64,000 bases of DNA from Candidatus Sericytochromatia bacterium S15B-MN24 CBMW_12 (GTDB taxonomy: Bacteria > Cyanobacteriota > Sericytochromatia > S15B-MN24 > UBA4093). The DNA is taken from contig DAZV01000057.1 of assembly GCA_002083825.1 (NCBI GenBank), positions 124,001-188,000 on the forward strand, in the 5' to 3' direction. The position numbers and the translations under genes were made by a program. Positions 1 through 64,000 of this stretch are shown here, piece after piece (the first letter of the stretch is position 1; every line of letters begins with the position of its first letter). The notes under the pieces were generated by a model. That model was not told the origin of the DNA. It did no database searches and saw only the letters and a list, made by a program, of their open reading frames with translations.

Positions 1-257
1 TGAGGGTCAAGGGCGAGAGCATGATCGACGATCATATCGCCGACGGCGACTTCGTGGTGGTTCAGCCCCAGGCCCATGCCCGGGACGGGCAGATCGTGGT
101 GGCGTTGCTGCCCGGCGGCGAAGCCACGCTCAAGCGTTACTTCCGGGAGCACGATCACGTCAGGCTTCAACCAGCCAACCAGTCAATGGAGCCCATCCGG
201 GTTCGCGAAGTCGTCATTCAGGGTCGCGTGGTGGCGGTCATTCGCCGCGTACAGTAG
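1..257 (+). CDS. lexA: LexA repressor, C-terminal part (5' truncated by window edge)
   Basis: This is the C-terminal peptidase S24 domain of the SOS repressor LexA, which is inactivated by RecA-stimulated self-cleavage. The reading frame is open from the left edge. The residues VKGESM hold the nucleophilic Ser, whose codon is at 18-20. The catalytic Lys lies in ATLKRY, codon 132-134. Spacing and flanking residues (DGDFVVV, VVIQGRVVAVIRR) fit LexA. The N-terminal winged-helix DNA-binding domain lies outside the window, so its operator specificity cannot be read. A small ORF follows 11 nt after the stop. UmuD-like proteins share this fold, but length and motif spacing favour LexA. Confidence 0.9.
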   Translation, partial: RVKGESMIDDHIADGDFVVVQPQAHARDGQIVVALLPGGEATLKRYFREHDHVRLQPANQSMEPIRVREVVIQGRVVAVIRRVQ

Positions 258-268
258 AGGAGGTCGTT

Positions 269-430
269 TTGATTTCGTCGCGTCAGCCCTTCCAGACTCC
301 CCGGATCCGCCTTCTCAAGCGAAGCCGGAGATCCTGGCTCCAGCGCTTCTGGAACGTCGAGGAACTCTTCGAGCTCAAGGTCACCCTGCTTCTCGTCGTG
401 AGCGCGCTCGGCGCCGCGCTGGGCGCCTGA
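269..430 (+). CDS. Small TTG-start hydrophobic peptide downstream of lexA
   Basis: A 53-residue ORF starts with TTG at 269, five bases after a perfect AGGAGG at 258-263. It begins 11 nt after the lexA stop, so it is probably co-transcribed. The N-terminal half is rich in Arg and Lys (LLKRSRRSWLQRFW) and the C-terminus is a hydrophobic stretch (LLLVVSALGAALGA), giving the profile of a small single-span membrane peptide. No family is recognised. SOS-regulated small membrane peptides such as cell-division inhibitors are known next to lexA in other bacteria, but identity here is inference. The strong Shine-Dalgarno is the main evidence. Confidence 0.5.
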   Translation: MISSRQPFQTPRIRLLKRSRRSWLQRFWNVEELFELKVTLLLVVSALGAALGA

Positions 431-444
431 ACACTGCGCTCGCC

Positions 445-1830
445 TCAGTCGAGGGTGCCTATCAGCTCGTCGGTCTCTGCGAGCCGCGGCAGCGTGAACC
501 AGAAGGTACTCCCGCTTTCGATCCGACTCTCAACGCCCAGCTTTCCCCCATGCGCTTCGATCAGCGCTTTGGCAATCGATAGCCCCAGTCCGGCGCCACC
601 GTGCTCCCGCGTGATGCTGGCGTCCACCTGGAAGAACTTCTGGAATAGCATCTCGACGTGCTGATCGCTGATCCCAATCCCCGTGTCGGAAATCGCCACG
701 TGGACCTCGTCGGGACCCGCGTGCATGGTAATGGACACCTGCCCCCCCGCGGGCGTGAACTTGATGGCGTTTCCCAGCAGGTTCCGCAGCACCTGACCGA
801 TGCGGCTCGGATCCATCGGCACCGCCAGCCGTTCGTCGGGAAGCTCCGCGTGAAGCGTCAAGCGCGCTTCCTGTAGGAGCGGCTGCAAGAAGGTCAGTTC
901 CTCGTGGATGAGAAGTCCCAGATCGGCCTCGCGCAAGACCAGCTTGAAAGAGCCTGCTTCCATGCGGGCGAAATCGAGCATGTCGTCGACGATCCGCTGC
1001 AGCCGCTTCGCCCCCTCTTGGATCTGGCTGACGAATCCCTGCTGATCCCGGGTCAACGCGCCTCCGACTTGATCCTCGAGGAACTCGGCGTAGCCCATGA
1101 TGGAGGTCAGCGGCGTTCGTAACTCGTGGGAGGCGGCGTTGATGAAGTTCCCCTTGAGTCGGTCGAGCTCGCGAAGGGTCTCGATCTGCTCCTGTTGAAG
1201 TCTCTCGTTCTCGACTCTCGCCGAAACCTCGGTCGCGAAGAGCAACATGCCCTGCACGGCCCGATCGTCCTCGAAAAGCGGAACCAGCGTGGCGTCGACG
1301 TAGTGCCGGCGATCGCCCACCACGATCGGATACCCCGTGAATCGCGCCGTCTCGCCCTTCGCCAGCACGGCCTCGCAAAGCACGTCCCACGGGTCCAGCT
1401 TCGGCAAGACGTCGAATACCGAGCGATTGACGATTTGTTCGGAACCCAAGCCCATGACCCGAACCAGCTCCGCGTTCGCCCAGCGAATGACCATGTCCCG
1501 ATCCAGGTAGAGGATGCCCACCGGTATCGAGGCGACGATGTGGTCGACGAGCGCTTTCTCGCAGGATAGCTCTCGATTGCGCTCGACGATCTCGGCTTCG
1601 ATTCGCTGGCTGTGATCCCTCAATCGCGCGAAGGCGGTTTCCATGTTCTGGGTTCGCAAGGCCGCCTCCTCGCTCGCCGCCAGCTGCTGCTGGGAGGTCG
1701 CGAGGGCGGACAAGAGTTGCTGGTTTCGTAGTTCGAGCCGGGCAACGGCCGCCCTCGAGACCATCAGTTCCGACTGAAGGCACAAAAGCTCATGGCCCTC
1801 GGTGGCGGGGATGAGTTCTCGGTTGATCAT
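445..1830 (-). CDS. Cytoplasmic PAS-domain sensor histidine kinase
   Basis: A 461-residue histidine kinase. I place the start at the ATG at 1830, which has AAGGA upstream; an in-frame upstream ATG at 1926 has weaker support. Order: N-terminal coiled coil (about 15-90, many Glu/Gln/Leu), PAS sensor (about 95-205), HisKA with phospho-acceptor His235 in ASHELRTP, then HATPase_c with N box (NLLGNAIKFTP), G1 box (DTGIGI) and G2 box (GGAGLGLSIA). There is no transmembrane segment or signal peptide, so it senses an intracellular cue, perhaps redox or a ligand through PAS. No response regulator is adjacent, so the partner is unknown. It converges on the small ORF at 269-430. Confidence 0.9.
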   Translation of the reverse strand: MINRELIPATEGHELLCLQSELMVSRAAVARLELRNQQLLSALATSQQQLAASEEAALRTQNMETAFARLRDHSQRIEAEIVERNRELSCEKALVDHIVASIPVGILYLDRDMVIRWANAELVRVMGLGSEQIVNRSVFDVLPKLDPWDVLCEAVLAKGETARFTGYPIVVGDRRHYVDATLVPLFEDDRAVQGMLLFATEVSARVENERLQQEQIETLRELDRLKGNFINAASHELRTPLTSIMGYAEFLEDQVGGALTRDQQGFVSQIQEGAKRLQRIVDDMLDFARMEAGSFKLVLREADLGLLIHEELTFLQPLLQEARLTLHAELPDERLAVPMDPSRIGQVLRNLLGNAIKFTPAGGQVSITMHAGPDEVHVAISDTGIGISDQHVEMLFQKFFQVDASITREHGGAGLGLSIAKALIEAHGGKLGVESRIESGSTFWFTLPRLAETDELIGTLD

Positions 1831-2077
1831 GTCGTCCTTGCCTGTTCGTCTTGCCTGCTCGCCCCAACAGTGCGGTCCCCTATTGGAACAGGCTGACTTT
1901 ATTCCATGCGCTAGTTTAGCGGACAAGCTGCCGGAGGTCTAGGCAAGTTTTACGGGTTCTCCGTCATGGCGTGAACGTCCCGCTTCCTCGAAGCGCCAGG
2001 CGCGCCTCACCAGGCGCGATTTCCAAGAAAAAGGGACCTGCGGGAAAAATCCCGAAGGCCCCTGTCTCTCAGGGCGA

Positions 2078-2386
2078 CTAGAGGTTCCACAGCGATTCGA
2101 ACACGTCCTGGTGGCGCTTGAGTTCGGCGAGCTTGAACTGCACGAAGTCCTCGAGCCCCGGCATGTCCGAGGTGAGCGTCATCTCGATGTCCCCGTCCGC
2201 CTCTAGCGACGGCGCTTCGACGTGCCGCGAATACTCGTTCATGAGGTCGATGAGCATATGCACCTGACCGACGTTGAAGACCTGTGTCTCCGCCTGCTTT
2301 CGAGTCTGCCGACGGGGTTTCGCCGCTGCGGCCGTCTTCTTGCCTCGAGTGGGCTTGGAGGAGTTGCTGGGGTTTGCACTATCCAT
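2078..2386 (-). CDS. Small hypothetical protein with basic, Ala/Lys-rich N-terminus
   Basis: 102 residues, ATG at 2386 with AGGAC upstream. The first ~35 residues are low complexity and strongly basic (KKTAAAAKPRRQTRKQ), followed by a mixed-charge helical part (GQVHMLIDLMNEYSRHV, FVQFKLAELKRH). The basic tail could bind nucleic acid or an acidic partner. I do not recognise the family. It stands alone between the histidine kinase and the large LysM/EF-hand gene, all on the minus strand. Confidence 0.6.
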   Translation of the reverse strand: MDSANPSNSSKPTRGKKTAAAAKPRRQTRKQAETQVFNVGQVHMLIDLMNEYSRHVEAPSLEADGDIEMTLTSDMPGLEDFVQFKLAELKRHQDVFESLWNL

Positions 2387-2702
2387 GGCGTCCTACCCTT
2401 CTGACTGCGCGATGTCGTCCACAGGGAGCATTCTAGGGCCTTTCGATCCCCCGTAGAAGGGCCTACAAACCGCAACAATATTAAGCAAGTGGGCTGTACT
2501 GCGCGCCGCTGAGTTGTCACCGAGTTTACATCGGCTACGCCCCGCACCTTCAGGGCATGACCCCGATTCGAAACCGGGCCCTGCGCGATTGACGGGGGTC
2601 TCCCCCCTTTTCAAAGCATTCTTAAGAAAGCTATCCGATTGTTTCGCCCTTCCCAGCCTGAGCCAGGTAGCGCGCGGCTTTGCGTCGTTCCTCGCGGGGG
2701 CG
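2387..2702. other. Intergenic stretch with no recognised gene
   Basis: I see no convincing coding frame here. Several short ORFs cross it but have no ribosome binding site or recognisable residues. A T-arm-like segment (GGTTTCGAATC, minus strand near 2570) is present, but no complete tRNA fold can be drawn around it. The region presumably carries the promoter of the gene at 2078-2386. Confidence 0.4.
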
Positions 2703-2705
2703 AGC

Positions 2706-2741
2706 AAAAGCAATCGGCCCACCCCGGAGGGCGGACCGATT
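2706..2741 (-). terminator. Hairpin terminator of the LysM/EF-hand gene
   Basis: Arms at 2712-2726 and 2727-2741 form a stem (AATCGG pairing with CCGATT, plus inner CC/GG and CCC/GGG pairs with two mismatches). On the minus strand the stem is followed by CTTTTG. It lies 18 bases beyond the stop at 2759. Confidence 0.6.
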
Positions 2742-2758
2742 CGATTCGTGGCGGTCCT

Positions 2759-5452
2759 TTACTTGGCCGGGAGTTCCACCTGAGGCGCGTAGGCCACGGC
2801 CGCCTGTTCGAGGGCCGCTATCATCTGCTTCTCGGCCCCCCCGCCGAAGAGGTTGAAGCCGCTCGATAGCTTGGAAATCATCGTCTGGCGAGCCTGCGCC
2901 GAGAAGACGCTCATCCAGGGGGCAGAGACTCCGTACCCCATGCTTCCCATCAAGAGCTTGATGTCGTCCTTGGTCATGGCGGCCGTCACCGCGTCGAAGG
3001 CCGCCGGATCGTACTTGCGGTACTGCATGAGCGACGGGGTGAACATCGCCTTGAGGGCCGCACCCTTGGTGTCCTTGTCGAGATCCTCGAGCATGCGCTT
3101 GATGCCCTTGCTCGCACCACCATAGAGGCTGTCGAGCTGCTTGAGCATCATGTCCACCTGATCGGTCTTGGCCGCCATGTCGAGGATGTTGACGATGGCG
3201 AGGCGATCGCCCGCATCCGTCCGACCCTCCACCAAGAGCTGGATCATGGTGGCTTTCTGGTTTGGCTGCGAATCGTAAAGCAACTCGGGGCGGTTGGCCA
3301 GCATGTCGCGGACGGCGTCCGCATCCGCTCGCTGAAGGAACGCGTTGATCTCCCGAACGGCCTGCTCGTTCACCTTGGGAGCGGTCGCTGCGGTGGCATC
3401 CGTGGATCCCGCGGTGGCGCCGGTGCCCGACGTGTTGCCGGTGCCTTGAGCCGATTGATTTCCCTGCCCCGCGGGCGCAGGTTTGTTGTAACCCATGGCC
3501 TCGGAGAGGAAGTCGGGGCTCGACCATACCGACGTATACGTCTGACGCGGCGGCTCGGCGGGCTGGGCCGCAGCCGTAACCGGCGCTACTGCCTGTGCGG
3601 GGTAAGCCGAGGCAGGGTAGCCCGCCTGCACGGGGACGATCTGGGGCGTCATCATGCCCGGCTGAACGAGTCCGGGAACGGCGGTTGCGGGAACCTGGAT
3701 GCCGGGATTGATCGGCTGCGGGGTCAGGCCCGCCGCGGTACCGCCAGCGGCGACCGGAGATCCCGAGGCCGTGTAGGCCTGCTGCAACGTGAAGCCCATG
3801 ATTTCGAGCTGGGCCGCGAGCATGTCCCGCTCGGGCCCCGCCGCCATGGCGGCGACGGCATAGGCGGAGTCCTGGTACGCGGTGGTCATGGCGAGCATGT
3901 CGTTGCGGGCGGCCGCCTCGTTGAAACGGGCACTCGAGGCCTCGAAGGCGCCGAAGGGGTTGGAGGGCGCCGTCGGCTGCGGGGTTGCCGCCGGAACCGT
4001 GCCCACGGGCATGGTGGTCATCACAGCGTCACCAGGCCGCTTGGCGCCGGACTTGGCGGCCATGTACTCCTCGCGGGTGACCTTGCCGTCTCGATTGGCA
4101 TCGAAGGCGCGGGTCGCCGCGTCGAGCTCGTTTCCGGAAAGATAGCTGTCCTGATTTTTGTCCCGGGCGGCGAAGTCCTCGTCATAGACGCCGTTCATCA
4201 CCTGGGCTCGCTTGGAAGCCAGGTGCTCGGCCTCGGTGACCTCGAAGTCACCGTTGGCATCGGCGGCGCTGAACTTCGTGGCCTCGGACCCCGAAAGCCA
4301 GCCGTCCTGGTTGGCGTCGGCCTGCTTGAACTCGTTCTTCCAGCCGACCTCGCGTTCCGCCATCTGGCCCATCTCCCACTCCTCGCGGGTGACGCGCTGG
4401 TTACCGTCGGCATCGAAGGCCTTGGCCTTCTTGTCGAGTTCGGTGCCCGAGAGGTAGCCGTCCTGGTTCTTGTCGCGCTCGACGAAAGTCGCTTCCCGGC
4501 TGGTGGGCGTGGATGCTTGAGGCGTCCCTTCGCCGCGGGCCAGGGCGATCGCCGCGGCGTTGACCCCGATTTCGGCGAGGGCGAATTCCATCATCTCGAG
4601 GCGTTCGCGGGCTTCCACCTTCGCCTCTTCAGATGGCATGCCGCGCGAGGCGCCGGCGGCCTCGCTGAAGTGGCGAATCGCCAGATCCCGCGACGCGGCC
4701 TGCGACTCCTTGCGGGACTTCGCGGGAAGGCTCGCGGCATCGTGGTAGCTCTTGATCTCCTGGTTGAAGCGATCGCTCGACGCGTCGAACCGCTCCCGGG
4801 AACCGACGATTCCGCCGGCAGGCTGGGCCTCGGCAGGATAAGCAGTCAGGACGGTCTTCGCGAACGTATCCACCGCGCTCTCGTACTGCTTGCGGGCCGG
4901 ATCGGACATCGGGATCAACTTCAGCATCTCCTGGGCCTTGCTCAAGGCTTCCGAGGAGAGCTGGCGGCCGTTGGCCGTCGTGGCAGGCGTGAGCTTGGCA
5001 CTGTCGATGGCCGCCTTGGCGGCCTCGATCACGCGGCTGTTGGGTGATGGCAGGGCTGTCGCGGCGGGGGGAGTCGGATCCGTGACGGCGGCCGGGGGTT
5101 TGGCGGGGGAATCCGCCCGGAGGCGAATGACTTCGCCCGGATAGATCCAGTGCCCATCGTTGGCGCGCTTGCGGCCCTGGGCGTCGGGACCCTCCTTGAA
5201 GACTTCGGGGTTGAGCTCCTTGAGCTTGTCGTAGCTGATCTGGTACTTGGCGACCAGACTGCCCAGGGTGTCTCCGGACTTGATGCGGATGGTCTCGGGG
5301 ATGCCTTCGAAGCTGTCGCTGGGCATGCGAGGCTGCGCCGCAGCCTCGGGGATCGCCACCGCCTGAGGAGCCGGAGCGCTGGCCGCGGCTGAAATGGCTG
5401 CAGCCGCAGGATTAACGGGCCGCGTTCCACCGGCATCCGCAACTTGCACCAT
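2759..5452 (-). CDS. Large LysM / EF-hand (calcium-binding) repeat protein
   Basis: 897 residues with AAAGGAG nine bases before the ATG. A LysM module lies at about 54-113 (IRIKSGDTLGSLVAKYQIS through YPGEVIRLR) and would bind peptidoglycan. Three pairs of EF-hand-like loops follow at about 325-475 (DKNQDGYLSGTEL, DADGNQRVTREEW, DANQDGWLSGSE, DANGDFEVTEAE, DKNQDSYLSGNEL, DANRDGKVTREEY), spaced like calcium-binding pairs. Long Ala/Pro/Gln-rich linkers and a C-terminal helical domain (about 685-890) of unknown type complete it. No signal peptide is visible, although LysM implies a cell-wall location, so export may use a leaderless route. It may act as a structural or secreted virulence-like protein; function unknown. 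Confidence 0.8.
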   Translation of the reverse strand: MVQVADAGGTRPVNPAAAAISAAASAPAPQAVAIPEAAAQPRMPSDSFEGIPETIRIKSGDTLGSLVAKYQISYDKLKELNPEVFKEGPDAQGRKRANDGHWIYPGEVIRLRADSPAKPPAAVTDPTPPAATALPSPNSRVIEAAKAAIDSAKLTPATTANGRQLSSEALSKAQEMLKLIPMSDPARKQYESAVDTFAKTVLTAYPAEAQPAGGIVGSRERFDASSDRFNQEIKSYHDAASLPAKSRKESQAASRDLAIRHFSEAAGASRGMPSEEAKVEARERLEMMEFALAEIGVNAAAIALARGEGTPQASTPTSREATFVERDKNQDGYLSGTELDKKAKAFDADGNQRVTREEWEMGQMAEREVGWKNEFKQADANQDGWLSGSEATKFSAADANGDFEVTEAEHLASKRAQVMNGVYDEDFAARDKNQDSYLSGNELDAATRAFDANRDGKVTREEYMAAKSGAKRPGDAVMTTMPVGTVPAATPQPTAPSNPFGAFEASSARFNEAAARNDMLAMTTAYQDSAYAVAAMAAGPERDMLAAQLEIMGFTLQQAYTASGSPVAAGGTAAGLTPQPINPGIQVPATAVPGLVQPGMMTPQIVPVQAGYPASAYPAQAVAPVTAAAQPAEPPRQTYTSVWSSPDFLSEAMGYNKPAPAGQGNQSAQGTGNTSGTGATAGSTDATAATAPKVNEQAVREINAFLQRADADAVRDMLANRPELLYDSQPNQKATMIQLLVEGRTDAGDRLAIVNILDMAAKTDQVDMMLKQLDSLYGGASKGIKRMLEDLDKDTKGAALKAMFTPSLMQYRKYDPAAFDAVTAAMTKDDIKLLMGSMGYGVSAPWMSVFSAQARQTMISKLSSGFNLFGGGAEKQMIAALEQAAVAYAPQVELPAK

Positions 5453-5550
5453 CGGTCGGCTCCTTTCGGGAGGGGAAAACTAGAGACTATCTCCTATATA
5501 CCTACCCAGGCCCCCGTTCTTGCGCGATTTAAACTGCCTTTAAATATTCT

Positions 5551-5579
5551 TTGACATGCTCGGGGGGGCACGATATAAT
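5551..5579 (+). promoter_or_regulatory. Sigma70-type promoter of tRNA-Glu
   Basis: TTGACA at 5551-5556, a 17-base spacer and TATAAT at 5574-5579 are both perfect consensus boxes. The predicted start is about 7-8 bases before the mature tRNA 5' end. The G-rich spacer (GGGGGGG) and a following GC stretch fit a strong stable-RNA promoter. Confidence 0.9.
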
Positions 5580-5593
5580 AAAGCTCGCCTCAA

Positions 5594-5666
5594 GCCCGAT
5601 TCGTCTAGAGGCCTAGGACGCTGCCCTCTCACGGCGGTAACACGGGTTCGAATCCCGTATCGGGTA
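5594..5666 (+). tRNA. tRNA-Glu (anticodon CTC)
   Basis: A 73-nt cloverleaf. The acceptor GCCCGAT pairs with ATCGGGT (one G-U). The anticodon stem CTGCC/GGCGG holds the seven-base loop CTCTCAC, so the anticodon is CTC, reading GAG. The T arm has GGTTCGAATCC. The 3' CCA is not encoded (CTAA follows). A consensus promoter lies upstream and a long hairpin terminator just downstream. The lower-GC hip module begins right after it, so the tRNA may mark an island boundary. Confidence 0.95.
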
Positions 5667-5672
5667 CTAACA

Positions 5673-5713
5673 AACAAAGCAGCTTGGAGGATAAACCTCC
5701 AAGCTGCTTTGTT
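5673..5713. terminator. Bidirectional terminator between tRNA-Glu and hipT
   Basis: A perfect 18-bp stem (5673-5690 with 5696-5713) closes a five-base loop ATAAA. The stem ends in AAC/GTT and is followed by T-rich sequence in both directions (TTTGTTGTC on plus, TTTGTTTGTTAG on minus). It serves the tRNA on the plus strand and hipT on the minus strand. Confidence 0.85.
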
Positions 5714-5767
5714 GTCATTGATCTTTTCACTACTTCTTTTTCGGGAGAACTTCGATCGGGACGGTCG

Positions 5768-6700
5768 CTATCCTGATTCTTCCAATATGCGGGAATTCTT
5801 GCTGACTAGCTCTTGGAGTTCCTGTTTCTGAGCATCAGGCAGGAAAGATGCCCCGATCAAATCGCAGGCTGGTCCGGTGAGCTTAACGAGTCCCTCAAGG
5901 ATTTTGGTTGACACCTGGGGCTTTAGATCGCATTTGGTGGCGAAGTACTGCCAGTCGGAAAGCGTGATCTTCTTGTCTTTTCCGTTCAGCTTTAGGGCGA
6001 GTTCTCGTTCCTTGAAATGTAGCCTGCTGCTGACAATGTCATACGCTGGCGAGAGAACGACGTCGCCGGTCGTAGTGACGAGCAGCGAGAGGTTCTTCCT
6101 GTGCAGGTCCTCGTTGCCGATCCACCACGAGAAGGCGACCAGCTTGAAGAGCTTGCTAAGCTGGATAATGGGTGCGGAGGCGTATTTTTTGATAATTTTG
6201 GCGCAGTGCTCAAAGGAGCCTTGGTATTTTTCTTTCGGAGGCAGCTCCGCTAGTTGGCAGAAATCCTCCATGCGGAACTTCTCGCCATTTTGACCGCGGT
6301 CGAAGCGTTTCGTTATGTAGGCAAGCGATCCATCGGAGAGTTCGATTAAGCCACTTGGCGGGATCTCGATCCCAGCTAGGCGAGCGATGCGCATAGCCAA
6401 GGCTTCGTTTTCCGGAAGGTTGGGATAGGTACTCACCTGAGGTTTGAGGATGTATTGGAGGCCGCTGCTGGCCACTTCTAGGCTCTTTTTATCGCTAGTG
6501 AGTCGCATTGATAGCTTCTGCTGGACGCCGGAGAGGCTTACAAAGCCCACCATAGGCCTGGCTTGCTCAACGAGCTTCGCGTGATCGATTGCGATGGTAG
6601 GTGGCTTGCTGATGCCAAATAGTTCTCTGAGGCATTTGGGATGGTAGTGGCTCCCTTTCTCTGGTAATTCGGCCAAGCAGATTCGGCAGACTTGGGTCAT
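5768..6700 (-). CDS. hipT: HipT-like Ser/Thr kinase toxin (HipA C-terminal fold, stand-alone)
   Basis: 310 residues. It has the HipA catalytic core but lacks the HipA N-terminal subdomain, which is encoded separately upstream, as in the tripartite HipBST systems. The N-terminus has a zinc-ribbon-like CxxC and HxxxC cluster (CRIC, HYHPKC). The Gly-rich loop is VSLSGVQ with Ser55 and Ser57, equivalent to the SxS autophosphorylation site of HipT. The catalytic loop is GNEDLHRKN and the metal-binding Asp is in SPAYDIVS. By homology it phosphorylates an aminoacyl-tRNA synthetase (TrpRS for E. coli HipT), stopping translation. The target here is unknown. Codon use and GC are lower than in the neighbours. 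It starts 14 bases after hipS. Confidence 0.88.
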   Translation of the reverse strand: MTQVCRICLAELPEKGSHYHPKCLRELFGISKPPTIAIDHAKLVEQARPMVGFVSLSGVQQKLSMRLTSDKKSLEVASSGLQYILKPQVSTYPNLPENEALAMRIARLAGIEIPPSGLIELSDGSLAYITKRFDRGQNGEKFRMEDFCQLAELPPKEKYQGSFEHCAKIIKKYASAPIIQLSKLFKLVAFSWWIGNEDLHRKNLSLLVTTTGDVVLSPAYDIVSSRLHFKERELALKLNGKDKKITLSDWQYFATKCDLKPQVSTKILEGLVKLTGPACDLIGASFLPDAQKQELQELVSKNSRILEESG

Positions 6701-6714
6701 CGTTGCTTTCCTCG

Positions 6715-7041
6715 CTAGGGCTCGACGGGAACGATTTCCACTGCCCCGGCGCAGTCACGACACAACGCGCAAAGTAATCCATAGGCGTCGTCTTTCGAGA
6801 GCTTTAAGTAGGAGGTCGAAATCTCGAGCAGCCAGCCCTCTGGCAGTAGGTTTTCGAAGAAGGGGTGTAATCCCTTGCTCTCATAGGGTTGATCTGTGAG
6901 GGGCAGGGTGAGGGAAATGGGTACAGCGTCGTGATCGGCGAGCCATGCGGGATCATAGGAGAAACGCGTTCGCTCGCCCGACTCCTCGAGGAATCCGACC
7001 TTTCGCCCGTCCAGTTGAACCCATGCCCGTCTAGATGCCAC
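6715..7041 (-). CDS. hipS: HipS-like antitoxin (detached HipA N-terminal subdomain)
   Basis: 108 residues matching the HipA N-terminal subdomain 1 (Couple_hipA): WVQLDGRKVGFL, ISLTLPL, HPFFENLLPEGW. In HipBST this small protein, not HipB, neutralises the kinase by inserting a Trp near the active site. Trp70 in LLPEGW sits where I recall the functional Trp of E. coli HipS. Its start overlaps the hipB stop by 11 bases and hipT follows 14 bases on, so the three genes form one operon in the order B-S-T. Confidence 0.88.
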   Translation of the reverse strand: MASRRAWVQLDGRKVGFLEESGERTRFSYDPAWLADHDAVPISLTLPLTDQPYESKGLHPFFENLLPEGWLLEISTSYLKLSKDDAYGLLCALCRDCAGAVEIVPVEP

Positions 7042-7321
7042 TGTCGCCTCCTTCGTCCCGCGGCGCGTCGACGATGTGAAGGGTCTTGCCGAATACCGTC
7101 AGGACGGACTCGACGGCGTCTAGGCGTACCGTTGATTTCCCCCCCTCTAGATCAGATATGAAGCGTCTTCCAACCCCAGCAAGGTCTGCGAGCTCCGCCT
7201 GCCCGAGTTGGTTCTTCGCCCGCAGTTCGCGGACTTGTCTGGCGAGTTCTTGGGCAACACGGGATTCTCGCTCTCGTTTGATGGGAGCGCGTGGTCGATT
7301 AGGTATCTTTCTGATGGCCAT
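7031..7321 (-). CDS. hipB: HipB-like XRE-family DNA-binding autorepressor
   Basis: 96 residues with a helix-turn-helix of the XRE/Cro type in the centre (LGQAELADLAGVGRRFISDL then EGGKSTVRLDAV). The N-terminus is basic. As first gene of a hipB-hipS-hipT operon it is expected to bind operators upstream and repress the operon. The five evenly spaced palindromes at 7371-7544 are the obvious candidate sites. The C-terminal tail (DAPRDEGG) is short and acidic. Confidence 0.88.
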   Translation of the reverse strand: MAIRKIPNRPRAPIKRERESRVAQELARQVRELRAKNQLGQAELADLAGVGRRFISDLEGGKSTVRLDAVESVLTVFGKTLHIVDAPRDEGGDSGI

Positions 7322-7370
7322 CCTCGATGCTCCTGAGCGGGACTATGACGGGTCCGGGGAAAGTCACGAT

Positions 7371-7544
7371 CCCGATCGGGTATCTTGGGCTGCTGACTTC
7401 TGGTTCGCGTTACCGATCGGGATTATTAATCTAAATTAGAGATTATCATGTTCCCGATCGGGAGTAAATAGATGAAAATAATAAGCTATTGATCCTGATC
7501 GGGAATGAGAAGTTGAATCAGTCTTCTATCGGATCCCGATCGGG
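7371..7544. promoter_or_regulatory. Array of five CCCGATCGGG operators in the hipB promoter region
   Basis: Five copies of a 10-bp palindrome start at 7371, 7412, 7453, 7494 and 7535, so each step is exactly 41 bases. The copies are CCCGATCGGG, ACCGATCGGG, CCCGATCGGG, CCTGATCGGG and CCCGATCGGG. The 31-base intervals are unrelated and AT-rich, so this is not a tandem duplication. A spacing of 41 bp is close to four helical turns, placing all sites on one face of the DNA. They lie 50 to 225 bases upstream of hipB. Binding by HipB is inference from position and symmetry. AT-rich hexamers such as GATAAT on the minus strand near 7441-7446 could be the -10 box. Confidence 0.85.
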
Positions 7545-7602
7545 CTCAATAGTTTGGAGTAGTTGGAGGCGGTGACCTCCCATTCAATGGTAACGCCCGT
7601 TA

Positions 7603-7644
7603 ACGGCTGAATGACTGATCTGCGGGCAGGCGGCATTCAGCCGT
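7603..7644. repeat. Inverted repeat beyond the hip operators
   Basis: An 11-bp perfect inverted repeat, ACGGCTGAATG at 7603-7613 and CATTCAGCCGT at 7634-7644, encloses 20 bases. A shorter hairpin GGAGG/CCTCC sits at 7565-7580. The 3' arm segment TTCAGCCGTGA recurs inside the 3' end of the glutathione peroxidase gene near 7711. It could be the gpx terminator or an insertion boundary. No T-run follows, so termination is uncertain. Confidence 0.45.
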
Positions 7645-7689
7645 GAAGCAGTCACGCCGACTGCGCTCCTCATCGGTTTCCCCCTGGGC

Positions 7690-8262
7690 CTATGCTTGAA
7701 CTGATTCTGCTTCAGCCGTGAGCTCTCGTTCGATCGCCGCGATCAGGTCCGGGTCGTTCGGATCCACCGTCGGAGCGAACCTTGCGACGACCTTGCCGTC
7801 CCGCGAGACGACGAACTTCTCGAAGTTCCAGAGGATATCGCCTTTTTGCTTCGGTCCCTTTCCGGTGAGCGCGAGTATTCCGGACATCAGTTTGTGGCCC
7901 TTGCCGTGCGATTCGGGAAGCGCCGCCGTCAGGTAGTCGTAGAGCGGATGGCGGCCCTTGCCCTTCACCACGATCTTCTCGAACATGGGAAACTTCACAC
8001 CGAAGTTGAGTCGGCAGAATTCCTGAATCTCTTGGTTGCCGCCAGGTTCCTGACCCGCGAATTCATTGGCTGGAAATCCGAGTACCTCCAGCCCTCGATC
8101 CGCATACGTCTCGTAGAGCTTTTCGAGACCGTCGTACTGGGGCGTCAGACCGCACTTCGACGCGACGTTGACGACGAGCAGCACCTTGCCCTGGTACGCG
8201 GCGAGTGAGACGGGCGTGCCGTCGATGCGATTGACGTGAATGTCGTAGAGTTTGGATGCCAC
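7690..8262 (-). CDS. Glutathione peroxidase family thiol peroxidase
   Basis: 190 residues starting with GTG at 8262, preceded by AAGGGG. It reduces peroxides using thiols (in most bacteria thioredoxin rather than glutathione). The peroxidatic Cys37 is in NVASKCGLT, the Gln/Trp tetrad partners lie in GFPANEFAGQEPG and ILWNFEKF, and the family ending APTVDPNDP is present. The long form, with extra residues after NEEIQEF, is typical of bacterial monomeric enzymes. It lies 26 bases downstream of an OhrR-like regulator on the same strand, so peroxide induction is likely. Confidence 0.93.
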   Translation of the reverse strand: MASKLYDIHVNRIDGTPVSLAAYQGKVLLVVNVASKCGLTPQYDGLEKLYETYADRGLEVLGFPANEFAGQEPGGNQEIQEFCRLNFGVKFPMFEKIVVKGKGRHPLYDYLTAALPESHGKGHKLMSGILALTGKGPKQKGDILWNFEKFVVSRDGKVVARFAPTVDPNDPDLIAAIERELTAEAESVQA

Positions 8263-8288
8263 GGCGATGTTCCCCTTTCAGGCGTGAA

Positions 8289-8759
8289 TCAAGCGGGCGG
8301 TTCGTCCTTTTTACCAGCGTCGCCACTCCTCTTGTGCGACGCGAGGAGTCGGTCCAGCCCGGTCGCGAGCGACGAGATGAATTCGCGATCGAGCTCCATT
8401 CCACAGGCCAGCTTCTGCGGGATGTCAGCGGCATCGGCCTGCAAGGCATGGCCATGGTCCGATAGCCAGATCTCGACGATGCGTTCATCCTTGGTGGATC
8501 GAACGCGGCGGACGAGTCCCTGGCCTTCCATGCGCTTGAGCAGCGGCGTCAGGGTTCCCGAGTCGAGATTCAGGCGAACGCCGACATCCTTGACCGAGAG
8601 TCCGTCGCATTCCCAGAGCACGAGCATGACGAGGTACTGAGGGTAGGTCAGGCCAAGCGGGGCCAAGAGCGGCTGATAGGCCTGCGTCATGGCCCGCGTC
8701 GCCGCGTAGAGGCGGAAGCAAAGCTGATTGTCCAGAAGCAGTTGTGGAAACTCTTGCAT
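8289..8759 (-). CDS. ohrR: OhrR/MarR-family peroxide-sensing regulator
   Basis: 156 residues from the ATG at 8759. An in-frame GTG at 8777 is possible but sits inside the candidate operator and has no better ribosome site. MarR winged helix fold: LTYPQYLVMLVLW, VKDVGVRLNLDSGTLTPLLKRM, then the wing VRRVRSTKDER. Cys14 in DNQLCFRLYAATR is the reactive Cys conserved in OhrR, whose oxidation by organic peroxides releases DNA. It is the first gene of an operon with the glutathione peroxidase, and is divergent from the hydrolase at 8982. Confidence 0.88.
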   Translation of the reverse strand: MQEFPQLLLDNQLCFRLYAATRAMTQAYQPLLAPLGLTYPQYLVMLVLWECDGLSVKDVGVRLNLDSGTLTPLLKRMEGQGLVRRVRSTKDERIVEIWLSDHGHALQADAADIPQKLACGMELDREFISSLATGLDRLLASHKRSGDAGKKDEPPA

Positions 8760-8774
8760 GGGGGTATCATTGCA

Positions 8775-8789
8775 CACAATTGAATTTTA
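8775..8789. promoter_or_regulatory. Candidate OhrR operator
   Basis: CACAATTGAATTTTA is close to the OhrR consensus TACAATT-n-AATTGTA and lies just upstream of the ohrR ATG at 8759, in the divergent promoter region shared with the gene at 8982. Autoregulation is inference from sequence and position. Confidence 0.5.
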
Positions 8790-8981
8790 CGCAATGTGAT
8801 TTGAGGGATTCGGGTCATCTTCGTCTGGAAGTTCAGAGCGGGAGACGGCGAGCCAACTGTCGCTAGGATCGATCGCATGGTGGGGAGGAAAAGCACCCTC
8901 TCGATGATTGTGGAACATCGCCGCAGGGGAATATACTTCATCGGCGCGGATGGCCTCCGGTGAGGCAAAGGGGGTGAGGTC

Positions 8982-9620
8982 ATGCCCAACCTGGAGCTTC
9001 TGACCCCGACGAACTGCACCGTGATGCTGATCGATCATCAGCCTCAGATGGTATTCAGCGTCCAATCTATCGACCGTACGCTGATGATCAACAACGTCGT
9101 CGGGCTCGCCAAAGCGGCAAAACTCTTCATGGTGCCGACCGTTCTGACGACCATTTCGGCGGCCGAGTTCTCGGGGCGGTTGCTGCCCGAGATCCAGGCC
9201 GTGTTTCCAGGGCAGCCAACGATTGACCGGACCACCATGAACCCATGGGAGGATCCCAATGTGGTGGAGGCGGTTGAGCGGATCGGACGCAAGAAATTGG
9301 TGATGGCCGGTCTCTGGACCGAAGTTTGTCTTGCGTTTCCCGCCCTTGATGCCATCCGGGCGGGTTATGAAGTTTACGCCGTCCTGGATGCTTGCGGCGG
9401 CGTGACCGATAGGGCCCATGAGGCTGCGGTCCAGCGCATGATCCAAGCGGGCGTGGTGCCTACCACATGGCTGCAGTTCGCCCTCGAACTTCAACGGGAC
9501 TGGGCCCGCGAGGAAACGGCCATTGCCGTAGGCAACCTGGCGATCGCCCATGGAGGTGCCTATGGAGTCGGGCTCGGATACTACCGCGACCTGGGTAGCC
9601 GAGCGGATGCCGTGGGGTAA
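8982..9620 (+). CDS. YcaC-like isochorismatase-family hydrolase
   Basis: 212 residues, AGGGGGTGAGG before the ATG. Isochorismatase-like alpha/beta hydrolase with Asp18 in MLIDHQPQM and nucleophile Cys116 in LWTEVCLAFPALDA. The basic third residue is probably Arg83. The sequence resembles E. coli YcaC, whose substrate is unknown. It is followed 12 bases later by a pirin gene, and is divergent from ohrR, so it may belong to an oxidative or electrophile response. Confidence 0.88.
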   Translation: MPNLELLTPTNCTVMLIDHQPQMVFSVQSIDRTLMINNVVGLAKAAKLFMVPTVLTTISAAEFSGRLLPEIQAVFPGQPTIDRTTMNPWEDPNVVEAVERIGRKKLVMAGLWTEVCLAFPALDAIRAGYEVYAVLDACGGVTDRAHEAAVQRMIQAGVVPTTWLQFALELQRDWAREETAIAVGNLAIAHGGAYGVGLGYYRDLGSRADAVG

Positions 9621-9632
9621 CGAGGAAGGGAC

Positions 9633-10331
9633 ATGATCACGCTGAGACCTGCGAACGAGCGGGGCCATGCCGACCATGGCTGGCTCAAGACCTTCCACAC
9701 CTTTTCTTTCGCGGATTATTACAATCCCCGCGAAGTCGGCTTCTCAGCGTTGCGCGTGATCAACGACGATACGGTCGCGCCTGGCATGGGCTTCGGGCGC
9801 CATGCCCATTCCAATATGGAAATCATTTCCATTGTGCTGCTGGGGGCGATCGAGCACAAAGACAGCATGGGCAATACCGTCCAAGTCACGCGGGGGGAGA
9901 TACAGCGCATGAGCGCAGGGACCGGCGTGCTCCATAGCGAGTACAACCCCTCGGAAACTGAGCCCGTCCACTTTCTGCAAATCTGGATCGAACCCGATCG
10001 CGAGGGCCTTCCGCCGGGTTACGAGCAAAAGCGATTTCCCCATGAGGATCTGCATGGCACGCTCCGGCTGGTATGTTCGCCTGACGGCCGCGAGGGCTCG
10101 CTCACCCTTCACCAAGACGTCTTTGTCTTTCGAACCTTGCTGGAAGCGGGACAGCGCGTCAGCCATCGGCCGCAGGCCGGCCGGCGGGTTTATGTCCATG
10201 TCGCGCAAGGCGACGTGCGCCTCAACGGGCAGCTCTTGACGGCTGGCAGCGGCGCGCGCGTTGAGGGCGAGCCCGAAGTCCGTCTAGAAGGCGTAGGCTC
10301 GAGCGATGTCTTGGTCTTCGACCTGCCTTGA
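9633..10331 (+). CDS. Pirin-family bicupin (YhhW-like quercetinase)
   Basis: 232 residues. Two cupin domains with the classical pirin metal ligands His57, His59, His101 and Glu103 (FGRHAHSNMEI, GVLHSEYN). The N-terminal ITLRPANERGHADHGWLKTF and the second cupin (FVFRTLLEAGQ) match bacterial YhhW/pirin. Quercetin 2,3-dioxygenase activity has been shown for E. coli YhhW. The physiological substrate is unclear. It follows the YcaC-like gene by 12 bases in a probable operon. Confidence 0.92.
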   Translation: MITLRPANERGHADHGWLKTFHTFSFADYYNPREVGFSALRVINDDTVAPGMGFGRHAHSNMEIISIVLLGAIEHKDSMGNTVQVTRGEIQRMSAGTGVLHSEYNPSETEPVHFLQIWIEPDREGLPPGYEQKRFPHEDLHGTLRLVCSPDGREGSLTLHQDVFVFRTLLEAGQRVSHRPQAGRRVYVHVAQGDVRLNGQLLTAGSGARVEGEPEVRLEGVGSSDVLVFDLP

Positions 10332-10549
10332 GAGAGAACCTTCCATGGAGCGGGCCTCAATGGGGAGGATGCGGCATCGCTGGTTATTCCGGCGAAGCCG
10401 AACGCCGATTCCGGGAACCCGAACACTAACTCCGGTAACGGCCAGAAAAATGTTCGGTTTGGACCGGAATAGACACTATTGCTTTGAACGGTTGGTGGCC
10501 AAAGCTAGCGAAATAGAAGCAGTCACGGAGCAACTCTGGCGCAGGAGTC

Positions 10550-13500
10550 TTACTTCCGACCGTTTGCGAGGCGATGGTAGTGCCGCCACCAACTCGAGGC
10601 GGCATCTTGGGCTTCAACGACTTGCTCAAGAATCAATGCCTTTTCCAGTTTCATCAACTCGAGGCCGATGTCACTCGCCCCAAAGGCTTGGGCGAGGACC
10701 ATCCACTGATACGCCTTCACTAGCCCGCCTTCCTGGTGGGAACTGGCATAAAACGCGCTCAGGTTCAACATTGCCTCCGGTGATCCAAGGTTGGCCGCCT
10801 GTTCCAAGAGCGCACGTCGTACCTGGGCTCGTTTTTCCAACTCGGCCCGGACGATCAGTTGCCCAGCATTCCAGAAGACTTGCGCATGGCCGACCGATAT
10901 CCCTTCGGACTTAGCCCATTGCTCCATGGCCTTACGCGTTTTTGGCTTCAAGCCAGGATCATAGAGGGTCACGCTCGCTCTGCTGCGCGAGTCTTCAGGA
11001 ACCAGGATGATACGTCCCTGCTTCTTGGCTTCCGCCAGTGCGGTGGTGACTTTTCGGTATGATTTTGCCTCGTGATGTTGGCGTCGCTGCTCTGCCAGGG
11101 CTTTGCTTAGTGGAATGTCCCTAGGCAACAGGGCTGCAAGCTGGAGATAACCCCGTAGGGCGATGGGATCTTCCGGGCTCTGCAGGCGATCTTGAAACCG
11201 AGCTTCATCCATCGCTGAACAGAGACACCCCGTTCGATTGGCTGCAAGCCGGAGGGCCGCTGCTTCCCCATAGTGGCGAGGTAGCCCGAAGCCATTTTGG
11301 AAGAGCCAGGCCAACTCAGCAGTCGCCGAGACATTTCCTTCCGTAGAGGCTGCTTGAAGGGCTTGATACACCCGTGGGAAGGCTTGGCCGTACTCCCAGT
11401 CCAGGGAACGTTCAGCCATAAATGCAAAGGGATTCTCCTCACTTTGCTGAGCGAACACCATGGCACGCCGGAAGGAGGAGAGGGCATTTACTGGATCAGG
11501 CTTCCTGTTCCAGCCTTCCGCATTGGCGACACCCAAGCGGAAAAGGGCCATCCCAGCCTCGTCTGGGTACTCGTGGGCTAAATCGGCGACTCGCTCGTAC
11601 CAATGCGCGGCCTGACCCAAGTCCTTTGGCAAGCCGTCGCCCCTTTCAAATATGCTTGCCAGGCGATAACGTGCGGTTGCTAGGTTCCCATACTTCTGGG
11701 CAAAGGGCCTGTATTCGTCATGCCCGAAGACCTCCGTCCCGTTTCCGCCCTCCAACGAGTAATCGATTGCCATCATGTACCAGAGCAGCGCTTCTGCGTC
11801 ATTGCGGACATCGGGCGGGCCGCTGAGATAAATGCGTGCAATCGCAAAGGCGGGATCGCTGTTGTAGCGCTCGGCCGTCTGGGAATACCAGTGAATGGCC
11901 GCTTTCAAGTCAGGCGTCACGCCGGTCCCTTGCTCGTACATATCGGCGACCTGCCCTTGAGATGCGGCATCCCCTGCCTCCGCCCCCTTGAGGTACCATG
12001 AGAAGGCTTTCGCCAGGTCCTTGGGAACGGTAATTCCTTGCTCGAACATCATTCCGATCTGAAAGCAGGCCCCAGGCATTCCGCTTTGAGTCGCTTTTAG
12101 CGCCCATTCAATTGCCTGATGTTCATTCGCATGTGTCCCGATGCCTCGTGCAAACATCTCGGCAACCAGCGCTTCCGCTTCTGCATGGTGAGATTGCGCT
12201 GCTTTGGCTGCCCAGTCGAAAGCCTCACGCTGTGCTGCCGTTTCGCCGTAGCGAAGGCGACATGCTAGCTGATACTGGGCTTCAAGATGTCCTCCCGTAG
12301 CAGCCCTCCGAAACCAGCGGACGGCTTGATCGCGGAGGCTTGCATAATCCTCGATAGGTATCCGGCCGCCTTCATAAGCCATGGCCAACTCGAACTGTGC
12401 AGCAGGTATTCCCTGGTCAGCCGCCTTCCGAACCCACGTCACTCCTTCTTGGATGTCGCTGCGGTCGTAGGATGCCGCCATCAGCCACAAACCCAGGTCA
12501 AGTTGAGCCTTCGCCTCGCCCTTCTCCGCATTCTGGCGAAGCTGTGACTCACGCGCTCGGCCATCAATCAACCGCAAGCGTCCGGCTTCCGCGGCAAAGT
12601 CCTTGAGGTGGACCTTGGCCCCCGGAACGCCCTCGGCGTGCGCTTTCTCGAAGTACAATTTGGATTTTTGCAAGTCAACGGGAACCCCCTGCCCCACCTT
12701 GAACATCGTCCCGAGTTCAAGGTAAACCTCGGGATAGCCGCGACTGGCAGCCTCCTCCATTAGCGAGATTGCTTCCCTAACGTCTGATTCTTCTCCCCGA
12801 TCGCCTCGCAGCATTCGCGCGAGTAACAACCTGGCCTCCATGTCATCGCGCTCCGCCCCTTTCCGGAACCAGTCTTGAGCTTGGGCCTCGTCACGAACGA
12901 CTTCAACGCCTTCCATGTAAAGCTTCCCCAGTGCCACCATGGCCCCGGCATGACCTTTCTTGGCCGACTTCAGAAAGAACCTGACGGCCAGCTGTGGGTC
13001 TTTGGGTACGGCCCTACCCCGTAGGGCCATGATTCCCATGGCAAAGAGCCCGAGCGGATGTTCACTGTCGGCGAGCCGCTGCATCATAGGCCTTAGTTCC
13101 GTGTAGGGAAGCGGATGATCCCCGGCTTCTCGTAGAATATGAACCAATTGCTCCAGCCCTAAGCCACCACCGAGTTGCATCGCAAGCATATACCAGTGGC
13201 ATGCTTGGCTGAGGTCTTTCGCCACTCCCTTTCCGTGCCAATAGGCGTCTCCGAGGCAACTAGCAGAATTGGCCTCTCCCTGTTCAACCGCTCTACGAAG
13301 CCACGCGATTCCTTGCGCGGGGTTTTCCCCATAAAACAGTCTTTCGCCAATCAGCCGTTGCGCATCGCTATGCCCGTGCTCGGCCGCAAAGAGAAGCCAT
13401 TCCTCGGCGTCTTCCTCCTGACCAATACCGAGTTCACGAGCCGCATCGACGTTGCTTTGCCGTGCTGCACGAAGCAACCAGGACCGTCGCTCTTCACTGG

Positions 13501-14584
13501 AGGAGTCATCCAAGCTCAGCGCGTTTCCCAGGAGATACTGACCGAGCGGGAAGCCTTGTAACGCAGCTTTCCGAAGCCAACGAACTCGGTCAGCGTAATT
13601 CAATCCGCTCCGGTTCGCCATGCCAACCTGAGCAGCGGCGTATCCACGCTCTGCACTGTGCTTGCACCATCGGTCCGACTCCTTGTGATCCTCCGATCCG
13701 CCCAGGCCCTCCAGGAGCATTTCAGACAGGTAAAAGGCACTCGGCGCATGTCCCCCTTCAGCCAGCTGCCGGAACATCCGACGCGACGCCGACAGGTCTT
13801 GGAGTCGGCCTATCCCGAATCGTGTCGCAAGTGCTGCCATGAAGCGATCTTCTGCCCGTGTCGAACGGCTCCATTCTTTCTCTAAGGTTGACGGATGGAC
13901 CGATTTGCCTGATTTTTGCCGAGACTCGAACGCTCTCGCCAGGACCAGCCCAAGATCGGATTGCGACGCCGCTCGTATTAGCCAAGCAAGCGCTTTCTCA
14001 GGGTTCTCATCTACCCCATCTCCTGCGGCATAAGCCATTGCCAAATCGACTTGGGCCTCGCTGTTATTCTGGTTGGCCGCAAGATCCAACCACTTGATTG
14101 CTTCTATGACAAGCTCTGACTGCGATTGCCAACCAGCCCGCAATAAATGACCTGCACGGGCCCTTGCCCTTGGCTCACCCAACTCGGCTGCAGCACGATA
14201 ATAGCTGAGCGCTCTTGGAAGGTCGAACGGTCCGCCAAGTCCGAGTTCGAGCATTTGTCCCAGTTCGAATTGCGACCAGGGATGGTTTTGAACTGCCGCT
14301 CGTTCAAACCATTTTCTGGCCTCACGTTCGTCTTTTTTGACGCCCATTCCGTACTTCAAGGCAATGGCTAACTCGTATTGAGCTTCGGGGTTTCCTCGCT
14401 CTGCACGTGTTGCAAGAGCGATCGGAGCGTCGTCAAGGAGCTCGTCGATCACGGTTGCTTCTTTCATTTGCAAGGCAAAGGCCGGATAGGAAGCGAACTG
14501 AATGCCGACCGTCACGGCAAGGAGTGAGTATAGGACGGCGCAATGAACGCTATCTAGGCGTGATCGGGGCTTTGATTGGGGCAT
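10550..14584 (-). CDS. Very large secreted Sel1-repeat protein
   Basis: 1344 residues. A signal peptide-like N-terminus (AVLYSLLAVTVGIQFASYPAFA) is followed by roughly thirty Sel1-like repeats of 33-37 residues (for example AQYELAIALKYGMGVKKDE, AQVDLAMAYAAGDGV, AMVALGKLYMEGVEV), spanning nearly the whole protein. Sel1 repeats form alpha-solenoid scaffolds for protein-protein contacts. Export to the periplasm or outside is likely. No catalytic domain is visible. GC is lower than in neighbouring genes. It stands alone, with no partner gene in the same operon, so its partner is unknown. GGGAG precedes the ATG. Confidence 0.88.
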   Translation of the reverse strand: MPQSKPRSRLDSVHCAVLYSLLAVTVGIQFASYPAFALQMKEATVIDELLDDAPIALATRAERGNPEAQYELAIALKYGMGVKKDEREARKWFERAAVQNHPWSQFELGQMLELGLGGPFDLPRALSYYRAAAELGEPRARARAGHLLRAGWQSQSELVIEAIKWLDLAANQNNSEAQVDLAMAYAAGDGVDENPEKALAWLIRAASQSDLGLVLARAFESRQKSGKSVHPSTLEKEWSRSTRAEDRFMAALATRFGIGRLQDLSASRRMFRQLAEGGHAPSAFYLSEMLLEGLGGSEDHKESDRWCKHSAERGYAAAQVGMANRSGLNYADRVRWLRKAALQGFPLGQYLLGNALSLDDSSSEERRSWLLRAARQSNVDAARELGIGQEEDAEEWLLFAAEHGHSDAQRLIGERLFYGENPAQGIAWLRRAVEQGEANSASCLGDAYWHGKGVAKDLSQACHWYMLAMQLGGGLGLEQLVHILREAGDHPLPYTELRPMMQRLADSEHPLGLFAMGIMALRGRAVPKDPQLAVRFFLKSAKKGHAGAMVALGKLYMEGVEVVRDEAQAQDWFRKGAERDDMEARLLLARMLRGDRGEESDVREAISLMEEAASRGYPEVYLELGTMFKVGQGVPVDLQKSKLYFEKAHAEGVPGAKVHLKDFAAEAGRLRLIDGRARESQLRQNAEKGEAKAQLDLGLWLMAASYDRSDIQEGVTWVRKAADQGIPAAQFELAMAYEGGRIPIEDYASLRDQAVRWFRRAATGGHLEAQYQLACRLRYGETAAQREAFDWAAKAAQSHHAEAEALVAEMFARGIGTHANEHQAIEWALKATQSGMPGACFQIGMMFEQGITVPKDLAKAFSWYLKGAEAGDAASQGQVADMYEQGTGVTPDLKAAIHWYSQTAERYNSDPAFAIARIYLSGPPDVRNDAEALLWYMMAIDYSLEGGNGTEVFGHDEYRPFAQKYGNLATARYRLASIFERGDGLPKDLGQAAHWYERVADLAHEYPDEAGMALFRLGVANAEGWNRKPDPVNALSSFRRAMVFAQQSEENPFAFMAERSLDWEYGQAFPRVYQALQAASTEGNVSATAELAWLFQNGFGLPRHYGEAAALRLAANRTGCLCSAMDEARFQDRLQSPEDPIALRGYLQLAALLPRDIPLSKALAEQRRQHHEAKSYRKVTTALAEAKKQGRIILVPEDSRSRASVTLYDPGLKPKTRKAMEQWAKSEGISVGHAQVFWNAGQLIVRAELEKRAQVRRALLEQAANLGSPEAMLNLSAFYASSHQEGGLVKAYQWMVLAQAFGASDIGLELMKLEKALILEQVVEAQDAASSWWRHYHRLANGRK

Positions 14585-14724
14585 GTATTCTTGGCTCCCT
14601 CATTGCTGTGAAATCATAGATGAGGCCTGGTAAGTCATACCCAGGTTTCATACTTGGCGGATGAATTCCTGGCTACTGCCATTCAAACGTTGGCAACGAG
14701 CATTGATTGATTAGCTTGGTTAAG

Positions 14725-14751
14725 AAAGTTCGAATCCTATCCCGCAAGGGG
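14725..14751 (+). repeat. 27-nt direct repeat, left copy (flanks the RNA-repair locus)
   Basis: This copy matches 20965-20991 at 24 of 27 positions. It starts AAAGTTCGAATCC and ends with CCCGCAAGGGG, which can form a small CCC/GGG hairpin. The two copies lie in the same orientation just outside the rsr-rtcA-rtcB-rtcR cluster. The GTTCGAATCC core resembles a tRNA T loop, but no full tRNA can be folded. Confidence 0.7.
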
Positions 14752-14809
14752 TGCCAATACGGCTAACATTCTGCGTTGTGGCCACGAATCAGATCGTTTT
14801 GGGTTGATT

Positions 14810-16414
14810 CTACAGCCGTCCTCCGATGAAGTCAGCCATAATCTGCGGCACCGCGGTGTCGAAACCGACGACATCCAGCATGGCCCTATCGGTGGGATCG
14901 GCTATGGTGAACCGGTTAGCGACCATTCCCACGACGATGAGCTTGGCGGGAATGCCCATCTTCTCTCGATAGGCCCGCAGCGCCTGGGCAGGATGGATGT
15001 CTCCAAACCAAGTCTCGCTGTCTGTCAGGATGACGAAGGCGTCGGCCTTGATTCCACGCTCCGTGGCCCAGATCATGGGCAAAGCGCAGTCGGTCCCACC
15101 AAACGGAATCCCGCTCACCGACTTCACCACGTCGTCCAGCCGCTGCGACCGTGAGATGGAAATGGGCACCAGCTGGTCGCTAAATGCCAAGGTGGTCACG
15201 TCGGGCTCGGTAGCCGTCATGACGAGTGATAGGGCCGCTGAGGCCACCCGGGGAGTCATTCCGGGAATCCCCGCGACCACGCCCCCGTCCATTGACCCGG
15301 AGACATCCAGGCCAATGACGATCCGCTTCCCGCTCGGACTCGCGTTTCCGAAGGCCAGGTAGAAGGCGTCGTTGAGCGCATCGACCACCTCGGTTACGGG
15401 ATTCCATGAGGACTCCCTCGAGCGCATGCCGAACCCTTGCTGATAGGTCACGAGTGCGGCGAGCACCTTGATGGGATGCAGTCGTGCTTTCCGGAGGCGC
15501 TCTTGATCGCGGAGGCGCTCGACGACGAGACGGCTAGCCGCCGACATGGGCGCCAGCAGCCCGACTCGCGTCATCGTGGCGAGGTTTCGGATCATGGCCT
15601 CCATCGGCATCTCGTCGAGCAGCGCCTCCCAGACTCGCGCATCGGTCAGTAGCTCAGTCGGAAGTGCTTCGCGAGGAAGTCGATGCCTGCGAATGAGCGG
15701 CACCGCGACCTCGGCCGAGGCCTGCTCGCGAACCTGAAGGTACGCCTTCAGGAGTTCGGGCGGCTCAGCTTCCAGCCCCTGCTTTTCCGGCTCTTCCTTC
15801 GTCGCCCAGTGATAGAGCAATTCATGGGCTGCCGACGCCGGCACGGGGTGTGCCAGCCTAAGCGCGTCACGGTGGCTCCAGCCATCCCTCGCCCCGTACT
15901 TGATGAGCTGCAACGCGAGCTGATCAGGCGTCTTGGAGTTATACCAGGTACCCACGCTTCGACGCATGGCCCTTCCCCAGCCCCGGAATCCCTCGATGTA
16001 GGTGAGGAAGTGAAACAGATGCGTGCCGATGCGCGCCACCTGGGGCAACTTTGCGAGGGCAAGGCCTTTGGTTTCAGGCGATCCGTAGGCCGCGCAGAGC
16101 GCCAGGGCGAAGAGTGCCGGATCGTTCTTGGGCGCGCGGCCCGTCTCGCTGATCTCAATGATGCGCGCGATCGTACGAGGACCATCCGCTTGAATGCACC
16201 GAACGACAGCCTCCGCGTTCTCACGAGTGAGACGCCCCTCAGTGGCGTAGTACGTGCCACCCTCGGAGCCCAGGATCAGGAACCGGTCGAGTTGCGTCCA
16301 ATCATCCACGGTCCAGGAGTAGCCTCCTGCATTGTTGGGAACCTGGCCACTCGCTGGAATCGGAAGCCCTTGAGGGGTTCTCTTGGCGCTGAAATGTCGT
16401 AGGAAACGCTGCAT
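14810..16414 (-). CDS. rsr: Ro60/Rsr TROVE-domain RNA-binding protein
   Basis: 534 residues. The TROVE HEAT-like ring spans about 20-350 (for example NNAGGYSWTVDDWTQLDRFL, GTYYATEGRLTRENA, ARIGTHLFHFLTYIEGFRGW). The C-terminal vWA domain has the MIDAS motif Asp370-x-Ser-x-Ser (GLDVSGSM) and Thr in FGGTDCALP. Ro60 rings bind the ends of misfolded RNAs in the central hole and Y RNAs on the outer face; in bacteria they can tether PNPase. Two Y-RNA-like stems and a tRNA-like element lie directly upstream on the same strand, and rtcA/rtcB follow upstream of those, as in Salmonella rsr-yrl-rtc loci. Confidence 0.95.
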   Translation of the reverse strand: MQRFLRHFSAKRTPQGLPIPASGQVPNNAGGYSWTVDDWTQLDRFLILGSEGGTYYATEGRLTRENAEAVVRCIQADGPRTIARIIEISETGRAPKNDPALFALALCAAYGSPETKGLALAKLPQVARIGTHLFHFLTYIEGFRGWGRAMRRSVGTWYNSKTPDQLALQLIKYGARDGWSHRDALRLAHPVPASAAHELLYHWATKEEPEKQGLEAEPPELLKAYLQVREQASAEVAVPLIRRHRLPREALPTELLTDARVWEALLDEMPMEAMIRNLATMTRVGLLAPMSAASRLVVERLRDQERLRKARLHPIKVLAALVTYQQGFGMRSRESSWNPVTEVVDALNDAFYLAFGNASPSGKRIVIGLDVSGSMDGGVVAGIPGMTPRVASAALSLVMTATEPDVTTLAFSDQLVPISISRSQRLDDVVKSVSGIPFGGTDCALPMIWATERGIKADAFVILTDSETWFGDIHPAQALRAYREKMGIPAKLIVVGMVANRFTIADPTDRAMLDVVGFDTAVPQIMADFIGGRL

Positions 16415-16457
16415 GGTGCCGCCCTCCCGTAAAGAGTGGTAGTGGGCAACTCAACCC

Positions 16458-16502
16458 GGTGGGTCGTGGGACTCGAACCCGCTACAAACCAGGCTACCCA
16501 CC
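16458..16502 (-). ncRNA. tRNA-like minihelix RNA (YrlA-type module)
   Basis: Read on the minus strand, a perfect 7-bp acceptor stem (GGTGGGT with ACCCACC) encloses a D-arm-like AGCCTGGTTTGTAGC and a T-arm GGG-TTCGAGT-CCC. There is no anticodon arm, and only 45 nt in all, so it is not a translating tRNA. Bacterial YrlA RNAs carry a tRNA-mimicking module recognised by tRNA-binding enzymes. Here the module follows a Y-RNA stem (16530-16594) by a short linker hairpin at 16505-16523 (AACCGG/CCGGTT, seven-base loop). It ends 44 bases before rsr. Confidence 0.72.
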
Positions 16503-16504
16503 AG

Positions 16505-16523
16505 AACCGGTCCGCTTCCGGTT
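16505..16523 (-). ncRNA. Linker hairpin between Y-RNA stem and tRNA-like module
   Basis: A perfect 6-bp stem AACCGG/CCGGTT closes a seven-base loop (AAGCGGA on the minus strand), the size of an anticodon loop. It sits two bases before the tRNA-like minihelix in the same transcript. It may stack on the minihelix in place of the missing anticodon arm; this is inference. Confidence 0.5.
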
Positions 16524-16529
16524 TCAAGG

Positions 16530-16594
16530 GCAACGGGCAAAAGGATCGCGCTGGGATCTTTTACAGAGATAACCCAGCAGCTCCGGCCCGTTGC
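16530..16594 (-). ncRNA. Y RNA, copy 2
   Basis: 65 nt on the minus strand. The outer stem GCAACGGGC/GCCCGTTGC is a perfect 9 bp. An internal loop follows, then an inner stem around GCTGGG/CCCAGC and an apical loop starting TTATCT. It shares with copy 1 the blocks GGGCCGGAG, CTGGGTTATCT, CCCAG and TTTGCCC in the same order and overall length, while stem residues covary. The CCGnAGG...GGGTTATC arrangement recalls the conserved Ro60-binding stem of animal Y RNAs. It lies between rtcA and rsr. Confidence 0.8.
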
Positions 16595-16669
16595 GCCTAT
16601 CTGTCCGTCCCGAAACGGAGATCGAGGATTCGTCGTCGTAGGAGGAAGCTCCTGGCTTCCTTAAAGGGT

Positions 16670-16734
16670 GCCGTGGGCAAATTTCATGGATCTGGGACTT
16701 GAAAACAGATAACCCAGACCCTCCGGCCCACGGC
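16670..16734 (-). ncRNA. Y RNA, copy 1
   Basis: 65 nt on the minus strand. The outer stem GCCGTGGGC/GCCCACGGC is a perfect 9 bp. The internal loop has CGGA on one side and ATGAAATTT on the other. A 9-bp inner stem GGGTCTGGG/CCCAGATCC (one G-U) closes a 16-nt loop beginning TTATCTG. From memory, human hY4 has GTAGTGGGTTATC on its 5' strand and AAATTTGACTGGC on its 3' strand, the two strands of the Ro60 site. Matching blocks occur here in the same positions. It lies 79 bases downstream of the rtcA stop. Confidence 0.82.
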
Positions 16735-16812
16735 CAGGTTCTCCGAAAACGGGGAGAAGACCGCCTGAGTGTCGTTTGTCAGGCATCCTGGATCCTCCCC
16801 TTGCCAAGTCAC

Positions 16813-17838
16813 TCAGTCTCCGATACGAATTTCCCATTGCCCGTCACCCATCGAGCGGACCTCGATGGGCACCTCCAGGAACTGCTTCACGAGCGCAATC
16901 TGGGACCACGTGTGAGGCGTAGGTTCGAGGGTCCGGAAGGATCCTCCACTGCCCATCGCCATCGGGATCACCAGCTGATCGGCAAGGTGTCGACCGACCG
17001 GCACTCCGGAGTCCAGGTACTCTTTTGCCTCCGAGGCGACCTCTCGGGCAACCTCTTCGGCAAGGGTTCCCCTGCGGCCGAAGCCCACGAAGATCTCGGT
17101 GATCTGCTCGGTTTCGACCTCGACGCTCACCACGTTGCCTGGTCCGACCGCATGGCGAACCTCTTCTGCCCGAAGGCATGAGGGATCCAGGCTGAGGATG
17201 CTCTCCAGCACCCGGAGCTCTCGCTCGGCGATTTCCTTGGGGAGCGCCGACACGATGGCGATCGCCCTTTTGGCACGGACGTCGCCCCGTTCCAAGAGGT
17301 CGAGGCGTCCCAGCCGAGGCGTCGGTCCGATTGCCACCCGGATCTTGCCTCCGCCGGCCGGGTAGAATCCACAGCGCTCGAGCCTAGCCTCCACGCGCGG
17401 TCCCATTTGCTGGAAGAGGGGCAGGAAGGCTCGATCCAGGAAGTCGAACGGAGGGCTCATCGGGTTGTGGGTGCCGCCCTCCAAGGTGACGAACGACGGA
17501 GCATGCGCCAGGGATAGGGCTGGAAGGACGGTCTGAAGCACCAAAGTGGTGCTTCCGGCGGTTCCCACGCTGAAGTGGAAATCCCCCGGCTGGACTGGCC
17601 CCGGGCGGAACGTGAGCTCGGTCGAGCCCACGGCGGCGCCCTCGACGTGGGCTCCGCAAACTGCCTCGGCCGCTGTCACGGCCGTGAGGTGTTGCCTCAT
17701 GAGGCCGGGGCGCTTGCGGTTCGCTCGGATGTTCACCATCTTGAAGGGCATGCCCGTCACCATGGAGAGGGTGAGTGCCGATCTCAGGATCTGCCCGCCG
17801 CCTTCGCCATGCGAGCCGTCCACCAGGACCATCGTCAT
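16813..17838 (-). CDS. rtcA: RNA 3'-terminal phosphate cyclase RtcA
   Basis: 341 residues, about the usual length. RtcA converts RNA 3'-phosphates to 2',3'-cyclic phosphates through an AMP intermediate, preparing ends for RtcB. Hallmarks: DGSHGEGGGQILRSALTLS near the N-terminus, RANRKRPGLMRQHLTAV, FYPAGGG in the centre, and the C-terminal PTPHTWSQIALVKQFL holding the nucleophilic His. The ATG at 17838 overlaps the rtcB stop (ATGA); a second ATG at 17832 has better spacing from GAAGGG and may be the true start. Confidence 0.95.
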   Translation of the reverse strand: MTMVLVDGSHGEGGGQILRSALTLSMVTGMPFKMVNIRANRKRPGLMRQHLTAVTAAEAVCGAHVEGAAVGSTELTFRPGPVQPGDFHFSVGTAGSTTLVLQTVLPALSLAHAPSFVTLEGGTHNPMSPPFDFLDRAFLPLFQQMGPRVEARLERCGFYPAGGGKIRVAIGPTPRLGRLDLLERGDVRAKRAIAIVSALPKEIAERELRVLESILSLDPSCLRAEEVRHAVGPGNVVSVEVETEQITEIFVGFGRRGTLAEEVAREVASEAKEYLDSGVPVGRHLADQLVIPMAMGSGGSFRTLEPTPHTWSQIALVKQFLEVPIEVRSMGDGQWEIRIGD

Positions 17839-19079
17839 CCCTTCACGCATACGACCTGCCTCAAGGTGTAAAGAACCTCCACCAGATCCCTCTGGGCATG
17901 CATGACGGCGTCGATTGGCTTGTAGGCCATCGGCGTCTCGTCGATGACGTCCTCGTCCTTGCGGCACTCGACGCCATGCGTTGCCTGCACGTGGTCCTCC
18001 ACGCTGAAGCGCTTCCGCGCCTCGGTGCGGGACATCGCCCGTCCCGCCCCATGGCTGCAGCTATGGAAGCTGTCCTGATTCTCCTTGCCGCGCACGACGA
18101 ACGAGCGGGCGCCCATGCTGCCGGGAATGATCCCGAGGTCTTCACGACGTGCCCGAACGGCGCCCTTGCGGGTCACCAGGACGTTCTGCCCGAAGTGGTG
18201 CTCGCGAGCCACGAAGTTGTGGTGGCAGTTCACCACCTCGAGCGTGGCATCGAATTCGGGGAGCAGTCCCGTGCTGCGCACGGCCTGGATGACCTGACGC
18301 ATCATCAGATCCCGGTTCGTGCGGGCGTACTCCTGTGCCCAGGACACGGCTTCCACGTAATCGTCGAAGTGATCGGTTCCCTCGGGGAAGTACGCCAGGT
18401 CCTTGTCCGGGAGGTTGATGAACCACCGGGCCATGTCCTGCCGAGCCAGCTCGATGAAGTAGCTCCCTATCCGGTTGCCGACTCCTCTCGAACCGCTGTG
18501 CAGCATGAACCAGACCTGATCCTGCTCGTCCAGGCAGATCTCGATGAAGTGGTTGCCGGTCCCCAGCGTCCCGAGGTGCGTGGCGTGCCAGCCTCGGTCC
18601 AGCTTGGGGTGCTTGGCGACGATGCCATCGTAGCCGACCTTGAGGTGCGACCAGACGAGCGTCTGCTCGTGGGGCAGATCGCGCCATGCTCCCTTGTCGT
18701 TGGGCCCCCCGTTATCGGTGCGCCCATGAGGGACAGCCTCCTCAATGGCCAGACGCAGAGGACGCAGGTCATCCGGCAGGCTGCTCGCCAACAGGTTGGT
18801 GCGAACCGCCATCATGCCGCAGCCGATGTCGACTCCGACCGCCGCGGGGATGATGGCCCGGTTCGTTGCGATGACGCTGCCGACCGTCGCTCCGATGCCT
18901 GCGTGGACGTCGGGCATCACCGCCACCCACTTGTGGATGAAGGGCATGGTGGCGATGCGCTGGACTTGGGCCTCGGCCGCTGCCTCGAACGGGACCCCGA
19001 CGGTCCATGCCTTGATGGGGGCCCCATCCTTTACGGGGATCACGTTGTAGCTGCCTCTGCGCGTCTGCTCGGTCTGCAT
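17835..19079 (-). CDS. rtcB: RNA-splicing ligase RtcB
   Basis: 414 residues from the ATG at 19079, which has GGGAG upstream; the frame is open further upstream but without family residues. RtcB joins 2',3'-cyclic-phosphate and 5'-OH ends using GTP and Mn2+. Visible motifs: MPDVHAGIGATVGSV, the metal Cys in GVDIGCGM, GTGNHFIEI, HSGSRGVGN, NCHHNFV, and HSCSHGAGRAMSR with His343 as the guanylylated residue. It is the first gene of the operon rtcB-rtcA, with Y RNAs and rsr downstream, and is divergent from rtcR. Confidence 0.97.
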   Translation of the reverse strand: MQTEQTRRGSYNVIPVKDGAPIKAWTVGVPFEAAAEAQVQRIATMPFIHKWVAVMPDVHAGIGATVGSVIATNRAIIPAAVGVDIGCGMMAVRTNLLASSLPDDLRPLRLAIEEAVPHGRTDNGGPNDKGAWRDLPHEQTLVWSHLKVGYDGIVAKHPKLDRGWHATHLGTLGTGNHFIEICLDEQDQVWFMLHSGSRGVGNRIGSYFIELARQDMARWFINLPDKDLAYFPEGTDHFDDYVEAVSWAQEYARTNRDLMMRQVIQAVRSTGLLPEFDATLEVVNCHHNFVAREHHFGQNVLVTRKGAVRARREDLGIIPGSMGARSFVVRGKENQDSFHSCSHGAGRAMSRTEARKRFSVEDHVQATHGVECRKDEDVIDETPMAYKPIDAVMHAQRDLVEVLYTLRQVVCVKG

Positions 19080-19164
19080 GGGGGTTCTCCCTTTCCGGCT
19101 GGGCCTATGGCCCTCGTTCGCCTGTAACTGACGGGGAGGGGGGTTGGTGGCCATCTGCTGAAGA

Positions 19165-19195
19165 CTATAGTATAATATACATGCTTATACAATAG
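19165..19195. promoter_or_regulatory. Divergent rtcB / rtcR promoter with a 31-bp palindrome
   Basis: CTATAGTATAA at 19165-19175 pairs with TTATACAATAG at 19185-19195 around a nine-base centre, symmetric at 10 of 11 positions. TATAAT (19171-19176) is a perfect -10 box toward rtcR and the minus strand also reads as an AT-rich -10. I see no GG-N10-GC sigma54 promoter (TGGCAC...TTGC) in the 128-base gap before rtcB or near rtcR. A palindrome overlying both promoters suggests a dimeric regulator. Confidence 0.65.
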
Positions 19196-19207
19196 GATAA
19201 ACGTTAA

Positions 19208-20866
19208 ATGTCTGACAAAAAATTAGTCGTCGTTGGTTTGTTGGGGAGCACCCTGGATCAGGGCGCGAGTCCCGGCCGATGGAGCCACTGGCGGCCAACG
19301 GTGTCGTTGTGCCAGCATGAGGACCTTCTGATCCATCGGCTCGAGCTCTTGCATTCCAAGAAGTATGCTGCGCTCGCCCGGACCGTGATGGCCGATATCT
19401 GCCAGGTCTCCCCTGAAACCGAGGTGGTCCTCCACTGCGTCGACTTCGAGGACCCTTGGGCTCTCGAAGAGGTATACGGGGGCTTGCTGGATTTCGCCCG
19501 ACGCTATGACTTCCGTCCAGAGCAAGAGGATTACCTCGTCCACATCACGACGGGGACCCACATCGCGCAGATCTGTCTCTTCCTCTTGGCCGAGGCCCGC
19601 TACCTGCCGGCCAAGCTGATTCAGACCTCTCCTCCGAGCAGCGAGGACGCGGGCAAGCCGGGAAGCTACACGATCATCGACCTCGACCTCTCCAAGTACG
19701 ATCGAATCGCGTCGCGGTTCCGCCGGGAGCAGCATGAGGGTCTTTCCTACCTGAAGCTCGGGATCGATACTCGGAATCAGGCCTATAACCTGCTCGTCGA
19801 GCGGATCGAGCAGGTGGCTTTGAGTTCACGGGACCCCATCCTCCTGATTGGGCCGACGGGATCCGGCAAGTCCCAGCTCGCTCAGCGGATCTACGAACTC
19901 AAAAAGTCCCGACGGCAGCTCGCGGGAGACCTGGTCATCGTGAACTGCGCTACGATGCGCGGCGAATCCGCCATGATCACCCTCTTTGGTCACGTGAAGG
20001 GCGCCTTCGCCGGGGCCATCGATGAACGGGCGGGACTCTTGAGGCGGGCAGACGGTGGGCTTCTTTTCATGGACGACATCGCCGAGCTGGGCTCTGAAGA
20101 ACAGGCGATGCTGCTCCGGGCCATCGAGGACCGGCGGTTCTATCCGGTGGGCGCGGACCAGGAGACGCGCAGCGAGTTTCAGCTCATTGCCGCCGCCGAC
20201 CGGGACCTCACCGGCGAGGGGCAGAGCGGGCAGTTCCGCGGAGACCTGCTCGCCCGAATCAACCTCTGGACCTTCCGTTTGCCCAGCTTGAAGGAACGCC
20301 CCGAGGACATCGAGCCAAACTTGACGTACGAGCTCGAGCAGTGCGCCCGGACCATGAACCTCAACATTAGAATAGCGGATGCGGCACGAGAAAAATTTCT
20401 AAATTTCGCGACCTCACCTGAGGCGACCTGGCCCGGCAACTTCCGAGACTTCGGCGCTGCCATTCGTAGGATGGCGACCCTAGCGAGGGACGGGGAGATC
20501 GGGGTATCGGGCGTCGAGAGCGAAATCGAGCGTTTAAGGCAGACCTGGGGCCCCCTCGAACCTGAAGCCACTGCGGCCGTGCCCCATGTTTCGCGCCAGC
20601 AAGAGAGCTTGAGTGTTCGAGTTCTCGGTCCGGAGAAGGCTGCCGAACTCGACGACTTCGATAGGGTCCAACTCGACGAAGTCCTGCGCGTCTGCCAGGA
20701 CGCGCCAACTATTTCAGAGGCGGGACGGCGGCTTTTCAGCGTGTCGCGAAGCAAGAAGAAGGTCGCAAACGACGCGGACCGACTCCGCAAGTACCTGGCC
20801 CGGTTCGGCCTCGAGTGGAGGGATGTTCGTAGGGGTGAGCCAGTAGCAGTGGAATCAGGCGCCTAG
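19208..20866 (+). CDS. rtcR: RtcR transcriptional activator of the RNA-repair operon
   Basis: 552 residues. An N-terminal CARF-type domain (about 1-180, with TTGTHIAQICLFLLAE) senses RNA ends. The AAA+ domain has Walker A GPTGSGKS (215-222) and the C-terminus a helix-turn-helix (TISEAGRRLFSVSRSKKKV, DRLRKYLARFGL). RtcR normally opens sigma54 promoters. Here the sigma54-contact loop reads GAFAGA (265-270) instead of GAFTGA and Walker B ends in DD (FMDD, 287-290) rather than DE. Both changes should impair classical sigma54 activation, so another mode of control is possible. It is divergent from rtcB. Confidence 0.95.
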   Translation: MSDKKLVVVGLLGSTLDQGASPGRWSHWRPTVSLCQHEDLLIHRLELLHSKKYAALARTVMADICQVSPETEVVLHCVDFEDPWALEEVYGGLLDFARRYDFRPEQEDYLVHITTGTHIAQICLFLLAEARYLPAKLIQTSPPSSEDAGKPGSYTIIDLDLSKYDRIASRFRREQHEGLSYLKLGIDTRNQAYNLLVERIEQVALSSRDPILLIGPTGSGKSQLAQRIYELKKSRRQLAGDLVIVNCATMRGESAMITLFGHVKGAFAGAIDERAGLLRRADGGLLFMDDIAELGSEEQAMLLRAIEDRRFYPVGADQETRSEFQLIAAADRDLTGEGQSGQFRGDLLARINLWTFRLPSLKERPEDIEPNLTYELEQCARTMNLNIRIADAAREKFLNFATSPEATWPGNFRDFGAAIRRMATLARDGEIGVSGVESEIERLRQTWGPLEPEATAAVPHVSRQQESLSVRVLGPEKAAELDDFDRVQLDEVLRVCQDAPTISEAGRRLFSVSRSKKKVANDADRLRKYLARFGLEWRDVRRGEPVAVESGA

Positions 20867-20964
20867 CCAGCATGGCCAGGTTGGTGATGCTTGGCCGCGC
20901 ATCAATGGGCAAAAGGGCATTCACCAGAGCCCGCAGTGCTGTTGCTCGTGCCGGAGATTTCCGT

Positions 20965-20991
20965 AAAGTTCGAATGCTATCCCGTTAGGGG
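20965..20991 (+). repeat. 27-nt direct repeat, right copy (flanks the RNA-repair locus)
   Basis: This is the partner of 14725-14751, with three mismatches. It lies 98 bases after the rtcR stop, just before the rtcR terminator. Same orientation as the left copy. Confidence 0.7.
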
Positions 20992-20997
20992 CTTGAT

Positions 20998-21037
20998 GGT
21001 CCTGCCTGTAATCCAGGCGGGACCTCGTTGTTTTCTC
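20998..21037 (+). terminator. rtcR terminator
   Basis: An 11-bp stem (20998-21008 with 21014-21024, one G-U) closes a five-base loop and is followed by TCGTTGTTTTCTCCC, a plus-strand T-rich tail. It can also stop the convergent gene at 21056. Confidence 0.8.
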
Positions 21038-21055
21038 CCTTTTCAGGGGATTCCA

Positions 21056-22117
21056 TCACGGCCCTTCGGCTTGAGTGGCCTCGGGAGCGTAGTCGTCCGT
21101 GCTCATGGCATAGGCCAACGGGAGCGTCTGGTCGTTGCCTTCGAGGATCTTTCGGATGAGCAGCGTCATGGGCATGGCGAGCAGAGCCCCTAGCGGTCCG
21201 AAAATCCATATCCAGATGAGTGACGAGATGAGGGCCGTCGAGACACGCAGTGCCAGGCCCTTTTTTGTGAGCGTCGGGGTGACGAGGTTGTCCATGAGAA
21301 GGTTGAGCACGACGCTGACGAGTAATAGCACGAGCGCTCGCTCGATTCCGTACTGGACGAAGGCCATTAGGATGGGAGGGATGAAGCTCAAGAGCATGCC
21401 GAAGCGTGGAATGTAACTGAGGAAGAAGGTCAGCAGTCCCCAGAGGATGGCGAAGTCGATTCGGAAGATCAGGTACGCCGCGGTCACGGCGACGGCGCTT
21501 ACCAGGTTGCCGAGGGTCTGTAATCGAAAATGGGTTTGAATCTCGCCGAGCAGGCTGCGGGTCTGCCGGAACAGGGCGCTATCGTTCCTCAAATGACCGT
21601 GAAAGGCTCGGCTGACTCCCGGAAAGTCGAGCGTCAGGGTGAGCAAGATGAACAGAAAGAGCGCGAGGGAGGCCGCTGTGTTGAGTAAACGCGAGATCAG
21701 ATCCATGGTCGCACGCGCTAGGTCCTCCGGGATCACTCGAATGCCGGCTACCAAGTCGTCCAGGTTGAATCCCAGCCGCCCTGCCAAGATCTCGACTTGG
21801 GCGAATCGGGTTTCGAGCATTCCCTGGTAGACCGGGACGCGACGCGCGAACTGCTGAAGTTCGAGCATGAAGAACCCGATCAGGATCGATGCTCCCAGGA
21901 AGGCCGTCAGGAAGACTCCCGCCACGGCCAGGGATCGAGGCAGTCCCTTAAGCTCCAGCCGTTTGACCATGGGTAAAAGTGCGACGGTGAGACAGTAGGC
22001 CAGGAGGATGGGTGCCAGCAGGTCGGCCATGAGGCGCAGCCCCGCCAAGACGATGACGAGAGCGCTACCGAGCAGGAGGGCGATCGCGGTCGGGTTCTGA
22101 AGCACGCTCGAATGCAT
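21056..22117 (-). CDS. AI-2E/PerM-family membrane transporter
   Basis: 353 residues with GGAGG before the ATG. Six to eight hydrophobic segments (AIALLLGSALVIVLAGLRLM, LAVAGVFLTAFLGASILIGFF, ASLALFLFILLTLTLDF, FAILWGLLTFFLSYIPRFG, and others). The signature IPRFGMLLSFIPPILMAF and the C-terminal GPLGALLAMPMTLLIRKIL fit the AI-2E/PerM family (UPF0118), whose members include autoinducer exporters and Na+/H+ antiporters. The substrate here cannot be told. It stands alone. Confidence 0.9.
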   Translation of the reverse strand: MHSSVLQNPTAIALLLGSALVIVLAGLRLMADLLAPILLAYCLTVALLPMVKRLELKGLPRSLAVAGVFLTAFLGASILIGFFMLELQQFARRVPVYQGMLETRFAQVEILAGRLGFNLDDLVAGIRVIPEDLARATMDLISRLLNTAASLALFLFILLTLTLDFPGVSRAFHGHLRNDSALFRQTRSLLGEIQTHFRLQTLGNLVSAVAVTAAYLIFRIDFAILWGLLTFFLSYIPRFGMLLSFIPPILMAFVQYGIERALVLLLVSVVLNLLMDNLVTPTLTKKGLALRVSTALISSLIWIWIFGPLGALLAMPMTLLIRKILEGNDQTLPLAYAMSTDDYAPEATQAEGP

Positions 22118-22355
22118 GGCGTCAGCCTCCTCGGATCAAGGGGGGGCGACCTGGCGTTCGGGATGTCGAACGTCCTTGAGCGTAGGCCTCCATGTCGCTC
22201 GAGGCCAAGGGTAGGCATGGCTGAAACATCGAACGAAGCCTGCGTATCATGTCCAGTCCCGCGGGGTGAGGGGAATAGCCCTCGTTTGACTCTGGTTTGC
22301 TGGAAATCCGAGGCGTATCGTCAAGAGGTCACGATAGAGAAAAAGGAGGCGCATC

Positions 22356-22967
22356 ATGCTAGACGCAATTGCCAGCCGATGGCCAGCTTTGGCGGTACGG
22401 GGAGCGTTTGCGATCCTATTCGGAATCCTTGCGATCGTTTGGCCGGGAGCGACGATTCTATCCTTGGTCCTGCTGTTCGGGGTGTACGCCTTCGCCGAAG
22501 GCGCCCTTTCTGGGGTCATGGCGTTCGCCAAGCAGCCGCCGCAGCCTCGCTGGCTGCTGGGGCTTGAAGCGGTGATCGGCTTGCTGGTTGGAGTTGCGGC
22601 TTTTACGCGCCCTGGCCTCACCGCCGCGACGCTGCTGACCGTCATCGGCATCTGGGCCGTGGTTGCCGGGGGGCTGCGCATCGCCCAGGCTGTAGTGTTG
22701 CGCAAGCAGCTCGATAACGAATGGCTACTGGCAGCCAGCGGCGCCCTGACCATCGTGGTAGGGCTCATGGTGCTCACGCAGCCAGCGGCCGGCGCCTTGG
22801 CGATCGCATGGTTGATCGGTGTCCTGGCGATTGCCTTCGGAGCGGCCGAAATTGGTCTGGCCATGCGCCTACGTAGTGTCTCTCGCACCAAGGCTCCGGG
22901 AATGCGGCTCTGGACCATGCGGGCCGAAGAGCGCCCGGAGGCGGCGCGCGATCGCATCGAGCGCTAA
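22356..22967 (+). CDS. HdeD-family (DUF308) membrane protein
   Basis: 203 residues, AAGGAGG before the ATG. Six predicted transmembrane helices in three similar hairpin pairs (WPALAVRGAFAILFGILAIV, GLEAVIGLLVGVAAFTRPGLT, LLAASGALTIVVGLMVLTQP). E. coli HdeD aids acid resistance at high cell density. The sequence fits the DUF308 repeat. Its role here is unknown, and it is not clearly in an operon. Confidence 0.88.
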   Translation: MLDAIASRWPALAVRGAFAILFGILAIVWPGATILSLVLLFGVYAFAEGALSGVMAFAKQPPQPRWLLGLEAVIGLLVGVAAFTRPGLTAATLLTVIGIWAVVAGGLRIAQAVVLRKQLDNEWLLAASGALTIVVGLMVLTQPAAGALAIAWLIGVLAIAFGAAEIGLAMRLRSVSRTKAPGMRLWTMRAEERPEAARDRIER

Positions 22968-23005
22968 TCGAGCCTTCGACGCCGGCCCCTGCTCGAGTAG
23001 GGTGG

Positions 23006-23041
23006 GGTGGGCATCGCTTGGCCCCAGGCTCGATGCCCACC
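23006..23041 (+). terminator. Possible terminator of the HdeD-like gene
   Basis: GGTGGGCATCG at 23006-23016 pairs perfectly with CGATGCCCACC at 23031-23041. No T-run follows on the plus strand, so termination is uncertain; the structure itself is clear. Confidence 0.4.
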
Positions 23042-23170
23042 AAAAGGTGAAAACCGATTTCCAGCCGAGCATCACTTCACTTGGCGAGCAGCTGGACTCT
23101 CTCGAGCTTCCGCCCCTATTGGAAACCTCGGTATCGGTGGCGAGGCCGGCGAAGAAATCCGCCGGCTGCG

Positions 23171-24133
23171 TTACCTGAAGGTGGTGACGATCACCGTCGC
23201 CATCACGACGAGCCAGGCAGTCGGCAGGAGTGCCCGGACATAGCCGGTGAGGCGAGCTCGCTTTTCGGTGAGGTCTTTTTCCTTCAAGGCGTTGTCGATG
23301 AATAGGTAGGCGATCACGATGCTGATGGTGATGTAAGAGATCACCTGGTACTTGTCCCAGAAAGGCAAGCCTCCGCGAATCGGAACCCGTCCGCCGACGG
23401 ACAGCTGGAGGAAGACCGTGCCGATGAAGGCGGCTAGCGCCATTCCCAGCCGCGACTTGAAGTCGTCGGGCAGCACGAGGACCAGGAATGCTGAACTGGT
23501 CAGGGCGAGGGCGGGAAGCATGAAACGGAGAATGCTCCAGGCCACTGAGCGATGGACGGATACCCCGTACTGGTAGCGGAACGCCCTGTTCTTGCCGTCA
23601 ATCTTGGAGGTATCCATGGGGGTGACCGCCAACTGCGTGCCGGGGACCCAGTCGACGACGCTCAGGTTCAGACTCGTGGGAGTGGCGTCGGGATCCATCT
23701 CGTATCGGATGCCGGGGTCTTCCGCCCGGAGCTGGATCGCCAGGTCCTGATTTTCGAAGGGGATCTTGCGGGTATCGACGTCGAAGGTGAGTTGGGCGCG
23801 CACCCGGTATACCTTATGGTCCGGTTCCTTCAAGACCGGCACGGCGCTCTGGATGCGGCCGTTCTCGATGAGAAAGCCCGCGGGCTCGCACGGTGCCGAG
23901 GTCTTGAAGCTCAGGTTGAAAAGGGCCTCGTATTCGCCAGACAACATGTTGATGTTACGAATGCCCAAGAGCTCGAACCCCACCTTGGCGTCGATAGGTC
24001 TGGCGTCGGCGTGCTGGCCGGTGGCCGAGTCTCCCTCGGCAGCCCAGACCGTGCCAGCCATCAGCAACAGCATCGCCAGCACTGCAAGAAGGGCTGCCCC
24101 CGTGCGTCTCCAGAATGGTGAACGGGCGATCAT
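23171..24133 (-). CDS. Pentameric ligand-gated ion channel homologue
   Basis: 320 residues. Signal peptide about 1-31, an extracellular beta-sandwich ligand-binding domain (about 47-197) and four transmembrane helices at about 199-221, 225-245, 258-280 and 300-317. The signature Pro-loop reads RKIPFENQDLAIQL, the prokaryotic counterpart of the Cys-loop FPFDxQ motif. The second helix (RLGMALAAFIGTVFLQLSV) would line the pore. Family members such as GLIC and ELIC are cation or anion channels opened by protons or amines. The ligand is unknown. A second, larger channel gene lies 2.1 kb away on the other strand. Confidence 0.85.
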   Translation of the reverse strand: MIARSPFWRRTGAALLAVLAMLLLMAGTVWAAEGDSATGQHADARPIDAKVGFELLGIRNINMLSGEYEALFNLSFKTSAPCEPAGFLIENGRIQSAVPVLKEPDHKVYRVRAQLTFDVDTRKIPFENQDLAIQLRAEDPGIRYEMDPDATPTSLNLSVVDWVPGTQLAVTPMDTSKIDGKNRAFRYQYGVSVHRSVAWSILRFMLPALALTSSAFLVLVLPDDFKSRLGMALAAFIGTVFLQLSVGGRVPIRGGLPFWDKYQVISYITISIVIAYLFIDNALKEKDLTEKRARLTGYVRALLPTAWLVVMATVIVTTFR

Positions 24134-24199
24134 GTCGCGTTTCCTGCCTTTCTATAAGGTTGATGAAGGGTTGGCGATGAAACGCCGGTTGAACTCATT

Positions 24200-25900
24200 C
24201 TATTCATCAACCGATGCCTCATCATCCGATTTCGATCCCATGGCCAAAAGCAACAAGCAACAGACAATGACGGCGACGCTGGCTGCCGCGCCGTTTGCGG
24301 CCTCCTTGTCTTGAGACAGCTTTCCGCTCGCCGCCTGTAGAGACAGGATGCCGCCGTCCGGGTTTTGCAGGGCGTCTCGCGCTTGTTCGTCGTCCTGATT
24401 CGCTGCGCTTATTTCGGCAAACGGACCTGTGAGCGCCGAACCGGAGAACGGCCCGAGCGCGTTCGCCGCTGAGGCGAACGGGCCGACCGGCTCAGAAATG
24501 GTCCACGTGAACGTTCGAATCGTCGTGTCTCTAGGGCCACCGGGCGTCGTGTCGGTCATCGTCACGGCCCCGAGGTACTTGCCAAGCGCCGCGAAGGACA
24601 CCGTTCCCGAGATAGTACCGGTACCCGGGTGGATAGCAAGTCCCGCCGGCAATCCGGTGGCGCTGAAGTTGACTTGCGTGCCGCTGGCGCGAATCACGTC
24701 CAGCTCCAGTGCGATGGTCTCACCCGCGGCGCTGCCTTGGTCTCCCAGGGGCGCCAAAACAGGTGGCTGGGTCGGTGCAGGGGGCGGGGAAGCCTCTAGC
24801 ACCGGGAGGGCCTCGACGCTGGGGCGAGGCTTCTCGAACTGTGGCGGAGCTGACGGTTGAACCGGAGTCGGCGACGGCGTCGGAGCGGGGGAAGGTTGCA
24901 GGGTAGGCGCCGGAGTCGGCTGTGGACTCGCTTCTGGAGTGGGTTCGGGGGTGGGCATGGGTTTGGGTTCGGGGGTGGCGGCTGCCACGGATGGGGAGGC
25001 CGCCGTCACGGGCTTCGGTCCTTCGCCGAAGAGCCTCACCCCGATGCCCGCCAGGAGGCCTTGAACCGGGATTCCGTAGGTGTCGCCCGTACTCCAGAAA
25101 TAATTGACTTGCGAGAACAGCTTGTCTGAATGGCCGTAGCGGGCGCCCACACTGTGCTTGATCTCGTCGGAAATGAGCGACGCATTGACGGCGTCCGGGT
25201 TGACCAGGATGTGGCGATAGCCCAGCGAGTAGCCGAGGCCAAGCCGACCGAGATTCCAGTCCAAACCTCCGTCGCCGCCAGCCATCGTGCGATTGCTCAT
25301 GACGGAGACGACGGGGGTCAGGTACAGGTTGAAATTCTTCCACGGCCTCATGGTGTTGAGGGCAATCTCCATTCCCTGGGCGGAGCCGCCCGGGAAGGGA
25401 ACCATGCCGAACATCGGCGCGCTGAGGCCCATCCCGGAATTGGCCAGGAAGTACAGGTCGGAGCGGTAGTGCGCATCCCAGCCGATCGTCCAGTCGAGGG
25501 CATTGAAGAGAGGTCCCCGCAGACCTACCTCGGTGGTATGCCCCAAATCGGCCATCACCTGCAATCGGTCGGTGAGGCGCATCTGCATCGAGAGTTGCGA
25601 TCCCGCGAGTTGCGCGGCGCTCGTCGGGTAGTTGATGAAGCCCCCCCGCACGGTCATGTCGATGTCGCCGACCTGATAGAGGTAGCGAGGAGCGATGTTG
25701 ATCCCGCTATTGGTTAGGCTGTTCTCGAGGGTCGGGTCGGAGCGGGTGGACGCAGGATCTTCGGCCACCGTGACGGATGCCGAGGCGGTCGGAGCGCCAG
25801 CGACGCTCGGCGGTACGGCCATCTGGGCAGGCGGCTCGGAGAGGGGCGCCAGTGCCAGCGCGAGGAAGGCAGTGAGGTGTTGGACGGAGTGGTTCAACAT
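24200..25900 (-). CDS. Cell-envelope protein: barrel-like domain, Pro-rich linker, Ig-like domain
   Basis: 566 residues from the ATG at 25900, preceded by CAGGAGC; the open frame extends upstream without a good site. Signal-like N-terminus (LTAFLALALAPL), then a beta-rich part (about 60-300) resembling an outer-membrane or autotransporter-like barrel, a long Pro/Thr/Ser linker with PTPEP-type repeats (about 310-390), a putative-Ig fold module of the He_PIG type (GLPAGLAIHPGTGTISG) and a C-terminal transmembrane helix (AASVAVIVCCLLLLAMG). It lies 66 bases upstream of the channel gene at 23171 and may be co-transcribed with it. No enzyme motif is seen. Confidence 0.7.
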   Translation of the reverse strand: MLNHSVQHLTAFLALALAPLSEPPAQMAVPPSVAGAPTASASVTVAEDPASTRSDPTLENSLTNSGINIAPRYLYQVGDIDMTVRGGFINYPTSAAQLAGSQLSMQMRLTDRLQVMADLGHTTEVGLRGPLFNALDWTIGWDAHYRSDLYFLANSGMGLSAPMFGMVPFPGGSAQGMEIALNTMRPWKNFNLYLTPVVSVMSNRTMAGGDGGLDWNLGRLGLGYSLGYRHILVNPDAVNASLISDEIKHSVGARYGHSDKLFSQVNYFWSTGDTYGIPVQGLLAGIGVRLFGEGPKPVTAASPSVAAATPEPKPMPTPEPTPEASPQPTPAPTLQPSPAPTPSPTPVQPSAPPQFEKPRPSVEALPVLEASPPPAPTQPPVLAPLGDQGSAAGETIALELDVIRASGTQVNFSATGLPAGLAIHPGTGTISGTVSFAALGKYLGAVTMTDTTPGGPRDTTIRTFTWTISEPVGPFASAANALGPFSGSALTGPFAEISAANQDDEQARDALQNPDGGILSLQAASGKLSQDKEAANGAAASVAVIVCCLLLLAMGSKSDDEASVDE

Positions 25901-26244
25901 GCGCTCCTGAAATCGGCGTGTAATGACGCGGGCATCCGGGTACCTCGAGGCCTCCATGATCACCACGGCGGATCGCGAACAGCCGCCGGGAGCCTGGCAC
26001 TCCAATCCTCGACCAAAGTGACGGATGGCTTTGCACCGATATCGTCATACCAGATGGGCATGCCGATGGTCAAGGAAGTGCTTGGATAGGTAACTTCGGG
26101 TTTTTCGTAACGCTATTCTCCTATTTCGAGCCCAGGATGCCGGAAATGCCGATTGATGGCCAAGGCAAACAGCCTTATACTTGTTCTGGGAAAATGGATC
26201 CATTGTCTAGTTGGTTCGCCGAACGACTTACAAAAGGTGCTCGA
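25901..26244. promoter_or_regulatory. Divergent intergenic region with a candidate promoter for the Cache-channel gene
   Basis: On the plus strand TTGATG (26153-26158), a 16-base spacer and TTATAC (26175-26180) form a plausible sigma70 promoter whose start would be near 26187, leaving a ~60-base leader. No clear operator is visible. The promoter of the minus-strand gene at 24200-25900 must also lie here, but I cannot assign it. Confidence 0.5.
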
Positions 26245-28317
26245 ATGACAACTGAAGAACGGGTTGTGGCCGCGGTTCCTGGCCGTGCCCCCCTTGGCCC
26301 CTCCTGGCTCCGGCCCCTCCTGTTCGTTGTCTTTGTGGTGGCGCTCGTAACCACCGTGGCCCTCTGCTGGCGATTCATGGCAAAGGAAGGGGCCTTTCAG
26401 GACGACATCGAAACGCGGGCGCAGATCGCGGCGTTGAAGGGATCCAAGGCCCTTTCGTCGAAGTTGATGTCGGTCGAAAAAGAACTCAGTGACCTGGCAA
26501 AGGGGCGCGTGCCTGCCGATCGTGCGGCGGCCGAGTCGACTATCCTTCGTTTACTCGACTCCGACAAGGACCTCACCGCCGTGGGCTTCGTTGCCCCGGA
26601 TGCGAAGGGAGACCCCGAGAAGCGTCCTGCGACGATTGGCGTGCGGCAGCCCGACGGCAAGGTCATCATGATGCAAGGCGAGTCGCGTCGGGCAACCCCC
26701 GGTTGGCTCGAGCCCTATTACCGTCAGGAAGTGGGGCAGCGCGTCGCCGAGTTCTCGGTCGCCACTGGCGGCTCGGGCATGTTCTTCGCGGACCTCGGCG
26801 TCACCTCGATCGCGCGTCTCGTCGCCGATCTGGAGATCGGATCGCCCGGCTACTCTTTTGTCGTCTCGGCTGAGAAGGGTCGCGTCCTGTCGTATCCCGT
26901 CAGCGAGTTCGTCGGTCAGAAGCAAGACCTGAGCAAACTGGCGGTCCGCGAGCAAGAGCCCGCCTACGAAAAGCTGGCATCCCAGGTAAAGGCTGCCGAC
27001 GCTGGACATTTCAAGGCCGTGAGCGGTCGCACGAATTCAAACTACTGGATCGCGTTCCAACGTGTTTCTCAGACGGGCTGGCAGTACGTTGTCAGGCTGG
27101 CGGCTGAATTGCCGTCGGCTGCCGCTCAAATCTCCAAGCGAGACCGGATCCAGATAGTGATTGCGCTCCTCGTGACCATTCTCGCCGGCCTCGCCGCCCT
27201 TTTCAAGGTCAACGACACCAACCGGAACGAACTGTGGACGTTCTGCCTGAGTTCGGCCGCAGCCCTGCTCGTCGGCACGGGCTGCATCTTCTACCTGATC
27301 ATGGATACCCCCGCGAGCGTTAAGTCGGATGCCGATATCATGCTGACCGATCAGGGCGAACTGCTGCGCTACGTCTCGCAAGATCCCTACGCTACGGGCA
27401 AGCTGACGTTTCAGAAACCCCACATGATCAAGACGGGGCTTCATATCCAGTCAGTCGATTTCGCCGGCGCCAACAACATCTCGCTGACCGGAACGGTTTG
27501 GCAACAGATCCCCGATGCGATCAAGGACCAGGTGAGGATCGGGGTGTACTTCCCCGAGGCGGTCAAGTCCGATCTGCGGGAGTCATACGTCCGCAAGTCG
27601 CCCGATGGCCTTACGCATGGCTGGACCTTCGCCGTCACGTTCCGGCAAGCCTTCGACTTCACCCGTTATCCGCTCGATACCCAGAACGTGCGAATGCGGA
27701 TGCGGTCCACTGACTTTGACAAGAACATCATCCTGGTGCCGGATCTCGAAGCCTACGGGACCTGGGACCAGAACGACGTGCCCGGTGTCGACATCGCCGC
27801 CGTCCTCAACGGCTGGGTTTTCGATCGCACGTTTTTCGACTTCACCAAGGCCCGCTACAAGTCCAATTTCGGTATTACCAACTTGGTCGGACAGTCGGGT
27901 TTCCCCGAACTTCGATTCAACGCCCTCTTGAGACGGGATTTCAAGGGTCCGATGGTTTCGGTCGTCCTGCCCATGGCGATCATTAGCACCCTGCTGTTCA
28001 TGAACCTCATGTTCGCCAAGGTCGACGACAAGCCCTTGTCCATCCTGAGTCCGATCGCGGCGTTCTTCTTCTCGGTCGCCTTGGCGCATGCCAAGATTCG
28101 CGACACCTTCGCCACGGGCGACTTCATGTTCATGGAAATGTTCTGCTTCGCCTTGTACTTCATGATCGTCTACGTGGCGCTAACGCTGCTCGTGAGGTCG
28201 ACCCAGAAGGGCCCGTCGAAAATGATCGAGAACGACGGATTGGTTCCGAAGTTGCTTTACTGGCCGGTCCTGGGCAGCATCCTTTTCATATCGGCCGTGG
28301 GAGTGTACTACGCATGA
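26245..28317 (+). CDS. Cache-domain sensor fused to a pentameric ligand-gated channel
   Basis: 690 residues from the ATG at 26245 (AAGGTG six bases upstream). Helix 1 at about 24-44, then an extracellular Cache-type sensor (about 60-290; LEPYYRQEV, FFADLGV, GYSFVVSAEKGRVLSYP, NSNYWIAFQRVSQTGWQYVVRL). Two more helices at about 302-321 and 330-353 follow. The remainder is a channel module: beta domain about 385-565 with the Pro-loop DFTRYPLDTQNVRM, and four helices at about 567-590, 596-616, 628-652 and 669-688. Prokaryotic channels with extra chemosensory N-terminal domains have been reported. The stop overlaps the next gene by 4 nt. Ligand unknown. Confidence 0.82.
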   Translation: MTTEERVVAAVPGRAPLGPSWLRPLLFVVFVVALVTTVALCWRFMAKEGAFQDDIETRAQIAALKGSKALSSKLMSVEKELSDLAKGRVPADRAAAESTILRLLDSDKDLTAVGFVAPDAKGDPEKRPATIGVRQPDGKVIMMQGESRRATPGWLEPYYRQEVGQRVAEFSVATGGSGMFFADLGVTSIARLVADLEIGSPGYSFVVSAEKGRVLSYPVSEFVGQKQDLSKLAVREQEPAYEKLASQVKAADAGHFKAVSGRTNSNYWIAFQRVSQTGWQYVVRLAAELPSAAAQISKRDRIQIVIALLVTILAGLAALFKVNDTNRNELWTFCLSSAAALLVGTGCIFYLIMDTPASVKSDADIMLTDQGELLRYVSQDPYATGKLTFQKPHMIKTGLHIQSVDFAGANNISLTGTVWQQIPDAIKDQVRIGVYFPEAVKSDLRESYVRKSPDGLTHGWTFAVTFRQAFDFTRYPLDTQNVRMRMRSTDFDKNIILVPDLEAYGTWDQNDVPGVDIAAVLNGWVFDRTFFDFTKARYKSNFGITNLVGQSGFPELRFNALLRRDFKGPMVSVVLPMAIISTLLFMNLMFAKVDDKPLSILSPIAAFFFSVALAHAKIRDTFATGDFMFMEMFCFALYFMIVYVALTLLVRSTQKGPSKMIENDGLVPKLLYWPVLGSILFISAVGVYYA

Positions 28318-31169
28318 GGGAGTCGAATCGCACCGGAAACCGTCCCGCGGGCCCGCTTTCGGTTGCCCTGCTCATCGGTCTGGCCTCGCTGATCGGCATC
28401 GCGCCGGCCGGATTGGCGGCAACGACAGCCCAGGGAGCGGCAAGCAAGTCTGGAGTCGCCCTCGCGTTTACGGCGATGACGACCGGTCCTTTCAGGATGG
28501 TCACATCGGTGAAAGACGACCTTGAGAGCGTCATGGGTGATGCGCTAGCGCCAGGCACGCTGGAATCCGGGGTCGGGGCTGCTCGAAAGGGCGACTGGGT
28601 CGTCTTCGACCCGGAAGGGGGCCTCGGCCCCATCGATGTAAAACAGTTGATCGCCTCCGGCAAGTTCGCACTCGGAGGCCCCAGAAAACCCGTTGCCTGT
28701 CTTCGACGGGGCACGGCAAAAATATTCGTGGATCCCACCGCCGCGGGAGCGGCCGACCTTGCCGCTAGGCTGTTGAAAGGCGATCGCTTCGCAACCGAAG
28801 GAGCCGTTTGGGAACTGATTGGCAGCGACGGCCGGCATCTGAGGCTCTTCGGCCTGGGGGATGACGCCGCCGCGAATGCGGCGCTACAAGACGCCGCAGG
28901 CTGGGTCTTGTCCGCAGTCGCAAGAGCGGAAGCCCGTTCGGGCGGCATGGTGGTGGCACTAGGATTGGCCGAAGGTGGCTTCGCCGTGCATGATCTGGCG
29001 AAACGCATGGTTGCCGATCGACGTGCACTCTGGGTCGATGGAGGAAACCTCGTCGAGGATTCCAACGACGCCCGCGGGCGTTTCACCCTGGAGCGGACCC
29101 TGTCCAGCTTGGCCTCCGGCAGCATCGACGCACTCGTTCCCTACAAGAACGAGCTTCGTCTCTCCCATGCGGACCAAGTTCGACTGGCCGCGACCGTGCC
29201 GCTAGTCGCGGCCAATCTGTCGGCTCCGGGTGATGTCCCGCTCGCACCATTCATCATGAAGCACGTGGCGGGAGTGCGGGTTGCCATCGTCGGGATCGCG
29301 GACGGCGATGTTTTGACCCGAAACAACCTCGTCGGCCGCAAGACCGGATGGGCCATGCGTCCTGAATCGGAAGCCCTGGCGAGCGCCATCGCGAGCGCCA
29401 CCAATCAGGGAGCCGATGCGATCGTCATCCTGACCAATAAGCCCGCGAGTGCCCTGCCCGCCCTGAAAAAGGCCGCGGCCAACACCGCGGCCGTCCTGAA
29501 CTTCGATTTCGAACCGGGCCCCCCGAATCGGACGGCGTCCGTAACCTCCGACCATGCCCTGCCGAGGCCTTGGCTAAGCGAGTCCGTTTCGCCCTTCGAG
29601 ATTGGCAAGCTGGACCTGGCTTTCCGGGAAAGCAGCGTCGCCGGTTTGCGGCGACTCGAAAGGGTGAGCTTCAATGCCGTTCGACCGAACGAGCGCGATC
29701 TCTCTGATCCTGGCGCCGCTTGGAAAGCCGTGGAAGCCATGACCGAGTTCGACTCTGCTCTGTCGAGCGAGTTGCTTCCGGACAGCCGGTCTCTCACCCG
29801 TCAATTGCCCTACTACCGGTCCGAGGAATGGACCATGCTCGCCGCGGCGGCCATGCGGCGCGCGGCCGTCGCCGACGTGGCTGTCCTGTCGATGCGACGG
29901 GGGGGCAGGTCAATCAGGGGGGCCGTGCCCCGATCCGTGGTTGAAGACTGGTTGCCCAGCGGGACGACGGTGGCCAAGGCGAACGTACGCGGAGCAGCGC
30001 TAAAAAAGTGGGTTGCTTCTCTGGGAGACAACGTCGGAGTGGCGGGTTACAATCCCGTGACGGGTCTCTTAGGCGGTAGGCCGCTACGCGATGACGAGAT
30101 GTATCGGATCGCGACGACCGAGACTTTCGCCTTCAACGAAGCCTTCGCGGACACCTTCGCCGCGGGCGCCTCGACCGATTTTCACCTGGTGGGCGATGCG
30201 CTTGCGGACGGCGGCGACGGAGTTACGATTGCCGAACTCGTGCTCGCACGACTGAAGGCGATGAAGGGACGCGAAGACGATTTCACGCTTGCCTTCCGGC
30301 GCGACCTGGAGGCGCTCTTGGGAGACACCGGGACATCCTTGGAACCAAAGTGGACCGTCAGCCTCAATCCTGTCGACATTTCGTTCAATGGTTCGACTCC
30401 CTATAACACGACGGCGTTCGGCGGCGTCGCCAACTCCCGGATCACCGCTCCGGCCACCCAAACCTTGAAGACGAAGGGAACCCTCGCCGCCTCGTACGAG
30501 GGGCAGGCGCTAACCTGGGCGACGACTGGGACGCTCAAGTACGACGCAGCAACCATTACCCAGAGCACTTCCCAGCAGTATCGGCAGCTCACCAACGAAC
30601 TCAGGATCGGGTCCCAGGTATTCGCCAACGCGGCCGCATTCCAGGCCCCCGTCCTGAATTCCAAGCTCGTGCCGTTCAGTGAGCTGGCCTACGTCACCGA
30701 GGTCATGCCGGGTATCAACCCCAAGACCGGCGCGGAGAACCCTCGACGGCAGGATACGCTGGGGACCCTCGGTGTTGCCTACAAGGGCGCCGGTTGGATC
30801 AAGGAGCTGCGAGCCGGCGTCGAAGCGCGCAAGAATTTCGCGCTGGCTGGCCGCGCCATCGAGCCCGGCGCTCAGCTTGCCATGGCGCTCGGTCAGAAGG
30901 CGGGCATCTTCGACCTGTCTTTCGACTCCCTGGTGGATTCCTTCCTGCCGGTCGCCGGAGACAGTCCGGCCGATCTCGGGCTGTCCGCTCAGTTCGCCTT
31001 GGCGGCCAAGGTTCCCATTGCCAGCGGTTTCGGCCTGCGCATCGGCGTCGATGGCTTCGTGTTCCGGGGGAAAGTTCCGACGACCGACACCTTCGGGGCG
31101 GTTCTCACGCCGAGCATCGGCCTGAGCTACGGCACGACCTGGAAGCCATTGACCGGGGTCATTTACTGA
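28314..31169 (+). CDS. Nucleotidase-like domain fused to an outer-membrane barrel-like domain
   Basis: 951 residues. Signal peptide about 1-36. The middle resembles UshA-family 5'-nucleotidases: a degenerate metallophosphatase part (WVDGGNLVEDS; ADAIVILTN) and a better preserved C-terminal domain (about 490-690; AAMRRAAVADVAVLS, NVRGAALKKWV, DDEMYRIATTETF). The usual metal-binding HD and NHE motifs are not evident, so catalysis is doubtful. The last ~260 residues are beta-rich with alternating hydrophobic residues and end in Tyr, like an outer-membrane barrel. The ATG overlaps the stop of the Cache-channel gene (ATGA), so the two are translationally coupled. Confidence 0.65.
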   Translation: MRESNRTGNRPAGPLSVALLIGLASLIGIAPAGLAATTAQGAASKSGVALAFTAMTTGPFRMVTSVKDDLESVMGDALAPGTLESGVGAARKGDWVVFDPEGGLGPIDVKQLIASGKFALGGPRKPVACLRRGTAKIFVDPTAAGAADLAARLLKGDRFATEGAVWELIGSDGRHLRLFGLGDDAAANAALQDAAGWVLSAVARAEARSGGMVVALGLAEGGFAVHDLAKRMVADRRALWVDGGNLVEDSNDARGRFTLERTLSSLASGSIDALVPYKNELRLSHADQVRLAATVPLVAANLSAPGDVPLAPFIMKHVAGVRVAIVGIADGDVLTRNNLVGRKTGWAMRPESEALASAIASATNQGADAIVILTNKPASALPALKKAAANTAAVLNFDFEPGPPNRTASVTSDHALPRPWLSESVSPFEIGKLDLAFRESSVAGLRRLERVSFNAVRPNERDLSDPGAAWKAVEAMTEFDSALSSELLPDSRSLTRQLPYYRSEEWTMLAAAAMRRAAVADVAVLSMRRGGRSIRGAVPRSVVEDWLPSGTTVAKANVRGAALKKWVASLGDNVGVAGYNPVTGLLGGRPLRDDEMYRIATTETFAFNEAFADTFAAGASTDFHLVGDALADGGDGVTIAELVLARLKAMKGREDDFTLAFRRDLEALLGDTGTSLEPKWTVSLNPVDISFNGSTPYNTTAFGGVANSRITAPATQTLKTKGTLAASYEGQALTWATTGTLKYDAATITQSTSQQYRQLTNELRIGSQVFANAAAFQAPVLNSKLVPFSELAYVTEVMPGINPKTGAENPRRQDTLGTLGVAYKGAGWIKELRAGVEARKNFALAGRAIEPGAQLAMALGQKAGIFDLSFDSLVDSFLPVAGDSPADLGLSAQFALAAKVPIASGFGLRIGVDGFVFRGKVPTTDTFGAVLTPSIGLSYGTTWKPLTGVIY

Positions 31170-31303
31170 GTTAGTTCGTTCTGAGGGGGCGGAACCGGGC
31201 CTGCGGTAGGGATTCCAACCGCCTCGCGGAACGCGCATTTTCCGGTCGTCGGACCGTCTATCGGTTGGTTACATAGTCTGGAAGGGATTGGGGGTGTTCG
31301 CCC

Positions 31304-31885
31304 ATGAGGTTGTCTCAGGTTGGCCTGTTGGCCTTGGTGCTCATCAACTCGGGTTGCGTCTACGTTCCCCTCGGGTCGTTGCCCCAGTTCACGACGGCCC
31401 AGCTCGCCAGTGGAGCGGCGATCATGAGGGTCGAATTGTCCATCAAGAGCGGGGGGTACCGTACTCAGGCGTCGATTCTTCCCTATACGTCGGCCGATGT
31501 GAACCACCTCGTCGTCAGCGTCTACAAGCTCGCGGGAGCGACCGAGATTGCCGTCGCCGACACCGTGACCAACATTGGCCAACCTCTGATTCGCGACCTG
31601 GACCAGACGGCGATCGGTGCGGGGGTCGCCTTGACCAACCTCGCTCACAACACGACCTACCGCTTGCGCGCCAAGGCTTACAAGGCAGCTGGGCAGGAAG
31701 CCGCGGACTTGATCAGCGACGATGCCGCGTCCTTCGTCGATGTCGTCGTGGGGACGGATGATCGTCCTGTCGGCGTCGCCGTTCCTGTCGCGCTCATCGA
31801 CCGCCTGTTCTCTGGACAGAGCACGTCATCCTTCGAGATTATCGATGGGCGGGTCATCGATGCCGCAACGGAGAGCATTCAATGA
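31304..31885 (+). CDS. Lipoprotein, paralogue 1 of three
   Basis: 193 residues. Lipoprotein signal peptide with Cys18 in LINSGC, a slightly atypical lipobox. The rest is one beta-rich domain with the blocks VNHLVVSVYKL, HNTTYRLRAKAYKAAGQE, VVGTDDRP and LIDRLFSGQSTSSFEI. The same blocks occur in the Kelch lipoprotein at 32784 (VDHLVVSLHVL, HDTTYRIRAKAYKAPGRDE, HVGSDDRP, LADRMFSGQASSSVDF), so they are clear paralogues. The fold may be fibronectin III-like. It begins 134 bases after the nucleotidase-barrel gene and ends overlapping the next gene by 4 nt. Confidence 0.75.
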   Translation: MRLSQVGLLALVLINSGCVYVPLGSLPQFTTAQLASGAAIMRVELSIKSGGYRTQASILPYTSADVNHLVVSVYKLAGATEIAVADTVTNIGQPLIRDLDQTAIGAGVALTNLAHNTTYRLRAKAYKAAGQEAADLISDDAASFVDVVVGTDDRPVGVAVPVALIDRLFSGQSTSSFEIIDGRVIDAATESIQ

Positions 31886-32706
31886 TTCTCAGCGCATGGC
31901 CTCGAGTGCTGGCCGTCGGGGCGGCTTCTCTATCCCTAGCTTTGACGGCTTGTTCGAGGAATCAGTACCCGGAAATCCAGGGCGACGGAGAGCGAGTCGC
32001 CTCGGTCGCGCTGAGCTTGTCCAACGATCCGGAGCGGTCGATTCAAAAGATCGTCGATGTTCTGGGTTTCACGGACATCGCCACCATGGACGTGGTGCCC
32101 TTTCTCAGGACTTCCGACACCCTGTACGAGCCGATTTCCTCCACGACCGGCCTGCCGACCACGCTTTCGGATCCCGAGGTGTTGAAGGTGACCCAAGACC
32201 AGGATTCGATCGACTTCACGCGGACCATCGTCTTCGGGAACCTGCGTCCAAATGCCTACTATCGTTTCGAGATCCATGCCTATCGGCAGGACGGTTCGCT
32301 CATCTCCGATCCGGCTTCCTCGTCGATTGTCCTTCAGATGGCTCACGACGATCGCCCCGTGCTGGGCAGTCTCAAACTCGCCCTCATCAACACGCCGTTT
32401 TCCGCGACGAGCTCCATCACGCTCATCCAGGGAGATAGCGCGCTAAACTACGATCACGTCCTTTTCGAGATCGAAAAGGTAACGGGTAACCCTGAGGTCA
32501 TCACGCCCATCTCCACCCAGTCGCTCACCGATTTCAATGGCGTCCTGAACCTTTCCAACCTTTCCCCCTACACCCGATATCGAGGTAGAGCAACGGCATT
32601 CGCCTCGCCGGTCGAAACCGATCCCATCGCGGTGGCTACCTGCGACATCGTCGTGACCAATGACGATCAGCCTGCCACGGCGTCGGTCATTCTGGGACAA
32701 CCTTAG
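31882..32706 (+). CDS. Lipoprotein, paralogue 2 of three (two related domains)
   Basis: 274 residues with lipobox LTAC after a hydrophobic signal. Two related beta-rich domains follow: one with YYRFEIHAYRQDGSLIS and MAHDDRP, a second with YTRYRGRATAFASP and TNDDQP. The pattern of an aromatic-rich strand, a charged strand and a DDxP motif matches paralogues 1 and 3 more distantly. Its ATG overlaps the preceding stop (ATGA). No function is known for the family; surface location is expected. Confidence 0.72.
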   Translation: MILSAWPRVLAVGAASLSLALTACSRNQYPEIQGDGERVASVALSLSNDPERSIQKIVDVLGFTDIATMDVVPFLRTSDTLYEPISSTTGLPTTLSDPEVLKVTQDQDSIDFTRTIVFGNLRPNAYYRFEIHAYRQDGSLISDPASSSIVLQMAHDDRPVLGSLKLALINTPFSATSSITLIQGDSALNYDHVLFEIEKVTGNPEVITPISTQSLTDFNGVLNLSNLSPYTRYRGRATAFASPVETDPIAVATCDIVVTNDDQPATASVILGQP

Positions 32707-32783
32707 ACCATGCTTGGCCCTTGTGCCCGGCTTCGGCCCTCCTCGTGGATCCCTCTTCGTTTGCCAGGTGGAGCTTGCTCGTC

Positions 32784-34304
32784 ATGATACGTTCCCTGAT
32801 TTTGCCGTTCACGATTTGCGCCCTTGCCGGGTGCACCGCGGTCATGGGCACCCTAGGCGCCCGAACAGGCGGTCCCGTCTCGCTCGACGTCATGCCTCAA
32901 TTTAACGGTGGCAACTTCCAGGCGCAGGCCCTCGTGACCCCCTATGCCTCGTCCAGTGTCGACCATCTCGTCGTCTCGCTTCACGTTCTCGGCGATGGGG
33001 GCGGGGAGTCGGCAGTGACCAGTGGGGGGCTGCTCGTGGAGAAGGATGTCGCATCCAGCAGTTTCGGCGTTCCAGTGAGGTTCATGGACCTCCACCACGA
33101 CACGACGTACCGTATCCGTGCCAAGGCCTACAAGGCCCCCGGGCGAGACGAAATCCATGCCATCAGCGTGGCGTCAGCCTCCTACACGGACCATCACGTC
33201 GGATCGGATGACCGACCTTCGCTCGCAAGCCTGCCGGTTCAGTTGGCCGACCGGATGTTCTCAGGGCAAGCCAGCAGTTCGGTAGATTTCAGCGACGGGC
33301 AACTCGTCCACACGGGAGCCGAGACCATCGCTTACGAAGGCGCGCCCTCGCCACCGCCACGCGTGGTGGGGACCCTGAAAAATTTCGCCGACTATGGGAC
33401 GCTGCCCTATGCCTTGCAGCGGACGGCACCGCTTCAGATCGGCAGCAAGCTTTACTTGTTTGGAGGCACCACCACGTCGGGGGAGACCAACCAGATCCTG
33501 GTGGCCTCCATCAGCGACGCGGGGATGCTGGGCCCCTTTTCCGTGGTGAATGGCAACAGCCTGGTCAACGTTCGTAGCGGCCACTTCGCGACGCAGGTGG
33601 GCAATTACGTCTACGTGATCGGAGGAATCCGCAACGGCGAATCCACTCCGCTGGCGTCCGTTGAACGGGCGGTGGTCAATGCGGACGGCACGCTGGGTGC
33701 CTTCGCCGTCGACGGCGGAGTTTCGCTCAACACCCCCCGCGGCTTGTTCACGGCCTACAATACGGGGACCTACGTGTATGCCATCGGCGGAAAGACTCCC
33801 TACTTGGGTACGGTCGAACGTGCCAAAATCAACTCCAACGGAACGCTTGGCCCTTTCGTGGTTGATTCGCTAACTCTCAACACGGCGCGCATGTCGGCGG
33901 CCGGAGTCCGAGTGGGCCGCTACTTCTACGTGGTTGGCGGCGAAAGCAGTGGCAGTAACCAGCTGAATTCGATCGAGCGGTCAACGGTCAGCAGCGATGG
34001 CACGCTGGGAGCCTTCACGGTCGACGGCAGGACCCTTTCCTCCCGACGCAACCGGATGGGGTCCGTGGTCCTGGCCGACAAGATTTACTTCTTCGGCGGC
34101 TACAACAACGGCTTCCTCAGTGCCGTGGATTCGGCCACCATCAACTCGGACGACACGTTCAGCACCTTCACCACCTCTACCACCACGGAATTGGTGACGG
34201 GCCTGGAAAACGGCGTGACGTTCATGACGTCCAACTCGGTTTACTATATCGGTGGATACAATTTCAGCATCATGAATAAGATCCAGCGCGCCCCCATCGA
34301 GTGA
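32784..34304 (+). CDS. Kelch-repeat lipoprotein, paralogue 3
   Basis: 506 residues from the ATG at 32784 (signal IRSLILPFTICALAGC, lipobox LAGC); the frame is open 63 bases further upstream but that stretch has no signal features. The N-terminal domain (about 25-185) is the paralogue of the protein at 31304. The remainder is a Kelch-type beta-propeller with about six blades, each carrying a GG motif (LYLFGG, VYVIGG, VYAIGG, FYVVGG, IYFFGG, VYYIGG). It may bind a ligand or partner at the cell surface. It closes the channel-associated plus-strand run. Confidence 0.82.
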   Translation: MIRSLILPFTICALAGCTAVMGTLGARTGGPVSLDVMPQFNGGNFQAQALVTPYASSSVDHLVVSLHVLGDGGGESAVTSGGLLVEKDVASSSFGVPVRFMDLHHDTTYRIRAKAYKAPGRDEIHAISVASASYTDHHVGSDDRPSLASLPVQLADRMFSGQASSSVDFSDGQLVHTGAETIAYEGAPSPPPRVVGTLKNFADYGTLPYALQRTAPLQIGSKLYLFGGTTTSGETNQILVASISDAGMLGPFSVVNGNSLVNVRSGHFATQVGNYVYVIGGIRNGESTPLASVERAVVNADGTLGAFAVDGGVSLNTPRGLFTAYNTGTYVYAIGGKTPYLGTVERAKINSNGTLGPFVVDSLTLNTARMSAAGVRVGRYFYVVGGESSGSNQLNSIERSTVSSDGTLGAFTVDGRTLSSRRNRMGSVVLADKIYFFGGYNNGFLSAVDSATINSDDTFSTFTTSTTTELVTGLENGVTFMTSNSVYYIGGYNFSIMNKIQRAPIE

Positions 34305-34379
34305 GAAGGGTGCCGCTTCAACGTTCTCGAGTCATCGCAAAAGAGCGTTGAGGGGTCACGGTTTGGAGGTGGGAGCATC

Positions 34380-35363
34380 TCATTCCAGGTTGAGGACGAG
34401 CCCTTCGTCAGAATCGGTCAGGGGAACGTTGAACGCCTTGCACCGGGCACGCATGCGCTCCCGGATCGCCTCGAACTCGCTCCCCGTGGCCCGACGGACC
34501 CGGGCGTACTCGAGTCGCGCGGGAATCATGCGGCAGCGCCTCAGCCTTCCCGCATCCAGCTCGACCAGGAAGACGAAGGACCAGTCATTGCGGAGGTTCG
34601 GATCCACGGCGTAGTCATCGAGGAAGTCGCCGGTATCGTAGAGGATGAGCCCGCGCGAATAGGGTTCGACGGCTTGAAACACATGCGCGGAGTGTCCGTG
34701 GATGATATCGACTCCACGATCGAGGGCCCCATGGGCGAACTCCTGAAACTCGACAGGCGGCTCTTCCACCATGTTGGGTCCCCAGTGCAGTGACAAGATC
34801 ACGATCTGGGCCCCGCGTCGACGGAGAGATGTCGCTTGTTCTTCCACGATGGCCAAGGCCGCCGGATCGCGGGCGATGTCCCAGTACTGGGTCCCCGGGC
34901 GATCTGCCTGGGCGGCGAAAGCTGGCTCGTTGTCGGTCATCGCGAGCATGCCGAGGGTGAGCCCCGCCGCCTCGAACAGGCTCGGATCCCTTGCCTCGGC
35001 CAGGTTCCTCCCCGCACCGGCATGCGCGATTCCCGCCTCGTCCAGGATCCTCAGGGTGTCGAGGAGGCCCGTCTCCTCGAAGTCGAGCGAGTGGTTGTTC
35101 GCCAAGCTGACCGCCCGGATACGGGCAGCCTTCAGGACCTCGATCGCCCGGGGATCCGCGCGAAAGTGAAAGACCTTGGGGGTGCGCCACCAAGGCTGTC
35201 GATGCGGGGTGAGGGCAACTTCGAGGTTGGCGATCACCGCATCCGCCGATCTCAGCACCGGCAGAAGGTCGCCCCAAAAGGACTCGGGGGGTCGCTTGGC
35301 GATTTCGTCGTTGACCCCCCGCCCCAGCATGACGTCGCCGAGAAAGGCCAGCGTCACGCTCAT
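34380..35363 (-). CDS. CapA-family metallophosphatase-like protein
   Basis: 327 residues from the ATG at 35363, with AAAGGTGG upstream. CapA/PgsA fold: LAFLGDVMLGRGV at the N-terminus (metal ligands Asp), SADAVIANLE, SLANNHSLDFEETGL, LSLHWGPNM and IIHGHSAHVFQ, giving the calcineurin-like set of Asp, Asn and His residues. The family acts in poly-gamma-glutamate or capsule synthesis in Bacillus, but most members are uncharacterised. There is no signal peptide and no capsule gene nearby, so that role is doubtful. It is convergent with the Kelch lipoprotein and close to hsp20. Confidence 0.9.
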   Translation of the reverse strand: MSVTLAFLGDVMLGRGVNDEIAKRPPESFWGDLLPVLRSADAVIANLEVALTPHRQPWWRTPKVFHFRADPRAIEVLKAARIRAVSLANNHSLDFEETGLLDTLRILDEAGIAHAGAGRNLAEARDPSLFEAAGLTLGMLAMTDNEPAFAAQADRPGTQYWDIARDPAALAIVEEQATSLRRRGAQIVILSLHWGPNMVEEPPVEFQEFAHGALDRGVDIIHGHSAHVFQAVEPYSRGLILYDTGDFLDDYAVDPNLRNDWSFVFLVELDAGRLRRCRMIPARLEYARVRRATGSEFEAIRERMRARCKAFNVPLTDSDEGLVLNLE

Positions 35364-35387
35364 GCTATCCACCTTTCCGGGCGGAGC

Positions 35388-35837
35388 CTAGATCTCGATC
35401 TTCACTTTGTGATGGGCACGCTTCTTCGCCTCGGCCAGCGGGGCACGGATGGTGAGCAGCCCATGCTTGAAGGTGGCTTTGGCCTCTTGATCCTTGATCC
35501 GGTCGGGCAACGGAATGACGCGCCGGAACTGGCCGAACGCGCGCTCGGAGCGGTAGTAGGTATCCTCCTTGATCTCGCTCTCCAATTTGCTCTCACCCGA
35601 CAGGATGACCGAGTCCTCGGCGATCTCGACCGTGACGTCCTTGGGGTCGATTCCCGGAAGCTCCGCGTTGATCACGACGTCGCGATCCGTCTCGAAGACC
35701 TCCACGGGGGGAAGGGAAAAACCGGCGCTCTCCAGATGAGGCATACGGGTGCGACCCAGCATCTGATCAAACATGCGCTCCATTTGGTGTCTCATCTGCT
35801 CGATCTCGGAAAGGGGATCCCGACGCAGCAAGCCCAT
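35388..35837 (-). CDS. Hsp20/alpha-crystallin small heat-shock protein
   Basis: 149 residues from the ATG at 35837, which has AAAGGAG; the open frame upstream lacks support. The alpha-crystallin domain runs about 40-140 with VEVFETDRDVVINAELPG, EDTYYRSERAFGQFRRVIPLP and the GLLTIRAP motif. The C-terminal KKRAHHKVKIEI holds the IxI anchor. ATP-independent chaperone preventing aggregation. It neighbours a CapA-like gene and, divergently, PRPP-metabolism genes, a grouping often seen in stress clusters. No CIRCE element is visible upstream. Confidence 0.95.
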   Translation of the reverse strand: MGLLRRDPLSEIEQMRHQMERMFDQMLGRTRMPHLESAGFSLPPVEVFETDRDVVINAELPGIDPKDVTVEIAEDSVILSGESKLESEIKEDTYYRSERAFGQFRRVIPLPDRIKDQEAKATFKHGLLTIRAPLAEAKKRAHHKVKIEI

Positions 35838-36127
35838 GGTGTTTCTCCTTTCATTCGTGTCCATCATCCCAAGTGCCGCTCGGCAAGAGATGTGCTCTAG
35901 AACGTTGGTCGCCATGACACCGATCCTAGCGCCAAGCCGGAGGGGTGACCATTGAGAAAATGGCGTGAGAATTCTGCGGGCATGGAGTTGATTTAGCGGT
36001 GAGGTTGTTGCTTCATAGGCGAGTGGGTGGTTTCCATCGGAGAATGACCACGAAGATCGCGGACGGATCATGCGTCGGCAGGACTACCGGCGTGGGAGAG
36101 AACGTGGGGTAGGCCCTGAGGGAGGGG

Positions 36128-36766
36128 ATGATGATCTTCAAGAATCGGCAGGAGGCCGGAATGCGCCTCGCGGAAAGACTCACCGCTTACCGCGGGCCGG
36201 ATTCGGTCGTCCTGGCGTTGCCGAGGGGTGGCTTGCCCGTCGCCTTGCCCATCGCTGAAGCACTGGGATCTCCGCTCGACGTGATCGTCGCCAAGAAGAT
36301 CGGGGCCCCCGAAAACGAGGAGTTCGCGATCGGGGCCGTCACCGCTCAAGGCCATCGAGTGCTGAACGATCTCGCGATCCGGGATCTGCTCCTGCCTCCG
36401 GGGTACCTGGAATCCAAGACCCAGGAGCAGCAACGGCTCGCTGAGGAGCGCGAGCGGTTATTGAGGGGAGTGAGGCCCCGCGTGCCGCTAGCGGGCAAGA
36501 TCGCCATTCTGGTCGACGACGGGATTGCCACGGGCATGACCGTGCGTGCGGCCATTGCCGAAGCCCGCTCTCAGAACCCGAAGAAGGTGGTGGTGGCGGC
36601 CCCCGTCATTGCCCCCGACACCCTGGTGGACCTCCGGTCGTTGGCCGACGAGGTGGTGGTCCTCGACGCTCCTCGCTTCTTCTGGGCCATCAGCCAGTTC
36701 TACGAGGACTTTGCCCAGGTTAGCGATCAGCAAGCCCGAGATCTGCTCGCCGCTCGCGCGCGATAG
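36128..36766 (+). CDS. Stand-alone phosphoribosyltransferase
   Basis: 212 residues. The PRTase I fold has the PRPP-binding motif ILVDDGIATGMTVRAA and the hood FKNRQEAGMRLAERL at the N-terminus, with GLPVALPIAEAL and VAKKIGAPENEEFAIGAV. Members of this group have no assigned base. They often occur next to Hsp20 or erythromycin-esterase-like genes. It is convergent with a PRPP synthetase gene, so PRPP supply and use are physically linked. The start is either of two adjacent ATG codons at 36128 and 36131. Confidence 0.9.
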   Translation: MMIFKNRQEAGMRLAERLTAYRGPDSVVLALPRGGLPVALPIAEALGSPLDVIVAKKIGAPENEEFAIGAVTAQGHRVLNDLAIRDLLLPPGYLESKTQEQQRLAEERERLLRGVRPRVPLAGKIAILVDDGIATGMTVRAAIAEARSQNPKKVVVAAPVIAPDTLVDLRSLADEVVVLDAPRFFWAISQFYEDFAQVSDQQARDLLAARAR

Positions 36767-36805
36767 CGACATGCCTCCGCGCGAAGACCCCCTGCGCCCG
36801 GTGCC

Positions 36806-37759
36806 TCATGGTTCGGCAGGCCCCCCATCAGGCGGGACAAGCCGAATCAGGTCGGCCAGGAGGGGAGCGAGGCTCGCAACCTCGAGAGCCGGCCACTCGG
36901 TTTCGGGCTGGTAGAGCAGGGAGTCGGTCACGACGATGCGGCGAATCCCCCGCGCGCGCAGGCGCTCCTCAGCCCCCGGGGCCATGACCGGGTGAACGAC
37001 CGCCAGGTCGATGGCCGTCGCCCCGCCCTCATGGAGTCGCCTGGCCACATGCTCGATGGTGGCGCCGGTGCTGATCATGTCGTCGACGATGATGGCGTCA
37101 CGCCCCTCGAAATCCCCCCAGAGTTGAAGGATCTTGGGGACATCCGGCGCCGGCCGATGCTTCAGGGCGATGGCGAGGGGGGCGCCGAGGCGCGAGGCGA
37201 AACGGCCCGCACGTTTGATGGCCCCCGCATCCGGGGCGACGACGATGCGCCGATCGGGTCGACCTGTCCGGAAGGCGTCGGCCAGCAAGTCGATGGCACT
37301 GCCCTCCGTGACCGGGATCGTGAAGAAGCCCGGAATGGCGGGACTGTGCAGGTCCACTGAAACCAGCCGATCCAGCCCAGCCGCCTGGAGCAGATCCGCG
37401 ACCAGCCGGCATGCAAGGGGGGTGCCGGGATCCGCCATGTGATCGCTGCGGGAATACCCGAGGTAGGGAATGACCGCCGTGATAGACCGTGCCGCCGAAC
37501 GTCGGGCCGCGTCGATGAGTTGGGCCATCGCCATGAGATTCGAATCCACCGGTGGCCCCGTCGAACCCACCAGAATCAGCACTTGTCCCGCCACGTCGTC
37601 GTGCAGGCGAACCTGCCGCTCCCCGTCGGCAAAACTGCCGATCGTGGCGGTGATGAGGGGGATCCCCAACTGCACCGAAAGCGACGCCGCCAACCCGGAT
37701 TGAGCCGGGAGGCCTAGAATTCTAGCCGTCATCGCCGTCATAGCCGTCATGGCCGTCAT
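36806..37759 (-). CDS. prs: Ribose-phosphate pyrophosphokinase (PRPP synthetase)
   Basis: 317 residues. It makes PRPP from ribose 5-phosphate and ATP. Visible motifs: SFADGERQVRL, LMAMAQLIDAARR, ITAVIPYLGYSRSD, VSVDLHS, VVAPDAGAIKRA and the PRPP loop IIVDDMISTGATIEHVA. The N-terminus has four tandem MTA repeats encoded by a 9-base repeat, each with an in-frame ATG. GGGGGGA lies too close to the first ATG but about ten bases from the second, so translation may begin at 37750. It is convergent with the phosphoribosyltransferase; a housekeeping prs may exist elsewhere. Confidence 0.92.
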   Translation of the reverse strand: MTAMTAMTAMTARILGLPAQSGLAASLSVQLGIPLITATIGSFADGERQVRLHDDVAGQVLILVGSTGPPVDSNLMAMAQLIDAARRSAARSITAVIPYLGYSRSDHMADPGTPLACRLVADLLQAAGLDRLVSVDLHSPAIPGFFTIPVTEGSAIDLLADAFRTGRPDRRIVVAPDAGAIKRAGRFASRLGAPLAIALKHRPAPDVPKILQLWGDFEGRDAIIVDDMISTGATIEHVARRLHEGGATAIDLAVVHPVMAPGAEERLRARGIRRIVVTDSLLYQPETEWPALEVASLAPLLADLIRLVPPDGGPAEP

Positions 37760-37903
37760 TCCCCCCGTGAGTCACTGTGAGTGTCAGGCACCGGGCGGAC
37801 GGTTCCTTTTGTCTGCCCGGGCCATGGTGTCACGGGAGAGGGGTGAGGGGGTAGGCGGCTGCAACGAAAAACTTGGCGCGGGAGGATGGTTTCTGACCCG
37901 ATG

Positions 37904-39241
37904 TCAGCGTCCTACGCAGCGAAAGGTCGCGTACATATAAGGGTAGTGCCAGAAGAACCAGTTCCGAAAGGATCGCCTGACCATCCGTGCGGCGGTGAAC
38001 CAGGATGCGCCCTTCATCACGTAATGCTGCCCATCGAAGAAATCGACCGAGTAGGGTGGGTAGCTTTCCGAAGGCCGGAAGCCCGGAAAGGGAGCAAACA
38101 CCGATGAGGTCCATTCCCAGCCGTTTCCGACGAGGTCATGGACCCCAAAGGTGCTCGTGCCTTTCGGATAAGAACCCACGCGCGTGGGAGACCAAAGCGT
38201 GAAGTCGAAATTGCCGTGTTCGGCCGTCGGCGGTTCCGTGCCCCATGGGTAGGGCCAGTCCCGGTGATCGCCGAACGCCGAGCGGTGCCACTCCGCCTCG
38301 GTCGGCAAGTCCTTCCCGACGAATCGTGCGTACGCCCTGGCCTCGGCATGGGTGACGGTAACCGGCCAAGAGTGAGGAAGCGGCCGATCGGCGAAGAAGT
38401 CGCGGTAGAACCACTCCCCGTCCTCCTGGAACCAGTAGAAAGGGTGCTCGACGCCCTGCTCGGATCTCCACGCCCAGGTCTCGTCATCCCAGAATTCCCG
38501 CCGATGGTAGCCACCCGACGCCACGAACTCCAGGTACTGCCCGTTGGTCACGTCGTACGCGTCGATGGAGAAGCTCGGCACCCTGACCTCGGTTTGCGGA
38601 AACTCGTTGTCCCAGCCGAAGGAGAATTCCCCTTTCTTGGCCCCGAGCACGGCCTGTCCTGCCGGCACCTGCCTCATGACAGCCTTCGGTGCCGGTCCGA
38701 GATCCGGCGGGGGCAAGCGTTCGGGCCGGACCTTGAGGGCGGCGGGCAACTGGTGAAGCATGTAGAGCAGGGTTTCCTGGTGCATGGCCTCGTGCTCCAG
38801 CAGCAAACCGAAGAGGCCGTCGGGTAGCGCCGACATGTCCGCGGTCCGCAGGAATGCGAAGAGACGGCCTCGCACATGGGCCTTGTAGGCTTGGATCTCC
38901 GAGTAACCGGGCCATCCGTCCCGCCCCTTCCGCCGTGCTTCCGCTTCGGTCGACGGGTCGATTCCCCGGGCGAAAACGGCATCGAAGTCGGGGTTGAACG
39001 CAGGTTCCCCCAAGGCCTCCCTGAACAGCTTGTTCCAGATGAAGGCGTCCAAATGGCCGTCATAGAAGGCGATCGGATGCCTGAGCGCGATGGGACGCTC
39101 GTAATAGGCTTCCGGTGAGACGAGGGCGAAGATCGCCTGCGTTCGAGCTCGGAGCTGGCGAAATTCCGCTGCGATCTGCCCGGCCTCGAGCACTCCGGAT
39201 CCCTTCTCACCTGCTCGCCGATCCAACTGATGCCTTTGCAT
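37904..39241 (-). CDS. EgtB-like SUMF1/FGE-fold sulfoxide synthase homologue
   Basis: 445 residues, GGAGGGC before the ATG. An N-terminal DinB-like domain with the His set His63 (FYDGHLDAF) and HxxxH at 150 and 154 (LEHEAMHQET) matches the non-haem iron site of EgtB. The C-terminal formylglycine-generating-enzyme domain (about 190-440) has YDVTNGQYLEF, DLPTEAEWHRSAF, DLVGNGWEWTSS and ends with MVRRSFRNWFFWHYPYMYATFRC. EgtB joins cysteine to hercynine in ergothioneine synthesis. No EgtD methyltransferase is adjacent, so the substrate may differ (selenoneine or ovothiol branches are alternatives). Confidence 0.85.
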   Translation of the reverse strand: MQRHQLDRRAGEKGSGVLEAGQIAAEFRQLRARTQAIFALVSPEAYYERPIALRHPIAFYDGHLDAFIWNKLFREALGEPAFNPDFDAVFARGIDPSTEAEARRKGRDGWPGYSEIQAYKAHVRGRLFAFLRTADMSALPDGLFGLLLEHEAMHQETLLYMLHQLPAALKVRPERLPPPDLGPAPKAVMRQVPAGQAVLGAKKGEFSFGWDNEFPQTEVRVPSFSIDAYDVTNGQYLEFVASGGYHRREFWDDETWAWRSEQGVEHPFYWFQEDGEWFYRDFFADRPLPHSWPVTVTHAEARAYARFVGKDLPTEAEWHRSAFGDHRDWPYPWGTEPPTAEHGNFDFTLWSPTRVGSYPKGTSTFGVHDLVGNGWEWTSSVFAPFPGFRPSESYPPYSVDFFDGQHYVMKGASWFTAARMVRRSFRNWFFWHYPYMYATFRCVGR

Positions 39242-39386
39242 GGCGCCCTCCTTCCCTCTTGGCCATCATGACTCCTGCAAGCGCCGCCATTCAAGGAACA
39301 AGAGAGTCTTCGGCGTCGTTCGGCTCCATGTAGACCGGCGACCCTTGCATGTGCGACGATGGGTCCGCTTAGCGAAGGAGGGTTTG

Positions 39387-39671
39387 ATGCAGTGTCCCAT
39401 CTGTAACGTGGCGCTCTCGATGTCCGACCGCCAGGGGATCGAAATCGACTACTGCCCGCAGTGCCGCGGGGTCTGGCTGGATCGAGGAGAGCTGGACAAG
39501 ATTATCGAACGTTCGGTTCCCGCTGCGGTTCCGTCCCCGGTGTCGTTTCGCCCGCAGGAGTCGTTTCCTGCGACTCGGCAGCCGCATCGCGACGACGAGT
39601 ACAAGCGTGAAGGCCACGGCTACAAGAAGAAACATAAGTCTTTCCTGGGCGAACTCTTCGATTTCGACTAG
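39387..39671 (+). CDS. Small TFIIB-type zinc-ribbon protein
   Basis: 94 residues from the ATG at 39387 (GAAGGAGGG). The N-terminal zinc ribbon has CPIC and CPQC pairs followed by RGVWLDRGELDKII, the signature of the zf-TFIIB-like family in bacteria. A basic, His/Lys-rich linker leads to the C-terminal FLGELFDFD. The function of the family is unknown. A 34-base palindromic terminator follows at 39723. Confidence 0.9.
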   Translation: MQCPICNVALSMSDRQGIEIDYCPQCRGVWLDRGELDKIIERSVPAAVPSPVSFRPQESFPATRQPHRDDEYKREGHGYKKKHKSFLGELFDFD

Positions 39672-39722
39672 CCCTTAGTAGCCCCCGATTCTCCGGCAAC
39701 TGCAAGCGAGTCAAACGAAGTT

Positions 39723-39756
39723 CGGCGCCAGGCCGGGACGTCCCGGCCTGGCGCCG
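39723..39756. terminator. Bidirectional palindromic terminator
   Basis: A perfect 34-base palindrome centred on ACGT lies between the convergent zinc-ribbon gene and rhodanese gene. The stem is 15 bp and very GC-rich. No strong T-run follows on either side. Confidence 0.65.
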
Positions 39757-39767
39757 CTGGTTTCCCC

Positions 39768-40115
39768 CTACCTGGGCATTTGCATGAGCCCGCCGGCATT
39801 GACGACGTCCGTGAAGCCCGCTTGCGTCATGAGGCTGGCGGCCGAGGCGCTCCGCCCGCCGGAGGCGCAGTAGACGATGATCGGTTTCTCCCGGCTGAGC
39901 TCGCCAAGCCGACTCCCCAGTTCTTGCAACGGGATGTTTCGGGCCCCAGGATAAGCCCCCGAGCGGAACTCGCCGGGGGATCTCACGTCCAGGATCAGGG
40001 CTCCGGACGTGATTTTTTCTTTGATGGCGGTGGATGACATACGTTTTCCTCCCATGAGACGCGAAAGGGCGAAGAAGCCCAAGAGGGCCAGAACAACCAG
40101 GACTAAAAGGTTCAT
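39768..40115 (-). CDS. Membrane-anchored single-domain rhodanese
   Basis: 115 residues. An N-terminal helix (LLVLVVLALLGFFALSRLM) anchors a rhodanese domain with the active-site Cys83 in IVYCASGGRSASAA and the CDC25-like structure LILDVRSPGEFRSGAYPGA. It carries sulfane sulfur between thiols. The start overlaps the stop of the CoA-disulfide reductase-rhodanese gene by 4 nt, so it is the third gene of the trx operon. Confidence 0.93.
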   Translation of the reverse strand: MNLLVLVVLALLGFFALSRLMGGKRMSSTAIKEKITSGALILDVRSPGEFRSGAYPGARNIPLQELGSRLGELSREKPIIVYCASGGRSASAASLMTQAGFTDVVNAGGLMQMPR

Positions 40116-41758
40116 GCTTCCTCCAATTCGAAGCCGCCGTCGTCACGGATGCTGACATACCCCCCGGTGACGTTGGAAACGTCGAACCCCCGCGCTTTCA
40201 GGATGCGGACGGCCAGATGGGCGCGGAATCCCGAGCGGCAATGGACGAGGATGCGGCGGTCGTTCGGCAACGCATCGAGGCGATCGCGAAGGTCGTCCAG
40301 GGGGATGTTCTGGGCGGTTTTCAGGTGGGACTTGGCAAATTCGGCCGCCGTTCGGACATCGAGCACGTAGGCCTCCCCGGCATCGAACTCGACCTTCAGT
40401 TCGGCCGGCGTGACGAGCGGACTGAAGCCCGAGAGGTCGTTGAGCCCGATGAAGGCAGCCAGATTGACGGGATCGTTGGCCGACGAGTAGGGGGGCGCGT
40501 AGGCGAGATCCAGCTCGGCGAGATCCGAAAGCGTGAACTGGCCATGCAGGGCGGTGGCGAGGACGTCGATGCGCTTGTCTACGCCCGCTCGGCCGAAGGC
40601 CTGGGCTCCAAGCAATCTTGCCGTCTTGCGATCGTAAACGAGCTTGAGGGCCATTTCCTCGGCCCCCGGGTAGTAGCCGGCATGATGGTCCTTGTGCAGG
40701 ATGGCCACTCCCACCTCGAAGCCCGTATCGCGAGCCGCCTTCTCGGTGAGTCCGGTCATGGCGGCGGTCGCCTCGAAGATCTTCACGACGCTGGTCCCGA
40801 TTGCCCCGGAGTAGCGCATGGCCTGCCCCAAGGCGTTCGATGCCGCGATGCGTCCTTGACGGTTCGCGGGGCCGGCGAGCGGCACTCGAATCCGGCGTCC
40901 CGAAACGCGCTGCTGGACCTCCACCATGTCGCCGGCGGCATAGATATCCGGATCCGAGGTCTGAAGATGCTCGTCCACCAGCAGGCCGCCGGAGGGTCCG
41001 AGCGATAAGCCGGCCTGCTTGGCGAGGGTCAATTCGGGCCGCACGCCGACGGAGAAAAGCACCAGGTCCGCGGGTACCTGCCGACCGTCGGAAAGCTCCA
41101 CGCCATGCTCATTGATGGCCTGAACACCGACCCCGGTGATGACCGAGACTCCATTCTCCTGGAGTTCGGAGGCGATCCGCCGGCCGAATTCCGGGTCCAT
41201 CACGGCCATGACGCTGGGTTGCAGCTCGATGACCGTGGTGGCGAGGCCGCGCTTCTGAAACGCCTCGGCCATCTCGAGCCCGATAAAGCCGCCACCGACC
41301 ACGACCGCGGTCTTGGAACGGCCCTGTTCGAGGGCGTCGTGGATCCGATCCATGTCCGGCACGGTCCAGAGCTTGTACACGTGCGGCGCGTCCATGCCGG
41401 GAATCGGCGGCATGAGCGGCTGGCCGCCTTGGGCCAAGATGAGCTTATCGTAGGGGACCCACTCCTCACCCTGCGACCCACGCGCCAGGACTCGCTTCTG
41501 GCTGCGATCGATCGCCACGATCTCGGTGTTCACGCGGGCTTTGACGCCATAGCGAGCGTTGAATCCCTCGGGCGTCTGCAGCAGGAGCTCGGACCGATCG
41601 GGAATGTCGCCCGAGATGAAGTAGGGAAGCCCGCAGTTGGCATACGAGACATAAGGGCCGCGTTCGAAGAGCGTGATATCAGCGTCTTCGCTGATTCGGC
41701 GGGCGCGCGCCGCCGCAGTCGCGCCGGCGGCGACCCCGCCAATAACGATCAGTTTCAT
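40112..41758 (-). CDS. CoA-disulfide reductase-rhodanese fusion (persulfide reductase)
   Basis: 548 residues. FAD/NAD(P)H-dependent pyridine nucleotide-disulfide oxidoreductase with FAD motif IGGVAAGATAAARARR and active-site Cys42 in SYANCGLPYF. A second Rossmann motif VVVGGGFIGLEMAEA binds NAD(P)H. The C-terminal rhodanese domain (about 450-548) carries Cys507 in LVHCRSGFRAHL. Such fusions (CoADR-RHD, Npsr) reduce CoA persulfides or polysulfide. It is the middle gene of an operon whose promoter carries CsoR/CstR-like sites, which fits a reactive sulfur response. Confidence 0.95.
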   Translation of the reverse strand: MKLIVIGGVAAGATAAARARRISEDADITLFERGPYVSYANCGLPYFISGDIPDRSELLLQTPEGFNARYGVKARVNTEIVAIDRSQKRVLARGSQGEEWVPYDKLILAQGGQPLMPPIPGMDAPHVYKLWTVPDMDRIHDALEQGRSKTAVVVGGGFIGLEMAEAFQKRGLATTVIELQPSVMAVMDPEFGRRIASELQENGVSVITGVGVQAINEHGVELSDGRQVPADLVLFSVGVRPELTLAKQAGLSLGPSGGLLVDEHLQTSDPDIYAAGDMVEVQQRVSGRRIRVPLAGPANRQGRIAASNALGQAMRYSGAIGTSVVKIFEATAAMTGLTEKAARDTGFEVGVAILHKDHHAGYYPGAEEMALKLVYDRKTARLLGAQAFGRAGVDKRIDVLATALHGQFTLSDLAELDLAYAPPYSSANDPVNLAAFIGLNDLSGFSPLVTPAELKVEFDAGEAYVLDVRTAAEFAKSHLKTAQNIPLDDLRDRLDALPNDRRILVHCRSGFRAHLAVRILKARGFDVSNVTGGYVSIRDDGGFELEEA

Positions 41759-42096
41759 GGCGTTACTTCCTTCTTGAGCTGGGGGACGATCCGGCTCTCC
41801 AGCGCCGCCTTCGGCATGAAGCCGACCATTCGGTCAGCAACCGCTCCGTCCTTGAAGAGGATGAGGGTTGGAATGCTCAAGATCCCGTACTGTGCGGAGA
41901 TGCCAGGGTTGGTATCCGTGTTGACCTTGACGACCTTGAGCTTGCCTGCGTGGGCAAGCGCGAGTTCCTCGAGGACCGGCGCCACCATGCGGCAGGGACC
42001 ACACCATGGGGCCCAAAAATCCACGAGCACGGGAGTGCCGGACTGGAGGACCTCCTCCCCGAATTGGGCGTCTTCGACGGCGATCGGTTGGGTCAT
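41755..42096 (-). CDS. trxA: Thioredoxin
   Basis: 113 residues from the ATG at 42096, with GAAGGAG upstream. Thioredoxin fold with VLVDFWAPWCGPCRM (Cys32, Cys35) and cis-Pro in SIPTLILFKDG. The stop overlaps the ATG of the CoA-disulfide reductase gene (ATGA). First gene of a three-gene sulfur-redox operon. It could supply electrons to the rhodanese and reductase and be induced with them. A further housekeeping thioredoxin may exist elsewhere. Confidence 0.95.
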   Translation of the reverse strand: MTQPIAVEDAQFGEEVLQSGTPVLVDFWAPWCGPCRMVAPVLEELALAHAGKLKVVKVNTDTNPGISAQYGILSIPTLILFKDGAVADRMVGFMPKAALESRIVPQLKKEVTP

Positions 42097-42124
42097 GGGA
42101 AGGCTCCTTCCTGATTCAAGTGGT

Positions 42125-42165
42125 ATACCCAGTGGGGGTATGTGGATGATACCCCAGGGGGGTAT
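42125..42165. promoter_or_regulatory. Two CsoR/CstR-type operators upstream of trxA
   Basis: Two 17-bp sites have ATACCC left arms and GGGGTAT right arms: 42125-42141 (ATACCCAGTGGGGGTAT) and 42149-42165 (ATACCCCAGGGGGGTAT), 24 bases apart. This matches the palindromic G-tract operators of the CsoR/CstR family. CstR controls rhodanese and CoADR genes against persulfides. No csoR-like gene is in the window, so the regulator must lie elsewhere. Confidence 0.7.
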
Positions 42166-42238
42166 ATTTGGCAAGTGCCTACTCCCCGACTTTGCAGACG
42201 ATTTTTTCGCAGTTGACTCGCACGGCTGCCCCTTCAGT

Positions 42239-42276
42239 AAATCGACCACCGGGACGTTCGTCCCGGTGGTCGATTT
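42239..42276 (-). terminator. Terminator of the His/Arg-rich small protein gene
   Basis: A 17-bp perfect stem, 42239-42255 with 42260-42276, closes the loop GTTC. The minus strand reads GATTTACTGAAG after it, a weak T-run. It follows the stop of the gene at 42294 by 17 bases. Confidence 0.75.
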
Positions 42277-42293
42277 TACGCCTCGGATTTGGG

Positions 42294-42629
42294 CTATCGC
42301 CGGATCACCACGACCGTGTCCGGTTGCTGCGAGTGGCCACGACGGTGGGAACCGTGCTCCCAGTCGTGCTTTCGCTTGAGGTGGTGAGGGTGGCGGTGCT
42401 TCTTACCGTGATGCTTCTCGACCACCACCACCCGTTCATGGACGACGGGGCGTTCGCGTTCGACCACGACGACCCGTTTCGTGACGACCGGTGCCGACGG
42501 ACCGATCACGATCTGAGGCTGGATGATGACCTGTGCCTCGACTGCCGGCCATCCGGCAGCGGCGGCAGGGACTGCTGCCAACATCGAGACTCCGATCGCG
42601 AGAACAGTAAATAGTGCTGTTCGTGACAT
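42294..42629 (-). CDS. Small secreted His/Arg/Val-rich protein
   Basis: 111 residues from the ATG at 42629 (AAAGGAA upstream). Signal peptide SRTALFTVLAIGVSMLAAVPAAAA, then a short hydrophobic strand region (VIIQPQIVIGP) and repeats of RVVVVE followed by His/Lys/Arg-rich KHHGKKHRHPHHLKRKHDWEHG. The cluster of His could bind metals. No named family is recognised. It has its own terminator at 42239-42276. Confidence 0.75.
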   Translation of the reverse strand: MSRTALFTVLAIGVSMLAAVPAAAAGWPAVEAQVIIQPQIVIGPSAPVVTKRVVVVERERPVVHERVVVVEKHHGKKHRHPHHLKRKHDWEHGSHRRGHSQQPDTVVVIRR

Positions 42630-42781
42630 CAGTGAATTCCTTTCGTGGCTTGCTATCTCGGTGAACGGCTCATGGTCTCCAGTTATCCCATGATCGCTTT
42701 CTTGCAGTATTAAGAACCGATTGATCGAAAAACAAGCCCGCGTCGAATGACCAAGCAATCGCAGACTCGCGAATGGACAAA

Positions 42782-42812
42782 GTCGCCGCGATGCAGCTTG
42801 CATCACGGCGAC
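42782..42812 (-). terminator. Terminator of the POT transporter gene
   Basis: GTCGCCG at 42782-42788 pairs with CGGCGAC at 42806-42812, and the inner GATGCA/TGCATC pairs as well. On the minus strand the stem is followed by TTTGTCC. It lies 29 bases after the stop at 42841. Confidence 0.7.
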
Positions 42813-42840
42813 GACTCGTTAATGGGGGTTCCGGGTGAAA

Positions 42841-44370
42841 TCAAACTCGGACGGCGGCTGACGGCTTTCCGGACGCTGACCGGGCCAGAACTCGGTCATA
42901 GATGATCAGGCCAATCATCGAGGCCAGTCCGATCGCTCCGAAGACGTACCAGATCTGCTGAGGCTGGTAGACGGTGAAGAGCAGTTCGGTGGCTTCACGC
43001 GGGGTCTTGCCCAGTTGGGTCGCCAGAGTGGTCATGACGTCTTCCTTGGGGAGGGCGTCGATCGTGGCTTGACTCATCTGAAGCTTGGTCGCCATGTACT
43101 GCTTGGCGAGCGTCACCTTGTCGCCGAAGGACTGGTACATGTGGCCGCCGATGGAGCTTCCGATGCCCCAGCCGATGGCCAGCGGCACGTTGGCGTAGCC
43201 CATGTACAGGCCCTTCTTGTCGGGCGGAGCGATTTCGGAGAGGTACTCCATCTTCTTGGGGCTCGCCATCATCTCGCCAATGGCGAAGACGAGGATCCCC
43301 ATGGCGCAGAGTGCACCATTCATCGAGGCGCCGGCGAGCACGAGGCCGAAAATCGAGATGAGGATGCCGACGATGATGGAATGCAGGGCCTTCATGCGGC
43401 TGAAGATGGCGGCGATGGGGATCATGAGGAAGATGATCGCCCCGGCATCGATATTGATCATCCATTCGGGCTGCACCTGGTGACCCGCTTGAGCGGCTGC
43501 GATCATTCCCTGATTGCCGAAAAGCTGGCCGGCTCCTCGCAGCAAGATCGAGGTGTCGACCCAGTCGTCGATGAAGTTGGGCAGCAGGTCGAAGAGCTGC
43601 ATGAACATCAGCCAGAAGCCCGAGAAGATCACGAGGAAGGCTGCGAGCTTGGGTTCAAAGACGTTGCGCACGGAGACCACGAGGATCTGCATGGCCTCCG
43701 CCAAGGGTCCCTTGGCGGAACCGGCGTCGAACTCGGGGCGCTCGGGTTCCTTGAAGAACGGGAGGATGAGGAAGTTGAGCGCGACCAGGACGGCGTTGGC
43801 ATAGAAGACGTAAGACCAGTCCATGATGCGGAGATAGCCGGCGGTCCAGGGTCCGATGAAGCCGCCGATGTTGACCATGGCGTAGAAGACGCCCCAGCCG
43901 ACCGAGGCATTGCTGCCTTTGGTGGCGTTGGCGATGATTCCCTGGACTCCGGGTTTGAAGATGGCGGTTCCGGCCGCCAGCATCATGCAGCCCAGGAAGA
44001 AGCCCCAGTAGCTGTGCTGGGTGGCCATGAGCAGGTAGCCGGCGATCTTGATGGTGATGGAGAAGGCGACAGTTTTCTTGTAGCCGTAGCGGTCGGCGAA
44101 GCCTCCGGTGAAGAGCGGAAGTAGCGACTGGACCAGCGCCCACCAGGCGTAGATGCTGCCCTTCTGGATGTGGGTGAATTCGAGGCCGCCGTGAGAGACG
44201 GCGTCCACGATGTAGATCGAGAGCACGGCGCGGACGCCGTAGTAGGCCCAGCGTTCGATGAGCTCCATGACGTTGCAAGCCCAGAAGGCTCGGCTGAAGG
44301 AACGGATTTGCTCCTGGAATCCCTGAGGCTTCGGTGGGGGGCTGATGACGGCCGTTTCGTTGGTGACCAC
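42841..44370 (-). CDS. POT/MFS-family proton-coupled peptide-type transporter
   Basis: 509 residues with a GTG start and GGAGAG. Twelve or more transmembrane segments. Family hallmarks: ELIERWAYYGVRAVLSIYIV in helix 1 (ExxER-type motif with FxYYG), LFTGGFADRYGYKKTV after helix 2-3, FKPGVQGIIAN in helix 4-5, and FYAMVNIGGFIGPW. This is the POT (PTR2) arrangement, moving di- or tripeptides with protons, though distant members carry other substrates. It stands alone. Confidence 0.9.
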   Translation of the reverse strand: MVTNETAVISPPPKPQGFQEQIRSFSRAFWACNVMELIERWAYYGVRAVLSIYIVDAVSHGGLEFTHIQKGSIYAWWALVQSLLPLFTGGFADRYGYKKTVAFSITIKIAGYLLMATQHSYWGFFLGCMMLAAGTAIFKPGVQGIIANATKGSNASVGWGVFYAMVNIGGFIGPWTAGYLRIMDWSYVFYANAVLVALNFLILPFFKEPERPEFDAGSAKGPLAEAMQILVVSVRNVFEPKLAAFLVIFSGFWLMFMQLFDLLPNFIDDWVDTSILLRGAGQLFGNQGMIAAAQAGHQVQPEWMINIDAGAIIFLMIPIAAIFSRMKALHSIIVGILISIFGLVLAGASMNGALCAMGILVFAIGEMMASPKKMEYLSEIAPPDKKGLYMGYANVPLAIGWGIGSSIGGHMYQSFGDKVTLAKQYMATKLQMSQATIDALPKEDVMTTLATQLGKTPREATELLFTVYQPQQIWYVFGAIGLASMIGLIIYDRVLARSASGKPSAAVRV

Positions 44371-44525
44371 GGACTCTCCTTGTCAGGGGGTATCTGATGC
44401 GGGGATACGGATGCTGGTCTCATCATAGCAGCTGAGCGAATGGCTGAGCCATTCTTGGCAAGCGCGGGAAGGCGTTGCTTGGTTGTGAGGGTGGGGTGAT
44501 GACTTGAGAGGGAGTCGGAGAGGAA

Positions 44526-44551
44526 GCCCCGGGATGCGTGCATCCCGGGGC
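44526..44551 (-). terminator. Terminator of the zinc-ribbon gene at 44594
   Basis: GCCCCGGGATGC at 44526-44537 pairs perfectly with GCATCCCGGGGC at 44540-44551. The minus strand then reads TTCCTCTCC, a weak T-rich tail. Confidence 0.65.
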
Positions 44552-44593
44552 GGGTCGATTTGGAAAAGGGAGCGGGGTGTATCTATGCCGGGG

Positions 44594-44890
44594 TTACTTC
44601 CGGAAGCATTCTCGGCAGTAAACGGGCTTTGCCCCGCTGGGCTTGAAGGGGACCTGGGTGGTCACTCCGCAGGCGCTGCAGACGGCTTCGTGCATCTCGC
44701 GTGGCGAGCCGAAGCTGCCACCGCGACTTCCCCCTTGCTCGCCGCGCGCCGCCTTGGCGGTGGCTCGACATGATTTACAGCGTCGGGGGGCGCTGGTGAA
44801 GCCCTTCTCCGCGTAAAACTCCTGCTCGGAAGCCGTGAAGGGAAACTGAGTGCCACAGTCGGCACAGGTCAGACTTTGCTCGGTATACAT
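44594..44890 (-). CDS. Double zinc-ribbon small protein
   Basis: 98 residues from the ATG at 44890 (CAGGAG upstream). Two zinc ribbons: an N-terminal one built from CADC and CKSC, with FTASEQEFYAEKGF and PRRC between, and a C-terminal one from CSAC and CREC. A Gly/Arg-rich linker joins them. The first ribbon is a common family of unknown function. The second resembles zinc-binding CxxC domains found next to cold-shock or RNA-binding proteins. Function unknown. Confidence 0.88.
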   Translation of the reverse strand: MYTEQSLTCADCGTQFPFTASEQEFYAEKGFTSAPRRCKSCRATAKAARGEQGGSRGGSFGSPREMHEAVCSACGVTTQVPFKPSGAKPVYCRECFRK

Positions 44891-45145
44891 GCGATCCAAC
44901 TCCTGAAAACTCTCTGGTCCACGCCCATCGCGCGGACCCATGCTCACCCGCGATCACCCACGCTCACCTTGGTCGATGCTGTTCTTGGTCGATACCGTTT
45001 ACGAATCACGCCGCGCGTTAATCAGACCCAGATTAGCAAAATTGCCCCGCACATGGAATCCCCGTTTGTCCCTCTTCTCCTCCGCGCGGGGGCTTCCGGC
45101 CGATACTTCGGACCCGCGCGAGCAACGACGGCCCCGACGACCAAA

Positions 45146-45178
45146 CGAGGCCCCGCCTGAATTTCAGGCGGGGCCTCG
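45146..45178. terminator. Terminator downstream of yceI
   Basis: A 16-bp perfect GC-rich stem, 45146-45161 with 45163-45178, around one base. It lies 28 bases beyond the YceI stop. Confidence 0.7.
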
Positions 45179-45205
45179 CGGCAGCGTCCCGGCGTTGCGA
45201 CCGAG

Positions 45206-45799
45206 CTAGTCGGTGAGCTTGCCCACCAGGTCGTACTTCACGACGATCTTGTTGTCGGTCTTGATCGCCCCGAACATCAGCTCGGGGGGCTTGACCCCGA
45301 AGTCGGTCATCAGGAGATCCTTGCTTCCCGTGATCCGGAGGGTGGTGCCGTCGAAATCGCCCTTGGCGACAAGCTTGGTGGTACGCTCCTGGCCCGCGAT
45401 GGTCAGGCTACCGTCCGCAGTCACCTCGATGTTCCCGGCTTCCGTCACGGTCAACTTGGCGTTGCGCATCACGAAACGGACGGTCGGATGCTTGTCGGCG
45501 TTCATGGCATTGTACATGTTGCCGTCCAGCGCCCCATCACCCGACTTCAGGCTCTTGACCGGAATCGTCACCTCCAGCTCCGTGATGTCGCTGATCATAA
45601 CGTCCTTGCTCGGCGTCACAGTCGCCGTGATCTGCAAGTTCTTGGCCGTGCTCTTGTAGGCATGCAGTGTCGAGTTGCCTTCGAGCCAGAGCTTGCTGGC
45701 GGGCTGGAAATCCACTCCGGGTGCCGCCATCGCGGCGGGTGCCCAGCCGACGCTACCTGCCAAAACCAACCCCGCTGCGATCGTCTTCATTGCAAACAT
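45206..45799 (-). CDS. YceI-family periplasmic lipid-binding protein
   Basis: 197 residues. Signal peptide (IAAGLVLAGSVGWAPAAMA) then the YceI lipocalin-like domain with DFQPASKLWLEGNSTLHAY, VTIPVKSLKSGDGALDGNMYNAM, and the ending ELMFGAIKTDNKIVVKYDL. YceI proteins bind isoprenoid or amide lipids. The start may be the second ATG at 45790, nine bases from AGGGAA. Divergent from the SRPBCC-like gene at 46074. There is no cytochrome b561 partner. Confidence 0.9.
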   Translation of the reverse strand: MFAMKTIAAGLVLAGSVGWAPAAMAAPGVDFQPASKLWLEGNSTLHAYKSTAKNLQITATVTPSKDVMISDITELEVTIPVKSLKSGDGALDGNMYNAMNADKHPTVRFVMRNAKLTVTEAGNIEVTADGSLTIAGQERTTKLVAKGDFDGTTLRITGSKDLLMTDFGVKPPELMFGAIKTDNKIVVKYDLVGKLTD

Positions 45800-46073
45800 T
45801 TCCCTAGTCTCCCTATGCCGTGATGCCGCTTCCTGGTCGTTACCCAGCCGTTGCTCCGGCTTCCATCAGCATCATTGCCTACCTTGCGGCTTGGGGAATC
45901 CGGGGTTTTTGCTGAATGCGCTTCTCGCCCCTCGGCCGCGAGTCCCGCCCGGCCTTTTCACCTCGCTTCAGGGAATTTTACGCTTGGACGTCTTCGCCGG
46001 ATCCCCTAGTCTTTTCCAGGGGGCCGGAACGCACGGATCCCTGGAAATACCGCTTGCCGGAAGGATGCCGCGG

Positions 46074-46670
46074 ATGAGTCGCCCTGTAACTCGCATGGCC
46101 CCGATTTGCCTGGCGCTTTGGCTCGCCATGGCTGCCGGAGCGCTTGCCATGGACGGTGTCCATGTCAACGTCGCCGAACTCGGTAACGGCATCTATTCGG
46201 TCAGGGGCAGCTTCACGGTCCAAGCACCCGCTCCGACCGTTTGGCGCGTCTTGACGGACTACGACCAGCTCGGAAGCTTCGTGCCCTCGGTCAAGTCTTC
46301 CATCGTCAAGAAGCCTGCCCCCAACACCATCGTGGTCGCCCAGGAATCCACCACCCAGTTCCTCGCGATTTCCAAGACGATGCGGGTCCTGCTCCAGCTT
46401 CAGGAAGAGCCCCACGAACGGATTGACTTCGCCGACATCGGTCTGCAGGATTTCGAGCACTTCGCAGGATCCTGGATGCTTCAACCCGCCGACGACGGCA
46501 TCCGGGTCGACTACATGGCCAATGCCAAGCCCCGTATCTACCTGCCCTTCTGGGGCGGCTCGATCATGCACGACATGGTCAAAGGACAGCTCACCCACCT
46601 CAAGAAGGAAATGCTGCGCCGCCCCACGGCCTCGGCCGACCACTCGAAAAGCGATAGACGCGCCTCTTGA
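46074..46670 (+). CDS. Secreted SRPBCC/START-like (cyclase/dehydrase) protein
   Basis: 198 residues from the ATG at 46074 (GGAAGGA). Signal peptide (APICLALWLAMAAGALA), then a helix-grip fold: SFTVQAPAPTVWRVLTDYDQLGSFVPSV, MRVLLQLQEEPHERI, GIRVDYMANAKPRIYLPF and a C-terminal helix. Members of this group bind hydrophobic ligands. Secretion suggests a periplasmic role. The next gene begins 93 bases downstream. Confidence 0.85.
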   Translation: MSRPVTRMAPICLALWLAMAAGALAMDGVHVNVAELGNGIYSVRGSFTVQAPAPTVWRVLTDYDQLGSFVPSVKSSIVKKPAPNTIVVAQESTTQFLAISKTMRVLLQLQEEPHERIDFADIGLQDFEHFAGSWMLQPADDGIRVDYMANAKPRIYLPFWGGSIMHDMVKGQLTHLKKEMLRRPTASADHSKSDRRAS

Positions 46671-46762
46671 CCGTGTGCCAACGTGCGTCGCAGCACGGTT
46701 GCCGCGGGCATCCCGGAAGTGGTAAGGATGAAGTTCACTCATCCGAGAAGGAGGCGAGAACG

Positions 46763-47698
46763 ATGGCGCAGTTCCCATGCGAACTATCCGAGCGGGGCAA
46801 CTTCGAAAGACAGAAAGACGCCTTCAACGGTTGGATCTCGGCCGCCGGGAAGTCCGAAAACCCCGTCGAATCCGGGCGATACCACCTCTACGTCTCATGG
46901 GCCTGTCCCTGGGCGCATCGCACGATCATCGCACGCCGCTTGCTCGGCTTGGAGCGCGCCATCGGCATGACCGCCGTCGATCCGGTTCGGGACGACCGCG
47001 GCTGGGCCTTCCGAGACGGCGTCGATTTCTCGCGCGACCCCCTCAACGGCTTCGACTTCCTGAGCCAGGCCTACCATGCAACCGATCCCGCTTACCAAGG
47101 CCGATACACGGTTCCGGTCCTCTGGGACAAGCAAGCCCGCCGGATCGTCAGTAACTCGGATGACGCCATCATGCGCATGTTCGAAACGGAGTTCATCGGG
47201 CTGGCAGACCGCAAGCTCGATCTCTATCCCGTCGAGCACCGCGAAACCATCGATGACCTCAACGCCATGATCTACGGCGCGTTGAATAACGGGGTCTACA
47301 AAGCGGGTTTCGCCACGTCGCAAGAGAACTACGAATCGGCTGTAACGCGCCTTTTCGATGCCCTGGAAAAGCTGGACGACCGGCTTGCCGCGCGGCGCTT
47401 CCTCGTGACGGATCGCCCGGTCGAGACGGATTGGCGCCTCTTCGTGACCTTGGTTCGCTTCGACGCTGTCTACGTCGGCCACTTCAAGTGCAACCTCCGT
47501 CGGATAGCCGACTTCCCGCACCTTTCCGGCTACCTGCGCGACCTCTATCAGACGCCCGGCATCGCCGAGACCGTGAAGATCGATCAGATCAAGCGCCACT
47601 ACTATTTCACCCATGACGCCATCAACCCGACCCGGATCATTCCGCTTGGCCCGATCCTCGATTTCGAGTCTCCTCATGGCCGTGAGGCTCTGAGGTAA
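46763..47698 (+). CDS. Glutathionyl-hydroquinone reductase (YqjG-like GST)
   Basis: 311 residues from the ATG at 46763 (GAAGGAGG). Cys48 in VSWACPWAHRTIIARRLL is the active-site residue of xi-class GSTs, which reduce glutathionyl-hydroquinones through a mixed disulfide. RYTVPVLWDKQARRIVSNSDDAIMRM, the helical C-terminal domain and IKRHYYFTHDAINPTRIIPLGP match YqjG/EcmB. It requires glutathione or a similar thiol, so one should be present in this bacterium. Confidence 0.95.
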   Translation: MAQFPCELSERGNFERQKDAFNGWISAAGKSENPVESGRYHLYVSWACPWAHRTIIARRLLGLERAIGMTAVDPVRDDRGWAFRDGVDFSRDPLNGFDFLSQAYHATDPAYQGRYTVPVLWDKQARRIVSNSDDAIMRMFETEFIGLADRKLDLYPVEHRETIDDLNAMIYGALNNGVYKAGFATSQENYESAVTRLFDALEKLDDRLAARRFLVTDRPVETDWRLFVTLVRFDAVYVGHFKCNLRRIADFPHLSGYLRDLYQTPGIAETVKIDQIKRHYYFTHDAINPTRIIPLGPILDFESPHGREALR

Positions 47699-47704
47699 GG
47701 GACC

Positions 47705-48298
47705 TTACCCCGCGGGGGCGAGGGCAGGCACGAGAGCGGGAAAAAGCAGACCTATCAGAGTGAGGATACCCATCAAGGCGAAGAGACCGGCCGCCACATA
47801 GCGCAGGATATCGAACGGGATACGATCGCCGAGCTTGTCTCCCACGGCGACCGCGAGGCCGTCGGCAACCAGCATGCCCAAGGTGGTCCCCGCGATGACC
47901 AGGAGGGTCGTCGCATACTTCGCTCCCAGCGCGACGGTGGCAAGCTGGGTCTTGTCGCCCATTTCGGCGAGGAAGAAGAGCACGATCGTGGAGACCAGGG
48001 GGCCCCACCCTCGATCCTTGCTGGGAGCGTCGAGTTCGTCGGGCTTCAGGGTCCAGACAGCGAAGGCGAGGAAGCTGACGGCCAGGATCCAGCCGAGCAG
48101 TTTCGGGGTCAGGAATGCCGCGATGAGGGCCCCTGAGCCCGCGGCCAGCCCATGATTGAGCAGGGTGGCGATGAGGATTCCAAGCATGACGAGCCAAGGC
48201 CTTCGGTACTTGGCTGCCAAGGCCAGCGCCAGGAGCTGGGTCTTGTCGCCCATTTCCGACAGGGTGACCAATCCGACCGAGCTGAGCAAGGCTTCCAA
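47705..48298 (-). CDS. TMEM165/Gdt1-family Mn2+/Ca2+ exporter
   Basis: 197 residues from a TTG at 48298, five bases after AGGAGG; the open frame upstream has no site. Six transmembrane helices in two repeats, each with the EMGDKTQLL motif (LVTLSEMGDKTQLLALALA and FFLAEMGDKTQLATVALG). This UPF0016 group exports manganese (Mnx, MneA in bacteria). It converges on the hydroquinone reductase gene, whose stop is six bases away. No Mn riboswitch of the yybP-ykoY type is convincing in the 185-base leader. Confidence 0.9.
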   Translation of the reverse strand: MEALLSSVGLVTLSEMGDKTQLLALALAAKYRRPWLVMLGILIATLLNHGLAAGSGALIAAFLTPKLLGWILAVSFLAFAVWTLKPDELDAPSKDRGWGPLVSTIVLFFLAEMGDKTQLATVALGAKYATTLLVIAGTTLGMLVADGLAVAVGDKLGDRIPFDILRYVAAGLFALMGILTLIGLLFPALVPALAPAG

Positions 48299-48483
48299 AC
48301 GTTCCTCCTGAATCGATCCCCGAAAAATCCGAAGACCTTTGGCTGCTTTCACCTTATCACGAGCCGATCGAGGCTTCAATCCCCGCTGCTCCTCGACCTC
48401 TGCGTCGTTAGCCTTTCAGGCGAACCTTCTCATCGCGTTCGGCTCTGTTACCCTGGGAGAGCTTCCACGGAAGGGGGGCCGCG

Positions 48484-51192
48484 ATGCTGAAGACCGAAAC
48501 CCAGTCGCGGGTTTTCACCCAGGCGTGGCATACCCTGAGCGCCGAACGCGCCATGGAGATGCTGGGTTCCGCGCCCCAGGGACTGTCCAGGGAGGATGCC
48601 GCAAGGCTCCTGGCCGAGATTGGCCCCAATTGCTTGGATGTCCGTCCACAGCCGCCTGCCTGGCGGGTGTTCTTGCGGCAGTTCAAGAGCCCGCTGTTGT
48701 ATGTCCTCTTCGTGGCGTCCCTTGTCTCGCTGGCGCTCGGCGAGGGCATCGACGCCCTCGTCATCATGGGGCTCATCGTCTTCAATGCCGTCATCGGCTT
48801 CGCTCAGGAGTACCGGGCCCAGCAGGCCCTTAGTGCTCTTGCGGAGCTGACGAGCCCCCGGGCCACGGTCCTTAGGGCGGGAGAGGAACTCGAGATCCCC
48901 GCGAGCGAGGTGGTTCCGGGTGATATCCTGGTCCTCTCGGCGGGAGACCGAACCGCTGCCGACGTTCGGATCCTGCACGCCCGCGAACTGGAAGTCGACC
49001 AGTCGGCGCTTACGGGGGAATCCGTTCCCGATCTGAAGATCTCCGCCGCACTCCCCGACCCCGAGCTTCCCTTGGCCGATCGCCGTAACATGGCGTTCAT
49101 GACGACCGTCGTGACTCGCGGACGGGGCCTGGCGCTGGTGGTCGCCACGGGGATGGCCACCGAGGTGGGGAGGATCGCCAGGGACCTCGGAGCCCCCATG
49201 ACGCTCCCCCTGCATCGTCGGCTCCAGCGGCTCAGCCATTGGATCGGGCTGATCGTCCTGGTGCTGGTGCTGGCCGTCATCCTCATCGGAACCATGCGGG
49301 GCTACGCTTTCGCGGAAATTTTCCGCTACGCACTGAGCATGGCGGTCTCGGCCATACCCGAGGGTCTGCCTTTGGTTGTCACGCTCTTGTTGGCCGTCGG
49401 GACCTGGAAGATGGCCCAGCGCAACGCCTTGATTCGTCACCTGCCGGCTATCGAAGCCCTGGGGGCTATCACCGTGGTTTGTACCGACAAGACGGGGACC
49501 CTGACTCGGAACATGATGACCGTTCGGCGCATCGAGCTTCCGGGAAGGGCTTTCACGGTGACCGGGGAAGGATATCGCCCGGTGGGAGCCATCCTCCCCT
49601 TGCCGGGCGGGTCCGAGCTTCCCGACCAGGGGGTGGATGCCCTCCTGGCGGCAGCCTTCTTCTGCAACGACGCCGACCTTCGCGAGCGAAACGGCGCCTG
49701 GGAGGTCCATGGGGATCCCACCGAGGGAGCTCTTCTGACTTTGGCTCACAAGGCAGGATTTCGCGAGGATGCGGATCGGCTCGCCGAGATCAGCTTCAGT
49801 TCGGAGCGCCGCTGGATGGCGACGTTGAACCGCAAGCCGGATGGCCGGATCGTCGCGTATGCCAAGGGGGCAATCGAACGAATTCTCTCGATGTCCGAGG
49901 GCTGGGTGAGCCCCGACGGCTCCGTGAGTCCCCTTGTGGAGGCCCAACGCGAGGCCATCATGCGCTCGGTGGACGACATGGCCTCTCAGGCGCTGCGCGT
50001 CCTGGCATTCGCTTACGTGCCCGATATGGATCCCGAGCGGGAATTCGCCCCTCCTCACCTCGACGGCAAGCTCCTTTTTCTGGGCTGCGTGGGCATGATC
50101 GATCCGCCTCGCAGCGACGCCATCGAGGCCATCCGGGTCTGCCGGGACGCCGACATCCAGGTGGCGATGATCACGGGGGACCACCGAGAAACCGCGATGG
50201 CGATCGCCCGCGAGATGGGCATCCTGACTCCGGGCCGCCAAGCCCTGACCGGAGCCGAACTCGGGAGACTCAGCGACGCCGACTTCCTGGAGCTCGCTCC
50301 GCGCGTCGCGGTCTACGCCCGCGTGGAACCCGAGCACAAGCTCCGGATCGTGCGCGTGCTCCAGGAGCGCGGCAACATCGTGGCCATGACCGGTGACGGC
50401 ATCAACGACGCCCCCGCCCTGAGCCGGGCCGACGTCGGCATCTCCATGGGCCTGACCGGAACCGAGGTCGCCAAGGAGGCCTCCGACATGGTGTTGACGG
50501 ACGACAATTTCGCGACCCTCGTGGCGGCCGTCGAGGAGGGCCGGCGGATCGGCGAGAATCTCGGCAAGGTTTTGAGGTACCTCTTCGCGACCAGCACCGG
50601 AGAGGCCATGACCTTCACGGCGGCGATCCTCCTCGGCCTGCCCCTGCCCTTGGCCCCCATCCAGATCCTCTGGCTCAACCTCATCACCGACGGATCCTTC
50701 GACAAGACGCTCGCCATGGAACCCGCCGAGCCCGACCTCATGCGGCGTCCGCCCCGCTCCCCCAAGATCCCGCTGATGAGCTGGGACGTCGTCGCCCCCG
50801 TCCTGATGGTGGCTCCGGTGATGACCCTCGGGACGCTCCTGGTCTTCATCTTTTCCCTCGGGCAGGGAGCTCCGCTGGAGAAGGCGCAGACCCTGGCATT
50901 CTCGACGTTGGCGTTCTTCCAGTGGTTTTCCGCGTTCGGCTTCCGATCGCTGAGCGGCCCAATCCACCGCCTCGCCCTGAACCGCTGGATGTTCCTGAGC
51001 CTCGCCGTCAGTTTGCCTCTGCACCTGGGTGTCATTTACCTGCCGATCTTGCAGCAGACTTTTCATACCATCGCCTTGACGCCGAGCGAACTGGCCGCGA
51101 CGTTCGGGGTGGCTTCGTCGCTCCTGGTCGTGATGGAAGGGCGCAAGTTCTGGCGCGAGAAGCGTTCCCGCCGCGTGACGCCTCATGAGTGA
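48484..51192 (+). CDS. P-type cation-transporting ATPase (P2-type, calcium-pump-like)
   Basis: 902 residues with GGAAGGGGGG upstream. Family signatures: TGES at 177-180, PEGLP at 292-296, phosphorylated Asp335 in DKTGTLTRN, MITGDHRETAMAI and GDGINDAPALSRADVGISMG. Ten transmembrane helices: two at about 70-108, two at 250-310, six from about 700 on. The PEGLP motif and length fit P2A/P2B calcium or related monovalent pumps. An N-terminal cytosolic domain of ~55 residues resembles Cation_ATPase_N. The ion cannot be fixed without helix 4-6 alignment. Convergent with nothing downstream. Confidence 0.95.
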   Translation: MLKTETQSRVFTQAWHTLSAERAMEMLGSAPQGLSREDAARLLAEIGPNCLDVRPQPPAWRVFLRQFKSPLLYVLFVASLVSLALGEGIDALVIMGLIVFNAVIGFAQEYRAQQALSALAELTSPRATVLRAGEELEIPASEVVPGDILVLSAGDRTAADVRILHARELEVDQSALTGESVPDLKISAALPDPELPLADRRNMAFMTTVVTRGRGLALVVATGMATEVGRIARDLGAPMTLPLHRRLQRLSHWIGLIVLVLVLAVILIGTMRGYAFAEIFRYALSMAVSAIPEGLPLVVTLLLAVGTWKMAQRNALIRHLPAIEALGAITVVCTDKTGTLTRNMMTVRRIELPGRAFTVTGEGYRPVGAILPLPGGSELPDQGVDALLAAAFFCNDADLRERNGAWEVHGDPTEGALLTLAHKAGFREDADRLAEISFSSERRWMATLNRKPDGRIVAYAKGAIERILSMSEGWVSPDGSVSPLVEAQREAIMRSVDDMASQALRVLAFAYVPDMDPEREFAPPHLDGKLLFLGCVGMIDPPRSDAIEAIRVCRDADIQVAMITGDHRETAMAIAREMGILTPGRQALTGAELGRLSDADFLELAPRVAVYARVEPEHKLRIVRVLQERGNIVAMTGDGINDAPALSRADVGISMGLTGTEVAKEASDMVLTDDNFATLVAAVEEGRRIGENLGKVLRYLFATSTGEAMTFTAAILLGLPLPLAPIQILWLNLITDGSFDKTLAMEPAEPDLMRRPPRSPKIPLMSWDVVAPVLMVAPVMTLGTLLVFIFSLGQGAPLEKAQTLAFSTLAFFQWFSAFGFRSLSGPIHRLALNRWMFLSLAVSLPLHLGVIYLPILQQTFHTIALTPSELAATFGVASSLLVVMEGRKFWREKRSRRVTPHE

Positions 51193-51286
51193 TACCGGCA
51201 AGACGAGCATTGCCGACTCTTGCCCCATCGGCCACAATGCCTCCGGTGATTTCTTTGCCCGAGGTGGTGCGGGGAGGAGGTAGGGA

Positions 51287-52009
51287 ATGGAAGTCAAGTT
51301 GTTAGCTCCGGCCCCCGCGACGGAGATCCCGCCGTGTCCTGGGTCTGAACGCATTCTGGCGGTGGGCGACGAGGCCCGCCTGCTCCTGGAGGAGGCGGGA
51401 ATACCTTGTCTGGTCGGAGGCGGCATCGCGCTCTGGGCTTACGGGCGCCGTCGCTGCACCAAGGACATGGACCTCTTCCTCCCCTCGCAGATGCCGGAGG
51501 AGGCGCTCAACGTCCTGGCCCGCCACGGGTTCCACACCCGCGACACGGATGCCGCCTGGCTCTACAAGGCCATGAAGCAGGACGTCCTCATCGATCTGAT
51601 CGTCTTCACGTCAGGAAATATCCGCCTTGACGACGAGACCTTCCGGCGCTCGCGTACCTTCGCGCTCGATCATTACCTGCTGCCGGTGCTGGGGCCCGAG
51701 GATCTGCTCTTCCGGAAGATCCTCTCGTTTCGCGAGGATACCCCCAAGGACTGGTTCGATGCCCTGTCCATCGTCTGCCCCACGCTGGTGGCTTTCGATT
51801 GGGACTACTTCCTCGAAAGGGTCGGCGATCGCCACGCGGGTCGCGCGCTGAGCTTTCTCGTCTTCGCTCAGAGCGAATGTGGAAAGGCCTGTGCTCCGAG
51901 CAAGGCCATGGAAGCGCTGCTGGAACGCTGGTGCAAGTTGCCGGCCCGAGAAGCCGGCTGCCATCCTGGCCCCGTCACCTTCTCGCTCGCGGAGGAACCG
52001 CAGCCCTGA
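51287..52009 (+). CDS. Nucleotidyltransferase-fold hypothetical protein
   Basis: 240 residues, GGAGGTAGGG before the ATG. The MNT-like pattern is LVGGGIALWAYGRRRCTKDMDLFL, a Gly-rich loop followed by a DxD-type metal site, then DVLIDLIVF with a third Asp and a helical C-terminus. Related to AbiEii and other stand-alone nucleotidyltransferases. No antitoxin partner is adjacent, so toxin function is not supported. It starts 95 bases after the ATPase gene on the same strand. Confidence 0.78.
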   Translation: MEVKLLAPAPATEIPPCPGSERILAVGDEARLLLEEAGIPCLVGGGIALWAYGRRRCTKDMDLFLPSQMPEEALNVLARHGFHTRDTDAAWLYKAMKQDVLIDLIVFTSGNIRLDDETFRRSRTFALDHYLLPVLGPEDLLFRKILSFREDTPKDWFDALSIVCPTLVAFDWDYFLERVGDRHAGRALSFLVFAQSECGKACAPSKAMEALLERWCKLPAREAGCHPGPVTFSLAEEPQP

Positions 52010-52058
52010 CTTCCCCCCAGCCACCGCTCGAAGGTCGGAACGTGGACCCGGGCCAAGT

Positions 52059-52493
52059 TCAGGGCAACTGGCGGATCGCCGCCAACCGATCCGGCACGGC
52101 AAGGAAGCCCCGTTGTTGCCGGATGCCATGAATGGCGCGAATGCAATGAAGGGCGTGCGAGAGCGCACAAGCCGCCGCCTGGGCCTCGACCAAAATGTCG
52201 AGGCCCGAGCCCATGGGCAGGGTCGGTGCGCCAGGCTTCGCCACGCCGATGATGGGGAGGCTCTTGTAAGATACCTGCTCTCGAAGGCTTTGCGTCATCC
52301 GCATCCCCCCCGCGGCGAGCACCCCGACGTCGACGATCACCGCATCGAAGGCACCGCCAAAGCATAGGCTCAAGGCCTCCCGGCCGTCAGGACAGCCAGT
52401 GGCCTGGAATCCCAGATTCTCAAGCCCCCTCAGGGCCTGAGCGCGAGATGACGGATCCCCATCGATGACCAGAATGCTAAGCAGGCGTCTCAA
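52059..52493 (-). CDS. Stand-alone receiver-domain protein
   Basis: 144 residues with a TTG start at 52493 and GAGGGGGGAAA upstream. CheY-like fold: LSILVIDGDPSSRAQALRGL carries the acidic pair (D-x-D) and FDAVIVDVGVLAAGG the phospho-acceptor Asp. The Thr/Ser and Lys normally following beta-4 and beta-5 are not well placed (IIGVAKPGAP), so the domain may be degenerate. The C-terminal third (LSHALHCIRAIHGIRQQRG) is helical. No histidine kinase is adjacent. Confidence 0.75.
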   Translation of the reverse strand: MRRLLSILVIDGDPSSRAQALRGLENLGFQATGCPDGREALSLCFGGAFDAVIVDVGVLAAGGMRMTQSLREQVSYKSLPIIGVAKPGAPTLPMGSGLDILVEAQAAACALSHALHCIRAIHGIRQQRGFLAVPDRLAAIRQLP

Positions 52494-52604
52494 TTTCCCC
52501 CCTCGCGATCGCTCCTATCGAAAAAACGTTTCTCCAGGACAGCGAGAGAGGGAAATCAGTCCCCTTGATAGGGACTCAGCGCGATCTCTCGCTCTCTTAC
52601 GAAA

Positions 52605-52640
52605 CAGCTGCGCTTTTACGTGTCAGCCGCGCTTTTACGT
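52605..52640. repeat. 17-base direct repeat pair
   Basis: CAGCTGCGCTTTTACGT at 52605-52621 and CAGCCGCGCTTTTACGT at 52624-52640, offset 19 bases and identical at 16 of 17. They lie between the receiver gene (upstream side) and a small zinc-ribbon gene on the minus strand. Tandem sites like this can be transcription factor operators; the factor is unknown. Confidence 0.55.
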
Positions 52641-52654
52641 TATAGCTGCGGGCG

Positions 52655-52792
52655 CTAGCCTGCGCAGAATATCGGTGCCATCGGCGATTCGGCCAGCACC
52701 TCGTGACAGCGGGGGCAGCGCAGTCGCTGAATCCGACCAATGATTCGCAGGTCGACCCAGCAGGTATGACAACGATATATCCCGGTCTGCAT
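52655..52792 (-). CDS. Very small zinc-ribbon protein
   Basis: 45 residues from the ATG at 52792 (AGAGAGG upstream); an ATG at 52840 is in frame but has no site. CHTC and CPRC pairs are spaced by ~18 residues (YRCHTCWVDLRI, RLRCPRCHEVL), a rubredoxin-like or zinc-ribbon knuckle. Likely binds zinc. Function unknown. It lies downstream of an AT-rich promoter region. Confidence 0.7.
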   Translation of the reverse strand: MQTGIYRCHTCWVDLRIIGRIQRLRCPRCHEVLAESPMAPIFCAG

Positions 52793-52840
52793 GGGACTAC
52801 CTCTCTTCTTGCGCTCGCACGATTCGCGGGCGCATTTCAT

Positions 52841-53135
52841 CGACCACCCGGCATTGCCGGACGGGTGACTTCATGACGTCTTGCCTTGATTTAATTTAAT
52901 CTTGTTCTCGCATCAATGTTAAACGATGTTAACTGCCCTGTCAATCGCCTTTGCGGGTGCCGGCTCTTGGCGCTTGCGCTCGAACGCCTCGCAGGCCTGA
53001 TACTCCGCCAGCTGGCCGAACCGGCTGCATGGGAGGTCGAAATCAGTTCCTATGGGCTTTCGTCCCTCGATTTCCGCGGGACTCCGGAACAAGTATCGGC
53101 AGCCGCCACAACGGTTGCCACCACTCGCAACAAGC
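52841..53135. other. Intergenic region with an AT-rich promoter-like segment
   Basis: Mostly no gene. The segment 52885-52935 is AT-rich (TTGATTTAATTTAATC) and includes the direct repeat ATGTTAA-ACG-ATGTTAA at 52916-52932, which could be an operator of the small zinc-ribbon gene. No coding frame is convincing. Confidence 0.45.
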
Positions 53136-53417
53136 CTAGCGCTGGGCTTTCGCCGCCACGGAAGGCGCAGCAGCAGCGCCGTCGAGGTCAGTTTTGCGAC
53201 CTTTGGGGCTACTTTTGGAGTTGGCTGGCGCTTGGTCTCCTTTCAACAAGGCGAGCGCCTCGACCAACTTCTCTTCAATCTTCGCGAGCGAAACTTCGGG
53301 AGCCCTGGGGACCTGAAGCTGCTCAAGGGCCTCGACCAGCGTATCCAGCTCCTCGCGCATCATCGAAGAGACGTAGCGGTCCTTCCGGAAGTTCTTGATC
53401 GCGGTTTTGAGTTCCAC
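53136..53417 (-). CDS. Small hypothetical helical protein
   Basis: 93 residues from a GTG at 53417, with AGAGGAC upstream. The N-terminal half is amphipathic and predicted coiled coil (EELDTLVEALEQL, LAKIEEKLVEALALLKG). The C-terminal third is Lys/Ala/Ser-rich (SKSSPKGRKTDLDGAAAA), similar in style to the protein at 2078. No family is recognised. It lies just downstream of the ktr operon on the same strand. Confidence 0.55.
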   Translation of the reverse strand: MELKTAIKNFRKDRYVSSMMREELDTLVEALEQLQVPRAPEVSLAKIEEKLVEALALLKGDQAPANSKSSPKGRKTDLDGAAAAPSVAAKAQR

Positions 53418-53540
53418 GGGAGTCCTCTTTCTTGACGAGTACCCGATCCATATACCCGTCGAACAAAGTTTCGAAACCCGTGCTTGCCGCCCATGATCCC
53501 GCGGAAGCAGGAATGAAGCTTCCCGTTGAGCCCGAGGCCG

Positions 53541-54896
53541 TCATCCGACGAGCATGGGATCCTCCGAGTAGCGCACCGCAGAGGTGGTCCGGGTGCTGAA
53601 GAGCGAAAGCATGACCATGATCACCCCGACGCGGCCGATCAGCATGGCCAGAGAGACGATCAACTTCCCTGGATCCGTGAGGCTGGAGGTGATGCCCATC
53701 GAAAGGCCGACCGTTCCAATGGCCGATACGACTTCGAAGAAGACCGGGAGAAACGGAAGCGGTTCGACAATCAGCAGCAGGAGGGTCACGACGAAGACCA
53801 GGGTGAGCGAAAGAACGAGCACCGCGAGGGCCTTCCGGACGACGACGTCGCCCACGCGCCGCTTCATACCGAGAAGATTGGTGTCCGTGCGCCCGCGAAT
53901 GGCCGCAGCGACGGCGGCTACAAGCACGACCGCCGTGGTGATCTTGATGCCCCCCGCCGTACTGCCGGGGGCGCCCCCGATGAACATCAGTCCCATGGTG
54001 ATCAACAAGCTCGGATCCGTCATGGCCTCGATGGGAATCGAGTTGAAGCCCGCCGTGCGAGGCTGCACGGCCATGAAGAAGGCATTCACCACCTGAAGGG
54101 GCCATGGGAGCGGACCGAGCGTCTGGGAATTGCCGCGCTCGAAGAAGAAGAGCAAGATGGCTGGAATCACGAGCATGATGCCGGTCGTGACCAGGACCAC
54201 CGAAACGAGGGTTTCCAGTTGCGGGCGTCGTCGCCGGTGGATGAGGCGTCTCACCAGTTCTTGATTGACCGAATAGCCTAGCCCGCCCACGATGACGAGC
54301 ACCATGAGGATGCCCAGTGCGATGGGCTGGGATTGCCAGTACGAGGCTCCTTGGGGAAACAAGCTGAATCCCGCGTTATTGAAGGCCGAGATCACGTGGA
54401 ATGCTGCCACGTAGAGGCCGCGGCCCCATCCGAGGTCGGGAATCGTGACCAGGCACAATGCGAGAAAGCCGATGCCCTCGATCAAGAGCGTGAAGCGGGC
54501 GATGTTGACGATGAAGCCCGCCAGGCCGGCCGTACCCGGCTGGTCGGTGGCGCGCTGGAAGTTCAGACGATCGCGCAGCGAGATGCGTTGCCCCACCATG
54601 ATCAAGCTCAGAGTGAGCAGGGTCATGTACCCGAGGCCTCCGATCTGGATCAGCGCGAGGAGGATGATCTGACCGAAGAGCGTGTACGTGGCGCTGGGAT
54701 CCACGGTGATGAGCCCGGTCACGCAGACGGCCGAGGTCGCCATGAAGAGGTCGTCGAGCCAATGGGACGTGCCGCTTTGATGGGCGAACGGCAGCATGAG
54801 CAGCAGGGTGCCCAGTGTAATGAAGAGGACGAAGCTCAACAAGACCACCTGAGCGGCGTTCAGCCCTTTCCCCCGATGTCGGAGGTTGCGGATCAT
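53541..54896 (-). CDS. ktrB: KtrB/TrkH-type potassium uptake channel subunit
   Basis: 451 residues from the ATG at 54896, overlapping the ktrA stop (ATGA). Four membrane-pore-membrane repeats with filter segments SAVCVTGLITVD, SAFNNAGFSLF, QPRTAGFNSIP and SAIGTVGLSMGIT. These contain the Gly residues of the K+ selectivity filter. Eight or more helices. KtrB/TrkH moves K+ (often with Na+) and is gated by the RCK subunit encoded upstream. Length fits KtrB rather than the longer TrkH. Confidence 0.94.
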   Translation of the reverse strand: MIRNLRHRGKGLNAAQVVLLSFVLFITLGTLLLMLPFAHQSGTSHWLDDLFMATSAVCVTGLITVDPSATYTLFGQIILLALIQIGGLGYMTLLTLSLIMVGQRISLRDRLNFQRATDQPGTAGLAGFIVNIARFTLLIEGIGFLALCLVTIPDLGWGRGLYVAAFHVISAFNNAGFSLFPQGASYWQSQPIALGILMVLVIVGGLGYSVNQELVRRLIHRRRRPQLETLVSVVLVTTGIMLVIPAILLFFFERGNSQTLGPLPWPLQVVNAFFMAVQPRTAGFNSIPIEAMTDPSLLITMGLMFIGGAPGSTAGGIKITTAVVLVAAVAAAIRGRTDTNLLGMKRRVGDVVVRKALAVLVLSLTLVFVVTLLLLIVEPLPFLPVFFEVVSAIGTVGLSMGITSSLTDPGKLIVSLAMLIGRVGVIMVMLSLFSTRTTSAVRYSEDPMLVG

Positions 54897-55570
54897 GGGC
54901 TGAGGTGACGGAGTTGGTCGAGCCGATCGTTGGGACCCACCAGGGTGATGACGTCCCCGGCCTGGAAGCGCTCTTCGCCCGGGGGAGCCACCTTGAGCTC
55001 TCGGCCGCTCTTGATGGCAATCACCGTGACTCCGTAGCGCGGCCTCAACTCGACCTCGACCAGGCTCTTGCCGATCCATTCCCGCGGGGGATGGATCTCG
55101 GTGATGGAGTAGTCGGGAGAGAGTTCGATGGTTTCGAGAATATCCGCTTCGCTGATGGAGTTGGCAATGCGCTCGCCCATCTGGCGTTCGGGGTAGACGA
55201 CCCGGATGGTCGAGCCGCCGACGCGCTCCAGGACCTGCCCGTGCCGATCGTAGGAGGCCTTGGCGACAATGTCGGTCACACCCAGATCGAGCAGGTTCAG
55301 GACCGTGAGGACACTCGCTTCGAGGTTGGATCCGATGGCGACCACCACAGTATCGTATTCGTGGATGTCCAGCTCTTGGAGCGCTTGGATCTCGGTGGAA
55401 TCTGCCTGGATGACATGGGTGGCGAAACCCGCGGCATGGACGTCGCGGGTGAGCTCCTCGGAGATATCGAGGGCGAGAACGTCGTGACCGTGATCATGCA
55501 GGGTGCGGCAGACGCTCTGACCGAATCTCCCCAGGCCGATGACGGCGAATTGTTTGCGATGAGTGGCCAT
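54893..55570 (-). CDS. ktrA: KtrA/TrkA-type RCK regulatory subunit
   Basis: 225 residues. RCK_N Rossmann domain with the nucleotide loop FAVIGLGRFGQSVCRTL and ALDISEEL; the acidic residues bind NADH or ATP/ADP. The RCK_C domain (about 140-220) has WIGKSLVEVELRPRYGVTVIAI and FQAGDVITLVGP. It forms an octameric ring that gates KtrB. First gene of the ktrAB operon; a TrmJ-like gene lies seven bases upstream on the same strand and may be co-transcribed. Confidence 0.95.
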   Translation of the reverse strand: MATHRKQFAVIGLGRFGQSVCRTLHDHGHDVLALDISEELTRDVHAAGFATHVIQADSTEIQALQELDIHEYDTVVVAIGSNLEASVLTVLNLLDLGVTDIVAKASYDRHGQVLERVGGSTIRVVYPERQMGERIANSISEADILETIELSPDYSITEIHPPREWIGKSLVEVELRPRYGVTVIAIKSGRELKVAPPGEERFQAGDVITLVGPNDRLDQLRHLSP

Positions 55571-55577
55571 TCGCTCA

Positions 55578-56399
55578 TTATATCGCGTTTTGGGGGGCGT
55601 GGGGCGAATTCCGGCCCAGCTCGGCCAAGGAACGCGGCGCTTCGCCTGGCCGGACTGCCCAGTTCAGGCGCTGAGCGACGCCGTGAAGCACGGCGGCCTC
55701 GTCGGCATCCAGCGCGATCCGCGACAGCACCCGCCGCAGAATGGCCTCGCGCCGAGGCCGCTGATGCGGCTTGAAGAATCCCGACCGCTCCAGCGCTTCT
55801 TCCAGGTGAGCGGCCAGTTGATCCAGTTCGCGATCTCCCGTCAGCGGCATGCGTTCGGCAAGCTCGGTGACCGCCAGCGCGGCCGTCATGACCTCGTAGG
55901 CAATTACCATCACCGCCTGCGACAGGTTGAGCGAGGCCCCGCGATCCACGCAAGGTATCCGCACCACCTGGTGGCAGCGCATCAGTGATTCCCGCGAGAG
56001 GCCGTTCTTCTCGTTTCCGAAGACCCAGGCGATTTCCCCTTGGGCCGCGTGCTCCAATACCAAAGGCATGGCCTCGCGTACGGTCAGGAGCCGCATTCCC
56101 GGGTAGGGCATGCGCGTCGTCCCGATCACCAGGCTCGCTCCCTCGACTGCCGCTTCGAGGGAGTCCAGGCGAACGGCATCGTCCAGCAAGTTCTCGGATC
56201 GAACGGCCAGCTTGCGGGCATTGGGATGATCCGGCTCGACCCCGTCGACGAGCACGAGCCGGCTGAGGCCGCAATTGCGCATGGCGCGGGCTGCGGCGCC
56301 AACGTTCTCGGGAAAGAACGGGTGCTCGAGCACGATGCGGGTCGCCGCCAAGAGGTGCTTACCGGCGGGAGAAAGCTGAGGGATGGGGGTTTCGGGCAT
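55578..56399 (-). CDS. TrmJ/TrmH-family SPOUT tRNA or rRNA methyltransferase
   Basis: 273 residues. SPOUT trefoil-knot methyltransferase: FFPENVGAAARAMRNCGLSRLVLVD (motif 1 Asn), WVFGNEKNGLSRESL (motif 2) and IPCVDRGASLNLSQAVMVIAYE (motif 3). Close to TrmJ, which makes 2'-O-methyl at tRNA position 32. The C-terminal helical extension (about 185-270) is also TrmJ-like. It lies between hppD and ktrA on the minus strand. Confidence 0.9.
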   Translation of the reverse strand: MPETPIPQLSPAGKHLLAATRIVLEHPFFPENVGAAARAMRNCGLSRLVLVDGVEPDHPNARKLAVRSENLLDDAVRLDSLEAAVEGASLVIGTTRMPYPGMRLLTVREAMPLVLEHAAQGEIAWVFGNEKNGLSRESLMRCHQVVRIPCVDRGASLNLSQAVMVIAYEVMTAALAVTELAERMPLTGDRELDQLAAHLEEALERSGFFKPHQRPRREAILRRVLSRIALDADEAAVLHGVAQRLNWAVRPGEAPRSLAELGRNSPHAPQNAI

Positions 56400-56420
56400 G
56401 TCGCTCTCCGCTCTTGAGGC

Positions 56421-57539
56421 TTACAGGTTTCCGCGCCGATCCTGCTCGCGCTCGATGGACTCGAAGAGGGCCTTGAAGTTGCCCTTTCCAAAAGATTCCG
56501 AGCCCTTGCGCTGGATGATCTCGAAGAATACCGTGGGCCGATCTTCCAGCGGCTTCGTGAAGAGCTGGAGCATGTAGCCCTTTTCGTCTCGATCCACCAG
56601 GATGCCCAGCTCCTTGAGTTCGGCCAAGTTCTCCGCAAGGCCTTCGAAGCGGCGGGCCAGCCCGTCGTAGTAGGAACCGGGAGTGGCGAGGAACTCGACG
56701 CCGTTGGCCTTGAGCTTGCGAACCGTGTCCACGATGTCGGAGGTATTCAGCGCGATGTGCTGGACGCCGGGGCCACCGTAGGAGTGGATGTACTCCTCGA
56801 TCTGGGACTTCTTCTTGCCTTCGGCGGGTTCGTTCAGCGGGAACTTGATGCGTTCGTTGTGGTTGGCCACCACGACCGATCTCAGGGCCGAGAACTCGGT
56901 GGAGATGTCCTTGTCGTCGAAGTTTGCGAAGTGGTGGAATCCGAAGACCTGCTGGTAATACTCCACCCAGGTGTTCATCTCGTTCCAGCCCACGTTGCCG
57001 ACGATATGATCCACGAACTCCAAGCCGGTGGCGGCGACGTCGAGCCCTTCGCGCGGCAGGTAGCCGGGAAGGAATACCCCTTGATAGCCGTCCCGCTGGA
57101 CGAAGGTGTGGATGGTTTCGCCATAGGTTGCCACCGAGGCGAGCGTCACCCGGCCGTGGGCGTCCTCGACGACATGGGGCTCGCGAACGGCGCGGGCGCC
57201 ACGGGAGGTTGCCAGCCGGAAGGCCTTGGCGGCATCTTCGACCCAGAGAGCGACGTCACGAACGCCGTCTCCGTGATCGAGGACATGCTTGGCGACAGGG
57301 TGATCGCCCACCAAGGCCGTCGTGAGGACGAAGCGGATCTTGTTTTGCTGGAGCACGTAGCTCGCCCGGTCCCGGATGCCCGTCTCCGGGCCGGCATACG
57401 CCACGACCTGGAATCCGAAGGCCTTCTGGTAATAGTAGGCGGCTTGCTTGGCATTGCCGACCCAAAATTCGACGTGATCGGTCCCGTTGATGGCGATCAG
57501 ATCGGCTGGGGTGGGGCTGAGGGAGGTCGACGTGGTCAT
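56421..57539 (-). CDS. hppD: 4-hydroxyphenylpyruvate dioxygenase
   Basis: 372 residues, GAAGGAG before the ATG. Two vicinal-oxygen-chelate domains; DHVEFWVGNAKQAAYYYQKAFGF opens the first. The iron ligands fall in FVDHIVGNV, GPGVQHIALNT and VFFEIIQRKG (His, His, Glu). It converts 4-hydroxyphenylpyruvate to homogentisate, a step in tyrosine breakdown and in tocopherol or plastoquinone synthesis. No homogentisate dioxygenase gene lies nearby, so the product's fate is unclear. Requires oxygen. Confidence 0.97.
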   Translation of the reverse strand: MTTSTSLSPTPADLIAINGTDHVEFWVGNAKQAAYYYQKAFGFQVVAYAGPETGIRDRASYVLQQNKIRFVLTTALVGDHPVAKHVLDHGDGVRDVALWVEDAAKAFRLATSRGARAVREPHVVEDAHGRVTLASVATYGETIHTFVQRDGYQGVFLPGYLPREGLDVAATGLEFVDHIVGNVGWNEMNTWVEYYQQVFGFHHFANFDDKDISTEFSALRSVVVANHNERIKFPLNEPAEGKKKSQIEEYIHSYGGPGVQHIALNTSDIVDTVRKLKANGVEFLATPGSYYDGLARRFEGLAENLAELKELGILVDRDEKGYMLQLFTKPLEDRPTVFFEIIQRKGSESFGKGNFKALFESIEREQDRRGNL

Positions 57540-57590
57540 GGGCTCTCCTTCGGATCCATGCGGGCCAGGCTTCGTGAGACGCTCAAAAGC

Positions 57591-57618
57591 AAATGGCCGG
57601 ACGCAACTGCGTCCGGCC
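57591..57618 (-). terminator. Terminator of the 57700 gene
   Basis: GGCCGGACGC at 57595-57604 pairs with GCGTCCGGCC at 57609-57618 around AACT. On the minus strand it is followed by ATTTGCTTTTG. Confidence 0.8.
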
Positions 57619-57699
57619 TTATATTATCGCGCCCATGGCGCCGCAAAGTCCAATCAAACCATGTGAGGGCTAGCTTCGGAGGGCGTATCCCGGGGCCTG

Positions 57700-58188
57700 C
57701 TAGGCGCTCTGGGCCCAGGGGGTGGCGACGCTCTGAAAAGCGCCGGTGACGAGCATGACGCGGAGTTGACGGCGGAGGGTGGGGCTGTCGGCGTAGATGA
57801 CCGCCATCGACTGGTAGACGGAGCGGGAGGCGACGGGCAGCTCGGCGAGGGCCGCGGGCTCCAGACGGTTCAGAAGGGTTTCCGAACGGCGAGCATGGGC
57901 CTCGAAGATGAAGGGAGAGAGCGTGCCATGGAACCGGCCTTCGATGAGCAACTCGCGAAGGGCGCGCCGATCCACCGGGTCGAGGCTCTCGCTCCAGTCG
58001 ACGTAAACGCCCTGACCGCGACGATCCAGGTTGGCCAGGGCTGCCTGCTCGGCGCGCTGAGCCTGAAGCTCGGACTCGGCCGAATCGCCGAAGAGGGCGC
58101 GAACTCCGCGAATCTTCACTTCCAACACTTTCAACTGAAGGTTCAGCAATGCCGTACCGCGAATCTTATCGGAAGCTTGATTCGTCAT
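57700..58188 (-). CDS. Hypothetical alpha-helical protein
   Basis: 162 residues, AAGGAG before the ATG. It is mostly helical and mixed-charge (LLNLQLKVLEVKIRGVRALFG, ELQAQRAEQAALANL, RRALRELLIEGRFHG). No transmembrane segment, signal or catalytic motif is seen. No family is recognised. It is divergent from the pseudouridine synthase gene at 58377 across 188 bases, and has a clear terminator. Confidence 0.6.
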   Translation of the reverse strand: MTNQASDKIRGTALLNLQLKVLEVKIRGVRALFGDSAESELQAQRAEQAALANLDRRGQGVYVDWSESLDPVDRRALRELLIEGRFHGTLSPFIFEAHARRSETLLNRLEPAALAELPVASRSVYQSMAVIYADSPTLRRQLRVMLVTGAFQSVATPWAQSA

Positions 58189-58376
58189 TTGCCCACTCCT
58201 TCAACCCAGTGTCCCTCAGCCGTTACAGAAGTGTTATCGCGCATTTTCTTCCAGAGATTCTTATGGCTCCGCAAACGATCGTTTAAGCGAATGCAAAGCT
58301 TGGGTAAGGCTTCTAACGCTTGCGTGACGGGGATCACTTCTGCGAGGATGGAACTTCGTAAAGGAGCCGCGCTGAG

Positions 58377-59258
58377 ATGGAACTTACCCGCTACAAGGTC
58401 CCCCCCGAGCAGGAAGGGATGACGGTATGGGCCGTGCTGCGCAACCAGCTGGACCTGTCCCGCCTCATGATCCGCCGATTGAAAGTAGCCGACGGCATGC
58501 TCGTCAACGGCATTCCCGTCAGGACCCATCACCGCTTGAACGCGGGTGACGAGCTTCGACTCATCGCCGCCGACCGCCCCTCGGAAGGGGTCATCCCCGA
58601 GCCCATGCTCCTCGATATCATCTACGAAGACGACGCCCTGCTCGCCTTGAACAAGCCGGCAGGCCTCATCGTCCACCCCACCAAAGGCGAATACGTCGGC
58701 ACGCTGGGGAACGGCGTCTCCCAGTACCTGATGGATCACGGCCACTCCGGGCGCTTGCACCCGGTGCATCGAATCGACAAGCACACGTCCGGCCTGGTCC
58801 TCTTCGCGAAACACGAACTGGCCCATCAAAGGCTCGCTACCGCCATCTCGAAGGGCCAAATCCAGCGCCGTTACTGGGCCATGGCCAAAGGGCACTTGCC
58901 GGCTGAACGCGGGCGGATCGCCTGGCCCATCGGCCGCGAACCCGACCATGGATCCAAACGCCGCGTCGACCCCGCAGGACAACCTGCCGTGACTTACTTC
59001 CAGGTCCTGCGCCGACTGGCTGACGCTACCGTGCTGGACCTCCTCCTGGAAACCGGACGAACGCACCAAATTCGCGTCCACCTCGCCCATCTCGGCTACC
59101 CCCTGCTAGGCGATCCCTTCTACGGATCGCCCCATGGAGATTTCACCCGTCAGGCCCTCCATGCCCGGAGCCTCACCATCCCCCACCCTCAAACGGGCTT
59201 GGCGTTGGAACTACTCGCCCCCCTGCCGGCGGACCTCCTGGCCCTCCTCGGAGACTGA
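58377..59258 (+). CDS. RluA-family pseudouridine synthase
   Basis: 293 residues, AAAGGAG before the ATG. An S4-like RNA-binding domain (about 15-75; LSRLMIRRLKVADGMLVNG) precedes the catalytic domain with the conserved Asp in LHPVHRIDKHTSGLVLFAK. Also present are LALNKPAGLIVHPTKG and GRTHQIRVHLAHLGYPLLGD. It isomerises uridines in rRNA or tRNA; the exact site cannot be told (RluD-like and RluA-like members share these motifs). Confidence 0.95.
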   Translation: MELTRYKVPPEQEGMTVWAVLRNQLDLSRLMIRRLKVADGMLVNGIPVRTHHRLNAGDELRLIAADRPSEGVIPEPMLLDIIYEDDALLALNKPAGLIVHPTKGEYVGTLGNGVSQYLMDHGHSGRLHPVHRIDKHTSGLVLFAKHELAHQRLATAISKGQIQRRYWAMAKGHLPAERGRIAWPIGREPDHGSKRRVDPAGQPAVTYFQVLRRLADATVLDLLLETGRTHQIRVHLAHLGYPLLGDPFYGSPHGDFTRQALHARSLTIPHPQTGLALELLAPLPADLLALLGD

Positions 59259-59309
59259 CCAGGTCCGCCGTGACTCGAGCCCATGATCCCTCTGGAAAGG
59301 AGCCGCGCG

Positions 59310-61052
59310 ATGTCCCTTGAATCGCCCCGACAGGAACCGAAGCCCCTTCCGCTCGACTACTACGCTGCCGACCCCGCTTTCCGTCGCTTGATGGCGAGCA
59401 AGCTTCCCGAAAAACTGCATGCCTGGGCGGAACCCCGGTTCGCAAAGCTCGGCATTCGCGCCGCCGTGGAAGTCGACCCCCTGGCTATCGCCGCTGACCG
59501 CACGCCCCCTCGCCATGTTCCCTACGATCCCCTGGGAAACCGCATCGACGATATCGTCTATCACCCCAGCTACCCCGAGATGGTCCGTATCGCTTACGGA
59601 TCCGGCCTGATCAGCCTCGGCTACGACCCCGCGCTCGGACGCGAGTTCGGTCGCATCCCCCACCTCCTGACCTTCGGTCTCGGCTACCTCTTCGCTCAGG
59701 CGGAAACCGGACTCTATTGTCCCGTGTGCTTGACCGCCGGCACCGCACGCCTGGTCGCCAAGTTCGCCTCCCCGGACCTGCAACGCCGCTACCTGCCCCG
59801 CCTCACCACGCCCGATGCCGACCAACTCTGGCAGGGGGCCATGTTTCTCACCGAAAAGGCCGGCGGCTCCGACGTGGGCCAAACCTCCCTCAAGGCCGTC
59901 CAAGAAGGGGATGCCTGGCGACTCTGGGGAGAGAAGTGGTTCTGCTCCAACGCCGACGCCGACGTGATGATGGTCCTGGCCCGCCCGGAAGGTGCCGTGG
60001 CCGGTACGCGCGGTCTGGGGCTCTTCCTCGTTCCCCGTACCTTGGAGGATGGCACGCGCAACCCCGTCCGCATCAATCGCCTCAAGGACAAGCTGGGAGT
60101 CCGGTCGATGCCTTCCGCCGAGATGGACTTCCAGGGAGCTGTCGCCTACCCCGTCGGAGACCTGTCCAAGGGCTTCCTCTACATGACCGAGATGCTCAAC
60201 CTCTCTCGGGTCTTCAACTCCGTGGCCTCGGTCGCACTTTCCCGCCGCGCCCTCTTCGAGGCGGTCCGCTACGTCAGAGACCGCTCGGCCTTTGGGAAAT
60301 CGGTGGATCAGCATGCCCTCGCCCGCGAACTGCTCGCAGGCATGATCGTCGAGCAAGAAGCTTCGACCAAGCTGGTCTTCCAGGCCATCCACCACCTGGA
60401 TCAGGTGGATGCGGGGATGGAAAGCACGGATGGGCCATTGCTTCGCATCCTCACCCCCATGATCAAGGCGCATACGGGCAAGCTCGCTGTGAAACATGCC
60501 TCGGAGGCCATGGAACTCCACGGCGGCAACGGCTACATCGAGGACTTCGTCACCGCCCGCCTCCTTCGAGACGCCCAGGTCCTTCCCATCTGGGAGGGCA
60601 CCACCAGCATCTTGATCCTGGACACCTTGCGCGCCATTCTCAAGGAGAAGGCCCATGAAAGGCTCCTGGCCGATTGCGCCCGCCGACTGGAGCGGCTCGC
60701 CGATCCGCAGCTCCGCGAGTGGGCCCGCCCGGTGGAGCGCGCTCTCCTGACCCTCGCCTCGGAGGTCTCGGCCTGGGACGCCCTGGACCCGTCTCGGCGA
60801 GAGCTTGCAGCAAAGCGCTTTCTCGAGGATGCCGTTGCCGTCACCGAGGCTTCGCTGCTCTTCGAGGCCGCGGATGAGGCCTTGACAGCGGGCCTGGCGC
60901 GGGACTCCCTCGTGGCGAGGCTCTACGCGCTGATGCGTTTCGGCGATCGCCGCCAGGCCATGGATGCCCTTGACGATAGCTACGAGACCCTGGTCGATCC
61001 CTCGGGCCAAGCCGCGATGCCGCCCTTCATGGAGGCCCTCACGCGCGCCTGA
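59310..61052 (+). CDS. AidB-like acyl-CoA dehydrogenase
   Basis: 580 residues from the ATG at 59310 (AAAGGAG); an upstream in-frame ATG at 59283 lacks a site. Four-helix FAD fold: FLTEKAGGSDVGQTSL and EKWFCSNADADVMMVLARP bind FAD, DKLGVRSMPSAEM follows, and ELHGGNGYIEDF carries the region of the catalytic base. The order and AidB-type residues (RLKDKLG, LKAMEL..GGNGY) place it with AidB rather than mitochondrial ACADs. AidB protects DNA from alkylation. Starts 51 bases after the pseudouridine synthase stop, so an operon is possible. Confidence 0.92.
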   Translation: MSLESPRQEPKPLPLDYYAADPAFRRLMASKLPEKLHAWAEPRFAKLGIRAAVEVDPLAIAADRTPPRHVPYDPLGNRIDDIVYHPSYPEMVRIAYGSGLISLGYDPALGREFGRIPHLLTFGLGYLFAQAETGLYCPVCLTAGTARLVAKFASPDLQRRYLPRLTTPDADQLWQGAMFLTEKAGGSDVGQTSLKAVQEGDAWRLWGEKWFCSNADADVMMVLARPEGAVAGTRGLGLFLVPRTLEDGTRNPVRINRLKDKLGVRSMPSAEMDFQGAVAYPVGDLSKGFLYMTEMLNLSRVFNSVASVALSRRALFEAVRYVRDRSAFGKSVDQHALARELLAGMIVEQEASTKLVFQAIHHLDQVDAGMESTDGPLLRILTPMIKAHTGKLAVKHASEAMELHGGNGYIEDFVTARLLRDAQVLPIWEGTTSILILDTLRAILKEKAHERLLADCARRLERLADPQLREWARPVERALLTLASEVSAWDALDPSRRELAAKRFLEDAVAVTEASLLFEAADEALTAGLARDSLVARLYALMRFGDRRQAMDALDDSYETLVDPSGQAAMPPFMEALTRA

Positions 61053-61142
61053 AACGCGAGTTTTAGGCTGCGGCTTGGGCTAGGCTCCCGTCTTTGGTAA
61101 GATAGGGGATAGTTCGACCGTTTTCCACTAGAAGGGGTCTTC

Positions 61143-62024
61143 ATGCCCGATCAACTCATCAAGGCGATGGCCGCGGATGGCCGCATCCGGGTCGTCGCCG
61201 CCATCACCACCAACCTGGTGGCGGAGGCTTGCCGCCGCCACCAGACCAGCCCAACGGCCTCCGCGGCACTGGGCAAGGCCCTCACCGGTGGCGTCTTGCT
61301 GTCGGAATCCCTCCTGAAGGATAGCAAAGGCTCTCTGACGGTACGGATCATCGGAAATGGCCCGCTCGGCGGCGTCCTGGTCGATGCCAAGGCCAATGGA
61401 GCCGTCCGCGGCTACGTCGCCCACCCCGATATCCACCTCCCCCCGGCCGAATCCGGCACCTTCGACGTCGGAGGTGCCGTGGGGCGCCAGGGGACCCTCT
61501 CCGTCACCCTCGATCCCGGATCCGGAAAGCCCTTTTCGGGGACGGTCGAGTTGCTGAGCGGAGAGCTCAGTGACGACTTCACCCATTACATGGCCGCCTC
61601 CCAGCAGACTCCCTCAGCCATCGCGCTGGGCATCTTCGTGGGGCGCGAGGGCGACGTGGAAGCCTCAGGCGGGCTCATGGTCCAGATGATGCCCGACGCC
61701 GGGGATGAAATCGCCTGGCGACTCGAACAGGCCGTCCGCGAGTTGCCGGCCATCACCGAGCTGCTCCGCCGCGGTGATACGCTGGATCAGATCCTGGAAA
61801 AGGCCTTGAGCGGGTTCGCTTTCGAGATCATCGAGCGCTCGGAGCACATTCGCTTCGAGTGCCAGTGCTCGGAGGACCGGGTGATGCGGGCGATCGCCAG
61901 CCTGGGGCCCAAGGAAATCCAGAGCATCATCGAGGAAGACGGCAAGGCCGAGGTTCGCTGTCACTTCTGCAACGAGGAATATCACCTCAGTCGACAGCAG
62001 CTGGAAGAACTACTGGCCTCCTAG
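61143..62024 (+). CDS. hslO: Redox-regulated chaperone Hsp33
   Basis: 293 residues, AGAAGGGG before the ATG. Hsp33 is a holdase activated by oxidation. N-terminal domain with RIRVVAAITTNLVAEA, LLKDSKGSLTVRIIG and DDFTHYMAASQQTPSAIALG. The C-terminal zinc site is CxC (FECQCSEDRV) and CxxC (VRCHFCNEEYHL). It follows the AidB-like gene by 90 bases. A double hairpin terminator lies downstream. Complements the other redox genes in the window. Confidence 0.97.
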   Translation: MPDQLIKAMAADGRIRVVAAITTNLVAEACRRHQTSPTASAALGKALTGGVLLSESLLKDSKGSLTVRIIGNGPLGGVLVDAKANGAVRGYVAHPDIHLPPAESGTFDVGGAVGRQGTLSVTLDPGSGKPFSGTVELLSGELSDDFTHYMAASQQTPSAIALGIFVGREGDVEASGGLMVQMMPDAGDEIAWRLEQAVRELPAITELLRRGDTLDQILEKALSGFAFEIIERSEHIRFECQCSEDRVMRAIASLGPKEIQSIIEEDGKAEVRCHFCNEEYHLSRQQLEELLAS

Positions 62025-62031
62025 CAGCCTT

Positions 62032-62130
62032 CCGCGGGCGCTTTCCAAGCGCCCGCGGCTCAAGAGTCAAGAATCGCGGCTCGAAACGAAGAAAGCCCGA
62101 AGGCCGGAAGCTTAGCTTCCGGCCTTCGGG
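62032..62130. terminator. Two hairpin terminators between hslO and rpmB
   Basis: Stem 1: 62032-62043 with 62047-62058 (12 bp, loop TCC), 8 bases after hslO. Stem 2: 62096-62111 with 62115-62130 (16 bp, loop TTA), 27 bases after rpmB on the opposite strand. Each serves its convergent gene. Confidence 0.8.
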
Positions 62131-62156
62131 TCATGGGATTGAGATGTTCCGGCGGC

Positions 62157-62348
62157 CTAGACCGCGCGGACCACCTTGCCAGCCTTCAGGCACGAGGTGC
62201 AAATTTTGACCTTCCGAACGGTCCCGCCAAGGTTGGCGCGAACGCTCTGAAGATTCGGGAGCCACCGACGCTTCGTGTGACGGTTGGAATGGCTCACATT
62301 GTAACCCGTGCTCGGGCCCTTGGCGCAGACTTCGCAAACCTTGGACAC
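62157..62348 (-). CDS. rpmB: 50S ribosomal protein L28
   Basis: 63 residues from a GTG at 62348, with GGAGG upstream; the frame is open for 260 more codons upstream but without homology. Zinc-ribbon (C+) form with CEVCAKGP and [27 protein letters not shown] is the L28 signature. Convergent with hslO. The GTG start and overlong open frame mean an automatic annotation could mis-set its 5' end. Confidence 0.95.
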
Positions 62349-62576
62349 CTTGGTAACCTCCGGTAGATAATGATTCTCGGCCTTCGTAGACTCTAAAGAC
62401 GCAAGGCATGAGCTTATCATAGGATTAAGTCCTTGGCAAGGAATCCGAGGTGGCCTTTGGGCGCAAGCATGCAGGATCCTTCGAAAACGGCCCCGCTTCG
62501 TCGTCGTAGACGTTTCGGCCGGCGGAAAAAGGGATTTCGCCCAAAGCAGCCGGTCATCGGGTAAAGTAAAAGGGCC

Positions 62577-63308
62577 ATGCTCAACCAGGAGAATCGCTTG
62601 CTCGTCGTGATCGTCGGCAATACCCAGACCCACTTCGGCTTCTTCGACGGGAGCGCGCTCGTTCGCAGCGAGCGCTACGCGACTCGAGAAGCCCCCTGGC
62701 CTCACCCGGAGCCGGGAGGGGCTACGGCGATCATCTCCGTCGTTCCTGGGGTCTCCCAGGTCCTTCTCGTGGCGTGGGAGGCCGAGCAGCCTTTGCTGCT
62801 CGCCGCGGACTCGTCCCCCCTGCCGATTGCCTATGTTCCCCCGACTGCCCTGGGAGCGGATCGGGTGGCCAATGCCATCGCCTTGCATGCGCGTCATGGG
62901 GGACCCGCCATCGCCGTCGACCTGGGAACCGCCACGAGCATCACCGCCGTCGGAGAGGATGGAACCATCCTGGGCGGGGCGATAGCACCCGGCCTGGACA
63001 CCTGCCATTCGGCCCTGGTCGAGCGGACTGCCCAGCTTTCGAGCGTTGAGCTGGTCGATCCGGGCGTCCCTTGGGGGCGCAACACCACCGAGAGCATTCA
63101 ACTGGGCCTGGTCGCCGGCCACGTGGGGGGAGTTAGGCATCTCGTCGCGCGCATGCGCGCGACCTTGGGGGAAGAGACTCCCGTCGTCCTCACCGGCGGG
63201 GGAGCGCGGGTGCTCGCTCCCCTCTTGCCCGAATTCGCCTATCTGCCGACTCTCACGCTCGAAGGAGGGCGAATCTGGCTCGAACGCCTTCGAGGAGGGT
63301 CCCGATGA
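62577..63308 (+). CDS. coaX: Type III pantothenate kinase
   Basis: 243 residues. It phosphorylates pantothenate, the first step of CoA synthesis. The ASKHA fold has the P-loop [23 protein letters not shown] (catalytic Asp in GADR), AVDLGTATS and [10 protein letters not shown]. The first Asp of the canonical DxGNT is absent, as I recall for cyanobacterial CoaX. Its ATG-stop overlap with the next gene is 4 nt (ATGA at 63305-63308), so the two are translationally coupled. Confidence 0.93.
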
Positions 63309-64000
63309 ACCTCGAAACCCCGTCCTTCTCCCTGCGCGCCCACCACCTCATGTGCGTGACGACCTACCAGGGAAAAGGATATTCCCCGGACTTCGTCGCG
63401 AACATGAACCGTGTTTGGCATGCCTTGCGTTCCGGCCGGATTCCTCTGGTCGAGGTTCACGCCGTCGCCGATCCGCTCTGTGGGGCCTGCCCCAACCTCC
63501 AAGACCCCGCCGTCCCCACGTCATGCCAGTTCCAGCATTCGATCGAAGCCCGCGATCGCCGACTTCTCGCCGCCATGGGCTGGGAAGAAGGGCAACGCGT
63601 CGAACTCGAAGCGGTCATGGAGATGATCCTCGCCCATCACGCCGATCTGCTGGCCGAGGTCTGCGTCGGCTGCGACTGGCTGGCCATCTGCGGCCAGCAG
63701 CGCTTCACCTGGCTCGAAGCGGAGCCGCCGGTCCCGCTAGAAGATTCCCCCGCCGAGCGCGAGGCGGGCCATGCTGAGCACGACCGCGGCGGCGTTGATG
63801 ATGACCGCGGTGTTGGACGGCCTCACCCCCGTGCGCGCCTCCTGGTCCCGGGCAACCAGACTCATGATGAGCCCGATCAAGGCGAAGGGGATAATGAGCC
63901 AGTTCATCCAGCCCAGGCAGGGAAAAAAGGCGACGAAGGTTCCGAGCAGGGCCAGGAGGCCCCAGATCACGCTAACGAATTGCATGGGTTCCCTTCCTTT
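63305..64000 (+). CDS. DUF1284-like cysteine-rich protein (open to window end)
   Basis: The frame begins at the ATG at 63305 and has no stop before the window end, so the 3' end is outside. The first ~150 residues match the DUF1284 family: [18 protein letters not shown] and Cys-rich iron-sulfur or zinc sites ([22 protein letters not shown]). Family members end near there. The frame beyond ~63740 is antisense to the gene at 63737 and lacks family residues. Either the protein has a long unusual tail, or a frameshift has removed the stop (a TAG exists in another frame at 63739). coaX overlaps its start by 4 nt. Confidence 0.7.
63737..63985 (-). CDS. Small integral membrane protein
   Basis: 82 residues with AAAGGAAGG before the ATG. 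Three hydrophobic segments ([55 protein letters not shown]) fit a short membrane protein of a widespread family without a function. It overlaps the antisense DUF1284-like frame, so only one of the two 3' ends can be fully real in its present form, unless they overlap. Confidence 0.75.
   Translation of the reverse strand: MQFVSVIWGLLALLGTFVAFFPCLGWMNWLIIPFALIGLIMSLVARDQEARTGVRPSNTAVIINAAAVVLSMARLALGGGIF

Follow-up and report, generated by a model that had tools for sequence, protein, structure and literature searches.

In Legionella, hipBST promoters of nearly all species carry three evenly spaced operators separated by 53-bp gaps, and HipB binds each of the three in gel shifts, also on single-operator fragments, with stepwise shifts, unlike E. 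coli HipB, for which cooperativity has been reported (PMC10653801). In E. coli, HipB occupies its four operators in a cooperative manner and bends the DNA by 70 degrees (PMC3920265, PMC3376134). For the hipBST operon of E. coli O127, HipB alone is sufficient for repression, and repression is seen already when hipBT or hipBST is expressed at a very low level (PMC10627512). The Legionella operator motif is reported to be absent from the O127 operon (PMC10653801). In Caulobacter crescentus, a series of inverted repeats was noted in the hipBA1 and hipBA2 promoters (PMC7029023).

The locus described here lies in a 64,000-nucleotide stretch of a Candidatus Sericytochromatia contig, the whole of which we refer to as the window. 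Its three genes are as follows.

hipB, 7031..7321, minus strand: 96 aa, Xre/Cro-type helix-turn-helix protein and presumed repressor (Pfam HTH)
hipS, 6715..7041, minus strand: 108 aa, HipA N-terminal domain as a separate protein (Pfam Couple_hipA)
hipT, 5768..6700, minus strand: 310 aa, kinase without the N-terminal subdomain (Pfam HipA_C)

A helix-turn-helix protein, a separate HipA-N-like HipS and a HipT kinase without that subdomain make up the HipBST layout, and the gene identities given by an earlier, sequence-only reading of the window agree with both the Pfam domains and the matches to PDB relatives. The closest structures are Legionella HipB (8ezt) and Legionella HipT (8ezr), with E. 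coli O127 HipT and E. coli HipA ranking well behind the latter; the window HipT shares 40% identity with one from Legionella. By sequence comparison, the operon is hipB-hipS-hipT and is closest to Legionella HipBST. HipT keeps both kinase aspartates: its GNED and SPAYD align with the E. coli HipA motifs GATD and TPFYD, whose aspartates belong to the active site. HipS, which in E. coli O127 and the Legionella relatives neutralises HipT, has one match in its own genome. Additionally, HipT weakly matches the PADLOC candidate phage-defence model PDC-M03A (5e-7), and HipS matches PDC-M03B.

Upstream of hipB lies an array of CCCGATCGGG-type palindromes, listed here from the most distant site inwards together with a promoter candidate.

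O1, 7535..7544: perfect CCCGATCGGG, most distant from hipB
O2, 7494..7503: CCTGATCGGG, one mismatch
O3, 7453..7462: perfect CCCGATCGGG, immediately upstream of the -35 candidate
Promoter candidate, 7422..7449, minus strand: ATGATA-16-AATAAT, a consensus match between O3 and O4
O4, 7412..7421: ACCGATCGGG, one mismatch, predicted to lie over the transcription start
O5, 7371..7380: perfect CCCGATCGGG, within the predicted leader
O6, a weak and tentative sixth site, 7332..7341: CCTGAGCGGG on the plus strand and CCCGCTCAGG on the minus strand, 39 bp from O5

The palindromes starting at 7371, 7412, 7453, 7494 and 7535 are 41 bp apart in all four start-to-start intervals, which reproduces the positions and exact steps that the sequence-only reading had reported. 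Its five strong copies stand, while the weak sixth site at 7332 and the promoter candidate inside the array had been missed. Located right ahead of the hipB ATG, O6 is regarded as tentative because it has two mismatches to the core. An unbiased palindrome caller likewise returns six sites in the window, with spacings of 41, 41, 41, 41 and 39 bp. The region is a hip operator array in the sense that one palindrome recurs at least twice immediately ahead of hipB.

By itself, CCGATCGG is only a little commoner than expected in this window, which is rich in GC (7 matches versus 4.65). At up to one mismatch to the motif there are 13 sites per 64 kb, and the only pairs spaced 20 to 79 bp apart are the four 41-bp pairs of the array; the background estimate for a regular 41-bp run is about 1e-15. 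Across the genome, GATCGG pairs that follow each other at 41 bp line up as a run only at the hipBST array, and four further places with this spacing are isolated pairs. The CCCGATCGGG sequence is present in 27 genomic copies, with no 41-bp runs outside the array, and a reading of the motif as a genome-wide element was rejected. Elsewhere in the same genome, two perfect CCCGATCGGG copies are found at 34-bp spacing (L001 1501-1544; G000:C1:87187 and 87221). Between the array and the upstream peroxidase-like gene, an inverted repeat with a 20-nt loop (TTAACGGCTGAATG / CATTCAGCCGTGAA, window 7600-7647) may be a terminator, though it has no T run.

The sequence-only reading had staked its interpretation beforehand on the spacing being conserved in relatives, and this held when we surveyed 125 loci, collected by HipS, HipB and HipT searches together with plasmid matches and including the window and some duplicates. 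Families of palindromic 14-mers were called in the 460 bp before hipS, with neither motif nor spacing assumed, and a family was counted at p<=0.05 against 100 Markov shuffles per locus. With duplicates removed, significant families are present in 49 of 102 hip promoter regions versus 2 of 89 controls taken from within hipT, and evenly spaced arrays (at least two equal consecutive spacings) in 48 hip promoter regions versus 2 coding controls. About half of the sampled loci have no significant array by this caller, many of them being AT-rich, where the caller is weak; the same caller returns no significant family for many AT-rich fused-HipA loci from the window’s phylum. A 40-42 bp period is found in 28/33 evenly spaced arrays of split-HipS loci, from several phyla, and a 49-50 bp period in 11/14 of those of fused-HipA loci. 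Other groups have spacings of 30, 52, 60-62 or 71-72 bp.

Two loci of the window’s order have spacings of 41, 41, 41 and 42 bp (L038) and of 42, 41 and 52 bp (L036), and one of its class has 40 and 40 bp (L039; recovered with the motif, missed by the unbiased caller). Spacings are 41, 41 or 40, 40 in MAGs and plasmids of Bacteroidota, 71-72 followed by 61-62 in gammaproteobacterial MAGs, 60-61 in a group from the same phylum as a Myxococcales MAG, 72 and 71 in L. adelaidensis, and 41, 30 and 52 bp in L145. Two exceptions, L146 (77, 65, 70) and L113 (60, 36), have clear CCCGATCGGG-type operators and break the whole-turn rule. The HipS-bearing locus L156, with motif GGTCATATATGACC, has six sites alternating at 41, 30, 40, 30 and 41 bp, or about four and three helical turns. 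Position and spacing of the array are also kept in relatives whose palindromes have no GATC, for example CCCGAACGGG, TACCCNNNNGGGTA and TTCATNNNNATGAA.

Contigs of viral collections (L080, L083, L084, L086, L089-L091, L094) also carry hip loci, with a 40-42 bp period if split and 49-50 bp if fused. Since these contigs share the same operator periods, hip systems probably travel on mobile elements. Two CCGATCGG copies 41 bp apart are present in 18 viral contigs.

A HipB alignment of 119 loci, each set beside its own best palindrome, shows that the operator sequence changes along with the HipB recognition helix. Helices of the GVGxRF type accompany CCCG..CGGG or close variants, the GIGKTSVFDIE helix accompanies ACCGCTATAGCGGT, GVSVHTISDIE accompanies TTCAT..ATGAA, and the E. 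coli helix GIKQATISNFE accompanies TATCC-N8-GGATA. The phylum of locus L017 holds both the CCCG and the TTCAT class, each with its own helix. Because of this covariation, the palindromes of the window are very probably HipB operators, and the sequence-only proposal to that effect is the best reading on comparative evidence.

The promoter candidate is a moderate one, with 9/12 consensus matches and 0.3 expected in shuffles, and is the sole promoter-like site in the region. Its -10 stops 5 bp short of the centre of O4. A best sigma-70 match that finishes 4-9 bp ahead of an operator centre is seen in about 18/30 loci, among them E. coli K-12; by our estimate, a 41-bp period would be expected to give roughly 15%, and some of these loci are closely related. 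An operator would thus typically lie over the predicted transcription start, as judged from consensus matches. In 41-bp arrays the next upstream operator flanks the predicted -35, and with periods of 50, 61 and 71 bp it is placed farther upstream. A search for Bacteroidota-type promoters (TTTG/TAnnTTTG) gave no consistent position.

Taken together, we consider it highly likely that the palindromes are an autoregulatory operator array of the HipBST toxin-antitoxin operon, with HipB on each palindrome and the promoter enclosed. Array, spacing, conservation and HipB covariation are read from the sequence, and promoter and start site from consensus matches, while HipB binding, cooperativity, bending and co-repression are taken from published relatives. 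Given the published binding, repression, cooperativity and bending of HipB, cooperative autorepression by a phased array is the best reading. One HipB dimer would occupy each palindrome, by analogy with these relatives, the dimer on O4 covering the predicted transcription start and that on O3 lying beside the -35, and HipB enclosing the core promoter in this way would block RNA polymerase. At the remaining operators, about four helical turns apart, more HipB dimers would bind cooperatively on one DNA face, probably carrying HipT and HipS, so that repression would track how much HipB and HipB-toxin complex is available. If each of the five sites bent the DNA by 70 degrees and all bends, about four turns apart, lay in one plane, the DNA would come close to a full circle, a calculation borrowed from another system. 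Bridging of HipB complexes by HipS-HipT is a reasonable proposal, with which the O127 repression data are compatible without proving it.

A stronger form of this explanation is that adjacent HipB-HipT(-HipS) complexes touch on one DNA face and thereby fix the spacing, with in-phase bends summing to a rod, an arc or a loop, which is the idea of the sequence-only reading; such contacts at 41 bp are our own inference, and we consider this form nearly evenly balanced, leaning slightly towards no. The exact 41-bp spacing across five sites points to it, as does the clustering of spacings at 30, 40-42, 49-52, 60-62 and 71-72 bp. At the level of loci, phase coherence is R=0.79 near a period of 10.0-10.25 bp, a value that overstates independence because of common ancestry, and a class-level test was therefore added. 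Over 19 semi-independent values, exceptions and E. coli included, this gives R about 0.60 and p about 0.002, to be read as indicative only, as the classes share ancestry and were grouped after the data were seen. The same-face idea of the sequence-only reading predicts whole-turn differences of this kind across the family. Unequal spacings inside one array are mostly 10-11 bp apart (L036, L145, L156 and the gammaproteobacterial class), and the 39 versus 28 bp of E. coli K-12 fits the same step. By these comparisons, operator spacings across the hip family show a tendency to vary in steps of whole helical turns, with near-whole-turn values kept in relatives and L146, L113 and E. coli K-12 as exceptions. 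A spacing that is kept, or changed by about whole turns, suggests that the repressors, once bound, act together in a single aligned assembly. Fixing by contacts would also suit the 41 versus 50 bp of split and fused toxins, a link that may however be one of descent only, as well as the stronger repression with HipT or HipST in E. coli O127 (PMC10627512) and the HipA dimerisation reported within E. coli HipA-HipB-operator complexes. The 28 and 39 bp used by E. coli K-12, in contrast, argue against it.

Alternatively, 41 bp could simply be what a core promoter of about 29 bp and a single operator core of about 12 bp add up to, with HipB dimers acting independently and extra sites arising from duplication or serving to raise local occupancy. 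The promoter candidate does fit between O3 and O4, TTGACA-17-TTCGAT of L038 likewise sits between two operators, and Legionella HipB binds single-operator fragments (PMC10653801). We nevertheless find this account rather unlikely, as 41 bp is also kept at sites away from the promoter, and the 50-, 61- and 71-bp classes have spare room yet stay near whole turns. Recent tandem duplication is itself unlikely because the sequences between operators are mostly unrelated. It is highly improbable that the repeats have nothing to do with HipB and instead serve as a target of adenine methylation, belong to a replication or partition system, or form a series of RNA hairpins: the core contains GATC and CGATCG, and its regularity recalls iterons and partition sites, of which regular repeats are typical, but these readings were rejected because relatives lose GATC and keep position and spacing; moreover, the site varies together with HipB, and a loopless 10-bp palindrome makes a poor hairpin.

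For the autoregulatory array, a wider generalisation can be put forward tentatively. In Hip arrays of many phyla, the architecture of the toxin complex might set a whole-turn period, neighbours joining on one face as a curved filament that encloses the promoter. If this is true, about 41 bp would correspond to split HipS/HipT, 50 bp to fused HipA and 61-72 bp to other HipB classes, and the five- or six-site array of the window would be among the longest examples. Hip kinases are tied to antibiotic tolerance, and the reading of several operators by repressor and toxin should influence how frequently cells switch. Strictly phased arrays of three to six equal units offer a clean system for studying whether repression depends on contacts between neighbouring repressors that carry toxin, and since spacing seems to go with the architecture of the toxin, there is a prediction that can be checked by half-turn shifts of sites.

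With respect to novelty, the sequence-only reading knew of no earlier description of a hip operator array as regular as this one. Put in this way, the statement is not supported, as regular hip operators are already known from Legionella, with its three operators at 53-bp gaps (PMC10653801), and from the Caulobacter repeats (PMC7029023). In a literature search with most subscription papers outside its reach, we found no 41-bp hip array or array of five or six sites, no report of 41-bp hip spacing spread over phyla, and no hip spacing linked to helical turns or to split and fused toxins; a published description of Bacteroidota hipBST operator arrays was not found either. Evenly spaced hip operators are thus known, and the long 41-bp array and the family-wide phasing seem unreported.

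Compared with individual systems, E. coli O127 hipBST shares gene order, protein parts and repression by HipB, but its HipT is more distant in sequence from that of the window (PMC10627512, PMC6581861). Caulobacter crescentus differs in its fused HipA, and its repeat intervals are said to be consistent with the E. coli higher-order complex (PMC7029023). E. coli K-12 hipBA is alike in having four palindromic operators before hipB, the toxin as co-repressor and a -10 box that ends 8 bp before an operator centre, and differs in its fused HipA, its spacings of 28/39/28 and its motif, TATCC-N8-GGATA, a consensus that the array of the window, with its CCCGATCGGG core, does not follow. Bacteroidota hipBST loci (L018-L023, L099, L101, L115-L133) have separate HipS and HipT and the same 40-42 bp period, but use the TACCCNNNNGGGTA motif and usually three sites. 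Legionella pneumophila hipBST is also a tripartite operon, supplies the closest PDB HipB and HipT, and has several evenly spaced operators, one of them over the predicted promoter, as proposed for the window. Its three operators, however, are 18 nt long with an ACCGC-type motif and lie about 71 bp apart centre to centre, whereas the window carries CCCGATCGGG sites, five or six in number, with a 41-bp period.
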